Below are positions 1 through 42,650 of a stretch of 42,650 nucleotides of DNA, piece after piece. Under the pieces are notes generated by a model that saw only the letters and a list, made by a program, of their open reading frames with translations, had not been told where the DNA came from and did no database searches. Location of the stretch: the NCBI GenBank assembly GCA_009841165.1, contig VXMI01000121.1:1-42650 (forward strand), read 5' to 3'. Both the position numbers and the translations under genes were made by a program. This DNA is from Gemmatimonadota bacterium. GTDB lineage: Bacteria > Gemmatimonadota > Gemmatimonadetes > Longimicrobiales > Gaopeijiaceae. Position 1 is the first letter of the stretch, and each line of letters opens with the position of its first letter.

Positions 1-3000
1 CCCCCGCCCTGCACCCCCATGCGGGCGGGAACCAGCGAGAACGAAGCCGCCGTGTTTCGCTGCCCGTCCACATTGCGCAGCAGCACCCGGGCCGTGTCGC
101 GCGGCGTGTTCCGGGTCTCGACCAGGTCGGCGTTCCGCTGGGAAAGGTAGATGGTGGTCATATCGACGCTGGTGCGCGCCCACTCCGACAGCCGGGGCTG
201 GAAAGCCAGCCGGGTCCGCACGTTGCGGTCGACCTCCCACCCGAGATCCACACCCCGGACGCGCCTGCGCTCCGCCTCCAGCAGGGTACGCGTGTCGGCG
301 TCCGAAGCGAGGCGTTCGACGTCGAGAAAATCCCGTCCGCTCAGGAAGTCGGCCTCGGCGGTAACCGACTCGACCGGACGGAAGGCCACGCGCATGGACC
401 CCGTCACCTGTCTCCTGGGCGCCTCGGTAGCCGCCACGAGGGAGTCTTCCGTGGTCCGGATGATCCTGTCGAACCGGAAGATGCTCAGATCCCGGCTCAG
501 CAGTTCGCTCTCCAGGGCGAAGCTCTCGGGGGTCCACCGCAGCCGGGCCCCCGCGATCCGGTCCTCGAGGAAGGAGGGCAGAACCCAGCGCAGGAACGAC
601 CCCACCACACCCGGGAAGATCGGAAGATCCCGCCGTGGCGGACGCAGCCCGTAGCCGAGGAAGCCATCGATCCCGTCCCCGTCGCTCTCGGTCGTGATGG
701 TCCTCAGCGACGAGCGCACCACGCCCGCTCTCAGGTTGAATCCGCCCAGAAAGACATTCCAGAACCCGCTCTCCCCGTTTGCAGGCCGCCTCAGCGAGAA
801 GTCGACCCGGCTGCGGTTGAAGCCCGGCTCGCGAAGGCCCTCGAGACGGTCGGCACGCACGTCGCTGCGGCCGAGGAAAATCGGCGCCTGGCTCTCCCGC
901 TCGTAGCTCAGCGACAGCGGAGCCTCGATCCCCCAGCCCGCGGGTGCCAGGCGCTCCAGCCTCACGGTGGCGTGCACATCCAGCGTCCGGTCGTTCTGGA
1001 AGGTCGGGGTGGTCCGGAGCTGCCGGAAATAGCCACCTCGGCTCCGATAGCTCGCGCGCGATTCAAGGAACTCGCCGCCCCTCAGCTCGGCGTCGAAAGC
1101 CGACACCAGATCCGCGTCGCGGATGCCGCGCGAGAGGCGGAACTCGTCGACCCAGATCTCGCCGGAAGCCGGGGCCCCCGACTCGTTGACAACCCCGAGG
1201 CTTATCTCGCGCACCGACGCGAGGTTCGGCGCCCGGCCGCGATCCTGCAGAACCACCGAGTAGGTGGAATCGGCGGACCAGAGCACGAGCGGCGGGTCAC
1301 CGGGAAGCCTCGGCTCCAGAATCAGCCGTTCCTCGGCCTGCCGCCGCAGTTGCAGCCACTCGTCGAACCCGATCACGATCTCGGGCAGCCAGTCCCCTTC
1401 CCTCACGATTCCCGGAGAGTGGGCCGGGTCCAGGCGGGTCCGGAACATGTAGAAGTTGCGGTCGTCGGTCCCGATCTTGACGAAAAACCAGACGGGCAGA
1501 TGCAGCCCGAAGTCGCCCTGCGCGGCCACAGCCCAGAGTCGCGCTTCCCGGTAGGAGAGAAAATCCCGGGGCCGCTGGGGAAAACGGTTGTACACCTCCA
1601 CGCGGGCGCCGGGCAGCACGTCCTCGAAGCCGATCGAAAGCGAACGCTCGTTGAACTCGATCCCCTGCCCGCCGAAGACTGCGGTGGGGTCGTCGAGCTG
1701 CTCGATGACGCCGGGCGGAGAGACATAGGCGTCCCCGGCCGTCAGGCGCGAGACCGGGCCCACCTCCACCCGCCCCTGCACCGACGCGGTGTCTCCCCCG
1801 AGCCCGGTGAGGACTCCGGTCAGCGAGCGCTTTATCCAGGTCGACCCCACGATCCCCATCCGGGTCATCACGAATGAGTCGTTGCGCCGTCCGGTGACGG
1901 TCAGTCGCAGGTGCCGCACCGCGCGCAACTCCGCCTCGGTGATCGCCCCGCCCACGTCGATCCCCGACGGGTCCCGGATCGGCACCCGGTAGAGGCGGAA
2001 CGCGGTCCCCGTCTCGTGCCGGTCGCGGACGAGGTAGCGCGACGAGCCGTCCAGCCGGATCACGAAACGCCGGTAGCGCTCGAGCGTGTCCAGGTTCCCG
2101 TCCTCGTCCAGATCCTCGGTGTCCGGCCGGCCGTTCCCGCGCGTGCAGTTCGCGTTCGGGTCGCCGAGAGGATAGACGCGCGCCCGCTCGGCAAAGCAGT
2201 CCTCGACCCACACCCCCCGCCCGTCCGCGGTCCTGCCCCACACCTCCCCGCGCCTCGGGTCCGCCTCCTGGTCGAGCACGCCCTGTCCCCAGGGCAGGTT
2301 TACGATCGGCTTGATCCCGTTCGCCACGCCGGTCGTGTCAACGAAAAAGGCGTCCTCGCTCACGATCCCGAGATCCATCACCAGCGTCAGGAACTCCCCG
2401 TCCCGCGCATAGAACTCGATGAAGTCGCTCTTCGTCAGATCCGACCCGGTTGGGCTCAGCACCGTGGTGATCGACGACCATCCTCCCGGCCCCTCCACGT
2501 CGCCGCTCTCCGGCCGGAACCTCACGAACAGGGCGGGATCGCGCAGCGCGCTCCCGGTGACCCGGATCTGCTGGTCGATCTCGGTACTGGGGCTGAAGCC
2601 CTGGAAGACCCCGAGGCTGTCGCCCCCGACGCCTTCCTGGATCCACGTATGCTGCCAGGTCAGCGCCGCCACCGTGGCCTCCGAGAGGACCGGCGGCAGC
2701 ACCCCCTCGGCGCCGTCCACGAACGCCGGACGGCTTCCGTGGCGCCATTCGTGGCTCTGTACGGACAGCGGGCGCGCATTCAACGCGTCGTAGTCGTCGA
2801 TGTACACGTCGCCCTGCGTGTTGGGGTCCGGGAGGGACACCGCCGCCTCACCCGAAAAGTGGATCGACGACGGTCCGCCGGCGTCGAGGCCCGGCACGGC
2901 GTCCAGGACTCGCGTCAGCAAAGGCGCATCCAGGTCCAGGCTCGCGTTGACCCCGCCGAGCCCGACTGCTCCCGCCTCCACCCCCAGCTGTGGGCGGCGC

Positions 3001-5171
3001 ACCAGTTCGCTCTCGGTCTGATAGAGGCCGATCAGGTTCACGGCCCCGTAGTCCCCCATGTCATACCGCGCGTCCATCCCGAAGACCGACGACGGCGCCA
3101 CCTGGAAGAAGCTCCGCTGCTCCCACGAGACCTCCAGGAACCGGCCCGGATTCGCCGCCAGCAGCGTCTCCGGATCGAGTAGGGTCAACTGCCCCACGTC
3201 ATAGTCGATCACATAGTCCACCCCGCGGATCAGCGGCCTTCCCTCCAGCGTCACGCGCTCCGTACCTTCGCGGATCCCGACGGCCCCGAGCACGAACGAC
3301 GAAACCAGCCCTTCTCCGCGCACCTCGTAGGACAGGTTCAGCCTGAACACCCCCCCGTTCTCCCGCTCGAAGGGGTCGGGGTCGCGGTAGATGCGCTCAT
3401 TGCGGTTCGCACCGAGGATCCGGCGTGCCTCCACCGTGTCGATCGGCAGGCTCCGCAGCGGCGCCGGATCCGCGAAGGGCTCCAGGGTGGGGAAGACGAT
3501 GAAGGTCCCCGAGACCGGCGGCTGGTCCTCGAAGGAATCCAGCGCGGGCCGGTAGATCTGCGACGGGTCTATCCGGTCCGCCGGGGCCTCCTCGTCCAGC
3601 CCGAAGAGCCGCAGGTACGTGAGGTCGTCGCCGTTGGGCCGGCGCGCGAAGGTCCGGCCCGCACTCTCCTCCCCCAGCGAGATCGTCAGATCCACCGACC
3701 CCGGCTCCACGTCCCCCGACGACGACACCCGGTAGATCTGGTGCATTTCGTGCCGCCACGTCGGCCTCCCCGGCTGGTGCTGGGCAGAGGTCGCCTTCAG
3801 GAGCTTCAGCCTGGGCCGGCCGCCCTCCAGATAGGTCCGTTCCGGGTTGTAGGTGCCGATCGTATCGCCCGATTCGGTGATGTACGTGACCGCGAGCAGC
3901 TCCCCCGGGCCCACCGGCGAGCGCAGTGCGATCCACAGCCCGCTGGGGTGCACCACGTAGTCCTGTCCCGGCTGCAGATAGCGGAACCAGGCCGACTCGG
4001 CCACGGTGTCCGCTCCCGTCCCCGCGAACCCGTCCGCCTGGATGTAGCCCTCGACCTGCTGGCGGGCGTAGAGGTCGATCTCGGAGCGGTACAGCTGGAT
4101 CGGCTCCGCTCCCGGAGTCACGGTCTGCGGCGCTTCGGAGCGGGAGAGCGCCAGCACGTCAACATGCGGATAGTCGAAGAAGGCGGCGGGATCGAAGAGG
4201 AAGAAGAACTGTCCGTCCACGTAGTCAGCGTCGTCCAGAACCAGGGTATCCGCCCTGGCGTGCCCGCGCCCCGACCCCTCCAGCCGGAACCGCCGCGAGG
4301 TGACCTCCCCGTTCTGCTGCGCCCACACCGACCGCAGGCCCACCGGACCGGCCTGAAGTGCCGCCTGGAACCCGAAATTCCCCGCCGGCACCGCCTCGGT
4401 GAGAAAGCGCGACGGAGGCAGCGAGAAGTCGACGTCCCCCACGTCGAACCGCTGCAGCAACTCGCCCGGAAGCCCCTGGTAGCGCACGTTGACCCGGTTG
4501 GCCCCCTCGAATTCGCGCGTCTGGTCGTAATCCACATCGACGCGCACGCGCTCGGCGACCGTCCCGTCGGCGTTGGCCGCAAACTGGATGTCGGGCGTCA
4601 ACTGGGGCAGCAGCGAGAGCTCGCAGGTCACCTGCACCGTCTCGTCGCAGGGCCGGTAGCGGGTCCAGTCGCTCCCGAACTGCCCCGTGCCCCGCAGCGA
4701 GAATCCCAGGTCCGCGAACTCGTTCCGGAACCGGATTTCGTCAGGCGCGCGCACGGCACCCGGACGACCGCTGCCGAGCGGGATGTTCCCGTAGTGGATC
4801 GTCCGGCCCAGCGCCCCGAAACGCATGCCGGGGTTCGTCGCCCAGTCGGGTGGTTGGGGTGGGGGAAGAGCGACGCTCACCGAATCCGCTCCCGCCCCGA
4901 GCACGAGCAGGGCCAGGGACGGTTGCGGCGGCGTGAGGACGTGGCCGAACCGCGTAACCGGGATGCTGGCCAGCCCCAGGCGCACGACCGGCACGGGACG
5001 CGGGGGCGGCGACAGCAGGGACCTCGGCGGCCCCCTCAACTCCGGAATCACCCACAGGACCGTATCCGGCGACAGCGGCGGCGCCTGCTGCGCGGATCCC
5101 CCGGCTGCCCCGCCTGCGAGCGCGAGCGCCAACCCGCACGCGGCGGCGGTCCCGGCCCGGCTCCCGATCAT
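1..5171 (-). CDS. sprA: SprA-like giant outer-membrane protein (partial, C-terminus beyond left edge)
   Basis: An uninterrupted reading frame of about 1,723 codons starts at ATG 5171 and is still open at base 1. The N-terminus is a signal peptide ending near AQQAPP. Several stretches resemble SprA, the translocon barrel of the type IX secretion system: an N-terminal block (AGPVGLRSVWAQQNGEV) aligned with the first SprA_N repeat, GVDYVIDYDVGQLTLLDPE, a DVYIDDYDALN segment matching the 'IDDFEGS' region, and IWVDEFRLSRG matching 'WVNELRL'. Flavobacterial SprA is about 2,400 residues, so the missing part would be the C-terminal third. The gene stands alone, divergent from lptF. A TTGTCC/TATAAC promoter lies just upstream, with no clear Shine-Dalgarno. 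SprA family membership is well supported; a role in T9SS export or gliding here is inference. Confidence 0.8.
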   Translation of the reverse strand, partial: MIGSRAGTAAACGLALALAGGAAGGSAQQAPPLSPDTVLWVIPELRGPPRSLLSPPPRPVPVVRLGLASIPVTRFGHVLTPPQPSLALLVLGAGADSVSVALPPPQPPDWATNPGMRFGALGRTIHYGNIPLGSGRPGAVRAPDEIRFRNEFADLGFSLRGTGQFGSDWTRYRPCDETVQVTCELSLLPQLTPDIQFAANADGTVAERVRVDVDYDQTREFEGANRVNVRYQGLPGELLQRFDVGDVDFSLPPSRFLTEAVPAGNFGFQAALQAGPVGLRSVWAQQNGEVTSRRFRLEGSGRGHARADTLVLDDADYVDGQFFFLFDPAAFFDYPHVDVLALSRSEAPQTVTPGAEPIQLYRSEIDLYARQQVEGYIQADGFAGTGADTVAESAWFRYLQPGQDYVVHPSGLWIALRSPVGPGELLAVTYITESGDTIGTYNPERTYLEGGRPRLKLLKATSAQHQPGRPTWRHEMHQIYRVSSSGDVEPGSVDLTISLGEESAGRTFARRPNGDDLTYLRLFGLDEEAPADRIDPSQIYRPALDSFEDQPPVSGTFIVFPTLEPFADPAPLRSLPIDTVEARRILGANRNERIYRDPDPFERENGGVFRLNLSYEVRGEGLVSSFVLGAVGIREGTERVTLEGRPLIRGVDYVIDYDVGQLTLLDPETLLAANPGRFLEVSWEQRSFFQVAPSSVFGMDARYDMGDYGAVNLIGLYQTESELVRRPQLGVEAGAVGLGGVNASLDLDAPLLTRVLDAVPGLDAGGPSSIHFSGEAAVSLPDPNTQGDVYIDDYDALNARPLSVQSHEWRHGSRPAFVDGAEGVLPPVLSEATVAALTWQHTWIQEGVGGDSLGVFQGFSPSTEIDQQIRVTGSALRDPALFVRFRPESGDVEGPGGWSSITTVLSPTGSDLTKSDFIEFYARDGEFLTLVMDLGIVSEDAFFVDTTGVANGIKPIVNLPWGQGVLDQEADPRRGEVWGRTADGRGVWVEDCFAERARVYPLGDPNANCTRGNGRPDTEDLDEDGNLDTLERYRRFVIRLDGSSRYLVRDRHETGTAFRLYRVPIRDPSGIDVGGAITEAELRAVRHLRLTVTGRRNDSFVMTRMGIVGSTWIKRSLTGVLTGLGGDTASVQGRVEVGPVSRLTAGDAYVSPPGVIEQLDDPTAVFGGQGIEFNERSLSIGFEDVLPGARVEVYNRFPQRPRDFLSYREARLWAVAAQGDFGLHLPVWFFVKIGTDDRNFYMFRTRLDPAHSPGIVREGDWLPEIVIGFDEWLQLRRQAEERLILEPRLPGDPPLVLWSADSTYSVVLQDRGRAPNLASVREISLGVVNESGAPASGEIWVDEFRLSRGIRDADLVSAFDAELRGGEFLESRASYRSRGGYFRQLRTTPTFQNDRTLDVHATVRLERLAPAGWGIEAPLSLSYERESQAPIFLGRSDVRADRLEGLREPGFNRSRVDFSLRRPANGESGFWNVFLGGFNLRAGVVRSSLRTITTESDGDGIDGFLGYGLRPPRRDLPIFPGVVGSFLRWVLPSFLEDRIAGARLRWTPESFALESELLSRDLSIFRFDRIIRTTEDSLVAATEAPRRQVTGSMRVAFRPVESVTAEADFLSGRDFLDVERLASDADTRTLLEAERRRVRGVDLGWEVDRNVRTRLAFQPRLSEWARTSVDMTTIYLSQRNADLVETRNTPRDTARVLLRNVDGQRNTAASFSLVPARMGVQGG

Positions 5172-5192
5172 CCGGGGCGCGCCACGCGATCG

Positions 5193-5221
5193 GTTATATT
5201 TCACGGTTGGAACCGGGACAA
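5193..5221 (-). promoter_or_regulatory. Putative sigma70-like promoter of the SprA-like gene
   Basis: Read on the minus strand, TTGTCC (5221-5216) is separated by 17 bases from TATAAC (5198-5193). This sits inside the only AT-rich patch of the 148-base gap between the SprA-like gene and lptF. Transcription would start near 5186, giving a leader of about 15 bases before ATG 5171. The -10 is a 5/6 match and the -35 a 4/6 match. I saw no comparable promoter on the plus strand for lptF. This is a pattern match only. Confidence 0.4.
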
Positions 5222-5319
5222 CGCCCCGTCCCGGCGAGCGAGACAACCGGAGGGAGCCGCGGCAACGTCCAAGCGGCGACCACCGACCCACGCGGACTCG
5301 AGTCCCGGCCCGACCGATC

Positions 5320-6741
5320 ATGACAATCCTGACCCGCTACCTGCTGCGCTCGATGACGGGTCCGTTCCTCTTCGCCTTCAGCCTGCTGACCGGCCTGCTC
5401 TTTGTGAACACGGTCGCGCAGCGGCTGGAGGATCTGGTCGGCAAGGGGCTGCCCAGGGAGATCATCCTCGAGGCCCTCGTCCTGTCGCTGCCCCACACCA
5501 TCGCTGTCACTCTCCCCATGGCTATCCTCCCGGCGGTTCTCTACGCCTTCAGCGAGCTGGCCACGCACAGCGAAATCGTGGCAATGTCGAGCGGCGGAGT
5601 CCGGCCCCGCCGGCTGTTCCTCCCCGTATTGGGCTTCGGCGCCCTCCTCACCCTCGTGACCTTCGTCTTCAACGACCAGGTTCTCCCGGAGGCGAACCAT
5701 CAACTCAAGAACCTGCGGAACTCGATCCGCCAGAAGAGCCCCACATTTCAACTCCGCGAGCAGGCGGTCAACCAGATCGAGGCGGAAAACGGCATCGGTC
5801 CGTACTTCCTTGTGGCCGACGCCATCGACCAGGACTCGTCCGAACTCACGGGTGTCACCATCTATGATATGAGCCGACAGGGCGTCCGGCGCACCACCTA
5901 CGCCACCCGCGGCGAGATGGAGCTGAACCCGTCCTTCACCGATCTGCACCTCCGCCTCTACGACGGACACGTGTACGAGGTGGGGAGCGGTGAGCTGGGC
6001 TCCTTCCACCAGATCGAGTTCGAACGGCAGCTGTACGTGCTGCGCGGCGTGGGCAATCTCTTCGAGGAATCGGACACCGATCAGCGCAGCGACCGCGAGA
6101 TGTCGGTCGCGATGCTCCTGGACGCCGAGCGCACCCGGCGCGCCGAACTCGACTCCGTGCGCGCCCAGTCCCTGGACCGCACGCGCGGCGCGGTCGAGCG
6201 TGCCCTGGGGCGCGGTCCGGCCGCCGATTCCGCCCGCAGCGCCGGGCCGCCCCTCGCGAAGACGCTGGCCATCGCCGGCGCGTCGCAGCTCCCCTCCGAC
6301 GACCTCGCGCGCACCCTGGCCACCACCGCCCGCACGAACACCGCGCGGGCCGAGGCCCTGAGCCGGCAGGTGCACCAGTACCGTGTCGAGATTCACAAGA
6401 AGCTCGTCATCGCCACGGCCTGTATCATCTTCGTCCTGGTGGGCGTGCCGGTCGGCATCCGCTTCCCGCAGGGCGGCGTGAGCATGGTGATCGTGGTCTC
6501 CGCGCTTGTGATCGGCGTCTACCAGCTGGGCCTCACGGGCGGGGAGAAACTGGCGGACCGCAGCCTCACCGACCCGGCCTGGAGCATGTGGGCCCCGAGT
6601 GTGCTCTGGTTCGTGGCGGGCACGCTGATGGTGTCTCGCATGGGCCGGTGGATCGCGTCTACGCGGAGCGGCGGCTGGCGCGAGATCTGGCTGGCGCTAA
6701 GGAGGCTCGCCTCCCGCCGCCGGGCGGAGTCGGCGGCGTGA
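5320..6741 (+). CDS. lptF: LptF/LptG-family permease (LPS export, first copy)
   Basis: This 473-residue inner-membrane protein belongs to the YjgP/YjgQ family. With LptG and LptB it forms the ABC transporter that extracts lipopolysaccharide and feeds the Lpt bridge. The N-terminal amphipathic start (MTILTRYLLRSMTGPFLFAF) and the first membrane helix are typical. They are followed by the TLPMAILPAVLYAFSELATHSEIVAM block, a periplasmic jellyroll part around residues 105-255, and three C-terminal helices (VIATACIIFVLVGVPVGIRF onward). It is about 100 residues longer than E. coli LptF because of an Arg/Ala-rich, probably helical insertion at about residues 260-350. The start is ATG 5320; the open frame extends further upstream, but family alignment begins here. 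The stop overlaps the GTG start of the next gene. Assignment of F versus G follows gene order. Confidence 0.88.
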   Translation: MTILTRYLLRSMTGPFLFAFSLLTGLLFVNTVAQRLEDLVGKGLPREIILEALVLSLPHTIAVTLPMAILPAVLYAFSELATHSEIVAMSSGGVRPRRLFLPVLGFGALLTLVTFVFNDQVLPEANHQLKNLRNSIRQKSPTFQLREQAVNQIEAENGIGPYFLVADAIDQDSSELTGVTIYDMSRQGVRRTTYATRGEMELNPSFTDLHLRLYDGHVYEVGSGELGSFHQIEFERQLYVLRGVGNLFEESDTDQRSDREMSVAMLLDAERTRRAELDSVRAQSLDRTRGAVERALGRGPAADSARSAGPPLAKTLAIAGASQLPSDDLARTLATTARTNTARAEALSRQVHQYRVEIHKKLVIATACIIFVLVGVPVGIRFPQGGVSMVIVVSALVIGVYQLGLTGGEKLADRSLTDPAWSMWAPSVLWFVAGTLMVSRMGRWIASTRSGGWREIWLALRRLASRRRAESAA

Positions 6742-7805
6742 TCCGCACCCTCGACCGCATGGTGGCCAGGAGCTTCGCGTGGCTCTTCGGCATCTTCGTT
6801 CTCAGCGTCCCCATCCTCTTCGTAATCGGGGATCTCAACGAACGCCTGGGCCAATTCCTGGACCGCGATCTCTCGGTGCCGACCATCGCGCTGGGGTACG
6901 TGTTCATGTACCCGCACTTCGTGGTCTGGTCGGCACCGGTCGCCGCGCTGATCGCCGCGGTCTTCACCGTCAACAACATGACCGTGCACCGCGAGATCAT
7001 GGCCGCGAAGGCGGGCGGCGTCTCCTTTCACCGGCTCGTGGCCCCGCTCTGGCCCGTCGGCACCGTCCTGACCGCAGGGGTCTTCTTCCTGGGATCGCTG
7101 GTCCCCTCCACCAACCGCCGGGCCGCCGAGATCTTCCAGGACCGCGAAGTCCGCGGCGACTGGCGCAACAACTTCGTGCACCAGACCGAGGACCGGGAGA
7201 CGCTCAGCATCCAGCAGCTCTTCGTCTCCAATCGCTCCATGGATCGCGTGCTCGTCGAGAGCCGCGACGACGACGGGTCGCTGCGACACGTGTGGGCCAG
7301 CCAGGGCTACTACAATGAAGGCGAGGGGTGGACGCTGCAGGACGGGTACCTCCGCGTGATCCATCCGGGCGGGCAGGAGACCTCCTACACCTTCGAGCGC
7401 TACCGCCGGCCCGCGCTGAGTGTTCCGCCCGAGGAGCTCCGCAACGACCCGCCGGACGAGAACGAGATGGGCTATGAGGAGCTGGGAAGGCGCGCCGCGT
7501 CGGTCTATCGCTCCGGCGGGGACCCGGGCGACCTGCTCGTCAAGCGCGACCAGAAGCTCTCGATCCCCGCGGCGACCCTCGTCATCATGCTCTTCGGGGC
7601 ACCCCTGGCCACAACGGTGAAGAAGGGAGGCGCCGCGCTTGGCGTGGGGGTGTCGCTCGGGTCAACGATCCTGTACATCATGCTGCTGCGGCTCTTCGGC
7701 GCGATCGGGGCCTCCGGCGGCTTGCCGCCCTTCTGGGCCGCCTGGATCCCCAACTTCATCTTCCTCGTGGTCGGGCTGGTGCTGATGGTGCGGGTGCGAA
7801 CCTAG
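6738..7805 (+). CDS. lptG: LptF/LptG-family permease (LPS export, second copy)
   Basis: A second YjgP/YjgQ permease of 355 residues, the partner subunit of the upstream permease. Helix 1 (WLFGIFVLSVPILFVIGDL), the conserved segment with NNMTVHREIMAAKAGGVSFHRL, a periplasmic beta domain (about residues 105-250) and three C-terminal helices (IPAATLVIMLFGAPLATTV; VSLGSTILYIMLLRLFGAIG; FIFLVVGLVLMV) are all visible. The chosen GTG at 6738 overlaps the lptF stop as GTGA, which suggests translational coupling. ATG 6759 would be a slightly shorter alternative. The 3' end overlaps the 3' end of the convergent DapF-like gene by 50 bases. Confidence 0.88.
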   Translation: MIRTLDRMVARSFAWLFGIFVLSVPILFVIGDLNERLGQFLDRDLSVPTIALGYVFMYPHFVVWSAPVAALIAAVFTVNNMTVHREIMAAKAGGVSFHRLVAPLWPVGTVLTAGVFFLGSLVPSTNRRAAEIFQDREVRGDWRNNFVHQTEDRETLSIQQLFVSNRSMDRVLVESRDDDGSLRHVWASQGYYNEGEGWTLQDGYLRVIHPGGQETSYTFERYRRPALSVPPEELRNDPPDENEMGYEELGRRAASVYRSGGDPGDLLVKRDQKLSIPAATLVIMLFGAPLATTVKKGGAALGVGVSLGSTILYIMLLRLFGAIGASGGLPPFWAAWIPNFIFLVVGLVLMVRVRT

Positions 7806-8724
7806 GGGTCAGCTTCCCCGTACACACCTCCTCGACCGGCCCGCGCAGCCGCACCGACCAGTCCCGGCGCAGTTCCACCTCCATGTCCCCGCCCTCCATC
7901 CTGACCATCACGGGTCCCGGAGCCAGCAGCCCCGACCTCACCGCCGCGGCCACCGCCGCGCACGCCGACGTTCCGGACGACAGCGTCGGTCCCACCCCGC
8001 GCTCCCATATGCGGATTGCCAGTTCGCCGTGCGCGCCCGCTTCCGGGATCTGCACCGGTGTCTCCGCGAACTGCACGTTCGTACCCTGCGGGAAGGCGTC
8101 GGCGGTACCGATGAGGGCGCCGTAGCGTTCCACATCGGCCCGGGTCCAGCCATCGCCGAAGACCACCGCGTGCGGGTTCCCCACCGACACGGGCACCAAC
8201 TCCAGCACGACCTCGGACCCAAGTGGCGACGGCAACGCCAGCGCCACCCTCCCGCGCGCGTCCACACGGCCCGCCGAGACGAACGGCGGCCCGTCGGGGA
8301 AGGCGACCCTCCCCATCTCCACGCTGGCGTCCCAGACCCCTGTGGCATCCGGCCCGGCCACCCGCAGCCGCACGCGATCACCACCCACGGTAACGGGGAA
8401 CCAGTCATCGCCCTCCCTCTCCAGGCGCCTCAGGTGGACGCCCGCGATGCGCAGCCCGTTTCCGCTGCGCTCGAATTCGCCGCCGTCCGGGTTGAACATG
8501 CGGAGACGGGGTTCCGCGCCCCCCGGCACCTTCTCCACGACCACGATGCCATCCCCCCCGGGACCCCGGTGCCGGTCGCAGATCCTCCTGGCGAGGAGCT
8601 CCGTGAGCTCGGGCCCGGCGCCTTCCTCGAAGACCAGGTAATCGTTGCCGTGGCCATGGGCCTTGAAGAACGCCGGACCGATCCTCGGACGGGTTCGCAA
8701 CCTTTTGCTCCTCTCTCTCGTCAT
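7756..8724 (-). CDS. dapF: Diaminopimelate epimerase family protein with both catalytic Cys replaced by Ser
   Basis: A 322-residue protein of the DapF fold. DapF interconverts LL- and meso-diaminopimelate for lysine and peptidoglycan synthesis using a Cys/Cys acid-base pair. The family landmarks are present: FFKAHGHGNDYLVF at the N-terminus, NPDGGEFERSGNGLRIAG around residue 87, VSVGNPHAVVF near 180, and WERGVGPTLSSGTSACAAV around 250. In E. coli the corresponding motifs carry Cys73 (CGNG) and Cys217 (ACGSG); here they read S87-GNG and SS250-GTS. DNA codons confirm serine at 8466-8464 (AGC) and 7977-7975 (TCC). The substrate is therefore uncertain: a serine-type epimerase, a relative acting on another amino acid, or an inactive copy. 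The start is ATG 8724. The gene is convergent with lptG and stands alone. Confidence 0.8.
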   Translation of the reverse strand: MTRERSKRLRTRPRIGPAFFKAHGHGNDYLVFEEGAGPELTELLARRICDRHRGPGGDGIVVVEKVPGGAEPRLRMFNPDGGEFERSGNGLRIAGVHLRRLEREGDDWFPVTVGGDRVRLRVAGPDATGVWDASVEMGRVAFPDGPPFVSAGRVDARGRVALALPSPLGSEVVLELVPVSVGNPHAVVFGDGWTRADVERYGALIGTADAFPQGTNVQFAETPVQIPEAGAHGELAIRIWERGVGPTLSSGTSACAAVAAAVRSGLLAPGPVMVRMEGGDMEVELRRDWSVRLRGPVEEVCTGKLTPRFAPAPSAPARPRGR

Positions 8725-8828
8725 GGCACACGGTCGCGGTACCGGCGGGTTGGCCGGAGTCTCCGCGGTCTGAGAAGTGAAGTTTATCAAACGGGCCCGG
8801 GAGGGGTTGAGAGCTTGGGGAGGGGACG

Positions 8829-11504
8829 ATGATGAGAGGAAGCGTTGCGATACGGGTGTGGGTGGGTGTGCTGGGTGCGGTGACGGTGTCTGCGGCGCCT
8901 CCGCCCCTCCCGGGCCAGAGTCCGGAGACCGGTGCGGAAGCATCGAATGCGAGGACGAGGGCGGCTCCGCCGGCCCTGCTGGCGCACCGGGTCACAGAGG
9001 GACCACCGACCATCGACGGTCTGCTGGACGAGAACGACTGGGCGCTCGCCATGGTGGCCGGCGACTTCGTCGTCTTCGAGCCCAACGAGGGCGGGACCCC
9101 GCTGCAGAGGACGGAGGCGCGGGTCCTCTACGGGGACGAGGCCGTGTACGTCGGGATCCGGGCCTTCGACAACTCCCCGGATTCGATCGTGGCGCAGCTT
9201 GCGCGCCGCGACGACCGGCCCCACTCGGACTGGGTGGATGTCGTGATCGACAGCTATCACGACCGGCGCACCGCCTTCCGGTTCGGGGTCAACCCGGCCG
9301 GCGTAAAGTCCGACGGCTACATGTACGACGACACCAACGAAGACGACTCCTGGGACGCGGTGTGGGACGTGGCCACGCGGACCGACGACCGGGGCTGGAC
9401 GGCCGAGTTCCGGATCCCGTACTCCCAGCTCCGATTCGATGGGGCTTCGCGGCAGACGTGGGGAATCAACTTCGCGCGCTTCATCGCGCGGCACATGGAG
9501 CGCAGCCTCTGGGCTCCGATCTCCCGGGGCGACGGCGCGCTTGTGTCGCGGTTCGGAGATCTGGAAGGGCTGCGCGACCTCTCCCCGCCGGCGCGCCTCG
9601 AGGTCCTTCCCTATTCGCTGGTGAGGATGGAGGCCGCGCCGGGAAGCAGTGCGAACCCGTTCTACGATCCGCGGGACTTTTCGTCGACGCTCGGCGCCGA
9701 CGTCAAGTACGGGCTGACCACCGACCTGACCCTCGACGTCACCATCAACCCCGACTTCGGGCAGGTCGAGGCCGACCCCGCGCAGGTGAACCTGACGGCG
9801 TTCGAGACGTTCCTGCCGGAACGGAGGCCGTTCTTCGTCGAAGGTGCGAACATCTTCGCATTCCGCTTCTCGGAAGGCGATGGAGACATGGCCAGCGAGG
9901 GCCTGTTCTACTCCAGGCGCATCGGCAGGGCACCGCGCGGGCGTGTGGCGGACGCACCGTACGCGGATGTGCCGGAGCGCACGCGCATCGTCGGGGCCGC
10001 GAAGCTCTCGGGCAAGACCGGTTCGGGGTGGTCGCTCGGGTTCCTGCACGCGCTCACCGGTCGGGAGACGGCCCTGGCGGCCAATGAGTCCGGTCCTCTC
10101 GGCGACCAGCTGGTGGAACCCTCCGCACAGTACGGCATGGCTCGCGTCAGCCGGGACTTCCGCGACGGCAAGAGCGCGGTCGGCCTCATCTCGACCTGGA
10201 CCATGCGGGACGGTGAAGCGGCCGAAGCCCTCGCGCTCCACAGCGGCGCCTGGACCTTCGGGGCCGACGCCCGACATCGGTTCGGAGAAGACCGCTTCGT
10301 CCTGTCCGGCTACCTGCTCGGCTCCGCCGTCCGAGGCTCGGCGGACGCGATCGCGCGGACTCAGCGGTCTCCCGCCCGGTACTTCCAGCGCCCCGACGCC
10401 GGACACACCGAGTTCGACCCCTCGCGCACGTCGCTGAACGGCTGGGCGGGGTCGCTCGTCCTCGGCAAGATATCCGGCGGCTACTGGCGTTTCGCCACCG
10501 GGGCGATGGCGCGCTCACCCGGATTCGACTCCAACGACCTTGGCTTCATGCGCGAAGCCGACTTCGTGGCTCCCTTCGTCTGGGTCGGATACAACCACTA
10601 CCAGCCAACGGAACACCTTCAGCGCTGGAATCTCAACTTCAACGCCTGGACCCCGTACAGCTTCGGGGGCGAAGCCTTCCAGCGGGGCGCGAACATGAAC
10701 GCGAGCTTCACGCTCAACAACTTCTGGGGCGGCTACCTGGGCGTCATGAGGGAGAGCGCGGGCCTGAGCAACACCTCGCTTCGCGGCGGCGAGATGCTCC
10801 GGATTGACCCGTCCTGGGGCGGCTGGTTCGGACTCTGGTCCGATTCGCGAAAGGCGCTGCAGATCGAGGCCGGCAACAACTGGGGGGTCAGCCCGGAGAC
10901 GGATTCGTGGCGCTACGGGGTCGACGCCAGCCTGAAGTGGAGGCCGTCTTCGCGGGCCACCGTCTCCGCCGGGCCGTTCCTGAACTGGCGGCACGAGGGC
11001 ACCCAGTGGGTCGGCCGTTTCGACCTGGCCGAGCCCCGCTACCTCTTCGCGCGCCTCGAACAGACGACCGCCGGCATTACGGCGAGGGCCGACTGGACCT
11101 TCTCCCCCACTCTGTCGCTTCAGCTGTACGCCCAGCCCTTCGTGTCGGCGGGCGCCTACAGGGAGTTCAAGCAGGTGTCGGATCCGCGTGCGCCGGACTA
11201 CATGGAGCGCTTCGCAGGTGTCCGGGCGCGCCCCGGCGACGGCGGCGAAGTGTCGGCCGACATCGACGGCGACGGCACCGCCGAGTCGTTCCGAAACCCG
11301 GACTTCAACTTCAAGCAGTTTCGCTCGAACGTCGTGCTGCGCTGGGAGTACCTGCCCGGCTCGACTCTCTTCGCGGTCTGGTCGCAGGGGCGCGACCACT
11401 ACGCGCCCGAAGGCACGTTCTCATTCCGCAGCGATCTGGGCACCCTCCTCGACCAGCGCAGCCAGGACGTCTTCATGCTGAAGCTGAGCTACTGGATCGG
11501 CTGA
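8829..11504 (+). CDS. DUF5916 outer-membrane protein with N-terminal CBM9-like domain
   Basis: An 891-residue secreted protein. After a signal peptide (ends near PPLPGQS), residues about 50-235 form a carbohydrate-binding family 9-like sandwich. Its signatures are PTIDGLLDENDWALA, EARVLYGDEAVYVGIRAFD, DWVDVVIDSYHDRRTAFRF and GWTAEFRIPYSQLRF. The remainder is the DUF5916 region: VTINPDFGQVEADPAQVNLTAFETFLPERRPFFVEG is highly typical, followed by alternating aromatic beta strands that end in FMLKLSYWIG, the C-terminal signature of an outer-membrane barrel. The family is common in Gemmatimonadota and Bacteroidota, often near peptidases; its biochemical role is unknown. ATG 8829 is preceded by the strong Shine-Dalgarno GGGGAGGGG; ATG 8832 is an equivalent start. 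It is divergent from the DapF-like gene, with 104 bases between them. Confidence 0.85.
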   Translation: MMRGSVAIRVWVGVLGAVTVSAAPPPLPGQSPETGAEASNARTRAAPPALLAHRVTEGPPTIDGLLDENDWALAMVAGDFVVFEPNEGGTPLQRTEARVLYGDEAVYVGIRAFDNSPDSIVAQLARRDDRPHSDWVDVVIDSYHDRRTAFRFGVNPAGVKSDGYMYDDTNEDDSWDAVWDVATRTDDRGWTAEFRIPYSQLRFDGASRQTWGINFARFIARHMERSLWAPISRGDGALVSRFGDLEGLRDLSPPARLEVLPYSLVRMEAAPGSSANPFYDPRDFSSTLGADVKYGLTTDLTLDVTINPDFGQVEADPAQVNLTAFETFLPERRPFFVEGANIFAFRFSEGDGDMASEGLFYSRRIGRAPRGRVADAPYADVPERTRIVGAAKLSGKTGSGWSLGFLHALTGRETALAANESGPLGDQLVEPSAQYGMARVSRDFRDGKSAVGLISTWTMRDGEAAEALALHSGAWTFGADARHRFGEDRFVLSGYLLGSAVRGSADAIARTQRSPARYFQRPDAGHTEFDPSRTSLNGWAGSLVLGKISGGYWRFATGAMARSPGFDSNDLGFMREADFVAPFVWVGYNHYQPTEHLQRWNLNFNAWTPYSFGGEAFQRGANMNASFTLNNFWGGYLGVMRESAGLSNTSLRGGEMLRIDPSWGGWFGLWSDSRKALQIEAGNNWGVSPETDSWRYGVDASLKWRPSSRATVSAGPFLNWRHEGTQWVGRFDLAEPRYLFARLEQTTAGITARADWTFSPTLSLQLYAQPFVSAGAYREFKQVSDPRAPDYMERFAGVRARPGDGGEVSADIDGDGTAESFRNPDFNFKQFRSNVVLRWEYLPGSTLFAVWSQGRDHYAPEGTFSFRSDLGTLLDQRSQDVFMLKLSYWIG

Positions 11505-11604
11505 GCACCCGAGGGGGATCGCCTGGTGGCCCGGCGGCGGGGGCGCGCGCCAGCTCCCGCCGCCGTTGTCAGCCCCACGGCGGCAACGCATCTTCACCGG
11601 CGTC

Positions 11605-13050
11605 ATGTCCGACTCCATCAGCTACGCCGCCGTTGTCAAGGACGAGTGCGAGACCTGCCACCTGGCGGCGCCCGTCCTCACCGAGATCCACCGGGCCGGC
11701 TATCCGCTCGCCGTGTACTGGCAGGACGATGGCGCGTTCCTGGACCCCGTCCTCGCCGCCGCCGCCGTCGACGACCGCGCGCTCGAGCACTCCTTCCACC
11801 TGGATGTGGAGACCGTCCCCACCCTGATCCGCCGCGAGAACGGTCTGGAAACCGGCCGCACGGCCGGCTGGAGCCGCGACGACTGGCGCGCGCTCACCGG
11901 CATCTCCGCGCTGGGGGCGGGACTGCCGCCCTACCGGCCCGGATGCGGCTCCCGCTCCGTCGAGCCGGGTATCGCGGAGACCTTGCAGGCGCGTTTCGGC
12001 GAAACCGGAATCCGCGCCCGCACCGTCGAGGTCGAGTCCGGCGCCGACGCGGTCGAGGCCTGCTACGACCGCGGCTGGACCGACGGCCTGCCCGTGGTAC
12101 CACCGACCCCCGAGCGCATCCTGCGCATGCTGGGCGGCACGCGCCGCGACCCGCGCGAGGTTATCGGCGAGATCCCTCCCGAACTCGCGCCCTGCACCGT
12201 CGAAAAGGTCGCCATCAACGCCGTCATGGCGGGTTGCCGGCCCGAGTACATGCCGGTCGTGCTGACGGCGCTCGAAGCCGCGCTGGACCCGGGATTCACC
12301 CTGCACGGCGTCACCTGCAGTACCTGCTTTTCGAGCCCGGTGATCATCGTCAACGGCCCCGTCGCAAAGCGCATCGGCATGAACTCCGGACTCAACGCGC
12401 TCGGACAGGGGAACCGGGCCAACGCCACCATCGGCCGCGCGGTCAATCTCGTTGTGCGCAATGTGGGGGGCGGGCGGCCCGGCGAAATCGACCGCGCGAC
12501 GTTGGGTTCTCCGGGCAAGTACACGTTCTGTTTTGCGGAGGATGAGCGCGACGAGGGCTGGGAACCGCTGGCCGTCTCACGCGGAATCGCACCCGGGCGG
12601 AGCGCTGTGACGGTGTTCGCCGGCGACGGAATCCAGGGCCTGACCGACCAGAAGGCGCGCACGCCACGCGAACTCTCCCGCTCCCTGGCGATGGGGCTGC
12701 GGGCGGTGGGGCACCCCAAGCTGTGTGAGTGGGCGCCTGCCGTTCTGGTCCTGTCGCCCGAGCACTATGCGATCTACCGCGAGGCGGGCTGGGACCGCTC
12801 CCGGATCACCGGCGCCCTCCACGACGCGCTGCTGCTCCCGGGCGAGAAGGTGGCTGCGGGCGTCGACGGCGTAGCCGAAGGAATGCCCCCCTCCCGCACG
12901 GGCCAGCTGATCCCCAAGTTCCACCCCGGTGCCCTGCTGCTGGTGCGCGCGGGCGGACCGGCCGGGCTGTTTTCGGCCATCCTCTCGGGCTGGCCGGGAG
13001 GGCGCCTGTTCGAGGAATCGCATCCTGTCACCAGAGAGATCGCCGAATGA
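11605..13050 (+). CDS. Thioredoxin-fold fusion protein, partner of the UGSC selenoprotein
   Basis: A 481-residue cytoplasmic protein without signal peptide. Residues 1 to about 115 look like a thioredoxin fold: a CETC redox motif (Cys15, Cys18) after a beta strand, and a VPT segment like the cis-proline loop of thioredoxins (VETVPTLIRR). From about residue 145 to the end is a large conserved domain I cannot assign to a biochemical function. It has CYDRGWTDGLPVVPPT, PCTVEKVAINAVMAGCRPEY, HGVTCSTC, IIVNGPVAKRIGMNSG, GNRANATIGRAVNLVVRNVGG and GSPGKYTFCFAE. Several cysteines (ProCysThr, GlyCysArg, CysSerThrCys) suggest redox or metal chemistry. The stop overlaps the ATG of the UGSC gene as ATGA, implying coupled translation. 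From memory, proteins with this domain occur next to UGSC genes elsewhere; that needs a search. A TTG at 11566 would add 13 residues. Confidence 0.7.
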   Translation: MSDSISYAAVVKDECETCHLAAPVLTEIHRAGYPLAVYWQDDGAFLDPVLAAAAVDDRALEHSFHLDVETVPTLIRRENGLETGRTAGWSRDDWRALTGISALGAGLPPYRPGCGSRSVEPGIAETLQARFGETGIRARTVEVESGADAVEACYDRGWTDGLPVVPPTPERILRMLGGTRRDPREVIGEIPPELAPCTVEKVAINAVMAGCRPEYMPVVLTALEAALDPGFTLHGVTCSTCFSSPVIIVNGPVAKRIGMNSGLNALGQGNRANATIGRAVNLVVRNVGGGRPGEIDRATLGSPGKYTFCFAEDERDEGWEPLAVSRGIAPGRSAVTVFAGDGIQGLTDQKARTPRELSRSLAMGLRAVGHPKLCEWAPAVLVLSPEHYAIYREAGWDRSRITGALHDALLLPGEKVAAGVDGVAEGMPPSRTGQLIPKFHPGALLLVRAGGPAGLFSAILSGWPGGRLFEESHPVTREIAE

Positions 13051-13574
13051 ACGACTCCACCCTCACCCTGCACGACCCCACCTCCGAGACCGCGCCCGCC
13101 AACCGCCCGCGCTGTGCACCGCCTGCGTCGCTGGACGGCAGGACGGTGGCGCTCTTCGACATCGGCAAGTCGCGCGCCGACGAATTCCTAGACCATCTCG
13201 AAGCGCGGCTCCGCGCCCGGGGAGTCGCCACCGCCCGCTTCGCGAAGCCGACCAATGCCAGGCCCGCCACCACCGCGATCCTGGACGACATCGCCGCGGG
13301 CGCCGACGTCGTCGTGGAGGCGCTCGCCGACTGAGGGTCGTGCGTATCGTGCGGTCTGCACGACATCAGGGCTCTCGACGACCGCGGCCTTCCCGGCCTC
13401 CTGGTCGCCACCAACGCGTTTCGTGACGCGGCCTCCTTCCAGATCCCTTCGCTCGGCTTCGAACCGGAGATCGTGTGGGTGCCGCACCCGGTCCAGAACC
13501 GCCGCCCTCACGAACTCGAGCAGCTGGCGGAGGACGCGCTCGCCGCGGTACTGCGCGGCCTGACCTCTAACTAA
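13047..13574 (+). CDS. UGSC-family selenoprotein (in-frame TGA decoded as selenocysteine)
   Basis: A 175-codon frame containing TGA at 13332-13334 as codon 96, ending at TAA 13572. Around the TGA the protein reads EALAD-U-GSCVSCGLHDIRALDDRG, the signature of the family known as UGSC (seleno)proteins (Sec-Gly-Ser-Cys). The part before the TGA (VALFDIGKSRADEFLDHLEARL... ADVVVEAL) and the part after it (GLPGLLVATNAF... QIPSLGF... WVPHP... ELEQLAEDAL) fit one continuous alpha/beta domain. A SECIS-like hairpin follows the TGA. A conventional annotation would stop at 13334 and lose the active-site half. The ATG overlaps the upstream thioredoxin-fusion stop. The gene converges on a lipoprotein gene only 3 bases away. 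The function is unknown; U96 with Cys99 would form a selenenylsulfide-type redox centre. The selA, selB, selC and selD genes must lie elsewhere. Confidence 0.88.
13335..13364 (+). promoter_or_regulatory. SECIS element immediately after the selenocysteine TGA
   Basis: The bases after TGA 13332-13334 can fold as TCGTGC (13347-13352), loop GGTCT (13353-13357), GCACGA (13358-13363). That is a perfect six-pair stem with a five-base apical loop starting with GG. The loop starts 18 bases after the TGA. Both the GGUCU loop and the 18-base distance are the same as in E. coli fdhF, whose SECIS binds SelB. A second copy of TCGTGC (13338-13343) gives a competing, longer-loop stem. The bulged U seen in fdhF is not obvious here. 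Confidence 0.8.
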
Positions 13575-13577
13575 CGG

Positions 13578-14192
13578 TCAGTTGCGGTCGTAGGCCAGGA
13601 CGAGCGGCTCTCCCGCGGCGGAACTCGAAACCGTCCGCCTCATGATCATGCGGTCGCCGACGACTTCGAGCGTCTCCCGGACCGTGCCCCCCGCGACCAC
13701 CTGGTGCTCCAGCGCGAGCAGCGGCCCGTCCCACTCGATGCTGGTCCGGACCCGATGCTCTCCCTCGCGGATCTCCAGGTCGCTCCCGTCCATGGGCACG
13801 GTCAGCGTCTCGCCGGGGATCGGGGTGTACACGAGTTCGGCCTCGTTGACCGTCAGGACAAGCGTCTCCGGGCGCCGGCGCAGCACCTCGATCGTCGTCC
13901 TCATGTGCGCGACCGACATCTGCCGCGACTCGTACATCCTGCGGTAGCGCCGCATCTCGCGGGTCTCGTTGCGGGCGATGTCCGCGACGGGGACTTCGTC
14001 CTGCACGCCCTCGAGCTGGTTGGGTATCTGCGGCGTGCTGCTCGACACGTCAAGCTCCCAGCGGCCGCTGTAGGTGGCGAAGAGGGACGCGGCTGCCTCA
14101 CCCGAGACCGGAGGCCCCCCGCCCCCGCCGGCACAACCCAGGATGACTGCAACTCCCAACAAAGTCGCGAGGAAAGTCTGGGCACGATTCAT
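13578..14192 (-). CDS. Hypothetical lipoprotein
   Basis: A 204-residue protein with a lipoprotein signal peptide: Met-Asn-Arg, a hydrophobic run, and lipobox ILGC with Cys20, followed by a Gly-rich spacer. The mature part starts with a YSGRWELD segment typical of small lipocalin- or calycin-like domains that follow 'G-x-W-x-L-D'. It then has a charged helical stretch (ETREMRRYRRMYESRQMS) and several beta strands (TLVLTVNEAELVYTP, HRVRTSIEWDGPLLALEHQV, VRETLEVVGDRMIMRRTV). This pattern suggests a small beta-barrel ligand-binding lipoprotein, but I recognise no named family. The gene stands 109 bases downstream of the holin-like gene and converges on the UGSC selenoprotein gene. Confidence 0.65.
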   Translation of the reverse strand: MNRAQTFLATLLGVAVILGCAGGGGGPPVSGEAAASLFATYSGRWELDVSSSTPQIPNQLEGVQDEVPVADIARNETREMRRYRRMYESRQMSVAHMRTTIEVLRRRPETLVLTVNEAELVYTPIPGETLTVPMDGSDLEIREGEHRVRTSIEWDGPLLALEHQVVAGGTVRETLEVVGDRMIMRRTVSSSAAGEPLVLAYDRN

Positions 14193-14241
14193 GGATGCGT
14201 CCGTGGTCCGGGTGCTTCTGCCGCAACGGAACGTAAAGCTA

Positions 14242-14289
14242 GGCGCCCCGCCCCCCGGCGCAAGGCGACAGCGCGGAGGCGGGGGGCGC
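14242..14289 (-). terminator. Possible GC-rich terminator hairpin downstream of the holin-like gene
   Basis: GCGCCCCGCC (14243-14252) can pair with GGCGGGGGGCGC (14278-14289), leaving two bulged guanines, about 13 bases beyond the stop of the minus-strand holin-like gene. There is no U tract, so it is at best a weak or factor-dependent terminator. It may equally be a chance product of high GC. Confidence 0.25.
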
Positions 14290-14301
14290 GGGCAGCCCGG
14301 A

Positions 14302-14640
14302 CTAGATTCCGGTCACGAGCCTCACCACAAGGTTCATGAGGGCGAGGGTCAGTGCCCCCAGAAGCGCCGCGCGGAACGTCTCGATACGGAAACCGCGCAC
14401 CACGGCCGCGGTCAGCTTGAGCGCGATCGCGCTGACGACGAACGCAATCAGGCCGACGGTGATGACCATCAACGGCAGGAGCAGGGGCCCGAGAAACGTC
14501 CATATCGCCCAATTGACGAACCCGAGTACCAGCGCCCCGATGATCGCCGGCCTGGCCCCCCTCACCTCGATTCCTCCCACAATCTTGCTCATCACGAAGA
14601 GCAACACCGCGCTGACAAGCGTATGAATCACGAATCCCAC
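14302..14640 (-). CDS. Small four-helix membrane protein, phage-holin-4/YvlD-like family
   Basis: A 112-residue very hydrophobic protein with four membrane segments: VIHTLVSAVLLFVMSKIVGG, AIIGALVLGFVNWAIWTFLG, a third through LPLMVITVGLIAFVVSAIAL, and LLGALTLALMNLVVRLV. Size, topology and the central 'GALVLGFVNW...ITVGLIAFVV' pattern match the 'phage holin family protein'/YvlD group of bacterial membrane proteins. Despite the name these are usually chromosomal and not phage-linked; their role may be in envelope stress, but it is unproven. I chose the GTG at 14640 because GGGAGGT lies at the right distance upstream. An upstream extension to 14724 lacks membrane or family character. It probably belongs to the block starting at 20879, 84 bases after the amidohydrolase stop. 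Confidence 0.72.
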   Translation of the reverse strand: MGFVIHTLVSAVLLFVMSKIVGGIEVRGARPAIIGALVLGFVNWAIWTFLGPLLLPLMVITVGLIAFVVSAIALKLTAAVVRGFRIETFRAALLGALTLALMNLVVRLVTGI

Positions 14641-14724
14641 GGTTTCTACCTCCCGGTCTCGAGTTTCCGACAACACCGACAGAACGTGCGCGCGAGGCCG
14701 GAGGTTTCCCGGCCCGGCACACAT

Positions 14725-17700
14725 TCATTCTCTACGAAGCAGGCGCTCCATCTCATACACCCGTCCCGCCTGGATGACGGTCCGGACCTCGCGCACGGCA
14801 CGGATGTCGGACAGCGGATCGCCGCCGATGACCACCAGGTCGGCCAGCGCCCCCGGCTCCACCACGCCCAGGACTCCCCCGTAGCCCAGCGCGTCAGCGG
14901 ACACGGAGGTGGTCGAACGAAGGACATCGACGGGGCTCATTCCGCCGTACCGCACCAGTGCCTCCATCTCCGCCTGCAGGCTCAGGCCCGGCGGGTTGAT
15001 GGGGGCGTCCGTGCCCACCACGACGCGCCCGCCCGCGGCCGCGACGCGCTGCGGCAGCGAGGCCATGTCCTCGACGAGCCGTCGGGCCACCGTCAGGTCG
15101 GCGGGCGCCCGGGCCGCAACCGGTGCCCAGGAAAAGAACGTCTCGACGCGGGGGTCGTCGAACAGCGACGGATCCTCCGTGGTCAGCAGGCCGTAAGCCC
15201 CATAGATCCCGATGGTCGGGGTGATCGTCATCCCCGACGCCGCCAGGAGATCCACCACGTCGCCGTAGCTGCGCGACAGCTCCGAAACCTTGGTCGAGTA
15301 GCCGCGCCGGCTCGTGCCGCGGACGTGTTCCACCCCGTCCGCGCCGAATGCGACCGCCGGGTACAATTCGTGCGAGGTCACCGGGAGCCCCAGCGCGTGC
15401 GCGTCCGCGACGACGCGCTTCTGCACCGGGTCGGAGAGGCGCACATAGGTCTTGACCAGATCGTAGCCCAAGTCGCGCGCCTGGGCCATCTCCAGCTCCA
15501 CCTGGGCCGACCCCCCAAGGGCGGGTGCGCCGGGATAGTAGATGCGGCTGCCGTCGATGGTGCCGCCGGTACCGAACCAGCGGGGCGCAATCCGCTTGCC
15601 GGACTCTCCCGCCTCGCGCGCCTCGGCGATCTCGTACGGGTCGCAGGCCGGACACCGGACCGAGGTCGCACCGTAGGCGAGCCAGATCCGGCCGGATTGC
15701 TCTCCCCCGGACAGGCCGCCATGCGCGTGCATCTCGATGAGCCCGGGTATCACGACTTCCCCGGTGGCATCGACCACGCGGTCGGCCGTGCGCGAGGGGT
15801 CCCGCGAAGCGATCTCCGCGATCCTTCCTCCCTCCAACACGATATCGACATCGCGGCGGAGGTCGTCGGCTCGTCCGTCCCACAGCGCCCCGGCGCGGAT
15901 CAGCACCGACCCGGGTGATTCCGCACGCCGCCAGTCGAGTTCCAGGGCGATCTCGTCGATCCGACCGTCCATGATGTCGACACGGCGGAGCCGGGCGCCG
16001 GAGAGGTGCACGACCGAGCGCGAGTCGCCCGTCCAGGTTGGATCGGCGGCGGCGTCATTGGTGAGCCGGCGGGCCACTGGTGCGGCCGGGTCGCCGTCGG
16101 CTTCGGTGGGGACGACCCAGAGCACGCCGTCGGACACATACGTCATCCAGCGGCCATCGGGCGAGCGAACCGGGCCGTCCGTGCCCCTGGTGCCCACGGA
16201 GAGCGCCGGGAGGTCCAGGAAGCGCTCGCCGACCTGCTGCTGCCACACCGCGCCCCAGCCCGACGCGGCCGGAAGCAGCGGAGCCGCGGGCAGGACGAGC
16301 GCGCGGTTGACTCCTTCGCGAAACCGCTCCGAGTAGCGCCAGTGGGCGGACACGACAATTGACCGGCCGTCCGGCGACCACGAGGGACGGCCGGCGCCGT
16401 TGAGTCCGGAGCGGACCACGCGCACCGAACCCGTGGCCAGATCCAGCACGTTGACACCGACCTGATAGCCCGAGCCCGTGAAGGCAATCCGCGTCCCGTC
16501 CGGAGACCACGAGGCCATGGTCACGCCTGCTCCTTCGGTCACGCGCTCGATACGACGGTCGTCGGCGTGCCGGATGTAGAGGTCCACGGTGCCGTCGCGG
16601 TCGGACGAGAAGGCGAGGCGGGAGCCGTCGGGGGACCACGCCGGATCGGTCTCGATCCAGCGGTCGTCGGTGATCCGTTCGGTTGCGCCGCCGATGGTGT
16701 GGATCCAGAGGTCGCCGAGTGCGGAAAACGCAATCTGGCGCCCGTCGGGGGAGACGGAGGGGGAGACGAGTCCACGTACCGGGAACGGTCCCGGCACCGT
16801 CAGATCGCGGGGACGGCGTGTGTACGGCTCCCGGTCGAGGGCGACGGTGGCCGTGAACGGAATGTCCCGCACCTGGCCGCCGTCCGGGGCGCGGTGGCGA
16901 ATGCGACCGTCCCCGGTGTAGAAGAAGCCCGCCGTCGTGGATGCGGCGCGGAACGGGAAGGCGTCCTCGTCCTCGCCGGTCAGCATCCTGCCTGTTCCGC
17001 CATCCACGCTGACCTCCAACAGCATCGAACGTCCTCCGTCGATGGCGTTGTAGATCAGGGTCTCGCCACCGGCGCTCCACGCGGGGGCGTTCACCTGCGC
17101 GCCATCGCCGTCGGCGACGCGGCGGCGCGGGGCGTCGACATCGTCCCCGTCCACCACCCAAATCCCCGCATCTTCGGTTTCGCCGTCCGCGGCGTACGCG
17201 ATCCCGCCGCCGGTGGGGGAGAAGGCGGGGCCGTATTCGCTGCCTTCGCCGTTCGTCACCCGCTCCACCGACCCGTCGGCGACCACGAGCGTCCAGACAT
17301 CGTAGCTGCCCCCCCGATCCGAACTGAAGGCGATCCGCTCGCCGCCCGGCGACCAGTGCGGTTCGCGATGGTCGAACGGTCCGCGGGTGTGCTGGCGCAG
17401 CCCGGAGCCGTCCGTGGCGACGCTCCATAGGTGGTAGTTGCCGTCCCAGTAGGCCTGGAAGGCGATCCGCGTGCCGTCGGGCGACCAGGTCGGCTGGCGG
17501 GCGTCGCCCAGCGGATCGGTCAGCGCGCGGGCCGTGCCGCCTTCGGCCGGGACCATCCAGATGCGGCCGAGGAGGTCGACGGCGAGCGTGCGGCCGTCGG
17601 GTGAGAGCGCAACGGCGATGTTCGTGCCTTCGGAGATTGTGACTTCGGTGCGCGGCGACTGGGCGCGGGCCTCCGCCGGCATGCAAAGGGCGAGCGCCAG

Positions 17701-17745
17701 CGCGCCGATGCACGCCGTGCCGCAGACTCCCACTTTCGGCGTCAC
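14725..17745 (-). CDS. Secreted amidohydrolase with N-terminal TolB-like beta-propeller
   Basis: A 1,006-residue exported protein (signal peptide ending near PAEARAQS). Residues about 30-640 are WD40/PD40 TolB-type propeller repeats, seen as repeated 'SPDG/WSPDGTRIAF' blades (DARQPTWSPDGTRIAF, HREPHWSPGGERIAF, ETDPAWSPDGSRLAF). Residues about 650-1000 are a metal-dependent amidohydrolase: GLIEMHAHGG (His-x-His), DLVKTYVRL (candidate carboxylated Lys), VTSHELYP and GVEHV (metal His), and GTDAP (catalytic Asp). It ends with the family-typical GALADLVVIGGDPL strand. Such fusions are abundant in Gemmatimonadota and are usually taken as peptide- or imide-bond hydrolases; the substrate is unknown. 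The GTG start at 17745 overlaps the stop of the upstream hydrolase gene (GTGA), so the two are probably co-translated. Confidence 0.88.
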   Translation of the reverse strand: MTPKVGVCGTACIGALALALCMPAEARAQSPRTEVTISEGTNIAVALSPDGRTLAVDLLGRIWMVPAEGGTARALTDPLGDARQPTWSPDGTRIAFQAYWDGNYHLWSVATDGSGLRQHTRGPFDHREPHWSPGGERIAFSSDRGGSYDVWTLVVADGSVERVTNGEGSEYGPAFSPTGGGIAYAADGETEDAGIWVVDGDDVDAPRRRVADGDGAQVNAPAWSAGGETLIYNAIDGGRSMLLEVSVDGGTGRMLTGEDEDAFPFRAASTTAGFFYTGDGRIRHRAPDGGQVRDIPFTATVALDREPYTRRPRDLTVPGPFPVRGLVSPSVSPDGRQIAFSALGDLWIHTIGGATERITDDRWIETDPAWSPDGSRLAFSSDRDGTVDLYIRHADDRRIERVTEGAGVTMASWSPDGTRIAFTGSGYQVGVNVLDLATGSVRVVRSGLNGAGRPSWSPDGRSIVVSAHWRYSERFREGVNRALVLPAAPLLPAASGWGAVWQQQVGERFLDLPALSVGTRGTDGPVRSPDGRWMTYVSDGVLWVVPTEADGDPAAPVARRLTNDAAADPTWTGDSRSVVHLSGARLRRVDIMDGRIDEIALELDWRRAESPGSVLIRAGALWDGRADDLRRDVDIVLEGGRIAEIASRDPSRTADRVVDATGEVVIPGLIEMHAHGGLSGGEQSGRIWLAYGATSVRCPACDPYEIAEAREAGESGKRIAPRWFGTGGTIDGSRIYYPGAPALGGSAQVELEMAQARDLGYDLVKTYVRLSDPVQKRVVADAHALGLPVTSHELYPAVAFGADGVEHVRGTSRRGYSTKVSELSRSYGDVVDLLAASGMTITPTIGIYGAYGLLTTEDPSLFDDPRVETFFSWAPVAARAPADLTVARRLVEDMASLPQRVAAAGGRVVVGTDAPINPPGLSLQAEMEALVRYGGMSPVDVLRSTTSVSADALGYGGVLGVVEPGALADLVVIGGDPLSDIRAVREVRTVIQAGRVYEMERLLRRE

Positions 17746-18473
17746 GCGCCCGCGCGCCCCCGGATCCACTCCACCAGCGCGTCCTGCGGCACGATCAGCA
17801 CGTGCCCCTGCCCCGCGACGATATCGAGGGTCACCCTGGCGCCCGCATCCTCGAGGCGCCGGGCGGTCGCCTCCGACCCGCTCACCCAGGCGCCGTCGTC
17901 CTCGCCGACCATCAGCCACACCGGCACGTCGGCCAGCGACGCGAGCGAGTCGTCGCCCGCATAGCGCCCCGGCATGGCGATGATCCCACCCACGCGGTCC
18001 GGCATCGTCAGCGCCGCGTGAAAGACCCCGATGCCACCCGCCGACGCACCCGTCAGCACTATGTCGCGCGCGGCACCCGCGAGATTGGCGTCGATCCAGT
18101 CCAGCACCGCGGACGTTACGTACTGGCCGCCGTCCGACATGCCGGGGCCGTACACCTCCACCCCGATGATCGCGTACCCGGCGGCCGGCGCCGCCTCGTC
18201 CCAGTACGAATCCAGGAGCCCGAGCAGCAGGTCCGAGTCGCCCCTGCCCCACGGGAACGCCACCACCACCCCTCTGGCCGCCACCGACGGGCGAATGACC
18301 GCGATGTTGACCGGCTCCTCGAGTGCGGTCGTGAGCGTCACCCACTCCAGCGTCACGGGCGCCGCCGGCTCGGTGGGACCGTCGGAGCCGCAGGCAAGCA
18401 GCAACGCCGGGAACGACGCCAGCGCCACGGCGCTCCGCAGCCGTCCCGCTTCAACCACGCGTCCGGCCATCAT
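17742..18473 (-). CDS. Lipoprotein alpha/beta hydrolase (esterase-like)
   Basis: A 243-residue lipoprotein (lipobox LLAC, Cys28) with an alpha/beta-hydrolase fold. The nucleophile elbow is TGASAGG (Ser144), a likely acid is in GEDDGAW (Asp192/193), and the histidine is in GQGHVL (His224). It resembles polyhydroxybutyrate depolymerase-, phospholipase- and carboxylesterase-like proteins; no substrate can be named. It begins 3 bases after the choice-of-anchor B stop and overlaps the amidohydrolase start, so the three genes look like one transcription unit acting in the envelope. ATG 18470 is an alternative start. Confidence 0.8.
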   Translation of the reverse strand: MMAGRVVEAGRLRSAVALASFPALLLACGSDGPTEPAAPVTLEWVTLTTALEEPVNIAVIRPSVAARGVVVAFPWGRGDSDLLLGLLDSYWDEAAPAAGYAIIGVEVYGPGMSDGGQYVTSAVLDWIDANLAGAARDIVLTGASAGGIGVFHAALTMPDRVGGIIAMPGRYAGDDSLASLADVPVWLMVGEDDGAWVSGSEATARRLEDAGARVTLDIVAGQGHVLIVPQDALVEWIRGRAGA

Positions 18474-18476
18474 CCA

Positions 18477-20879
18477 CTACGGAATCAGGTTCCGCCTGCC
18501 CGTATTCCTCACGATGAACAGTCCGTCGCCGGTGCTGGTCATGACCACAACCCCGCTCTCGAAGTACGGGTAGTTGCTCCACGAGGCACCGCCGTACGGC
18601 GAGTTGTCGAAGTAGGCGATCTCGACCGGCTCGGTGCGGTTGGTGATGTCGAGGATCCTCAGGCCCGCGCCGTAGTTCGACTGGTACATGAGGTTGTCCT
18701 TGATGTAGAGGTTGTGGTCGGTGTCCGGCGTGGACGCGACGTACTCGGCCGCGAGGATCGGCTCGTCGAGGTCCTCGACGTCCCAGATCAGGGTGCGGGT
18801 GCCCTCGACCAGGCCCTGCGGCTCGTCGCCCTCGTCGTTCATGTAGAAGAAGCGGTGGTCGTCGGTCAGCCATCCCTGGTGCGCGTAGGCGACCGCGGGG
18901 TAGCTCGCCATCGAGATCGAGACCGGGTTGTCCTTGTCGCTTACGTCGCTGATGCTGAGCGCGGTTTCGTTGGAGCCCAGGCAGATCTCGCGGCCCTGGT
19001 AGTCCTGGTCGGGGCCGTTGTAGATCACGCACTGGGCGTCGTGGGAGTAGCCGGTGCCGCGCCGACCCGTCTCGCCGTCGAAGAAGCACCCGGCGAAGGT
19101 CGGCTCCGAAGGCTCGCTCAGGTCCAGCATGTGCAGGCCGCCGCCGCAGGTCTCGCCGCCGCCGCTGCTACCCACCACGTACGCGAATCCGGTCCCCTCG
19201 TTGATCACGATGTTGTGGGCGCTGGCGATGCCCTCGTAGAGGAAATCGGGCTCGAAGGTCACGGGCTCGCCGCGCACCTCGCGCAGGCGCCGCAGGTCGA
19301 ATACCTGCACCCCGTGCTGGCCGGCGCCGTCCGCCACGATGTAGGTGTGGTCGTCGTGGACCTTCATATCGCGCCACACGCTGCTGAACGAACCGGGCGT
19401 CTTGGGCAGATCCCCCAGCACGACCGGGTTGTAGGGGTCGGTGAGGTCGACGAAGGCGGTTCCGTCGGTGCGCCCGACGATGGCGATCTCCCGCCCCGTC
19501 TCGGGGTCGGTCCAGCCCCAGATGTCGTTCAGCCGGGCACCCCGTCCGCCCGCCATCTCCTTGATCGGCAGGAACGAGATGATGTTGACGTTGTCGCACT
19601 CGTAGCCGCGGGCTTCGCCCTCGACGCAGGGGATCTCGTCCTCCAGCCCCAAGATGGCAGGCAGGCCGCGATGGTCGCCGATCACCAGGTCTTCCGCGCT
19701 CCACATCCCGCCGGCGCTCCGGTCGAGGATGACCGCGCCGCCCGCGCGGCTGTCGATTCCCCCCGCGCCGACGACCGCGACGTCGCCCGCAATCGCCACC
19801 GAACTGCCGAACGACGCGTTCTCGGGCAGGTCGTCCTGCCCGGCACGGGTCGCCCCACTCCAGCCCGACTCTCCGTCGCGGGCGAAGCGGAACACGGCCC
19901 CGCTCCTGGCGTTCGCTCCCGGCGCGCCGACCCACAGCTGGTCGCCGTCGAAGCCGAGCGAGGATCCGAACTGCTGGGGTCCGGCCGAGTAGAACGGACG
20001 CAGCACCCCGCCGGGCACCCAGGCACCCGTTTCCGCGTCGAAGTCGAAGGCGACCACGGCCCCGGCGCTACCGGAAGCGCCGGGCGCACCCACCAGCCCG
20101 ACCGATCCCCTGACCGCCAGCGCGGCCCCGAAGCCGTTGCGCTCGCCAAGGTCGGCGCCCGGCTCCAACCTGCCCACGCCGCTCACCGCCCCGGACGCCG
20201 CGTCGATGCCGAACCCGTAGACTTCGCCCGGAGCTTGTCGGCTCGGGGCCGTGCTCACCAGGGCTGCCATGCCGCTCATCGCCACCGCGGTCCCGAAGCC
20301 CTGCCCCGCGCCATCCATGGGCAACACCTCGCCGCTCCGGGTCCAGTCATCCCCGCTCCCTGTGAACGCGTGGACCGCGCCGGCGCCGTCGTTCGCTCCC
20401 GGAGCAGCGACGAGGACCACACCCCCGTCGATCGCCACCGCCGACCCGAAGCGGGCGTCGTCGCCAACCCCGTCCGGTGACAGACGCGCGACCTCCGACC
20501 ACTCGCCGCCCTGTTCCCGCCGGTAGATCATCGCCGCCCCGCGCCCCCCGTCCCACGCCGGCGCGCCGATGACGGCCACAGAGCCGTCCGCGTCCAGGGA
20601 GCGGCCGAAGCCGTCGGGCGGCGCATCGATGGCCGAGACGGCCAGCCTGCCCGCTTCGCTCCAGCCGCCCCCCGAGCGGGCGTACACGTACACGATGCCG
20701 GGAAGCGTCTGGTTGCCGGGCTCGCCGACGAGCACCTGGCCGTCCGCGACGGCGGCCACGCCCCCGAACTGCTGGGCCGCGACCGGGCTAGCACCCATGA
20801 AGGCGGACGTGACGGCAGTGGCAAGTGCGAGGCACAGTGCCGATACGGCGGGAAGTCGGTAGTGGCAGGAGAAGGTCAT
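18477..20879 (-). CDS. Choice-of-anchor B family protein with N-terminal FG-GAP-like repeats
   Basis: An 800-residue secreted protein (signal peptide ending near SPVAAQQ). Residues about 35-400 are FG-GAP-type propeller repeats such as GFGRSLDADGSVAVIGAP, FGSAVAIDGGVVLVAAPGAN and FGSSVAIAGDVAVVGAGG. From about residue 410 on it matches the choice-of-anchor B family with LVIVD-like repeats: NDIWGWTDPETGREIAIVG, GTAFVDLTDPYNPVVLG, WRDMKVHDDHTYIVAD, ASAHNIVIN, YSHDAQCVIYNGPD, DTDHNLYIKDN and SNYGAGLRILDI. Proteins of this family in other phyla usually carry a C-terminal sorting signal. This one ends soon after the last repeat (GLFIVRNTGRRNLIP), with no LPXTG, T9SS sorting domain or PEP-CTERM that I can see. 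It heads the block leading to the alpha/beta hydrolase and the amidohydrolase. Confidence 0.85.
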   Translation of the reverse strand: MTFSCHYRLPAVSALCLALATAVTSAFMGASPVAAQQFGGVAAVADGQVLVGEPGNQTLPGIVYVYARSGGGWSEAGRLAVSAIDAPPDGFGRSLDADGSVAVIGAPAWDGGRGAAMIYRREQGGEWSEVARLSPDGVGDDARFGSAVAIDGGVVLVAAPGANDGAGAVHAFTGSGDDWTRSGEVLPMDGAGQGFGTAVAMSGMAALVSTAPSRQAPGEVYGFGIDAASGAVSGVGRLEPGADLGERNGFGAALAVRGSVGLVGAPGASGSAGAVVAFDFDAETGAWVPGGVLRPFYSAGPQQFGSSLGFDGDQLWVGAPGANARSGAVFRFARDGESGWSGATRAGQDDLPENASFGSSVAIAGDVAVVGAGGIDSRAGGAVILDRSAGGMWSAEDLVIGDHRGLPAILGLEDEIPCVEGEARGYECDNVNIISFLPIKEMAGGRGARLNDIWGWTDPETGREIAIVGRTDGTAFVDLTDPYNPVVLGDLPKTPGSFSSVWRDMKVHDDHTYIVADGAGQHGVQVFDLRRLREVRGEPVTFEPDFLYEGIASAHNIVINEGTGFAYVVGSSGGGETCGGGLHMLDLSEPSEPTFAGCFFDGETGRRGTGYSHDAQCVIYNGPDQDYQGREICLGSNETALSISDVSDKDNPVSISMASYPAVAYAHQGWLTDDHRFFYMNDEGDEPQGLVEGTRTLIWDVEDLDEPILAAEYVASTPDTDHNLYIKDNLMYQSNYGAGLRILDITNRTEPVEIAYFDNSPYGGASWSNYPYFESGVVVMTSTGDGLFIVRNTGRRNLIP

Positions 20880-21001
20880 GACTTTGTGAATCCTTGTCTA
20901 TGGCTCGCGTGTGCGAGCGCCGGCTGGGGACGCATGCTGACTGGTAGTATGGTGCGGATTCCAGCGTGCGAACAGGCCAGTGAACGGAAGCGTCCCGCCG
21001 G

Positions 21002-22201
21002 CTACCCCAGCACCCGCCCCAGATCCTCGCAGAGGTCGTCCGGGTCTTCCAGCCCCACCGACATGCGAAAGATCCCGTCGCCTGCGTAGGCCCGGTAGCT
21101 CTCCAGCTGCGCGCCTTCGAGCCGGAACGAGGTCTCCATCAGCGATGGCGTGTCCATCCAGAAGACGAGGCTGCGGTGATGCCCGAGCGAGACCGCGTAG
21201 TGGATCACGCGCAACTCGCGAGCCATCCGCTCGGCCAGCTGCGGACCATCGCCGGCCTGGAAGGTCAGCATGCCGGAGAAGTTGTCCATCTGGCGCCGCG
21301 CCAGCTCGTGCTGCGGATGCGACCGCAGGCCGGGGTAGATCACCCGCGTCACCCGTGGATGGTCCTCCAGGAAGCGCGCCACCGCCAGCGCGTTCTCCTC
21401 GTGAGCCTTCATCCGGATCGGCAGGGTGGCCGCGCCGCGCATGATGAGCCAGGCGTTGAAGGGCGACAATACGCCGCCGTAGTGGATCCCGGCCTCGAGC
21501 CGCAGGGCACCAATGTCCCGCCTCGTGCCGAGCACTGCCCCGCCCACCGCGTCTCCGTGTCCGCCGATGTACTTGGTGAGCGAGTGCATGACGTAGTCGG
21601 CCCCCAGCTCGAGCGGACGGGTCGCCACCGGCGTGGCGAAGGTGGAATCCACGGCGATCCGCACGTCCGGACGCGCGGCGGCGGCCCGCGCCACGGCAGC
21701 CAGATCGGTGAGCCTGCAGATCGGATTCGCCGGCGTCTCCAGCCAGATCAACCTGGTTTCCGGCCGAATCGCCGCCTCGACGTTGCGCGGGTCGGACGCA
21801 TCCACGAACGAGACGCCGATCCCCATGCGCGGCAGGGTGTCGCGCCCCAGCTCCGCCACGCCCGCATAGTTGGTGTCGGACATGACGACGTGGTCTCCGC
21901 TCCCCAGCCGCGACAGGAGCAACCCCGTCGCCGCGGCCATCCCGGAACCGAAGCAGAGGCAGGCCTCGGCACCCTCCAGCGCGCACAGCTTCGCCTCGAG
22001 CTGCGCCACGGTCGGATTCGACCAGCGCGTGTACAGGAAGCCCGACTCCTCGTCGAGGTCGTGCGCCGAGAAGCCGGCGGCGTCGCGGGTCACGAAGGTC
22101 GAGGACATGACCAGGTTGGGCGCCGACGCCCCGGTGGCCGGATCGGGGGACTCGCCCGCGTGGACGGCGGCGGTGCGGAGGCGGGTGACGGGTGGCTTCA
22201 A
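21002..22201 (-). CDS. Trans-sulfuration family PLP enzyme (cystathionine gamma-synthase/lyase or methionine gamma-lyase type)
   Basis: A 399-residue type I PLP enzyme of the Cys/Met metabolism family. It has [10 protein letters not shown] at the start, [30 protein letters not shown], the cofactor lysine in [15 protein letters not shown] (Lys210) and a C-terminal FRMSVGLED. Members catalyse beta/gamma elimination or replacement on cystathionine, homoserine esters or methionine; many release 2-oxobutyrate. The Cys seen after a conserved Tyr in true methionine gamma-lyases is not present (NYAGVAE), so cystathionine gamma-lyase or synthase is more likely, but this is not settled. The best start is TTG 22201, 43 bases from the divergent ACC deaminase start. 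No in-frame ATG or GTG fits, because upstream codons run into the neighbouring gene. Confidence 0.82.
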
Positions 22202-22244
22202 CGCAAGGATTCTCGTGTTGGGGGGACGACACGTCGAGGAGAGT

Positions 22245-23312
22245 ATGATAAGGTTGACACTCGCGCCGCCGCCTCCGGAAGCCAAGGATGAAACGCCCGT
22301 GCTGGAGAGATTCGAACGGTATCCGCTCACCTTCGGCCCATCGCCGCTCGAGCGGCTGGACCGCCTGTCCGCACACCTCGGGGGGTCGGTGGAGATCTGG
22401 GCCAAGCGCGAGGACTGCAACTCCGGCCTGGCGTTCGGCGGCAACAAGATCCGCAAGCTCGAGTACATCGTCCCAGACGCACTGGCCCGGAACGCCGACA
22501 CCCTGGTGACCATCGGGGGCGTCCAGTCGAACCATACGCGCCAGGTGGCGGCGGTGGCTGCCCGGCTCGGCATGAAGTGCCGGCTGGTCCAGGAGAGCTG
22601 GGTGCCGTTCGAGGACGCGGTCTACGACCGGGTCGGCAACATCCTGCTCAGCCGGGTCATGGGCGCCGACATCGAACTCGTCGACGAAGGCTTCGACATC
22701 GGCATCCGCGAGAGCTGGGAGCGGGCGATCGAGGACGTGAAGGCGAGAGGCGGACGGCCCTACCCCATCCCGGCGGGCGCCTCGGTCCACAGGTATGGAG
22801 GTCTCGGGTTCGTCGGCTTCGCCGAGGAGGTCCGCGCCCAGGAAGCCGAGATGGGCTTCCGGTTCGACTACGTCGTCGTCTGCACGGTCACCGGCTCGAC
22901 CCAAGCCGGCATGCTGGTCGGATTCGCCCGGGACGGGCGCGCCGACCGGGTCGTCGGGATCGACGCATCGTTCACGCTGGGACGGACGCGCGCCCAGGTC
23001 ATGCGCATCGCCCGCCACACGGCGGAGCTGGTGGAACTCGGGCGTGAGATCACCGATGACGACTTGACTCTCCTCGGGGACTACGCCCACCCGGCCTATG
23101 GGGTCCCCTCGACGGCCACCAACGATGCGATCCGCCTCGCGGCACGCACCGAGGGGATGATGACCGACCCGGTCTACGAGGGGAAATCCATGCAGGGAAT
23201 GATCGAGCTGGTGCGCAAGGGTTACTTCCCGCCAGGCTCGCGGGTCCTGTATGCGCACCTCGGCGGAGTCCCCGCCATCAACGCCTACAGCTACATCTAC
23301 CGGAACGGATGA
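22245..23312 (+). CDS. acdS: 1-Aminocyclopropane-1-carboxylate (ACC) deaminase
   Basis: A 355-residue fold-type II PLP enzyme that splits ACC, the ethylene precursor, into 2-oxobutyrate and ammonia. It matches the bacterial AcdS subfamily nearly end to end: [34 protein letters not shown] (cofactor Lys68 here), [61 protein letters not shown] (Tyr and Glu that separate ACC deaminase from D-cysteine desulfhydrase) and [13 protein letters not shown] 22245 has a GAGGAG Shine-Dalgarno. GTG 22299 would better match the usual AcdS N-terminus and would widen the divergent gap to 97 bases. The stop overlaps the next ATG (ATGA). The true family substrate is likely retained, though D-amino acid side activity cannot be excluded. 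Confidence 0.88.
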
Positions 23313-25705
23313 CCGTGCGATACGCACTCCACACCCTCAAGTCGCTCGCCATCTGCACGGCGGCGATCCTGCCGCAATCTCCCCTCCCCGCCCAGCAACC
23401 CCCCGCCACCGTCACGGCGGAGGACTACGCGCGCGCGGAGTCGCTCCTCGCCGGCGGCACCGGCGGCCTCGTCTTCGGCGCGTCCTTGCAGCCTAACTGG
23501 CTGTCCGGCAACCGCTTCTGGTACCGCAACACCACGCCCGGCGGCGCCGAGTTCATCCTCGTCGATCCCGCCGCAGGCACCCGCGCCCGCGCCTTCGACC
23601 ACGACCGCCTGGCCGAGGCCATCGGCGCCGTCACCGGCGACGCGATCGAGCCCCTCGCCCTCCCCTTCCGCACCTTCGAGCTGACCCCGTCCGGTGATGC
23701 CCTCACCGCACGGTTGGACCAAAGCGCCAACGAGGCGGGCGGCCGCTCGTCCGGGGCGGACGACACGCACATCCGCTGCGACCTCCGCGCCTACACCTGC
23801 TCACCCACCGATCCCGCGCCGGACCGCGACCCCAACGCCATCCCCTCCCCCGACGGCACGAAGGCCGCCTTCATCCGCGACCACAACCTCTGGCTGCGCG
23901 ATCTGGCCACGGGCGCCGAGACCCCGCTCACCACCGACGGAATCGAGGACTTCGGCTACGCCACCAACAACGCAGGCTGGGTCAAGCGCGACTCTCCCGT
24001 GCTGCTCTGGTCCCCCGCCTCCGACATGATCGCCACCTTCCAGCACGACGCCCGCGGCGTGGGCATGATGCACATGGCTACCACGAACGTGGGCCACCCC
24101 GAGCTGGAATCGTGGAAGTACCCGCTGCCGGGCGACAGCCTCATCTTCCGCATCAGCCGGGTGGTGATCCACGTGGGCGATCCCGGAGCCGACCGGCCCC
24201 ACCGCGTGGTCCGCCTGCAGATGCCGCCCGACCCGCACCGCTCGTCGACCACCGACCACGTGGCTGGCCGGGGCGGCGCCTTCCTCGACGTGGAGTGGAG
24301 CGCCGACGGGTCGCAGCTCGCCTTCCTCTCGAATTCGCGCGACCACAAGAACGCCCGGCTGCGCGTCGCCGACCCGCATACGGGCGAGGTGCGCGACGTG
24401 CTCGAAGAGACCGAGGAGACCTTCTTCGAGTCGGGTTCGGGCGGCGCGAACTGGCGGGTGCTGAAGGCGTCGAACGAGGTGATCTGGTTCTCCAAGCGCC
24501 ACAACTGGGGCCATCTCTACCGCTACGACCTGGCGACCGGCGAACTGCTGGGCCGCATCACCACCGGCGACTGGAACGTGCGCCAGCTGCTGCGCGTCGA
24601 CGAGGAAGCGCGCACCCTCTACTTCACCGGCATGGGCCGCGAGCCCGGCGACCCCTACTTCCAGTACCTCTACCGTATCGGGATGGACGGCACGGCACTG
24701 ACCCTGCTCACCCCCGACAGCGCGAACCACACTGTGTCGCTGTCGCCGTCGGGCGCGTACTTCGTCGACAGCTACTCGACCCCGGTCATTCCCCCGGTGA
24801 CGGTTGTTCGAGACATGGACGGAAGCGTCGTGGCCGAGCTCAAGCGCGCGGACATCTCCGCCCTCCTCTCCTCAGGCTGGCAACCGCCCGAACCGTTCAC
24901 CGTCAAGGCGCGGGACGGGGAGACGGACCTGCACGGCCTCATGTACAGGCCCACGCACTTCGATCCGTCGCGCTCGTATCCGGTCGTCAACTACCTGTAT
25001 CCGGGGCCGCAGTCGGGGAGCGTGGGGTCGCGCTCGTTCCGGGCGTCGCGGGGCGACAAGCAGGCGCTTGCCGAACTCGGGTTCATCGTGGTGGAAGTGG
25101 ACGCTATGGGCACGCCGGGGCGCTCGAAGGCGTTCCACGACGCCTACTACGGGAACATGGGCGACAACGGCCTGCCCGATCAGGTGGGCATGGTGCGGCA
25201 GCTCGGCGAGCGGCACCCCTGGATGGACCTGGACCGGGTCGGCATCTGGGGACACTCCGGGGGCGGATTCGCGAGTACGGCGGGGATCCTGCGGTACCCG
25301 GACTTCTACAAGGTCGCGGTCTCGCAGGCGGGCAATCACGACAACCGCAACTACGAGGACGACTGGGGCGAGAAGTGGCAGGGGCTGCTGGAGACCTACC
25401 CGGACGGAACCACCAACTACGACAACCAGGCCAACCAGCTCGTGGCCGAGAACCTGCAGGGCAAGCTGCTGCTTGCGCACGGTACCATGGACACGAACGT
25501 GCCGCTCTACAACACGCTGCTGGTTGTGGACGCGCTGATCGCGGCGGACAAGGACTTCGACCTGATCATGCTGCCGAACCGGGGCCACGGCTTCAGCAGC
25601 GAGCCCTACATGATGAGGCGGCGGTGGGACTACTTCGTGCGGCACCTGCTGGGCACCGAGCCGCCGGAGTACACGATCGGGGCCGGGAGACGGCCGGTGA
25701 GCTGA
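23309..25705 (+). CDS. DPP-IV family S9 serine peptidase (secreted)
   Basis: A 798-residue exported peptidase. After a signal peptide ending near PLPAQQPP comes the eight-bladed propeller (residues about 35-520, with [19 protein letters not shown] and a [20 protein letters not shown] blade), then the S9 alpha/beta-hydrolase domain (about 540-780). The catalytic triad is Ser650 in GHSGGG, Asp728 in GTMDTNVP and His760 in NRGHGF. DPP-IV-like enzymes remove N-terminal dipeptides, often X-Pro, from peptides in the periplasm; the exact specificity is not visible. Its ATG overlaps the ACC deaminase stop as ATGA, so the two are translated from one message, an unusual pairing. It converges on the ankyrin gene with one base between the stops. 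Confidence 0.88.
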
Positions 25706-25706
25706 G

Positions 25707-27710
25707 CTAGCAGGTCAGGCAGCGGTGGCTGTTCGACGAACCCAGCTTCTCCAGCAGCGCCACGGTGGCCGGCCGCGGTGAGACCCGCTGCACCGGGCCG
25801 TTGGCCAGATCCGCCACGGTCTGTCCGCGGCGGCTGACCGCACGGATATCGGCGCCCTGCTCCACCAGGTAGATGATGAGCGCGTGGTCGCCGCGCGCGC
25901 CGGCGTGGTGCAGCGCGTTGTAGCCGTTGTGGTCGCGGGCGTTGATGTCGACGCCGAGCTCCTCCACCAGGAAGCGCACCGCCGGAAGCCAGCCGTCGGG
26001 CACGTGTCGATGCGCGTTGCCGGCGAAGCCTTCGCCGTAGCCGACACCCGAAGCAGCGTGGATGGGCCATACCCCGGGGCCTCCCGCCGGGACGGGCGGC
26101 AGTCCGGAAGCGTCGGGCGCGAGCGCGCGCAGCGAGTCGGCAACTTCCGAGGCCCGGATCAGATTCTGCCGGACTTCGTCGTCCAGGCCGGCGAGGACGT
26201 CGTCGGGGAAATCGCCCTGCTCTTCTTCCGGCAGGTCGTTGCGGACGGACTTGAGTAGGGTGACACGGGCGGAGTCGGCCAGTTCGGCGTAGGTGGAGTC
26301 CGAGGCCAACTGTGTCCGGTTCTGCTGCCTGAGGAACTCGTCGGTCGAGAGGCGGCGGCGGCGCGGCGGTGCCACGGTCGGGATGCCGGGGTCGGCCCCG
26401 TGCCGGACAAGCAGTTGCATCGCGGCGACGTCTGTCGCGTAGGCCGCGCGCCAGAAGGCGGTCGCGCCGTCGGTGTCTACGAGGCCGCAATTGCGGTTGC
26501 CGCACCCGCTGTATTCCATGTACCAGGGGTGAAGCGTGAGGCGTGCGTCCGGGTCGGCACCGGCCTCGAGCAGCGCCTCCATGACGTCGAGGTAGGTCGC
26601 CGTCTGCAGCCCCAGCTCCTGGGGCTGCGGGTAGCGGGTGCGGGGTTGCCAGCGGGCGTTGACCGCCCCCCAGAGCGGTGTCGCGCCGTTCAAAGCCGAG
26701 GCGATGTCGGGATCGGCGCCCCGCTCGATCAGGGTGAGCGCCAGGTCGAACTGGCCGTTGATCGTGGCCATCAGGAGGGGACTGGTGCCGTCGCTCGCCG
26801 ACACCCCATCGATGTCGGCGCCCCCGTCCAGGAGCGCGACCGCGGACTCGGCGTGTCCCTGGCGCACTGCGTGCAGCAGCGCAGTCAGGCCGCCCTTGGC
26901 CTGGACGCGTCTCGGTCTGAAGTCGTCTTCCTCTTCTTCTTCGGCGTCCTCGGGAAGTCCTTCCTCGTACACCTCGCGCGACGCTCGCACAGCCGTCTGG
27001 AACTCGGTGGGGGTCGGGGCCCGCGACCGGCCGGCCGTGAGCGCCTCGACCGCTTCGGTGCGGCGCCGGCCCGCGATCCGGTCGAGCTCCGAGAGCACCT
27101 GCAGGTCCTCCACCCTGCTGGTGATGTCGGGATCGGCGCCCGCGTCGAGGAGCGCGCGGACGGCGTCGGCGCGGTTCATCGAGGCCGCGAACATGAGCGG
27201 GGTCTGGCCCCACCCGTCCTCGCGCGCGTTGGGGTCGGCGCCGCGCTCCAGCAGCGCAGTGACGAGGGGCGCCGAGCCCGCGCTTGCGGCCAGGTGCAGC
27301 GGCGTGGTGCCGGTGCCGGGAGCGCGGGCCGTCGCGTCGGCACCCGCGTCGACGAGCATGAGTGCAACGGCGTCGCTTCCGGTGCGTGCCGCGATGTGCA
27401 GCGGCGTGTAGCCGCCGATCCGCGTAACGGGCTCGATCACCGCCCCCGCGTATAGCAGCATCTCGGCGAGGGCGGCGTCGCCGCGTTCGGCGGCCCAGTG
27501 CAGCGCGGTCATGCCGTCACCCTGCGCCGCGTTGACATCGGCGCCGCTGGCAAGGAGTGCGCGCACCGTGGCGATGTCGCCCTGCATCGCCGCGTCGGCG
27601 ACGGGGGAGTCCGCAAACCGCGGGGTGGCCGCGGTGAGGGCGCCGATCAGCGCCGCGGCACCGACGAGGCCAGCGGTCAGACGTGTTTGCCGAGCCGCCA
27701 TGGCGGTCAT
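25707..27710 (-). CDS. Secreted ankyrin-repeat protein
   Basis: A 667-residue protein with an N-terminal signal or membrane anchor (LTAGLVGAAALIGALTAATP). It has two sets of ankyrin repeats: residues about 35-200 (DGMTALHWAAERGDAALAEMLLYAG, GGYTPLHIAARTG, TTPLHLAASAG, QTPLMFAASMN) and about 250-640 (GLTALLHAVRQGHAESAVALLDGGADI through GYNALHHAGARGDHALIIYLVEQGADI). They are interrupted by an acidic stretch (EDAEEEEEDDF) and a longer non-repeat insert. It ends in HRCLTC. The start ATG 27710 overlaps the DUF1552 stop (ATGA); ATG 27701 is an alternative. The repeats suggest protein-protein binding, and the tight coupling suggests a scaffold or partner for the DUF1592/DUF1552 proteins. That role is inference. 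Confidence 0.85.
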   Translation of the reverse strand: MTAMAARQTRLTAGLVGAAALIGALTAATPRFADSPVADAAMQGDIATVRALLASGADVNAAQGDGMTALHWAAERGDAALAEMLLYAGAVIEPVTRIGGYTPLHIAARTGSDAVALMLVDAGADATARAPGTGTTPLHLAASAGSAPLVTALLERGADPNAREDGWGQTPLMFAASMNRADAVRALLDAGADPDITSRVEDLQVLSELDRIAGRRRTEAVEALTAGRSRAPTPTEFQTAVRASREVYEEGLPEDAEEEEEDDFRPRRVQAKGGLTALLHAVRQGHAESAVALLDGGADIDGVSASDGTSPLLMATINGQFDLALTLIERGADPDIASALNGATPLWGAVNARWQPRTRYPQPQELGLQTATYLDVMEALLEAGADPDARLTLHPWYMEYSGCGNRNCGLVDTDGATAFWRAAYATDVAAMQLLVRHGADPGIPTVAPPRRRRLSTDEFLRQQNRTQLASDSTYAELADSARVTLLKSVRNDLPEEEQGDFPDDVLAGLDDEVRQNLIRASEVADSLRALAPDASGLPPVPAGGPGVWPIHAASGVGYGEGFAGNAHRHVPDGWLPAVRFLVEELGVDINARDHNGYNALHHAGARGDHALIIYLVEQGADIRAVSRRGQTVADLANGPVQRVSPRPATVALLEKLGSSNSHRCLTC

Positions 27711-29119
27711 CCCTGCGTCGCCGTGGAAGATCCCGAGACGAGGGAGAATTCGCCCGTGCTGTCGCCGAAGCTCTCCATCTCCATCCCCATTCCGTTGAGA
27801 GCCCACAGCATGGCGTTGGCCATGGGCGTGGCATCGGGCGCCTCGAGGTGCAGGTTCCCCTCCAGCAGGCCGTTGGCGCCGCCCAGGAGGATCAGCGGAC
27901 AGCGGCGGTGGTTGTGCAGGTTGGCGTCGGCCATCGGCGAGCCCCACATGACCATGGTCCTGTCGAGGAGGCTGGCATCGCCCTCCATGCTGTTCTGGAG
28001 CTTCTCGAGGAAGTAGGGCAGCTGTCCGACGCGGAACTGGCAGATCCTGTTGAACTCGAGGATCGCCTCCTCGCGCCCGCCGTGGTGCGAGGCGGGGTGG
28101 AAGGGACGATTCGAGCCGCTCTCGGGGAAGACGCGGTTGTCGGCGTCGCGGCCCGTCTTGAAGGAGATGATCCGCGTCATGTTGGTCTCGAGCGCCAGAA
28201 CCTGCAGGTCGAACATGAGGCGCATGTGCTCGGTGAACGAGTCCGGCACGCCGGCGGGCGCTTCCGGCAGTTCGCGCTCCTCACCGCTGGTGTTGCGCGA
28301 CTCGATCGCGGCGATCCGGCGCTCGATCTCGCGCACGTTGTCGAGGTAGCGGTCCATGCGGAGCCGGTCGGTCGCTCCCAGTTCGCGCTTGAGAGCGGAG
28401 ATCTCGCCGGCCATCCAGTCGAGGATGCTCTTGCGCGACGCCCGCCGCGCGGCCCGCTCCTCGGGCGTGCCCCCCGCTCCGAAGAGCATGTCGAAGGCGA
28501 CGCGCGGGTCGCGGATCATGGGCAGCGGCTCGTTGGGAGACGCCCAGCTGATCGTGTCGGTGTAGGCGCAGGAGTAGTTGTAGGTGCAGCCGCCGGCATG
28601 GTCGAGGTTCTCGATGCAGAACTGCATGGAGGGGAGCGGCGTGTCCTGGCCGAAGCGTTGTGCGTACATCTGGTCGAGCGAAGTGCCTACCCAGATGTCC
28701 GAGCCCTGGGTCTGCCTGGGGTGGGACTGGGTGAGGAAGACCGCACTGGAGCGGAAGTGGTCGCCGCCGATCTCGGGCGTCGAGAAGGCTTCCGCCATGC
28801 GGCAGTCGGTGTTGCTGACGATGGTGAGCTGGTCCTGGAAGGGCTTGAGCGAGGTGAGCGCGCTCTCGGGCAGGATCTCGAAGTCCTTGCCGGTGGTGGA
28901 CGGCGCGTAGAGGTGCTGGGTCGCGCCCCACTCGTTGCAGCCCGCCAGACCGTGGACTTCCTCGATGCACACGAGGCGGGTCGGGCCCTCATCGGCGCGC
29001 GTGTGGGCGCGCAGGCGCCCGGCGGGGATCATGGCGTCGAGCAGCGGTAGCGCGGCGGTGGCGCCGAGGCCTCTCAGGAAGGTGCGGCGCGGGATGTGGG
29101 TGCCGGTGATGAAGTGCAT
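27707..29119 (-). CDS. DUF1552 family protein with Tat signal
   Basis: A 470-residue protein starting with a twin-arginine signal (IPRRTFLRGLGATAALPLLDAM), so probably folded, perhaps with cofactor, before export. The body matches DUF1552, a group found next to DUF1592 proteins in Planctomycetota, Acidobacteriota and Gemmatimonadota: SSAVFLTQSHPRQ, WVGTSLDQMYAQ, CTYNYSCAYTDTISW, DPRVAFDMLFG, RKSILDWMAGEI, FKTGRDADNRVFPE, PFHPASHHGG and MVMWGSPMADANLHNH. Function is unknown. Its AAGGAG Shine-Dalgarno (forward 29131-29136) overlaps the DUF1592 stop, and its own stop overlaps the ankyrin start, so the three genes form a tightly coupled unit. Confidence 0.88.
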   Translation of the reverse strand: MHFITGTHIPRRTFLRGLGATAALPLLDAMIPAGRLRAHTRADEGPTRLVCIEEVHGLAGCNEWGATQHLYAPSTTGKDFEILPESALTSLKPFQDQLTIVSNTDCRMAEAFSTPEIGGDHFRSSAVFLTQSHPRQTQGSDIWVGTSLDQMYAQRFGQDTPLPSMQFCIENLDHAGGCTYNYSCAYTDTISWASPNEPLPMIRDPRVAFDMLFGAGGTPEERAARRASRKSILDWMAGEISALKRELGATDRLRMDRYLDNVREIERRIAAIESRNTSGEERELPEAPAGVPDSFTEHMRLMFDLQVLALETNMTRIISFKTGRDADNRVFPESGSNRPFHPASHHGGREEAILEFNRICQFRVGQLPYFLEKLQNSMEGDASLLDRTMVMWGSPMADANLHNHRRCPLILLGGANGLLEGNLHLEAPDATPMANAMLWALNGMGMEMESFGDSTGEFSLVSGSSTATQG

Positions 29120-29134
29120 CGTCGTCAGTTCTCC

Positions 29135-31654
29135 TTATTGCGTATCCCGGGACGGCTCGGTCCCGGTTCCGGCCTGATCCTCGGCGGCGGCCAGGGGGGC
29201 TCTCTTCATTCTGAATGCATCGCTCTTCACCACGCCGAGCACGAGGGAAGAGACGTTGTAGTCGTCGGCTTCCGCCTGCCACACGATCTCTCGCACGGCG
29301 GGCTGGTCGTAGTACTCGACCCGGCGGCCCAGCGCGTAGGCCATGAGGTTTTCGGTGAAGGTGCGCACCAGGGGCAACGGGCGCTTCAGCAGCGCGCTTG
29401 AGAGCTGCGCGGGGGTCTGCACCGGCGTCCCGTCGTAGAAGTCGCCGCGCGTGTCCAGCGGCATCCCGTTCTCGAGCGAACGCCATTTTCCGGTCACGTC
29501 GAAGTTGTCGAGCGCCAGGCCGATCGGGTCCATGAAGCGGTGGCAGGATGCGCACTGCGGGCTCTCGCGATGGATCTCCATGCGTTCGCGCGTGGTCAGC
29601 ATGCGGCCGTCGCGCGAGGACTCGGTCTCTTCGAGATCCGGAATGCCGGGCGGGGGCGGGGGCGGGGGGGTGCCCAGCAGCACCTCCATGACCCACTTGC
29701 CGCGCAGTACCGGAGAGGTGCGATTGGCCAGCGAGGTAAGCACCAGCACGCTGCCGTGGCCCAGCAGTCCGACGCGCCGGTCGTCGGGATAGTCGACTTT
29801 GCGAAGATACGAGCCGGCCACAGGCGGGAAACCGTAGTGCGTGGCAAGCCGCTCGTTCACGAAGGTGTAGTCGGCGCGGAACAGGTCCAGGATGCTGGCG
29901 TCCTCCGCGACGAGGTGGTTGAAGAAGGTCTCCGTCTCCAGCCGCATCGCATCGGCGAGCATCTCGTCGAAGTTCGGGAAGAAATTGGGATCGGGACGGA
30001 CCTTGTAGAGGTCCTGCAATCGAAGCCACTGACCGGCGAAGCGGGTGCCGAGTGCCCGGGCACGGGGGTGCTCCAGCATGCGCAGCGCCTGGCGTTCAAG
30101 CTCTTCGACATCGTGCAGGCCTTCGTCGGCCGCAGCCGCGAGGAGCGTCCCGTCGGGCGGGGCGCCCCAGAGGAAGAAGGAAAGCCGGGATGCGAGGTCG
30201 ACGCTCGAGATGGGGTACACCTCGCCCGGGCCCACACCCTCCGGCTCACGCTCGGTCCGGAACACGAAGCGGGGGCTGGCGAGCACCGCCTCCAGCGCCA
30301 TGCGGATCCCGGTCTCGAAACCGTCCAGCTCGGCGCCGTTCGCGTAGAACGCCATGAGGCCGTCGATGTCCGCAGGGCTCGCCGGACGTCGGTAGGCGCG
30401 GTTCGTGAGCGCTTCGATGATCCTGCGGGCACACGGCAGTTCTTCCGCCGCCGACGTCGGGCGGCAGACGAAGATGCGCTGCCGCGCCGGATTGTCCGAG
30501 ACCCCGGTCACCTCGTACGGGCCTCCGACAATCAGTTCGCGCACGTGCGGCAGGGTGGTGATGCCGCCTCCACCCGATCCGCCGCCGGCCATCGACCAGT
30601 CGTGGGGTCGGATCAGGTCCTCGTAGGGGCCGTCGAAGCCGCGGATGAACGCCGCCGAGACCTTTCGCTGGCCGGCGCGCACGAAGATTCGCCCGGTACT
30701 GATCGGAGCCGCACCGCGCCCGTCGGCACCCGCCCCCGTGCGCGCGTGATGCAGCAGGGCCACGCTTTCGCCGTCGATCGAAATGTCGATGTCCTCGAAA
30801 CGGGTGTTGGAGCCGGAGGAGAATCCGAGCTCGAACACGTATTCGCCGTCGGCGGGGAACACGTGCTCGACAACGACGCCGCCCCGGGTTCCGTAGGGCG
30901 TCCCCTCGACGTGGTCCCAAGGGTGCTGCGACGTGTATTCGGACACCTTGTAGGATCGGTCGACCGCCGGAGCCGTCCGGTCGCCGACCGCCCAGCGGCT
31001 GATGTCGGCAGCTGCGTTCAGGTAGGCCTCCACGAGGGTAGGCGACATCGCCTGCACATCGGCGATGTTGTCGAAGTTGGCGCTCATCTGGTCGAGCGGC
31101 AGCCAGTCGCCCGCGTCGACGGTGAGACCGAGGAGGTCGTGGACCGCCCTCTCGTACTCGGCGCGGTTGAGCCGCTGGAAGGTTCGTTCGCCGGGTTCAG
31201 GATGCCCGGCCGCTGCACCGTCGAGGATCTCTTCGAGCCGCTCCACCAGGGCATTGAGCGTGTCGCCTGCGGGTCTCCGCGTTCCCGGCGGCGGCATCAT
31301 CCCCGCGCGCAGCTTCCTCACCATGCGTTCGGCGGTGTCGGCGTTGCGGTCCGCTTCCTCCACCACGAAGCCTTCCAGCGAGAGGTTGCCGGTCATGCGG
31401 CGCTCGTTGTGGCAGCGCACGCAGACCTGCTGAACGACCTCGGTCTCGGTGGAGATGGCACGAGCCGGTGCTTCCGTACGGGTCGGTGCGGGACGAATTG
31501 CCAGAGGCCGCGAAGCGGTGTGCGGGGCGGGTGCAGCGGCGACGGCGGCCGATGCTGCCGCCGGTTCCTGCCACGGGGGAGCGGGGGCGCCGCGGGGGCC
31601 CGTCCAGACCACCAGCGCGCCCAGGGCCAGCAGTGGAACACCGAGTGATTTCAT
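29135..31654 (-). CDS. DUF1592 (DUF1587/1592/1588/1585) cytochrome-like protein
   Basis: An 839-residue exported protein (signal peptide MKSLGVPLLALGALVVW). It has a c-type haem motif near the N-terminus (CVRCH, Cys78-Cys81-His82) and the planctomycete-type domain series: DUF1587 with RLNRAEYERAVHDLLGL, a carbohydrate-binding-like insert (EYVFELGFSSGSNTRFEDIDISIDG), DUF1595 (RAYRRPASPADIDGLMAFY), DUF1592 (SRLSFFLWGAPPDGTL... YTFVNERLATHYG), DUF1588 (RTSPVLRGKWVMEVLLG with a proline run, then a second haem-like CASCH) and DUF1585 (YALGRRVEYYDQPAVREIV). The family function is unproven; redox or polymer breakdown at the cell surface is suggested. ATG 31654 was preferred over GTG 31684 because the signal peptide begins there. 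Confidence 0.88.
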   Translation of the reverse strand: MKSLGVPLLALGALVVWTGPRGAPAPPWQEPAAASAAVAAAPAPHTASRPLAIRPAPTRTEAPARAISTETEVVQQVCVRCHNERRMTGNLSLEGFVVEEADRNADTAERMVRKLRAGMMPPPGTRRPAGDTLNALVERLEEILDGAAAGHPEPGERTFQRLNRAEYERAVHDLLGLTVDAGDWLPLDQMSANFDNIADVQAMSPTLVEAYLNAAADISRWAVGDRTAPAVDRSYKVSEYTSQHPWDHVEGTPYGTRGGVVVEHVFPADGEYVFELGFSSGSNTRFEDIDISIDGESVALLHHARTGAGADGRGAAPISTGRIFVRAGQRKVSAAFIRGFDGPYEDLIRPHDWSMAGGGSGGGGITTLPHVRELIVGGPYEVTGVSDNPARQRIFVCRPTSAAEELPCARRIIEALTNRAYRRPASPADIDGLMAFYANGAELDGFETGIRMALEAVLASPRFVFRTEREPEGVGPGEVYPISSVDLASRLSFFLWGAPPDGTLLAAAADEGLHDVEELERQALRMLEHPRARALGTRFAGQWLRLQDLYKVRPDPNFFPNFDEMLADAMRLETETFFNHLVAEDASILDLFRADYTFVNERLATHYGFPPVAGSYLRKVDYPDDRRVGLLGHGSVLVLTSLANRTSPVLRGKWVMEVLLGTPPPPPPPGIPDLEETESSRDGRMLTTRERMEIHRESPQCASCHRFMDPIGLALDNFDVTGKWRSLENGMPLDTRGDFYDGTPVQTPAQLSSALLKRPLPLVRTFTENLMAYALGRRVEYYDQPAVREIVWQAEADDYNVSSLVLGVVKSDAFRMKRAPLAAAEDQAGTGTEPSRDTQ

Positions 31655-31692
31655 GCGTTCGGTTCCAGAAAAGTGCAGCCACACGCTTTTTC

Positions 31693-31722
31693 AGGGTAGC
31701 GATTGTGGCATGGAGTGTGCAA
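31693..31722 (-). promoter_or_regulatory. Weak candidate promoter for the DUF1592-DUF1552-ankyrin unit
   Basis: On the minus strand TTGCAC (31722-31717) is followed after 18 bases by TACCCT (31698-31693), which fits a TANNNT-type -10 of GC-rich genomes. A start near 31686 would give a leader of about 32 bases before ATG 31654. The match is weak and could be chance. Confidence 0.25.
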
Positions 31723-31724
31723 GT

Positions 31725-31758
31725 AGCGCGCGCGGGGTTGTGCGGAAGCGCGCGCGGG
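31725..31758 (+). repeat. Two 12-base direct repeats in a divergent intergenic region
   Basis: AGCGCGCGCGGG occurs at 31725-31736 and 31747-31758, 22 bases apart from start to start, about two helical turns. It lies in the 176-base gap between the divergent DUF1592 gene and the three-domain fusion gene. The spacing would suit a regulator binding site on one face of DNA, but alternating GC sequence is common in this genome. Confidence 0.4.
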
Positions 31759-31830
31759 AATCTGTTTAGCCCGCCGGGCCCGGTTCGTGGCCCGCCGTGC
31801 CGGGTTCCAAGTCCCTCCAATGGAAGACGA

Positions 31831-34800
31831 ATGACGACACCAGTTTCCGGAACTCTTTCCCGCACCGCGGGCCGGGGTGTTGCCCTCGCCTCGGACATCG
31901 CCGGCGAAGTGTTCGGCTTTCAGGGAGAAGCCACTGCCCTGCCCGGCGAGTTCGACCTGAACTTTCACCTTGCCGGAACGGGCGGCGATATCGTCCTGAA
32001 GCTCAGTCCCGAATCGCGGCGACCGGTGCTCGATCTCGTCGCGGGAAGCCTGCGGCACCTCGAAGGCGCGCGGCTCCCGGCTGCGATCCCGCGACTGGTG
32101 CCGCCCGTGCACCGCGGCGACGGCTCCGACCTGGTCGCGCACGTCGACTTCGACGGCAACCCTCACGTCGCCTGCGCGGTCACCTACGTGCACGGCATGC
32201 CGCTCGCCGACCTGCATCCCCGCTCGATGCCGGTGCTGGAGGAGCTTGGGACTCTGCTCGCGCAGCTCGACCTGGCGCTCGACGGCTTCGGCCACCCCCA
32301 GCTCGACCGCGAGTTCCCGTGGAGGATGGAAACCGCGCCCGATACCATCCGCGCGCGTCTCGACGACCTGACGCAAGGCCGGGATCTGGTAGCGGCCACC
32401 GTGGCCCGCGCGCTGAGCCGCCTGGAGCCGGTGCGGGACGGGTTGCCCGCGTGCGTCATCCACAACGACGCGAACGACTACAACGTGATGGTGATGCCAT
32501 CTCTGCACGGCGCGCGCCTCTCGGGGCTGATCGACTTCGGGGACGTGGCGCACGGCTGGCGCGTGACCGAGGTGGCGGTGGCGGCGACCTACGCCATGAT
32601 GGGACTGCCCGATCCGTTCGAGGCGGCCTGCGCGATCGCGGGCGGCTACTCGTCCGTGCTGCAGCTCGAGGAGGCCGAATGCGCCGTGATCGTCCCCATG
32701 GTCGCGCTGAGGGCCTGCCTCTCGGTGTGCATCCAGGCGCGCGAAATGGCCCTCCAGCCGGACAACGCCTACCTGGCAGTGAGCCAGGAGGGGGCGTGGC
32801 AGCTCCTCGACGTGCTCGCGCGTGCCGACTGGAGGATCGCCGAGTTCCGCGTCAGGGAAGCGTGCGGCCTGAGCCCGAACCCCCGCCTGAAGACGATCGT
32901 GTCGTGGGCGGGACAGGCCGAACCGCGCGCCCCGGTCATGTCCCCGGAAGTGCTGGCGCACCCCCACACCCTCGATTTCTCGGTGGGAAGCCCGGAGCTG
33001 CCGCACCCGGACGACGGCCCCTTCGACCGGCTGGTCGCGGACCGGATCGGCACCGCCGGAGCGACCGTCGGGGTGGGACGCTACGGTGAGGCCCGGCTGG
33101 TATACAGCGCCCCCGCCTTCCGCTCACCCGGCAACGCCGGCGACGAGGCCCGCACCATCCACCTGGGCCTCGACCTCTTCGCGCCGGCCGGCGCCCCCGT
33201 CCTCAGCCCCCTTCCCGGAACGGTCGTCTCGGTCGTCGACAACGGCACCCCCGGCGACTACGGCCCCACGGTGATCCTGCGCCATACGACCCCGGACGGC
33301 ACCGGCTTCCACACCCTGCACGGCCACCTCGACCGCGCCACCCTCGACCACCTCGAGCCCGGCGCCCCCGTCGACGCCGGCGACCTGATCGGCTGGCTCG
33401 GCGACGCGGACGTCAACGGGGGCTGGTCGCCCCACCTGCACCTCCAGATCATCGCGCTCGACCCCCTGCACGACGACGGCCAGCAGGTCGCCGAGCCCGG
33501 CAACTACCCCGGGGTCGCGTTGCAACGCCTCCGCACGGTCTGGGAGGCCGTGCTGCCCGACCCCACAGCCATCGCGGGGCTGCCCGCCGCGACCGTCACG
33601 GCGGTGGCCCCCGCCGCCCAGCCCGTCTTGCGAAAACGCGATCTAACCGCAAAGCGCAAGACGGTTCTCGGTTCGTCGCTGAGTCTGTCTTACGACGACC
33701 CCATACACGTCGTGCAGGGATGGGGCGCCTGGCTGTACGACGATGCGGGCCGTGCCTACCTCGACACCGTCAACAACGTGCCGCACGTGGGACACGCGAA
33801 CGCCCGCGTGGCCGACGCGATCGCGCGGCAGTCGCGCATCCTCAATACCAACACCCGCTACCTGCACTCTGAGATCACCGCGCTGGCCGATGAGCTCCTC
33901 GCGCACCTCCCCGCTCCCCTGGAAGTCGTGTTCCTGGTGTGCTCGGGGAGCGAGGCCAACGAACTGGCGCTGCGGATGGCCCGCTGCCATACCGGACGCG
34001 ACGGCGTCGTCTGCCTGGAGGGCGGCTACCACGGCAACACCGGCGGCCTGGTCGAGGTCAGCCAGTACAAGTTCGACGGCCCGGGGGGCGCGGGCGCGGG
34101 TCCTCGGGTCGCGGTGGCCGCCATGCCCGACACCTACCGGGGCCGCTTCCGGCGCGGCCAGGGGATGTCCGACGCCGAACTGGGCGCATGCTACGCAGAC
34201 GAGGTCGGGCAGGCGGCGGCGCGGCTGGCGGGCGGCCCCGGCGTGGCGGCCTTGATTGCCGAGCCGATCCTCAGCTGCGGTGGCCAGATCGAACCGCCTC
34301 CGGGCTACCTGCGCGCGGCCTTCGAGCATGTGCGTGCGGCGGGCGCAGTCTGCATCGCCGACGAAGTCCAGGTCGGCTTCGGACGCGTGGGCGACGCCTT
34401 CTGGGCCTTCGAGCTGCAGGGCGTCGTGCCCGACATCGTCACTCTGGGCAAGCCCTTCGGGAACGGCCATCCCGTCGCGGCCGTGGTCACGACCCGCGAG
34501 GTCGCCGACTCCTTCGCGAACGGGATGGAGTACTTCAGCACCTTCGGGGGCAATCCCGTTTCGTGCGCGGCGGCGCGGGCGGTTCTGGCCGAGATCCGCG
34601 ACCGGGGGCTGCAAAACCATGCACGGGAGGTCGGCAACGGGCTGCTGAGGGAGCTGCGCGCGCTGGCGAAGCGCCACCCGGTCGTCGGCGACGTGCGGGG
34701 GCGCGGGCTGTTCCTCGGCATCGAGCTGGTGCGCGACCGCGAGACACGGGAGCCGTTCGCCGAAGCGTGCAGCTACCTGGTCAACCGGGCGCGCGAGCGG

Positions 34801-34938
34801 GCGGTGTTGCTGAGCGCGGACGGCTCGGACCACAACGTGATCAAGATCAAGCCTCCCCTGGTGTTTGAAGAGGGCGACGCGGCCCTTCTGGTGGAGACGC
34901 TGGACACGCTACTGGGCGAATCCGCGCTGCGCGAGTAG
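31831..34938 (+). CDS. Three-domain fusion: APH-type kinase, M23 peptidase-like domain, class III PLP phospho-lyase/aminotransferase
   Basis: A 1,035-residue protein without signal peptide. Residues 1 to about 370 are an aminoglycoside-phosphotransferase/choline-kinase-type kinase (VIHNDANDYNVMV: His211, Asp213, Asn218; then LIDFGD). Residues about 420-560 are an M23/LytM domain with an intact zinc set: HLGLDLFAPAGAPV (His444, Asp448), LHGHLD and PHLHLQ (His535, His537). Residues about 590-1030 are a class III PLP enzyme: CSGSEANELALRMAR, GGYHGNT, DEVQVGFGRVG and cofactor Lys874 in LGKPFGNGHP, a motif like the AGXT2L/phospho-lyase branch. In animals, hydroxylysine kinase (APH family) and phosphohydroxylysine phospho-lyase (class III family) act in sequence. 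A kinase plus phospho-lyase in one chain suggests breakdown of hydroxylysine, ethanolamine or a similar amino alcohol. This is inference, and the M23 role is unclear. Confidence 0.85.
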   Translation: MTTPVSGTLSRTAGRGVALASDIAGEVFGFQGEATALPGEFDLNFHLAGTGGDIVLKLSPESRRPVLDLVAGSLRHLEGARLPAAIPRLVPPVHRGDGSDLVAHVDFDGNPHVACAVTYVHGMPLADLHPRSMPVLEELGTLLAQLDLALDGFGHPQLDREFPWRMETAPDTIRARLDDLTQGRDLVAATVARALSRLEPVRDGLPACVIHNDANDYNVMVMPSLHGARLSGLIDFGDVAHGWRVTEVAVAATYAMMGLPDPFEAACAIAGGYSSVLQLEEAECAVIVPMVALRACLSVCIQAREMALQPDNAYLAVSQEGAWQLLDVLARADWRIAEFRVREACGLSPNPRLKTIVSWAGQAEPRAPVMSPEVLAHPHTLDFSVGSPELPHPDDGPFDRLVADRIGTAGATVGVGRYGEARLVYSAPAFRSPGNAGDEARTIHLGLDLFAPAGAPVLSPLPGTVVSVVDNGTPGDYGPTVILRHTTPDGTGFHTLHGHLDRATLDHLEPGAPVDAGDLIGWLGDADVNGGWSPHLHLQIIALDPLHDDGQQVAEPGNYPGVALQRLRTVWEAVLPDPTAIAGLPAATVTAVAPAAQPVLRKRDLTAKRKTVLGSSLSLSYDDPIHVVQGWGAWLYDDAGRAYLDTVNNVPHVGHANARVADAIARQSRILNTNTRYLHSEITALADELLAHLPAPLEVVFLVCSGSEANELALRMARCHTGRDGVVCLEGGYHGNTGGLVEVSQYKFDGPGGAGAGPRVAVAAMPDTYRGRFRRGQGMSDAELGACYADEVGQAAARLAGGPGVAALIAEPILSCGGQIEPPPGYLRAAFEHVRAAGAVCIADEVQVGFGRVGDAFWAFELQGVVPDIVTLGKPFGNGHPVAAVVTTREVADSFANGMEYFSTFGGNPVSCAAARAVLAEIRDRGLQNHAREVGNGLLRELRALAKRHPVVGDVRGRGLFLGIELVRDRETREPFAEACSYLVNRARERAVLLSADGSDHNVIKIKPPLVFEEGDAALLVETLDTLLGESALRE

Positions 34939-34995
34939 AGGGTCGGCACCTCGGGCGCGGGAACGCCGCCCGTGCGTGGCCGCGGCCGCCGCGCT

Positions 34996-35616
34996 TCAGG
35001 GATAGAGGCGCCGCCGCACCCACGCCCCTGCGTCGTCCCGCTCGTAGACGAAGCGGTCGTGGAGCCTCGATGCGCCTTCCTGCCAGAACTCGATCGCGTC
35101 GGGGACGATGCGGTATCCCGACCAGTGCGGCGGCCTGGGCACGTCGCCGGCTGCGAAACGCTCCTCCACGGCGCGCAACCGGTCTTCAAGCGCCGCGCGG
35201 GTGTCCAGCTCGCGGCTCTGGTCCGACGCCCAGGCGCCGAGCCTGCTCCCGCGCGGGCGGGTTGCGAAGTACGCGTCCGCCTCCTCGCTCGACACCGGCT
35301 CGACAGGGCCGCGAATGCGCACCTGGCGGTCGAGCGGCTGCCAGTAGAAGGTCATCCCCGCCTTCGGGTGGGTGGCGAGCGATCGTCCCTTGCCGGAGTC
35401 GAGGTTGGTGTAGAAGACGAAGCCGTGCTCGTCGAAGCGCTTGAGGAGGACCATGCGCCCTTCGGGTGTCTCGTTCGGCCCGAGGGTGGAGAGGCAGACC
35501 GCTTCGGCGAAGACGATGCCGGGCTCGGCCTCCGCGTCCGCGAACCACCGCGCGAACTGTTCGAACGGGTCGGCGGCGAGGTCGCCGCGGGTCAGGCGGC
35601 GTCGGGTGGGGGCCAT
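34996..35616 (-). CDS. pdxH: Pyridoxamine/pyridoxine 5'-phosphate oxidase
   Basis: A 206-residue FMN enzyme that makes pyridoxal 5'-phosphate from pyridoxamine or pyridoxine phosphate with oxygen. Clear family blocks are GRMVLLKRFDEHGFVFYTNLDSGKGR, WQPLDRQVRIRGPVEPVS, RPRGSRLGAWASDQS and the C-terminal signature PHWSGYRIVPDAIEFWQEGASRLHDRFVY. ATG 35616 follows the TIGR01777 stop by two bases, so it is the last gene of the rpiA-rpe-TIGR01777-pdxH unit. The cell has several PLP enzymes nearby (the trans-sulfuration enzyme, ACC deaminase and the class III fusion) that would use the product. Confidence 0.93.
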   Translation of the reverse strand: MAPTRRRLTRGDLAADPFEQFARWFADAEAEPGIVFAEAVCLSTLGPNETPEGRMVLLKRFDEHGFVFYTNLDSGKGRSLATHPKAGMTFYWQPLDRQVRIRGPVEPVSSEEADAYFATRPRGSRLGAWASDQSRELDTRAALEDRLRAVEERFAAGDVPRPPHWSGYRIVPDAIEFWQEGASRLHDRFVYERDDAGAWVRRRLYP

Positions 35617-35618
35617 GC

Positions 35619-37013
35619 TCAGTCCGTCCGCCGGCCGGTTCCGGACGCGCCGAGCTGATACGCCAGCGATTCGCGCAGGCCCTCGAAGTCGAAGCGGAAG
35701 CCGCTGCGCACGGCGGCGTCGGGAATGACGCGGGCGCCTTCGAGCAGCAGCGCCGTTCCCATTTCGCCGAACATCCCCTTCACCGCGAGCGACGGCACGG
35801 GGAGCAGCGTGGGGCGCCGCAAGCACCGGCCGAGGATCGTGGTGAAGGTGGCGTTGGGGACCGGGTGGGGGGCGGTGGCGTTGACCGGCCCCTTCAGCGA
35901 CGGAGTCGTGATCGCGTGGAAGATGAGCGCAACCAGGTCATCATGGTCGATCCAGCTGACATACTGCCTGCCGGTGCCGAGGCGCCCGCCGATCCCCATC
36001 TTGAAGGGCAGGAGCATCGTGCCGAGCGCACCCCCTGCCGGGCTCAGGGCCAGTCCCGTGCGCAGCTGCACGACCCGGACGCCGGCGCGGCGCGCCCTGG
36101 CCGCCTCGCTCTCCCATTCGCGGCAAAGGTCGGCGAGGAACCCCTTGCCCGCGCTACTGGTTTCGGTCAGCCGCTCCGTCCCGCGGTTGCCGTAGAACCC
36201 GATCGCGGACGACGAGACGAAAACGCCCGGCGGCCGGCGCAGCCGGCTGAGGGCGGCCACGACAAGGCGCGTGCCCTCGATCCTGCTCTTCCAGATCGCC
36301 TTTTTCTTCGCCGGCGTCCACCGGCCGCGCGACAGGCTCTCTCCCGCCAGGTGCACCAGCGCGTCGATGCCCTCCAGCCGCTGACCCTCGATCCGGCGCT
36401 CCATCGGGTCCCAGTAGATCTCGCCACGATCGCGGTTCGGTTTGCGTCGCACGATCGGCAGCACCTCGTGCCCTCCCGTGGTGAGGAAGTGGCACAGCGC
36501 CGACCCGACGAAACCGCTGGCACCCGTCACCGCGACACGGAGCCGCGGCCCCCGGTAGGCCGCGTGGCGTGCCATGTCCAGCGCGATCCGTCTGCCGCGG
36601 AAGGCGAAGAACCGCTTCAGCTCGGCCTCGATGACCCCGCGCGTGAAGATGTTCGCCGCAGCTCCGAGCGGCGGCTCCCATACGATCCGGTCCCGCAGCA
36701 GCGTGGCTCCGTCCCCGCGCGGCTCGAATTCGTGGTCGTGCACCCACGACTCCAGCGGCCCGGACACCTGTTCGTCCCGGAACAGGCGGTCGCGCTCAAA
36801 GGCCGTGTGCCGGACCTTGAAGCTGGCCTTTAGGGGGCCGCGCCGGGCCCGCATCTGCACCACCCCGCCATCGTCGATGTCCCCCTCGCGCGACACGACC
36901 CTGACATCCTCCCAGGGCGGCAGAAGACGCTCCAGGGCGCCAGGCCGCATGTGCCACGCGAACACCTCGTCGACCGGGAACGGGATCTCGCTCTCGTGGA
37001 CGTACTTCGGCAT
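35619..37013 (-). CDS. TIGR01777 family SDR protein with N-terminal SRPBCC domain
   Basis: A 464-residue protein in two parts. Residues 1 to about 150 are an SRPBCC/START-like ligand-binding domain (HESEIPFPVDEVFAWHMRPGALERLLPPWE... VRHTAFERDRLFRDEQVSGPLESWVHDHEF). Residues about 157-455 are a short-chain dehydrogenase-like epimerase of the TIGR01777/YfcH group: the nucleotide motif VAVTGASGFVGSAL, then YWDP, DALVHLAGESLSRGRWTPAKK, SSSAIGFYGNRG, LRTGLALSP and VSWIDHDDLVALIFHAI. The biochemical function of this family is unknown. It lies 3 bases downstream of rpe and 2 bases upstream of pdxH, and is clearly co-transcribed. The two-domain form is common in several phyla. Confidence 0.88.
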   Translation of the reverse strand: MPKYVHESEIPFPVDEVFAWHMRPGALERLLPPWEDVRVVSREGDIDDGGVVQMRARRGPLKASFKVRHTAFERDRLFRDEQVSGPLESWVHDHEFEPRGDGATLLRDRIVWEPPLGAAANIFTRGVIEAELKRFFAFRGRRIALDMARHAAYRGPRLRVAVTGASGFVGSALCHFLTTGGHEVLPIVRRKPNRDRGEIYWDPMERRIEGQRLEGIDALVHLAGESLSRGRWTPAKKKAIWKSRIEGTRLVVAALSRLRRPPGVFVSSSAIGFYGNRGTERLTETSSAGKGFLADLCREWESEAARARRAGVRVVQLRTGLALSPAGGALGTMLLPFKMGIGGRLGTGRQYVSWIDHDDLVALIFHAITTPSLKGPVNATAPHPVPNATFTTILGRCLRRPTLLPVPSLAVKGMFGEMGTALLLEGARVIPDAAVRSGFRFDFEGLRESLAYQLGASGTGRRTD

Positions 37014-37016
37014 CGT

Positions 37017-37721
37017 TCAGCCTCCTCCTCCCTCCCAGGACACCCCGTCGACCGCAGCTCGGATGGCTTGCACCCCCGCCGCACCGCCCCCCGGGTGGCC
37101 GAAGATCGCCGACCCGGCGACGAGAACGGTGGCTCCCGCGCGCACCAGCATCGGCGCAGTACTCCTGTCCACCCCGCCGTCGACCTGCACTTCGATCGCG
37201 CCCGGCCGCCGCGACTCGATCAGCGCCCTGGCCCGCGCGACCTTGTCCACCGACTGCGGGATGAACGCCTGCCCGCCGAAGCCCGGGTTGACCGTCATGA
37301 TCAGCAGCAGGTCGATCCCGTCGATCACCTCCTCGATGGCGGACAGCGGCGTGGACGGGTTCAGCGCCACGCCTGCGCGTTTCCCCAGCCCGCGAATCAT
37401 GTCCAGCGTGCGGTGGAGGTGCACGGAGGCTTCCGCGTGGACGGTAATCACGTCCGCCCCGGCCTCCGCGAAGTCGGCGACGTACCGTTCCGGCCGCTCG
37501 ATCATGAGGTGCACGTCGACGGTGCGGCTCGTCACGCCCCGCACCGCATCCGCGATCAGCGGCCCGATGGTGATGTTCGGCACGAAATGTCCGTCCATTA
37601 CGTCCACGTGGATCCACTCGGCGCCCGCCGCGTCGACCTCCCGCACCTCGCGGCCCAGTTCCGCGAAGCGGCAACTCAGCAGCGACGGCGCGATCCTGAT
37701 CCGGCCGGCTCCTCTGGTCAC
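37017..37721 (-). CDS. rpe: Ribulose-phosphate 3-epimerase
   Basis: A 234-residue TIM-barrel enzyme that interconverts ribulose 5-phosphate and xylulose 5-phosphate in the pentose phosphate pathway. Family motifs in order are IAPSLLSCRFAELGREV, WIHVDVMDGHFVPNITIGP, VDVHLMIERPERYV, VHAEAS, GVALNPSTPL, IMTVNPGFGGQAFIPQ, VQVDGGVDRST and GATVLVAGSAIFG. These contain the metal-binding His and Asp residues. The GTG start at 37721 overlaps the rpiA stop (GTGA); the open frame upstream of it lacks family similarity. The C-terminus ends in a Gly run just before the next gene. Confidence 0.95.
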   Translation of the reverse strand: MTRGAGRIRIAPSLLSCRFAELGREVREVDAAGAEWIHVDVMDGHFVPNITIGPLIADAVRGVTSRTVDVHLMIERPERYVADFAEAGADVITVHAEASVHLHRTLDMIRGLGKRAGVALNPSTPLSAIEEVIDGIDLLLIMTVNPGFGGQAFIPQSVDKVARARALIESRRPGAIEVQVDGGVDRSTAPMLVRAGATVLVAGSAIFGHPGGGAAGVQAIRAAVDGVSWEGGGG

Positions 37722-38431
37722 GTCGACCCCTGCACGCGCTTCAGGCGCCGCACTCCGTCGGCCCCGGCAACAATGGCTTCTTCGGCCATGCCCAGAAACA
37801 GTCCGGATTCGACCACCCCGGATCTGCGTGCCATCCGCCGGTCGAGAGCCGCCGGATCGGGAATTCCCCCGGCGAAGTGACAATCGATGATGACATTGCC
37901 GTTGTCCGTCCTGTAGGCATCGCCCCCGCGTCCCTCACGCAGCCTCGGCTCGGCCCCCATGGCCGCGAACCAGCCCATGTGGCTCTCGAACTCGAAGGGC
38001 ACGACCTCCACCGGCACCGGCGCCCGTTCCCCCAGACGGTCCACGAGCTTGGTGTCGTCGACGATCGCGATGAACCGCCTCGACGCCTGCGCCACCATCT
38101 TCTCGCGCAGCAGCGCTCCGCCCAGCCCCTTGATGAGATTCAACCCGGGATCCACCTCGTCGGCACCGTCGACCGCAAGGTCAAGGGGCGCAAGTTCGCT
38201 CAGGCTGCCCAGGGGAATCCGCAGCGCGCGGGCGGCCTTCTCCGTCCGGATCGAGGTGGGCACACCCGCCAGATCCGTCAGTTCGCCACACGCGAGCCGT
38301 GCACCGAGGTGCTCGAGGAAATGGGCGACGGTGGACCCGGTCCCGAGGCCGAGGCGCATCCCCGAGGCGACGCTCGCGGCCGCCTTTCGCCCCGCCTCGC
38401 TCTTCAGCTCTTCAACCGAGGATCGGACCAA
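37718..38431 (-). CDS. rpiA: Ribose-5-phosphate isomerase A
   Basis: A 237-residue enzyme that interconverts ribose 5-phosphate and ribulose 5-phosphate. GLGTGSTVAHFLEHLG (phosphate loop), LDLAVDGADEVDPGLNLIKGLGGALLREKMVA (catalytic Asp and Lys region) and VVPFEFESH are diagnostic. The start is TTG 38431: the first in-frame ATG (SGMRLG) would remove the helix before the phosphate loop. No strong Shine-Dalgarno is visible. It heads a four-gene unit with rpe, TIGR01777 and pdxH, and is divergent from the DAHP synthase gene across 197 bases in which I found short inverted repeats (for example around 38463-38477) but no convincing promoter. Confidence 0.93.
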   Translation of the reverse strand: MVRSSVEELKSEAGRKAAASVASGMRLGLGTGSTVAHFLEHLGARLACGELTDLAGVPTSIRTEKAARALRIPLGSLSELAPLDLAVDGADEVDPGLNLIKGLGGALLREKMVAQASRRFIAIVDDTKLVDRLGERAPVPVEVVPFEFESHMGWFAAMGAEPRLREGRGGDAYRTDNGNVIIDCHFAGGIPDPAALDRRMARRSGVVESGLFLGMAEEAIVAGADGVRRLKRVQGST

Positions 38432-38628
38432 GGATTCGCGGAGGGTTCGGGGATCGGGTTCCTTGCCACGACGGCAAATCTACCCGGTCGCGGGCCGGGT
38501 CACCAGTTGGCCGTTTTGTTGCGGGACGGAATTCGCCATCTTCCCAACCGACCCTCCACGGCGCGCTCTCCGGGCATTCACCGTAGTACGCGCCATCCCG
38601 CCGCAAACTCCACGAAGCACCCAGAACC

Positions 38629-39645
38629 ATGATCATAGTCGCCAGGAAGGGCATCACCCCGGACGAGCTCGACCATATCCGGGAACGAGTCGAAGCGCTC
38701 GGGCTGCGCACACACATCTCGATCGGCGAGACGCGCACGATCGTCGGCTGCATCGGCGACGAGGCGCGCCTCAGCCACGTGTCACTGATGTCGATCCCGG
38801 GTGTCGATTCCGTGCACCCCGTCATGCGCCCCTACAAGCTCGCCGCGCGGGACTTCGCCGCCGACAGGACCAGTCGCGTGCAGGTCGGCGACCGCACCTT
38901 CGGGGGCAGTGCGTGCCTAGTCGCCGCGGGCCCCTGCTCGGTCGAAAACGAGGGGATGATGAAGGCGACGGGGCATGCGGTGGTGAAGGAGGGCGCCGCT
39001 CTGCTGCGCGGTGGCGCCTTCAAGCCAAGAACGTCTCCCTACTCCTTCGATGGCCTCAAGGAGGAAGGGTTGCGCATTCTGGCCCGGGTACGCGACGAAA
39101 CAGGGCTTCCCGTGGTGACCGAGGTTCTCGACCCGAGGGACGCCGAACTCATCGCCGGCTACGTCGACATGCTGCAGATCGGGACGCGGAACATGCAGAA
39201 CTTCTCCCTGCTGCGCGAAGTCGGGCAGCTGCAGCGGCCCGTACTCCTCAAGCGGGGCATGTCCGCGACGCTCAAGGACCTGCTCCTCGCCGCCGAATAC
39301 GTGATGAGCAAGGGCAACATGCAGGTCGTCCTGTGCGAGCGGGGCATCCGCACCTTCGGCGCGGAGACGCGCAACACCTTCGACCTCGCCGCGATCCCCT
39401 GGCTCAAGATGGAGACGCACCTGCCCGTCATCGCGGATCCCTCCCACGCTGGCGGGCGGCGCGACCTGGTGGCTCCGTTGAGCTTCGCGGCGGTGGCCGC
39501 CGGTGCCGACGGCCTCATCGTCGAAGTCCACCCCGATCCCGAGACCGCGGTGTCGGACGGCGACCAGTCGCTCACCTTCGGCGGCTTCGCCGGGCTGATG
39601 CGTGACCTGAAGGTGTTCGCGGAAGCGGCCGGCCGGACGCTGTAG
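38629..39645 (+). CDS. aroF: 3-Deoxy-7-phosphoheptulonate (DAHP) synthase, type I-beta with N-terminal ferredoxin-like domain
   Basis: A 338-residue enzyme for the first step of the shikimate pathway (phosphoenolpyruvate plus erythrose 4-phosphate). Residues 1 to about 70 form the ferredoxin-like regulatory domain known from Thermotoga ([22 protein letters not shown]... [23 protein letters not shown]). The barrel follows, with [60 protein letters not shown] and [13 protein letters not shown] (metal and substrate residues in Cys, His, Glu and Asp positions). In Thermotoga the N-terminal domain gives feedback control by Tyr/Phe, and the same is expected here. It is monocistronic, convergent with argH at 16 bases. 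The symbol follows common usage; aroG is equally used. Confidence 0.93.
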
Positions 39646-39661
39646 GCACGCCCCTCCCGGA

Positions 39662-41074
39662 TCAGGCGGTGGCGCTCGCGCTGGACAGCGCCCTCGCGAG
39701 TGCGTCGAGCTGGGCCTGGACCGCGCCTGCGGACGTGCCGCCGCGCACGGCACGCGATTCCACCGAGGCGGCGGGGTCGAAGATCCGGTAGACGTCCTCG
39801 CCGAAGCCCGGGTGCACGGACCGCATCTCATCCAGCGTCAGGGCGCTCAGTTCCCTGCCGGACTCCTCGGCCATGCGCACCAGCGCTCCCGCGATATGGT
39901 GGCTCTTGCGGAAGGGCACGCCGCGCCTCACGAGGTGATCGGCCAGATCCGTGGCCAGCATCTCGGCGCGGAGAGCCTCCCGGATGCGGGGGCGCACCAC
40001 GGCCATGCCGCGTACCGCGCCCGTGATGGCGGGCACGACGAGCCTCAGCGTGTCCACCGAATCGAAGACGGCTTCCTTGTCCTCCTGCAGGTCGCGGTTG
40101 TAGCCCGTCGGCAGCCCCTTCAGCACGGTGAGCATCGCCGTCAGGTTCCCGACCAGGCGTCCCGACTTGCCCCGGGTGAGTTCCGCGACGTCGGGGTTGC
40201 GCTTCTGCGGCATCAGAGAGGAACCCGTGGTGAACCCGTCGCCCAACCGCACGAAGCCGAACTCGGTGGTCGAGAACAGGACCAGGTCCTCGGCGAGCTG
40301 GGAGAGGTGCACGCCCGCCATCGCCGCGCAGAAGGCGAGCCTGGCGGCCCAGTCACGGTCGGACACACCGTCCATGGAGTTCTCGGAGACGCGGCTGAAC
40401 CCGAGGTCGGCGGCGAGCTGCGTCCGGTCGATGGCGAAGGGGCAGCCGGCGATCGCTCCCGAGCCCAGGGGCAGCACGTCGCACTCGCGGTACACGAAGC
40501 GCAGCTGCTCGATGTCGCGCACCAGCGGCCATGCGCGCGAAAGCAGCCAGTGCCCGACCGGCACCGGCTGGGCCTGCTGGAGATGCGTGTACCCGGGCAT
40601 CACGACGCCGGCACACTCCCGCGCCCTGGCAGCCAGGGCCTCGACGAGCGCGGCCAGGTGGCCGCACAGCCCGTCAATCGCCTCCTTGCCCCAGAGCCGG
40701 AAGTCGGTCGCGACCTGGTCGTTGCGCGAGCGTCCCGAGTGCAGCTTGCCGCCCACGGGCCCGATCCGCTCGGTAAGAAGGCGCTCCACCACGGTGTGGA
40801 TGTCCTCGTCCGCGAACGCCGCAGGACCGGGCTGCTCCTCCAGGAGGGCGCCCACCTCGGTCAGTCCCCGGTCGATGTCGTTCGCCTCGGCCTCCGACAG
40901 GATTCCCGCCCTGGCAAGCCCTCGCGCCCACGCGCGGCTGCCCCGGATATCGTGCCGCCAGAGCCGCCAGTCGACGTCGAGAGAACGGTTCAGCGCCTCC
41001 ATTTCGCCCGAGAGGCCCTCGTGGAAGCGTCCGCCCCACAGCGAGTGACCCGATCCGCCTTCAGCAGATCGCAT
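39662..41074 (-). CDS. argH: Argininosuccinate lyase
   Basis: A 470-residue enzyme that splits argininosuccinate to arginine and fumarate, the last step of arginine synthesis. Motifs: LWGGRFHEGLS at the start, ADEDIHTVVE, GGKLHSGRSRNDQVATDFRLW, MPGYTHLQQAQPVPVGHW, SENSMDGVSDRDW and the fumarase/aspartase superfamily signature GSSLMPQKRNPD. Length is normal for the family. It begins 23 bases after the argG stop and is expected to be expressed from the argG promoter. Confidence 0.96.
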   Translation of the reverse strand: MRSAEGGSGHSLWGGRFHEGLSGEMEALNRSLDVDWRLWRHDIRGSRAWARGLARAGILSEAEANDIDRGLTEVGALLEEQPGPAAFADEDIHTVVERLLTERIGPVGGKLHSGRSRNDQVATDFRLWGKEAIDGLCGHLAALVEALAARARECAGVVMPGYTHLQQAQPVPVGHWLLSRAWPLVRDIEQLRFVYRECDVLPLGSGAIAGCPFAIDRTQLAADLGFSRVSENSMDGVSDRDWAARLAFCAAMAGVHLSQLAEDLVLFSTTEFGFVRLGDGFTTGSSLMPQKRNPDVAELTRGKSGRLVGNLTAMLTVLKGLPTGYNRDLQEDKEAVFDSVDTLRLVVPAITGAVRGMAVVRPRIREALRAEMLATDLADHLVRRGVPFRKSHHIAGALVRMAEESGRELSALTLDEMRSVHPGFGEDVYRIFDPAASVESRAVRGGTSAGAVQAQLDALARALSSASATA

Positions 41075-41097
41075 GTCGTTTTTCCAATCGGTTTGCG

Positions 41098-42366
41098 TCA
41101 GTCGGTGTTCGTGGCGGAGAAGGCCATTGCGGCAGGCTTGTGACTCGGGGGAGTCACCTTCGAAGAACGATCAGCCATTTGCCGCTGCACCGCCAGCGCC
41201 CGCTGCGGAAGACTGAACAGCTTGACGAAGCCCGACGAATCCGAGTGCGCGTAGCCCTCGCTGGCGCTGAAGGACGCGAGGTCGAGGTCATACAGCGACT
41301 CGGGGGCTTTCCGGGACATCACCGAGACATGCCCCTTGAAGAGGCGCAGCCGCACGGTGCCGCTGACGTGCTTCATCATGCTGTCGACCATCGCGTCCAG
41401 GGCCTCCCGCTCCGGGGTCCACCACCGTCCCTCGTAGACCAGGTCGGCGTACCGCGGCGCCAGCTCGTCCTTCAGTCCGAGGCAGCGCCGGGACAGCACC
41501 AGCTGTTCCAGCTCCTGCAGCGCGGTAAGCAGGATCGCTCCTCCCGGAGTCTCGTAAACGCCCCGGGACTTGATCCCGACCACCCGGTCCTCGATGACGT
41601 CGGCGCGTCCCACGCCGTGCGTGGACCCCACCTCGTTGAGCTCCTTTAGCAGCGCCATCGGCGAGAGCGCCCTTCCGTCGATCGCGACCGGCACCCCGGC
41701 CTCGAAGCCCAGTTCCACCTCGTGGGGGGTGTCCGGCGCATCCATCGGGTCGGCCGTCCAGACGAAGACGTCGCGGCCGGGGGCGTTGGCGGGATCCTCG
41801 AGGGGACCTCCCTCGTGGCTGATGTGCCAGAGATTCTCGTCCCGCGAATAGAGCTTCTCCTGGTCGATGCCGTCGAGGCAGATGCCGCGTTGGCGTGCGT
41901 AGGCCAGGGCATCTTCACGGGAGTCGATGTCCCACTCGCGCCAAGGCGCGACCACCTTCAGGTCGGGCGCGAGGGCCGCGAACGAGACCTCGAAACGGAG
42001 CTGGTCGTTGCCCTTCCCCGTGCAGCCGTGCGCGAGCGCGTCGGCACCGGTCCGGCGGGCGACCTCCACCATCCTGCGCGAAATCAGCGGGCGCGCCATC
42101 GCCGTGCCCAGCAGGTACTTGCGGCTGTACACCGCGCCCGCCCGCAGGACGGGGAAGGCGTAGTCCGTGACGAACTCTTCCTTCAGATCCTCGCCGAAGA
42201 AGGCCGACGCCCCGGTCGCGAAGGCCTTGGCGGCCAGCTTGTCCACCCCGCCGCGCTGGCCCACGTCGGCCGCCATGCAGATGACGTCGGCGCCGTAGTT
42301 CTCGCGAAGCCACGATACGATGACGGAGGTGTCGAGGCCCCCGGAGTATCCGAGTACGATCTTCAT
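41098..42366 (-). CDS. argG: Argininosuccinate synthase
   Basis: A 422-residue ATP-dependent enzyme that joins citrulline and aspartate. The ATP pyrophosphatase loop is VLGYSGGLDTSV; GCTGKGNDQLRFE, HISHEGGPLEDP, GVGRADVIEDRVVGIKSRGVYETPGG and YDLDLASFSASEGYAHSDSSGFVKL are all conserved. ATG 42366 is preceded by an AGGGAGA Shine-Dalgarno and fits the family start (MKIVLGYSGG). The reading frame stays open upstream to the window edge, but that part is leader. The first gene of argG-argH; a promoter with an overlapping ARG-box-like operator lies about 200 bases upstream. Confidence 0.96.
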   Translation of the reverse strand: MKIVLGYSGGLDTSVIVSWLRENYGADVICMAADVGQRGGVDKLAAKAFATGASAFFGEDLKEEFVTDYAFPVLRAGAVYSRKYLLGTAMARPLISRRMVEVARRTGADALAHGCTGKGNDQLRFEVSFAALAPDLKVVAPWREWDIDSREDALAYARQRGICLDGIDQEKLYSRDENLWHISHEGGPLEDPANAPGRDVFVWTADPMDAPDTPHEVELGFEAGVPVAIDGRALSPMALLKELNEVGSTHGVGRADVIEDRVVGIKSRGVYETPGGAILLTALQELEQLVLSRRCLGLKDELAPRYADLVYEGRWWTPEREALDAMVDSMMKHVSGTVRLRLFKGHVSVMSRKAPESLYDLDLASFSASEGYAHSDSSGFVKLFSLPQRALAVQRQMADRSSKVTPPSHKPAAMAFSATNTD

Positions 42367-42540
42367 GATTCCGTCTCCCTGCCTGATTGCGGCCGGTCCG
42401 CGCCCGTCGGCGGAAAAGGCGGCGGGCCGGAACGCGCGGTCCGTACGTCTCCCGCCAAGGCCGTACCTGACAACCGCTTCTGGTGCGTCCCGATCCCGCC
42501 GACCGCTCTCGGTCACTGAACCGTGCAACTTCTTGTATTT

Positions 42541-42579
42541 GGTAAGGAAAAATACAGCTATTCTGAAATAATATGCATT
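42541..42579 (-). promoter_or_regulatory. Candidate tandem ARG boxes (ArgR operator) upstream of argG
   Basis: The 18 bases at 42562-42579 fit the ARG box consensus TNTGAATWWWWATTCANW except at two positions. A second, weaker 18-base site (42541-42558) is separated from it by 3 bases, the spacing typical of paired ArgR boxes. The first box covers the -10 element, which would allow classical repression by arginine. The region is AT-rich, so chance matches are possible. Confidence 0.42.
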
Positions 42580-42596
42580 TTGGCTCTCTGAGGCAA
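42568..42596 (-). promoter_or_regulatory. argG: Putative sigma70-like promoter of argG-argH
   Basis: On the minus strand TTGCCT (42596-42591) is followed after exactly 17 bases by TATTAT (42573-42568). This is inside an AT-rich island (about 42530-42590) in otherwise GC-rich DNA. The start point would be near 42561, giving a leader of about 195 bases before ATG 42366. I see no leader peptide or clear attenuator in that leader. The 284 bases from 42367 to the window end hold no other gene I can support. Confidence 0.55.
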
Positions 42597-42650
42597 GCCT
42601 CGACCTTCTGGGGGGCAAGTCGCGCGCCACGTGGAGAAGCCGCAGCGCAG

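Follow-up and report, generated by a model that had tools for sequence, protein, structure and literature searches.

A UGSC-family selenoprotein of Gemmatimonadota and its near-obligate partner: a candidate thioredoxin-fed reductase related to GrdB and PrdB

The stretch of Gemmatimonadota DNA analyzed here (the whole 42,650 nucleotides of contig VXMI01000121.1 in assembly GCA_009841165.1, hereafter the window) contains a reading frame with an internal TGA at the first position of a would-be UGSC motif, which raises two questions: whether this TGA is a selenocysteine (Sec) codon and, if so, what kind of reaction the resulting protein might carry out. The UGSC family has been on record since about 2008 and ranks among the commonest selenoproteins of the Global Ocean Sampling data, where it accounts for 255 sequences (PMC2398784); in a 2026 review it is still listed with the families whose functions are largely uncharacterized (PMC13188914). 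The features on which our answer rests are collected in Table 1.

Table 1. Positions in the window of the UGSC gene, its recoding elements, and its upstream partner
Feature	Positions	Strand	Details	Basis
Partner gene P2	11605..13050	+	481 aa; N-terminal thioredoxin-fold domain and C-terminal P2C; stop overlaps the UGSC start (ATGA, 13047-13050)	
Thioredoxin-fold domain of P2	11605..11904	+	residues 1-100; CETC at 11647-11658; Val-Pro at residues 71-72	structure, sequence search, diverged homologue
P2C domain of P2	12037..13047	+	residues ∼145-481; signature LPVVPPT (residues 162-168)	alignment A2
UGSC family selenoprotein gene	13047..13574	+	ATG 13047, 95 codons, TGA 13332-13334, 79 codons, TAA 13572-13574; 175 aa with TGA as Sec (Sec96)	Pfam PF24696 match
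TGA read as Sec96, first residue of the UGSC motif	13332..13334	+		sequence, conservation, model
SECIS apical hairpin	13347..13363	+	6-bp stem; 5-nt loop GGUCU (13353-13357); 18 nt between UGA and loop; wider fold spans 13332-13377	

The original prediction, made from the letters alone, had joined the codons on the two sides of the TGA into one frame and placed the product in the UGSC family. The coordinates and the 175-residue length were confirmed, and the full product matched the Pfam UGSC profile (PF24696) at an E value of 1.8e-34, with 119.8 bits against a gathering score of 25; because the match covers residues 8 to 173 (profile positions 2 to 171 of 172), it takes in both sides of the TGA. 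The family assignment holds by the Pfam cut-off but falls short of the stricter NCBI equivalog model (NF041046, positions 1 to 146 of 147), where 112.8 bits were scored against a cut-off of 125, and this shortfall indicates a diverged branch of the family. The gene, present in one copy in the source genome, is a new member of an already known family: it shares with PF24696/NF041046 the full-length profile match, the UGSC motif, and the Sec form with a selenocysteine insertion element (SECIS), and it differs in belonging to a diverged Gemmatimonadota branch whose partner, P2, carries a thioredoxin domain of its own. Named relatives come from Gemmatimonadetes MAGs (identity up to 97%), from records labelled Gammaproteobacteria, and from two Alphaproteobacteria (∼51%); no UGSC relative turned up in viral contigs. 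Elsewhere in the window lie genes for a large ankyrin-repeat protein (25707-27947) and a WD40-like/amidohydrolase protein (14725-18345), neither of which bears on the finding described here.

We surveyed 395 Gemmatimonadota genomes for UGSC and found it in 49 (48 over the cut-off), with 51 matches in all. Every one of the 51 contains exactly one in-frame TGA, which argues that the readthrough frame is not due to chance, and in all 48 loci examined the frame runs on past the TGA with the same conserved residues. An alignment of 24 sequences (A1) has 22 invariant columns, 16 of them after position 96, and U96, G97, S98, and C99 are all among the invariant positions. Across 18 comparisons against the window gene, dN/dS values ranged from 0.05 to 0.46 before the TGA and from 0.08 to 0.37 after it; synonymous change predominates in both parts, and by this measure the gene is under purifying selection on both sides of the codon. 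Homologues that end at the TGA and lack a conserved downstream part had been named in the original prediction as grounds for giving up the selenoprotein reading; we looked for them among the 51 phylum matches and the 48 loci examined and found none. The prediction that gene callers truncate such genes is borne out by the homologues of Paracoccus ferrooxidans and Acidovorax T1, whose database entries are fragments broken at the TGA, and since some deposited annotations cut UGSC at this codon, the gene pair described below is under-reported. Two tryptic peptides of the window protein, GLPGLLVATNAFR and DAASFQIPSLGFEPEIVWVPHPVQNR, are encoded after the UGA.

Immediately downstream of the codon, the transcript can form a hairpin that satisfies the published bacterial SECIS rules (PMC13188914), and the mRNA folded from just before the UGA reaches −23 kcal/mol (z = −2.0). 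Among 23 distinct sequences, the six named stem pairs form in 96.4% of cells and two pairs change on both sides. The observed covariation score was reached in 0 of 500 shuffles, a control that relatedness among the sequences can inflate, and structures slid along the alignment scored far lower. In the pair with the main covariation signal, the third base of a Ser codon faces that of a His codon (window frame); both substitutions are therefore silent there, and selection on the protein does not account for them. The stem is also kept in Acidovorax and Paracoccus, with the loop-adjacent pair flipped from C-G to G-C.

The genome also carries the Sec machinery that the original prediction had proposed looking for, with all components above curated cut-offs: SelB (298.8 bits, cut-off 242), SelD (380 bits, cut-off 125), tRNA-Sec (78, cut-off 47), and SelA, which is split into two halves on two contig ends (larger half 330 bits, cut-off 267.9). 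The SelD match (L017, G000:C206:14717-15640) has one in-frame TGA itself, which suggests that the selenophosphate synthetase of this genome is probably a selenoprotein too. Across the phylum, SelB was found at E < 1e-50 in 47 of the 48 UGSC genomes, and in Paracoccus selA and selB lie within 8 kb of the UGSC gene. Genome G275 is an anomaly: its two UGSC copies, both with the TGA, lie on short contigs, yet it gave no match for SelA and none above the cut-off for SelB, which may reflect a binning error. Taken by itself, the coding of selenocysteine by this TGA is practically certain, and the earlier claim of a selenoprotein and not a decaying pseudogene stands. A true stop followed by decaying or chance coding sequence has nothing to recommend it beyond the in-frame TGA itself, and the retention of that TGA in all matches, the low downstream dN/dS, the SECIS covariation at synonymous sites, and the complete Sec machinery leave it next to no probability.

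The original prediction overlooked the partner gene P2 directly upstream and a relation of UGSC to glycine and proline reductases. The first 100 residues of P2 align with a thioredoxin structure (Z = 10.3, rmsd 2.2 over 88 residues), thioredoxin chains rank first in a PDB sequence search with P2, and diverged P2 homologues have an AhpC-TSA/Redoxin domain in the same place (E = 1.4e-18 in L109). For the conserved remainder we use the working name P2C, as the domain is absent from Pfam and NCBIfam and neither the window P2 nor its P2C part matched any family in these two collections. The structure model of P2 has a mean pLDDT of 78 with low-confidence parts, which limit fold searches; matches of P2C to cyanuric acid hydrolase/barbiturase and to fumarase were weak (TM 0.14 to 0.23), and we did not adopt either fold. 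We likewise rejected Cys309 of P2C as a universally essential catalytic residue, since it is invariant in alignment A2 but replaced by Ala or Thr in Variovorax boronicumulans and Neorhizobium.

Within the 395 Gemmatimonadota genomes, UGSC was counted in 48, P2C in 48, and both in 47 (Fisher p = 9e-59, a value that overstates independence because the genomes are related), and in the two unpaired genomes (G239 and G098) the missing partner falls beyond a contig end. These co-occurrence data support a near-obligate pairing of UGSC with P2C. The pairing reaches well past this phylum: P2C is present in 10 of 10 plasmid records with UGSC, lies directly adjacent to it in Alphaproteobacteria as well, and is linked to or fused with it in Gemmatimonadota, Alpha- and Betaproteobacteria, Actinomycetota, and haloarchaea. 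The two form a single protein in Acidovorax, V. boronicumulans, and Neorhizobium, and in the haloarchaeon Halorientalis two P2C genes flank UGSC. Thioredoxin system genes recur at these loci, as an Arthrobacter operon with the order trxB-trxA-P2C-UGSC, as P2C-UGSC-trxB in Roseovarius, and as a trxB near P2C-UGSC in Variovorax SRS16. UGSC-P2C loci thus resemble the TrxB/TrxA system in having adjacent trxB and/or trxA genes or a fused thioredoxin domain, and they differ from it in that thioredoxin here is tied to one particular gene pair. The TGA form is kept in Acidovorax and Paracoccus, a Cys form (CGSC) occurs in haloarchaea, Arthrobacter, Embleya, Roseovarius, and Variovorax, and the Neorhizobium fusion has a CSTC variant of the motif. 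These sequence comparisons show or strongly support not only the Sec coding but also the pairing with P2C, the fusions, and the supply of thioredoxin. A fusion of UGSC to a conserved unknown domain, Unknown_1, is part of the published Global Ocean Sampling description (PMC2398784), and P2C may be that domain.

In the wider survey, UGSC-P2C lies near genes for TTT and TRAP transporters, CoA transferases, isocitrate lyase/PEP mutase family proteins, and a ComA homologue, neighbors that are typical of carboxylate catabolism. Such near-constant adjacency or fusion to P2C, often with a thioredoxin supply, suggests the kind of reaction involved. The genes that border the pair in the window, a DUF5916 gene upstream and a holin-like gene downstream, were not seen again on inspection by eye of loci from the other genera. 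One Gemmatimonadota locus (L108, G235:C100) brings together UGSC, two P2C copies, a thiolase, an AMP-binding CoA ligase, and TctC; its P2C lacks the thioredoxin domain, and its catabolic-looking cluster is unlike the other loci of the phylum.

A mechanistic relative emerged from profile comparisons. A Pfam search of the UGSC product (HMMER, E up to 10) gave no GRDB match and only 3HCDH_N at 0.06, and GRDB (PF07355) matched neither this product nor anything in the source genome, so that profile-profile comparison was needed. With hhalign, UGSC and the GRDB set aligned with their Sec sites together at E = 2.6e-6, or 9.8e-8 with wider UGSC sampling; these E values refer to single comparisons, not to a search of a database, and the U/C motif contributes much of the score. 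Masking of the U/C columns left a value of 7.6e-5, and the best of 100 column shuffles gave 0.012. Against a PrdB-like Gemmatimonadota set alone, E was 0.041 with the first alignment and 2e-4 with wider sampling. NCBIfam scans of Cys-form UGSC proteins returned D-proline reductase PrdB and GrdB at E = 0.02 to 0.13, and in the reverse direction GrdB found UGSC weakly (0.29 in NCBIfam, 0.086 in Pfam); each of these hmmscan matches is marginal (E = 0.02 to 0.3), and taken together they share one register. We searched the PDB with a GrdB sequence for a GrdB/PrdB structure and found none.

These alignments support a relation between UGSC and the Sec-bearing C-terminal part of GrdB/PrdB. In both, Sec follows a predicted beta strand within a UxxC (often UxxCxxC) motif, and the UGSC profile alignment stays in register through the C-terminal part; glycine reductase likewise has a thioredoxin-linked electron supply (PMC13188914). 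Unlike GrdB, UGSC is a single domain of ∼150 aa that lacks the N-terminal half and a PF07355 match. A pyruvoyl-bearing partner (GrdE/PrdA) belongs to the glycine and proline reductase systems; the partner of UGSC is P2C, which belongs to no Pfam or NCBIfam family. PrdB/GrdB-like matches also occur in about 25 genomes of the phylum (L070-L097), where they break off right before an in-frame TGA that is part of a U[PT]xC motif; readthrough of this TGA gives longer conserved proteins that gene callers would truncate. Genome G145 (L069) encodes a full GrdB-type protein with the motif UGSCNRC.

The literature lists UGSC among selenoproteins with a thioredoxin fold. In our structure model (pLDDT 92.3, pTM 0.86), strand and helix alternate five times and Sec96 sits after strand 88-94, at the start of helix 97-112; the closest PDB matches have flavodoxin, TIR, and CheY-like folds, and no thioredoxin is among the 50 matches listed. 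The model predicts a flavodoxin-like fold, at odds with the published thioredoxin-like assignment. A UGSC alignment searched against PDB sequences matched NAD-binding domains of 3-hydroxyacyl-CoA dehydrogenase (0.0086) and FtsY, which we took as generic Rossmann-type similarity. The model bears on the proposal that UGSC is a general thioredoxin-type thiol-disulfide oxidoreductase whose UxxC reduces or isomerizes protein disulfides, a role that would fit the motif, the published fold assignment, and the association with thioredoxin and trxB. We consider this unlikely, given a confident model whose best matches lie with other folds, a separate thioredoxin supply that would make a second one redundant, and a near-obligate P2C pairing and catabolic neighborhoods that point to a specific substrate.

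Our preferred reading, held with somewhat more confidence than doubt, is that UGSC, read through the UGA via the SECIS, forms with P2 a two-gene, thioredoxin-fed reductase that is related to GrdB/PrdB and cleaves a substituent from a small carboxylate. UGSC would be translated through the UGA by the genome's own Sec machinery, helped by the SECIS just after the codon, and would make up, with the overlapping upstream P2, the two halves of one enzyme. UGSC would first of all provide a small domain of flavodoxin-like fold, akin to the end of GrdB/PrdB that bears Sec; P2C would then bind, and possibly activate, a small carboxylate substrate. In a third step, the Sec96 selenolate would attack this substrate, with reductive cleavage of a C-N, C-O, C-S, or C-halogen bond, after which Cys99 would close a putative Sec96-Cys99 bridge. 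Finally, the CETC-bearing thioredoxin domain of P2 would reduce the bridge, a task for separate TrxA/TrxB in other lineages. The scheme is drawn by analogy with the D-proline and glycine reductases, in which a selenocysteine of GrdB/PrdB participates when an amino acid is reductively cleaved at its alpha carbon (PMC13188914); which bond is broken, in which substrate, and what exactly P2C contributes are our inferences.

The main warning that P2C may also act outside redox chemistry comes from fusion proteins that keep P2C and have another sequence in place of the redox motif. In Vibrio europaeus (L131) and Sporomusa termitida (L129), UGSC-P2C fusions have MGTS in place of UGSC and lie beside aconitase X and DUF126 genes; retention of P2C without the motif implies that P2C may do something non-redox, and these fusions are possibly a non-redox offshoot. 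Together with the CSTC variant of Neorhizobium and the weak P2C fold matches to cyclic amide hydrolases and fumarase, they would suit a non-reductive hydrolase, lyase, or hydratase centered on P2C, in which thioredoxin keeps a Sec/Cys nucleophile or metal ligand reduced. However, nearly all members keep Sec, or else Cys (haloarchaea, Actinomycetota, and others), and the link to trxB is found repeatedly, so that a non-reductive enzyme appears improbable.

On a wider view, UGSC, P2C, and thioredoxin may constitute a distinct and widespread class of Sec/Cys-dependent reductases in bacteria (Gemmatimonadota, Proteobacteria, and Actinomycetota) and haloarchaea, related to GrdB/PrdB and free of the known glycine/proline reductase subunits, that opens a carbon-heteroatom bond in a carboxylate imported by TTT or TRAP systems. 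We put this forward tentatively, as a proposal with real but less than even chances. No such working hypothesis for the UGSC family was found in the literature searched. The analysis supplies the family with a near-obligate partner, with a likely source of electrons, and with a relative in mechanism, and what was an "unknown redox protein" becomes the subject of a concrete and testable hypothesis, a two-component reductase, for an abundant selenoprotein.

Two further observations concern P2. P2 is, in some genomes, spread over two or three frames or pieces next to an intact UGSC (L065 and L041 in G058, L061 and L037 in G192, and G162), which may be due to sequencing error, contig breaks, or decay. 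In some genomes, a piece of P2C of ∼31 residues (the GWTDGLPVVPPT region) is repeated ∼1 kb upstream of an intact P2 (L055:2542-2634, G161:C41:231368-231463, and G098:C52:1597-1692), perhaps as the remnant of a duplication.

Follow-up and report, generated by a model that had tools for sequence, protein, structure and literature searches.

The window (the whole 42,650-nucleotide stretch of DNA that was analysed) carries two overlapping genes, P0001 and P0002 (Table 1). The P0001 frame is open from the ATG at 11605 to the TGA at 13048-13050 of the plus strand and encodes 481 residues; a longer form starting from the TTG at 11566 is also possible. The start codon of P0002 (ATG, 13047-13049) has the tetranucleotide ATGA in common with the P0001 stop, as the initial annotation had noticed. 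With its in-frame TGA read as selenocysteine (Sec), P0002 extends to the TAA at 13572-13574.

The sole close neighbour on the same strand in the window is a DUF5916 gene (8829-11504) that ends 100 nt upstream of P0001. This neighbourhood is retained in several close relatives (66-98% identity) and absent from the other Gemmatimonadota family. No operon indicating catabolism was found past the two genes in the window and its relatives. Homologues of P0001 occur in 20 of 150 Gemmatimonadota genomes, 576 candidate stretches were detected in other genomes, and the viral contigs contained no relatives.

Table 1. Features of the P0001-P0002 locus (positions in the window).
Feature	Position	Strand	Evidence
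P0001, thioredoxin-fold domain fused to an undescribed large domain	11605..13050	+	open frame, homologues, AF2
Predicted thioredoxin-fold domain, aa 1-104	11605..11916	+	AF2 strand/helix order, Foldseek, VIA, profile
CETC, C15 and C18 of CxxC	11647..11658	+	both Cys 73/73 in fused homologues
Linker cysteine C114 (PGCGS)	11944..11946	+	invariant 73/73 in Trx-fused proteins
Large domain, about aa 145-481 (~340 aa), undescribed family	12037..13047	+	no database match
C211, large domain	12235..12237	+	37/39 across whole family
C309, large domain	12529..12531	+	34/39 across whole family
ATGA overlap, P0001 stop/UGSC start	13047..13050	+	sequence
UGSC-family predicted selenoprotein P0002, 175 aa	13047..13574	+	PF24696 119.8 bits; AF2 mean pLDDT 93.4
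TGA, predicted Sec96	13332..13334	+	in-frame in 19/19 phylum homologues, 74/80 wider loci
C99, candidate resolving cysteine of UxxC	13341..13343	+	48/48 in alignment
SECIS-like hairpin UCGUGC-GGUCU-GCACGA	13347..13363	+	covariation, folding

Domain organization of P0001

The N-terminal region of P0001 is predicted to adopt a thioredoxin fold. In the AF2 model of the whole protein (74 sequences, mean pLDDT 93.3) this region is matched to thioredoxins by Foldseek with prob 1.0 and by VIA with Z 10.1 and an rmsd of 2.1-2.2 Å over 84-88 residues. The profile of the domain matches a TrxA (P=3e-6), and fits the AhpC/TSA-type N-terminus present in two relatives better than TrxA. The fold, the CxxC motif and the cis-Pro (Pro72, present in 73/73 fused homologues) are those of the Thioredoxin/TlpA/AhpC-TSA proteins, from which the P0001 domain differs by its fusion to the large domain. 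The open frame, the C15/C18 pair and the predicted fold thus agree with the initial annotation, which described a CETC thioredoxin-like domain joined to a large domain. The sampled Trx-fused forms constitute a single clade (100/100) that is distributed over many phyla, which suggests one fusion event followed by horizontal transfer. C114, located in the linker, is a possible relay cysteine.

The whole P0001 sequence has no match in Pfam, NCBIfam or the PDB sequences, and the same result was obtained with the large domain of 39 diverse members. The best-conserved segments of this domain are DGLPVxPPT, NAVMAGC, NGP and RANATIGRA. The initial annotation described it as conserved and as having several cysteines; only C211 and C309 of these are widely kept, whereas C153, C197, C238, C241 and C374 are not, so that the domain has no conserved richness in cysteine. 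The top conserved residues are N, G, R and P.

Several candidate identities of the large domain were rejected. GRDB, aconitase X, CaiB, TrxB and ComA show no profile similarity to it, and the comparison with the GrdG, GrdE-type and PrdA pyruvoyl proproteins gave a prob below 1. Among the listed Foldseek matches of the whole-P0001 model, the only non-Trx one is a class I fumarase (prob 0.57, TM 0.2); the profile comparison with E. coli FumA gave no similarity (prob 0.2). The Foldseek and VIA lists for this model are dominated by matches to the Trx domain, and no new fold is claimed for the large domain. Two tandem large-domain paralogues accompany one UGSC gene in L198, L216, G150:C83 and G151:C1, where the second copy is possibly a heteromeric partner. 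An actinobacterial contig (G341:C272) carries multiple copies of the large domain, with long frames of 664 and 782 aa, in a genome without UGSC over the cut-off.

The UGSC protein and its relation to GrdB/PrdB

P0002 is a member of the Pfam family UGSC (PF24696, 119.8 bits, cut-off 25) and retains the [U/C]GSC motif as UGSCVSC (residues 96-102), while its 112.8 bits with NCBIfam NF041046 lie under the equivalog cut-off of 125. The Pfam scan returned in addition only a sub-threshold 3HCDH_N, and PF07355 was not matched. Since the GOS paper of 2008 (PMC2398784), UGSC proteins have been ranked with the most abundant selenoproteins found in aquatic metagenomes, without a function. The family was still called uncharacterised in 2026, and no functional assignment was found in the open literature.

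The AF2 model of P0002, built from 48 sequences, shows a Rossmann-type sheet in which strand 88-94 leads into a helix, with Sec96 at the helix start. UGSC is therefore predicted to be a Rossmann-type domain. A Trx-like fold, which had been assumed in 2008, was rejected in view of the alternating strands and helices of the model and its Foldseek and VIA matches to flavodoxin, TIR, receiver and LarB-like domains. The top VIA match is to one chain of the complex that activates methyl-CoM reductase (Z 11.5, rmsd 3.5 Å, 133 residues aligned), with a Z only about 1 above those of unrelated matches.

The conserved in-frame TGA, the SECIS-like hairpin and the presence in the source genome of a tRNA-Sec (78 bits, anticodon TCA) together predict that P0002 is a selenoprotein. 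Among 80 wider loci, which are the best P0001 matches and over-sample the fused clade, the codon at the Sec site is TGA in 74, TAG in 2 and TGC in 1. In the other three, one gene ends before the Sec site and two have no UGSC gene in the stretch examined; both genomes of the latter do have a TGA copy. The TAG codon is found in Geodermatophilus and Blastococcus (L112, L094, L211) together with a tRNA-Sec of anticodon CUA, which ARAGORN labels as tRNA-Pyl, and in one genome of this type both UGSC copies are recoded. TAG/CUA recoding that includes UGSC-motif selenoproteins had been reported earlier (PMC5330540). Cys forms of UGSC occur, for instance, in Natrinema, Arthrobacter and Variovorax.

The hairpin has 6 bp and starts 15 nt downstream of the first nucleotide of the Sec codon. 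Since the Rfam SECIS search gave no match, it was assessed by covariation: 98.7% of the cells are paired over 66 sequences, and compensatory changes affect two pairs, one of which joins two third-codon positions. The segment 13332-13380 folds better than its shuffles (z = -2.9).

GrdB, GrdF, GrdH and PrdB (PF07355), the selenoprotein B components of glycine, sarcosine, betaine and D-proline reductases, contain a Sec domain to which UGSC is related. The hhalign comparison of a 77-sequence UGSC alignment with 17 GRDB sequences, whose sources are the phylum and plasmid records with grdF, grdH and prdB annotations, places Sec on Sec with prob 95.3 and P 2.2e-8. The score is 56.4; 200 column permutations never exceeded 25.6, the reversed profile reached 23.0 and unrelated proteins 11-20. 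A shallower first comparison had given prob 63.5, and prob 79 remains when the UxxC columns are masked in both profiles. Both groups have in common a hydrophobic strand, the UxxC, a helix and the next strand, often with an HP motif after it, and the GrdB of another phylum member itself carries the motif UGSC. These profile comparisons establish, at the level of sequence, the homology of UGSC to GrdB/PrdB over a Sec region of roughly 80 residues, a relationship for which no prior description was found in open papers. Unlike GrdB/PrdB, UGSC is a stand-alone domain, its partner is by sequence not a pyruvoyl proprotein, and it is encoded by, among others, Gemmatimonadota, Pseudomonadota, Actinomycetota and haloarchaea. 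Several Gemmatimonadota genera (L186-L194) also have short GRDB/PrdB-like selenoproteins, with a UxxC and some 160-215 codons ahead of the TGA.

Pairing, electron donor and gene neighbourhoods

The initial annotation had viewed the two proteins as a coupled redox module, whose families should co-occur across genomes. This was examined in 695 genomes of three phyla, those of Actinomycetota and Pseudomonadota being searched with the large-domain profile. P0001 homologues are present in 20 of the 150 Gemmatimonadota genomes and UGSC in 19, all of them within the 20. In Actinomycetota the large domain was found in 18 genomes and UGSC over the cut-off in 16, all common to both sets; in Pseudomonadota the four genomes with one family are the four with the other. 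Altogether, 39 genomes contain both families, three the large domain only, none UGSC only (over the cut-off) and 653 neither; the Fisher p of 1e-60 precedes any kinship correction and, the genomes being related, is descriptive. In the remaining Gemmatimonadota genome with P0001 (G098, L026/L031) the homologue, situated at a contig end, breaks off after some 224 codons and UGSC is absent, possibly through joint loss or an assembly gap.

Proximity leads to the same picture. A UGSC gene is contained in 78 of the 80 wider loci, and in 76 of 78 homologous pairs the gap between the two genes ranges from about -19 to +249 nt, with many overlaps. Both gene orders occur in distant loci. UGSC-like and large domains are fused in four proteins at two separate positions of the tree. 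The genomic data strongly indicate that the large domain functions as a unit with UGSC. The GOS paper had described, in its accessible part (PMC2398784), a UGSC protein joined to a conserved domain with conserved Cys (UGSC/Unknown_1). Judged from its description, Unknown_1 is plausibly the large domain of P0001; the links to thioredoxin, thioredoxin reductase and GrdB presented here are not reported in that part of the paper.

Three UGSC-large-domain fusions (L137, L199, L170) have MGTS in place of U/CGSC and represent a non-redox offshoot of the family. They belong to Vibrio, Sporomusa and G294, and the Vibrio and Sporomusa copies adjoin aconitase X and DUF126. In one Acidimicrobiales genome (L122/L208) the UGSC and large-domain genes are 7 kb apart, and methyltransferase-like and glycosyltransferase-like genes form an inserted block in the interval.

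The loci without a fused thioredoxin point to a probable source of electrons. The Arthrobacter operon has the order trxB-trxA-large domain-UGSC(Cys), and trxB is inside the cluster in Variovorax and Roseovarius. Scored at every locus with 3 kb on both sides, a trxB-like gene is found within 3 kb in seven of 19 loci without fused Trx, being absent from the other 12, and in none of the 59 Trx-fused loci (p 1.9e-5, without kinship correction). The fused protein of Variovorax boronicumulans retains CGSC, and a TrxB-like gene is its neighbour, whereas the Vibrio and Sporomusa fusions have lost Sec/Cys and have no TrxB neighbour. Such a distribution, small as the numbers are, is expected if TrxB serves the Sec/Cys. 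The genomic evidence strongly indicates that electrons would pass from NADPH to thioredoxin reductase and then to a thioredoxin that is either fused or encoded next door.

Consequently, the coupled two-protein redox module stands, sustained by the near-exceptionless co-occurrence and the predicted Trx fold, and the suggested dithiol donor, supplying a Sec/Cys acceptor, is compatible with the loci that have a separate neighbouring trxB and, once, trxA. To call the system complete with two proteins was an overstatement: a thioredoxin reductase is required upstream, and some operons add a second large-domain paralogue.

The neighbours of the pair in several lineages include LysR regulators, TRAP/TTT/ABC uptake systems, CaiB CoA-transferases, acyl-CoA dehydrogenases, thiolases and SDR proteins. 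These genes suggest organic-acid catabolism in several lineages, and no substrate shared by the lineages emerged from the neighbourhoods.

Proposed reaction and alternative explanations

The relation to the Sec domain of GrdB/PrdB, missed in the initial annotation, suggests a chemistry for the pair. In glycine reductase, NADPH supplies the electrons, which reach GrdA/GrdB by way of thioredoxin reductase and thioredoxin (PMC3091704). For D-proline reductase, the proposed mechanism is an attack of the PrdB Sec on the alpha carbon, with the resulting selenoether resolved by a PrdB Cys (PMC10298544). The thioredoxin and thioredoxin reductase donors are a feature of glycine reductase, and for the UGSC pair they constitute a genomic link only. 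The pair is likely a thioredoxin-driven reductase. By analogy with GrdB, its Sec would break a bond of the substrate reductively while the large domain holds that substrate; the reading as a whole is given about an even chance.

According to this scheme, the large domain would bind or activate a small molecule, probably an organic acid, as the substrate. The selenolate of Sec96 would then attack the substrate and reductively cleave a carbon-heteroatom bond (C-N, C-S, C-O or C-halogen). C99 would resolve the intermediate to form a Se-S bond, which the CxxC (C15/C18), perhaps via C114, would reduce. In several lineages the product would enter CoA-ester catabolism. The activating carbonyl of the Grd/Prd systems was not identified in the pair, because the large domain is unlike the proproteins. 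Hence, the substrate would be activated by another group, unless its leaving group requires no activation, and the amine-activating part of the Grd/Prd mechanism appears, from sequence, to be missing or replaced. The Vibrio, Sporomusa and G294 fusions lack Sec/Cys and therefore cannot perform the Sec chemistry.

A broader proposal, made tentatively and with less confidence, is that the pair may represent a new class of Sec-dependent reductases. It would combine a Sec domain of GrdB/PrdB type with an unrelated substrate-binding subunit that is not a pyruvoyl protein, be fed by thioredoxin, and reductively cleave an organic acid for CoA-dependent catabolism in mostly non-clostridial, often aerobic bacteria and archaea. 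Such a class would extend glycine/proline-reductase-type chemistry past the amino-acid-fermenting anaerobes. Given its near-obligate partner, an electron donor that can be named and its homology to enzymes of known chemistry, UGSC becomes a testable enzyme.

The combination of Sec, UxxC and Trx is also the usual layout of thiol peroxidases and antioxidant repair enzymes, in which UGSC would reduce a peroxide or an oxidised thiol or methionine with the fused thioredoxin as reductant. The GOS paper placed UGSC with the Trx-like oxidoreductases (PMC2398784), and the related GrdB is reportedly peroxidase-active, according to a reference title in PMC3091704. However, the domain predicted here is Rossmann-type and not Trx-like, and a peroxidase has no need for an obligate 340-aa partner or for adjoining uptake transporters, LysR and CoA-transferases. 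This role is judged unlikely, with some weight left to it.

About as unlikely is a catabolic enzyme with non-redox chemistry, the large domain being an isomerase or lyase that UGSC/Trx would only protect or regulate by redox state. The absence of Cys from the top conserved residues of the large domain is in its favor, as are the three fused UGSC-like variants that keep the fold with Sec/Cys lost, two of them next to aconitase X. On the other hand, almost every two-gene pair in the fused clade retains Sec despite the cost of selenium, and one family changed its codon to TAG along with the tRNA-Sec anticodon; both observations argue for a catalytic Sec.

The preferred thioredoxin-driven reductase could also act as a dehalogenase or an organo-sulfur-cleaving enzyme, with the same layout and a halide, sulfite or thiol as leaving group. 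A dehalogenase-like alpha/beta hydrolase gene precedes the pair in Acidimicrobiales, and a ComA (phosphosulfolactate synthase) gene is part of the Arthrobacter operon, but each is limited to one lineage and no consistent partner exists, which makes this version improbable.

Finally, the transfer of selenium or sulfur onto a cofactor or a tRNA, raised in the initial annotation, found no supporting evidence and is very improbable: rhodanese, desulfurase and selenouridine genes are not consistently linked to the pair, the selA and/or selB genes that adjoin it in 12 loci are sufficiently explained by the need for selenoprotein synthesis, and Cys versions exist, in Natrinema, Arthrobacter and Variovorax among others.

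Follow-up and report, generated by a model that had tools for sequence, protein, structure and literature searches.

The UGSC gene and its genomic setting

The window analysed here, a 42,650-nucleotide stretch of contig VXMI01000121.1 from a Gemmatimonadota bacterium (assembly GCA_009841165.1), carries on its forward strand a gene of the UGSC selenoprotein family at 13047–13574, assigned from its translation, Pfam family PF24696 and the NCBIfam profile NF041046. The reading frame is open apart from a TGA at 13332–13334 and, with this codon read through, encodes 175 amino acids up to a TAA stop at 13572–13574, with selenocysteine (Sec) as residue 96 in the motif ADUGSCVSCGLHD. The TGA (forward strand) was assigned as a Sec codon on the ground that, among 395 genomes of the window's phylum, 49 contain PF24696, at 51 places, each of which holds one in-frame TGA. 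The protein scored 119.8 bits against PF24696 (cut-off 25), and against NF041046 it reached 112.8 bits, below the cut-off of 125, with profile positions 1–146 of 147 covered. UGSC-containing selenoproteins were in print by 2008 at the latest, with 255 Sec and 21 Cys sequences given in PMC2398784, and PMC2398784 and PMC13188914 describe them as one of the larger selenoprotein families in marine metagenomes. The UGSC motif and the occurrence of both Sec and Cys forms, as given there, agree with what is seen here, and apart from the NCBIfam score below cut-off no difference from the known UGSC selenoproteins was found. The 2026 review places UGSC among the prokaryotic families whose functions are largely uncharacterised (PMC13188914); the phrase "UGSC family" gave no match in the literature searched.

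The predicted structure of the UGSC protein (pLDDT 80.3) alternates strands with helices. Designed P-loop proteins and kinases for APS or thymidylate predominated among the PDB matches listed; their query-normalised TM-scores did not exceed 0.51, and Z reached no more than 9.9. We read these as a common alpha/beta arrangement only and claim no structural relative. A sequence search of solved structures with the same protein gave a best E of 0.3.

Directly upstream, and overlapping the UGSC gene by ATGA, lies a forward-strand gene at 11605–13050 encoding 481 amino acids. Its product comprises an N-terminal CxxC (CETC) domain, which appears to be thioredoxin-like, and a C-terminal domain for which neither Pfam nor NCBIfam provides a name. 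The C-terminal part shares 36% identity over 324 residues with a protein encoded on an Arthrobacter plasmid, where the gene order is trxB, trxA, the partner homologue and UGSC. The upstream product is likely to be a redox partner of the UGSC protein, and in the window it seems to carry its own fused thioredoxin-like domain. Its predicted model is poor (pLDDT 49.0), and searching the sequences of solved structures with it gave no match up to E 1. The UGSC protein of the Arthrobacter plasmid, which is of the Cys type (L111, 1513–2328), carries a weak C-terminal NifU-like domain (27.2 bits, cut-off 27).

The source genome, a 4.27-Mb draft, encodes tRNA-Sec (78.1 bits, gathering score 47), selB (298.8 bits) and selD (L199, 380.5 bits), while selA was recovered as two partial matches of 330 and 204 bits, both at contig ends. 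With all four components found, selA as two contig-end pieces, the organism is predicted to be capable of making selenocysteine. The selD gene has an in-frame TGA of its own and probably encodes a selenoprotein itself.

A hairpin 18 nucleotides past the TGA

A stem-loop follows the TGA on the same strand, consisting of a 5' arm UCGUGC (13347–13352), an apical loop GGUCU (13353–13357) and a 3' arm GCACGA (13358–13363); the arms were delimited from the sequence, RNAfold and pair counts in relatives, and form six Watson-Crick pairs. The loop begins 18 nt (13335–13352) past the TGA, as had been proposed in a preliminary description of this DNA, which took the hairpin for a bacterial SECIS element. 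When 13332–13375 was folded with RNAfold, the hairpin was present in both the minimum free energy (MFE) and the centroid structure; the segment reached −18.6 kcal/mol (z −2.23, with 6 of 200 shuffles equally good) and the hairpin alone −7.8 kcal/mol.

Hairpins of a generic SECIS-like kind, as defined by the published consensus limits, follow 102 of the 755 TGAs on both strands of the window, so a match to the consensus is by itself weak evidence. This frequency would suit a reading in which conservation of a C-x-L-H-D protein motif alone explains the codon pattern, leaving the hairpin as a side effect and the TGA as a stop codon or a sequencing error. A strict rule demanding NGU at exactly 18 nt and five pairs, which was fixed post hoc with the element already seen, selected one of the 755 TGAs, the one at 13332. 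Synonymous resampling of the window peptide produced five pairs together with NGU in 1.3% of 20,000 draws.

Conservation of the hairpin among UGSC genes

In the class of an alphaproteobacterial relative, PF24696 was found in 38 of 385 genomes at 101 places (a tally of result rows), of which 96 have one in-frame TGA and five have none. From 170 motif rows, 153 distinct 160-nt sequences were obtained, comprising 134 Sec-type UGSC genes, 11 genes of a TPAV type and 8 of the Cys type. The set of 134 excludes a weak extra match in L161 and fourteen loci with an HMM match but lacking the UGSC/CGSC motif; twelve of the fourteen carry UGAC or UGTC, four of them with the same hairpin and an NGT loop codon, four of the TPAV type and four others. 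No HMM match was obtained in L183. For covariation analysis, 113 distinct 48-nt sequences were divided into alignments A1 (76 sequences, Alphaproteobacteria) and A2 (35 sequences, the window's phylum), two plasmid sequences being excluded.

Of the 134 Sec-type relatives, 130 have the inner five pairs intact and 107 have all six, the outermost pair failing in 23. The codon at the start of the loop (13353–13355 in the window, +7 counted from Sec) is NGT in 134 of 134, as AGT in 74, GGT in 40 and TGT in 20, and the base directly under the stem (13346, forward strand), with which codon +4 ends, is a purine in 128 of 134 relatives versus 52.2 expected. A contiguous stem reaching −7.5 kcal/mol was recovered by a simple scan in 84 of 134. 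In the eight Cys-type genes compared, codon +7 is never NGT (TGC, ACA, AGC, TCC, ACC and ACG occur instead) and the five inner pairs form in three. At L083, a locus outside the 134, the Cys and His of the motif are gone (GSLLD) yet all six pairs are intact, the equivalent of 13350/13360 being G-U.

The preliminary description had also drawn attention to a duplicated TCGTGC (13338 and 13347) that allows two alternative folds. With either the first or the second copy paired to GCACGA, each fold can form in the window, at −8.1 and −6.8 kcal/mol, and a switch between them might be imagined to regulate read-through. The alternative fold, however, lacks conservation in the phylum: at columns 9/30 its pair is missing from 15 of the 35 relatives and none of its pairs changes on both sides, whereas two pairs of the main stem do. 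We consequently rejected it as a conserved feature and consider a regulatory switch very unlikely. A larger functional unit was considered as well, in that the MFE fold of 13332–13375 adds a ten-pair lower stem below the hairpin in the window. Across relatives, 72.9% of the cells of this lower stem are paired, 237 of 500 shuffles score as high, and the RNAalifold consensus of the phylum alignment retains the five apical pairs only. With a covariation score no better than shuffles, the lower stem was rejected as a conserved feature, and a SECIS extending into it is improbable.

Covariation and synonymous-site constraint

The apical stem, by comparison, passed the covariation test that the preliminary description had called for: in both A1 and A2 its score exceeded 500 of 500 shuffles, a procedure that leaves relatedness among the sequences in place, as well as all slides. 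Pairs changing on both sides numbered two in A2 and one in A1. The pair 13349/13361 (columns 18/30) is G-C in 20, A-U in 14 and G-U in one of the 35 A2 sequences, the change being in most rows between the synonymous codons TCG and TCA for Ser and CAC and CAT for His; across the 134 Sec-type genes, wherever the equivalent of 13349 is A, that of 13361 is U (22/22). Of the 76 A1 sequences, 62 have C-G and 14 have G-C as the closing pair 13352/13358 (columns 21/27), and among all 134 this pair is C-G in 114 and G-C in 20 with no exceptions. It tracks the residue at +6: codon +8 ends in G wherever Cys (TGC) stands there (114/114) and in C wherever Trp (TGG) does (20/20). On a tree built from the protein without the motif (parsimony), A/G at 13349 changes seven times, the closing pair twice and the loop codon seven times, the last always staying NGT.

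Synonymous-site bias, expressed as bits per codon away from the codon use in the flanks, amounted to 1.73, 1.73, 3.37 and 1.07 bits at codons +4, +5, +7 and +8, compared with 0.06–0.42 bits at codons −19 to −1 and 0.54 and 0.78 bits at +11 and +12. Elsewhere in the same genes, AGT makes up 4.5% of Ser codons, GGT 9.7% of Gly codons and TGT 21% of Cys codons. Where Val occupies codon +4 it is encoded by GTA in 22 of 22 relatives, GTA accounting for 4.5% of Val codons in these genes; this use of GTA at codon +4 (13344–13346 in the window) is part of a general preference for a purine just under the SECIS stem.

These comparisons bear directly on whether protein conservation could account for the codon pattern. 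Synonymous resampling predicts that 2.4 of 134 genes would combine five pairs with NGU, against the 130 seen. The loop codon remains NGT although the residues Ser, Gly and Cys alternate there, and it is lost throughout the Cys type; the pair changes fall largely at third bases; and homology continues past the TGA at the PF24696 places of the 49 phylum genomes. In favour of protein conservation, the Cys-type homologues, which need no SECIS, keep the His in five of eight and the Asp in eight of eight. A purely protein-based origin, with the hairpin as by-product, is nevertheless already contradicted by these data, and we regard it as scarcely tenable. Comparison among relatives instead places the hairpin, its distance from the TGA, the NGU loop and the pairing under selection at the RNA level. 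The earlier proposal that RNA constraint, not protein function, fixes the sequence is thus borne out as to RNA constraint on the codons but went too far in dismissing protein function: retention of His-Asp in most Cys-type proteins argues that protein constraint contributes. As judged from the alignments, what RNA fixes is chiefly the NGU codon of the loop and those third bases that pair, and His-Asp is also a protein feature.

A model built from Alphaproteobacteria alone ranked the element first among all parts of the window (40.2 bits, E 7.5e-9), the next hit scoring 13.4 bits. Part of this score reflects coding similarity, since Cys-type genes also reach as much as 38.3 bits with the same model.

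Comparison with known SECIS elements

In E. coli K-12 fdhF (L193), the TGA is followed after 18 nt by GGTCTGCAC, in agreement with the earlier claim of an identical nonamer at equal distance, and the two proteins are unrelated, as had also been stated (BLASTP E 40). The claim of a shared apical loop holds for the letters, GGUCU beginning 18 nt past the UGA in both, and for the distance, but not for the fold, in which fdhF is one base out of register: in fdhF an A-U pair closes a 4-nt loop, GGUC, and one U is bulged, whereas in the window element C-G closes a 5-nt loop on a perfect stem. The exact nonamer occurs in 23 of the 134 Sec-type relatives, as one of 18 different nonamers at this place. 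E. coli fdnG and fdoG have AGTCT 18 nt past the UGA, with the same NGU as UGSC genes carrying AGTCT or AGTTT, while the sequence and register of their stems are unlike those of the window. From the nonamer being one of 18, and from AGTCT in fdnG and fdoG, it follows that the identity with fdhF reflects convergence on NGU plus coincidence; judging by these sequences, what UGSC and fdhF have in common is NGU at 18 nt, and not the nonamer.

A check against bacterial SECIS models, likewise suggested beforehand, gave a divided outcome. The SECIS families of Rfam, including RF01988 (SECIS_2), yielded no match in the whole window or in 13250–13500 at the gathering score or at E ≤10, with RF01988 finding fdhF at 87.1 bits as a positive control. 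The published bacterial SECIS (bSECIS) consensus, as set out in PMC13188914, specifies an upper stem of 4–16 bp, 16–37 nt from UGA to loop and an MFE of −7.5 kcal/mol or lower; the window element lies within all of these limits (6 bp, 18 nt, −7.8 kcal/mol), its 5-nt loop GGUCU is of permitted length with G in the first two loop positions, and compensatory changes occur in homologues. The UGSC element is narrower than this consensus, with a loop of 5 nt, a spacing of 18 nt and NGU in every Sec-type relative. A SECIS covariance model for epsilonproteobacteria (PMC4607533) similarly features an apical hairpin of 5/6 bp, an invariant loop G and covariation, but for other genes and in a phylum other than the window's.

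Proposed function and possible restriction of the encoded residue

The preliminary reading of the hairpin as a bacterial SECIS is strongly supported by pairing, the NGU loop, covariation, synonymous bias and resampling. The near-constant pairing, the invariant NGT, the two pairs changing on both sides and the loss of the loop in the Cys type argue for a genuine element, and we consider it almost certain, on comparative grounds, that the hairpin serves this UGSC-family selenoprotein gene as its bacterial SECIS, with read-through and SelB binding as the implied activities. The NGU apical loop would be the binding site of SelB carrying Sec-tRNA; the UGA, which lies 18 nt upstream of that loop, would be decoded as selenocysteine at residue 96 and not as a stop, and the full-length UGSC protein would be made.

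Residue +7 after Sec is Ser, Gly or Cys in all 134 Sec-type proteins, while Thr is found in four of the eight Cys-type ones. It is conceivable, and proposed here tentatively, that the UGSC SECIS dictates this residue and that NGU at 18 nt together with a purine under the stem represents a shared SelB code; the restriction to Ser, Gly and Cys would then arise because the codon must be NGU. If true, the SelB code would be common to unrelated genes, those of the UGSC family on one side and the three E. coli formate dehydrogenases on the other. The element is a known kind of signal in a known selenoprotein family, and knowledge of selenocysteine insertion is unchanged by it. With it, a large, biochemically unstudied family in Gemmatimonadota and Alphaproteobacteria gains a clean SECIS backed by covariation, and the element provides a clear case of an RNA signal inside a coding region that restricts codons and probably one amino acid. 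The UGSC alignment could also seed an RNA-family model that is absent from Rfam.

Other UGSC genes

UGSC genes with an in-frame TGA were also observed on plasmids of Acidovorax sp. T1, Paracoccus versutus and P. ferrooxidans (L110, L113, L192), where the annotation either calls them short hypothetical proteins or omits them. The TPAV-type genes constitute a second UGSC subfamily (UGSCTPAVLR; L160, L165, L167, L169–L174, L176 and L187) with a different hairpin, whose loop lies one base closer to the UGA and starts with CGU in 11 of 11 sequences.
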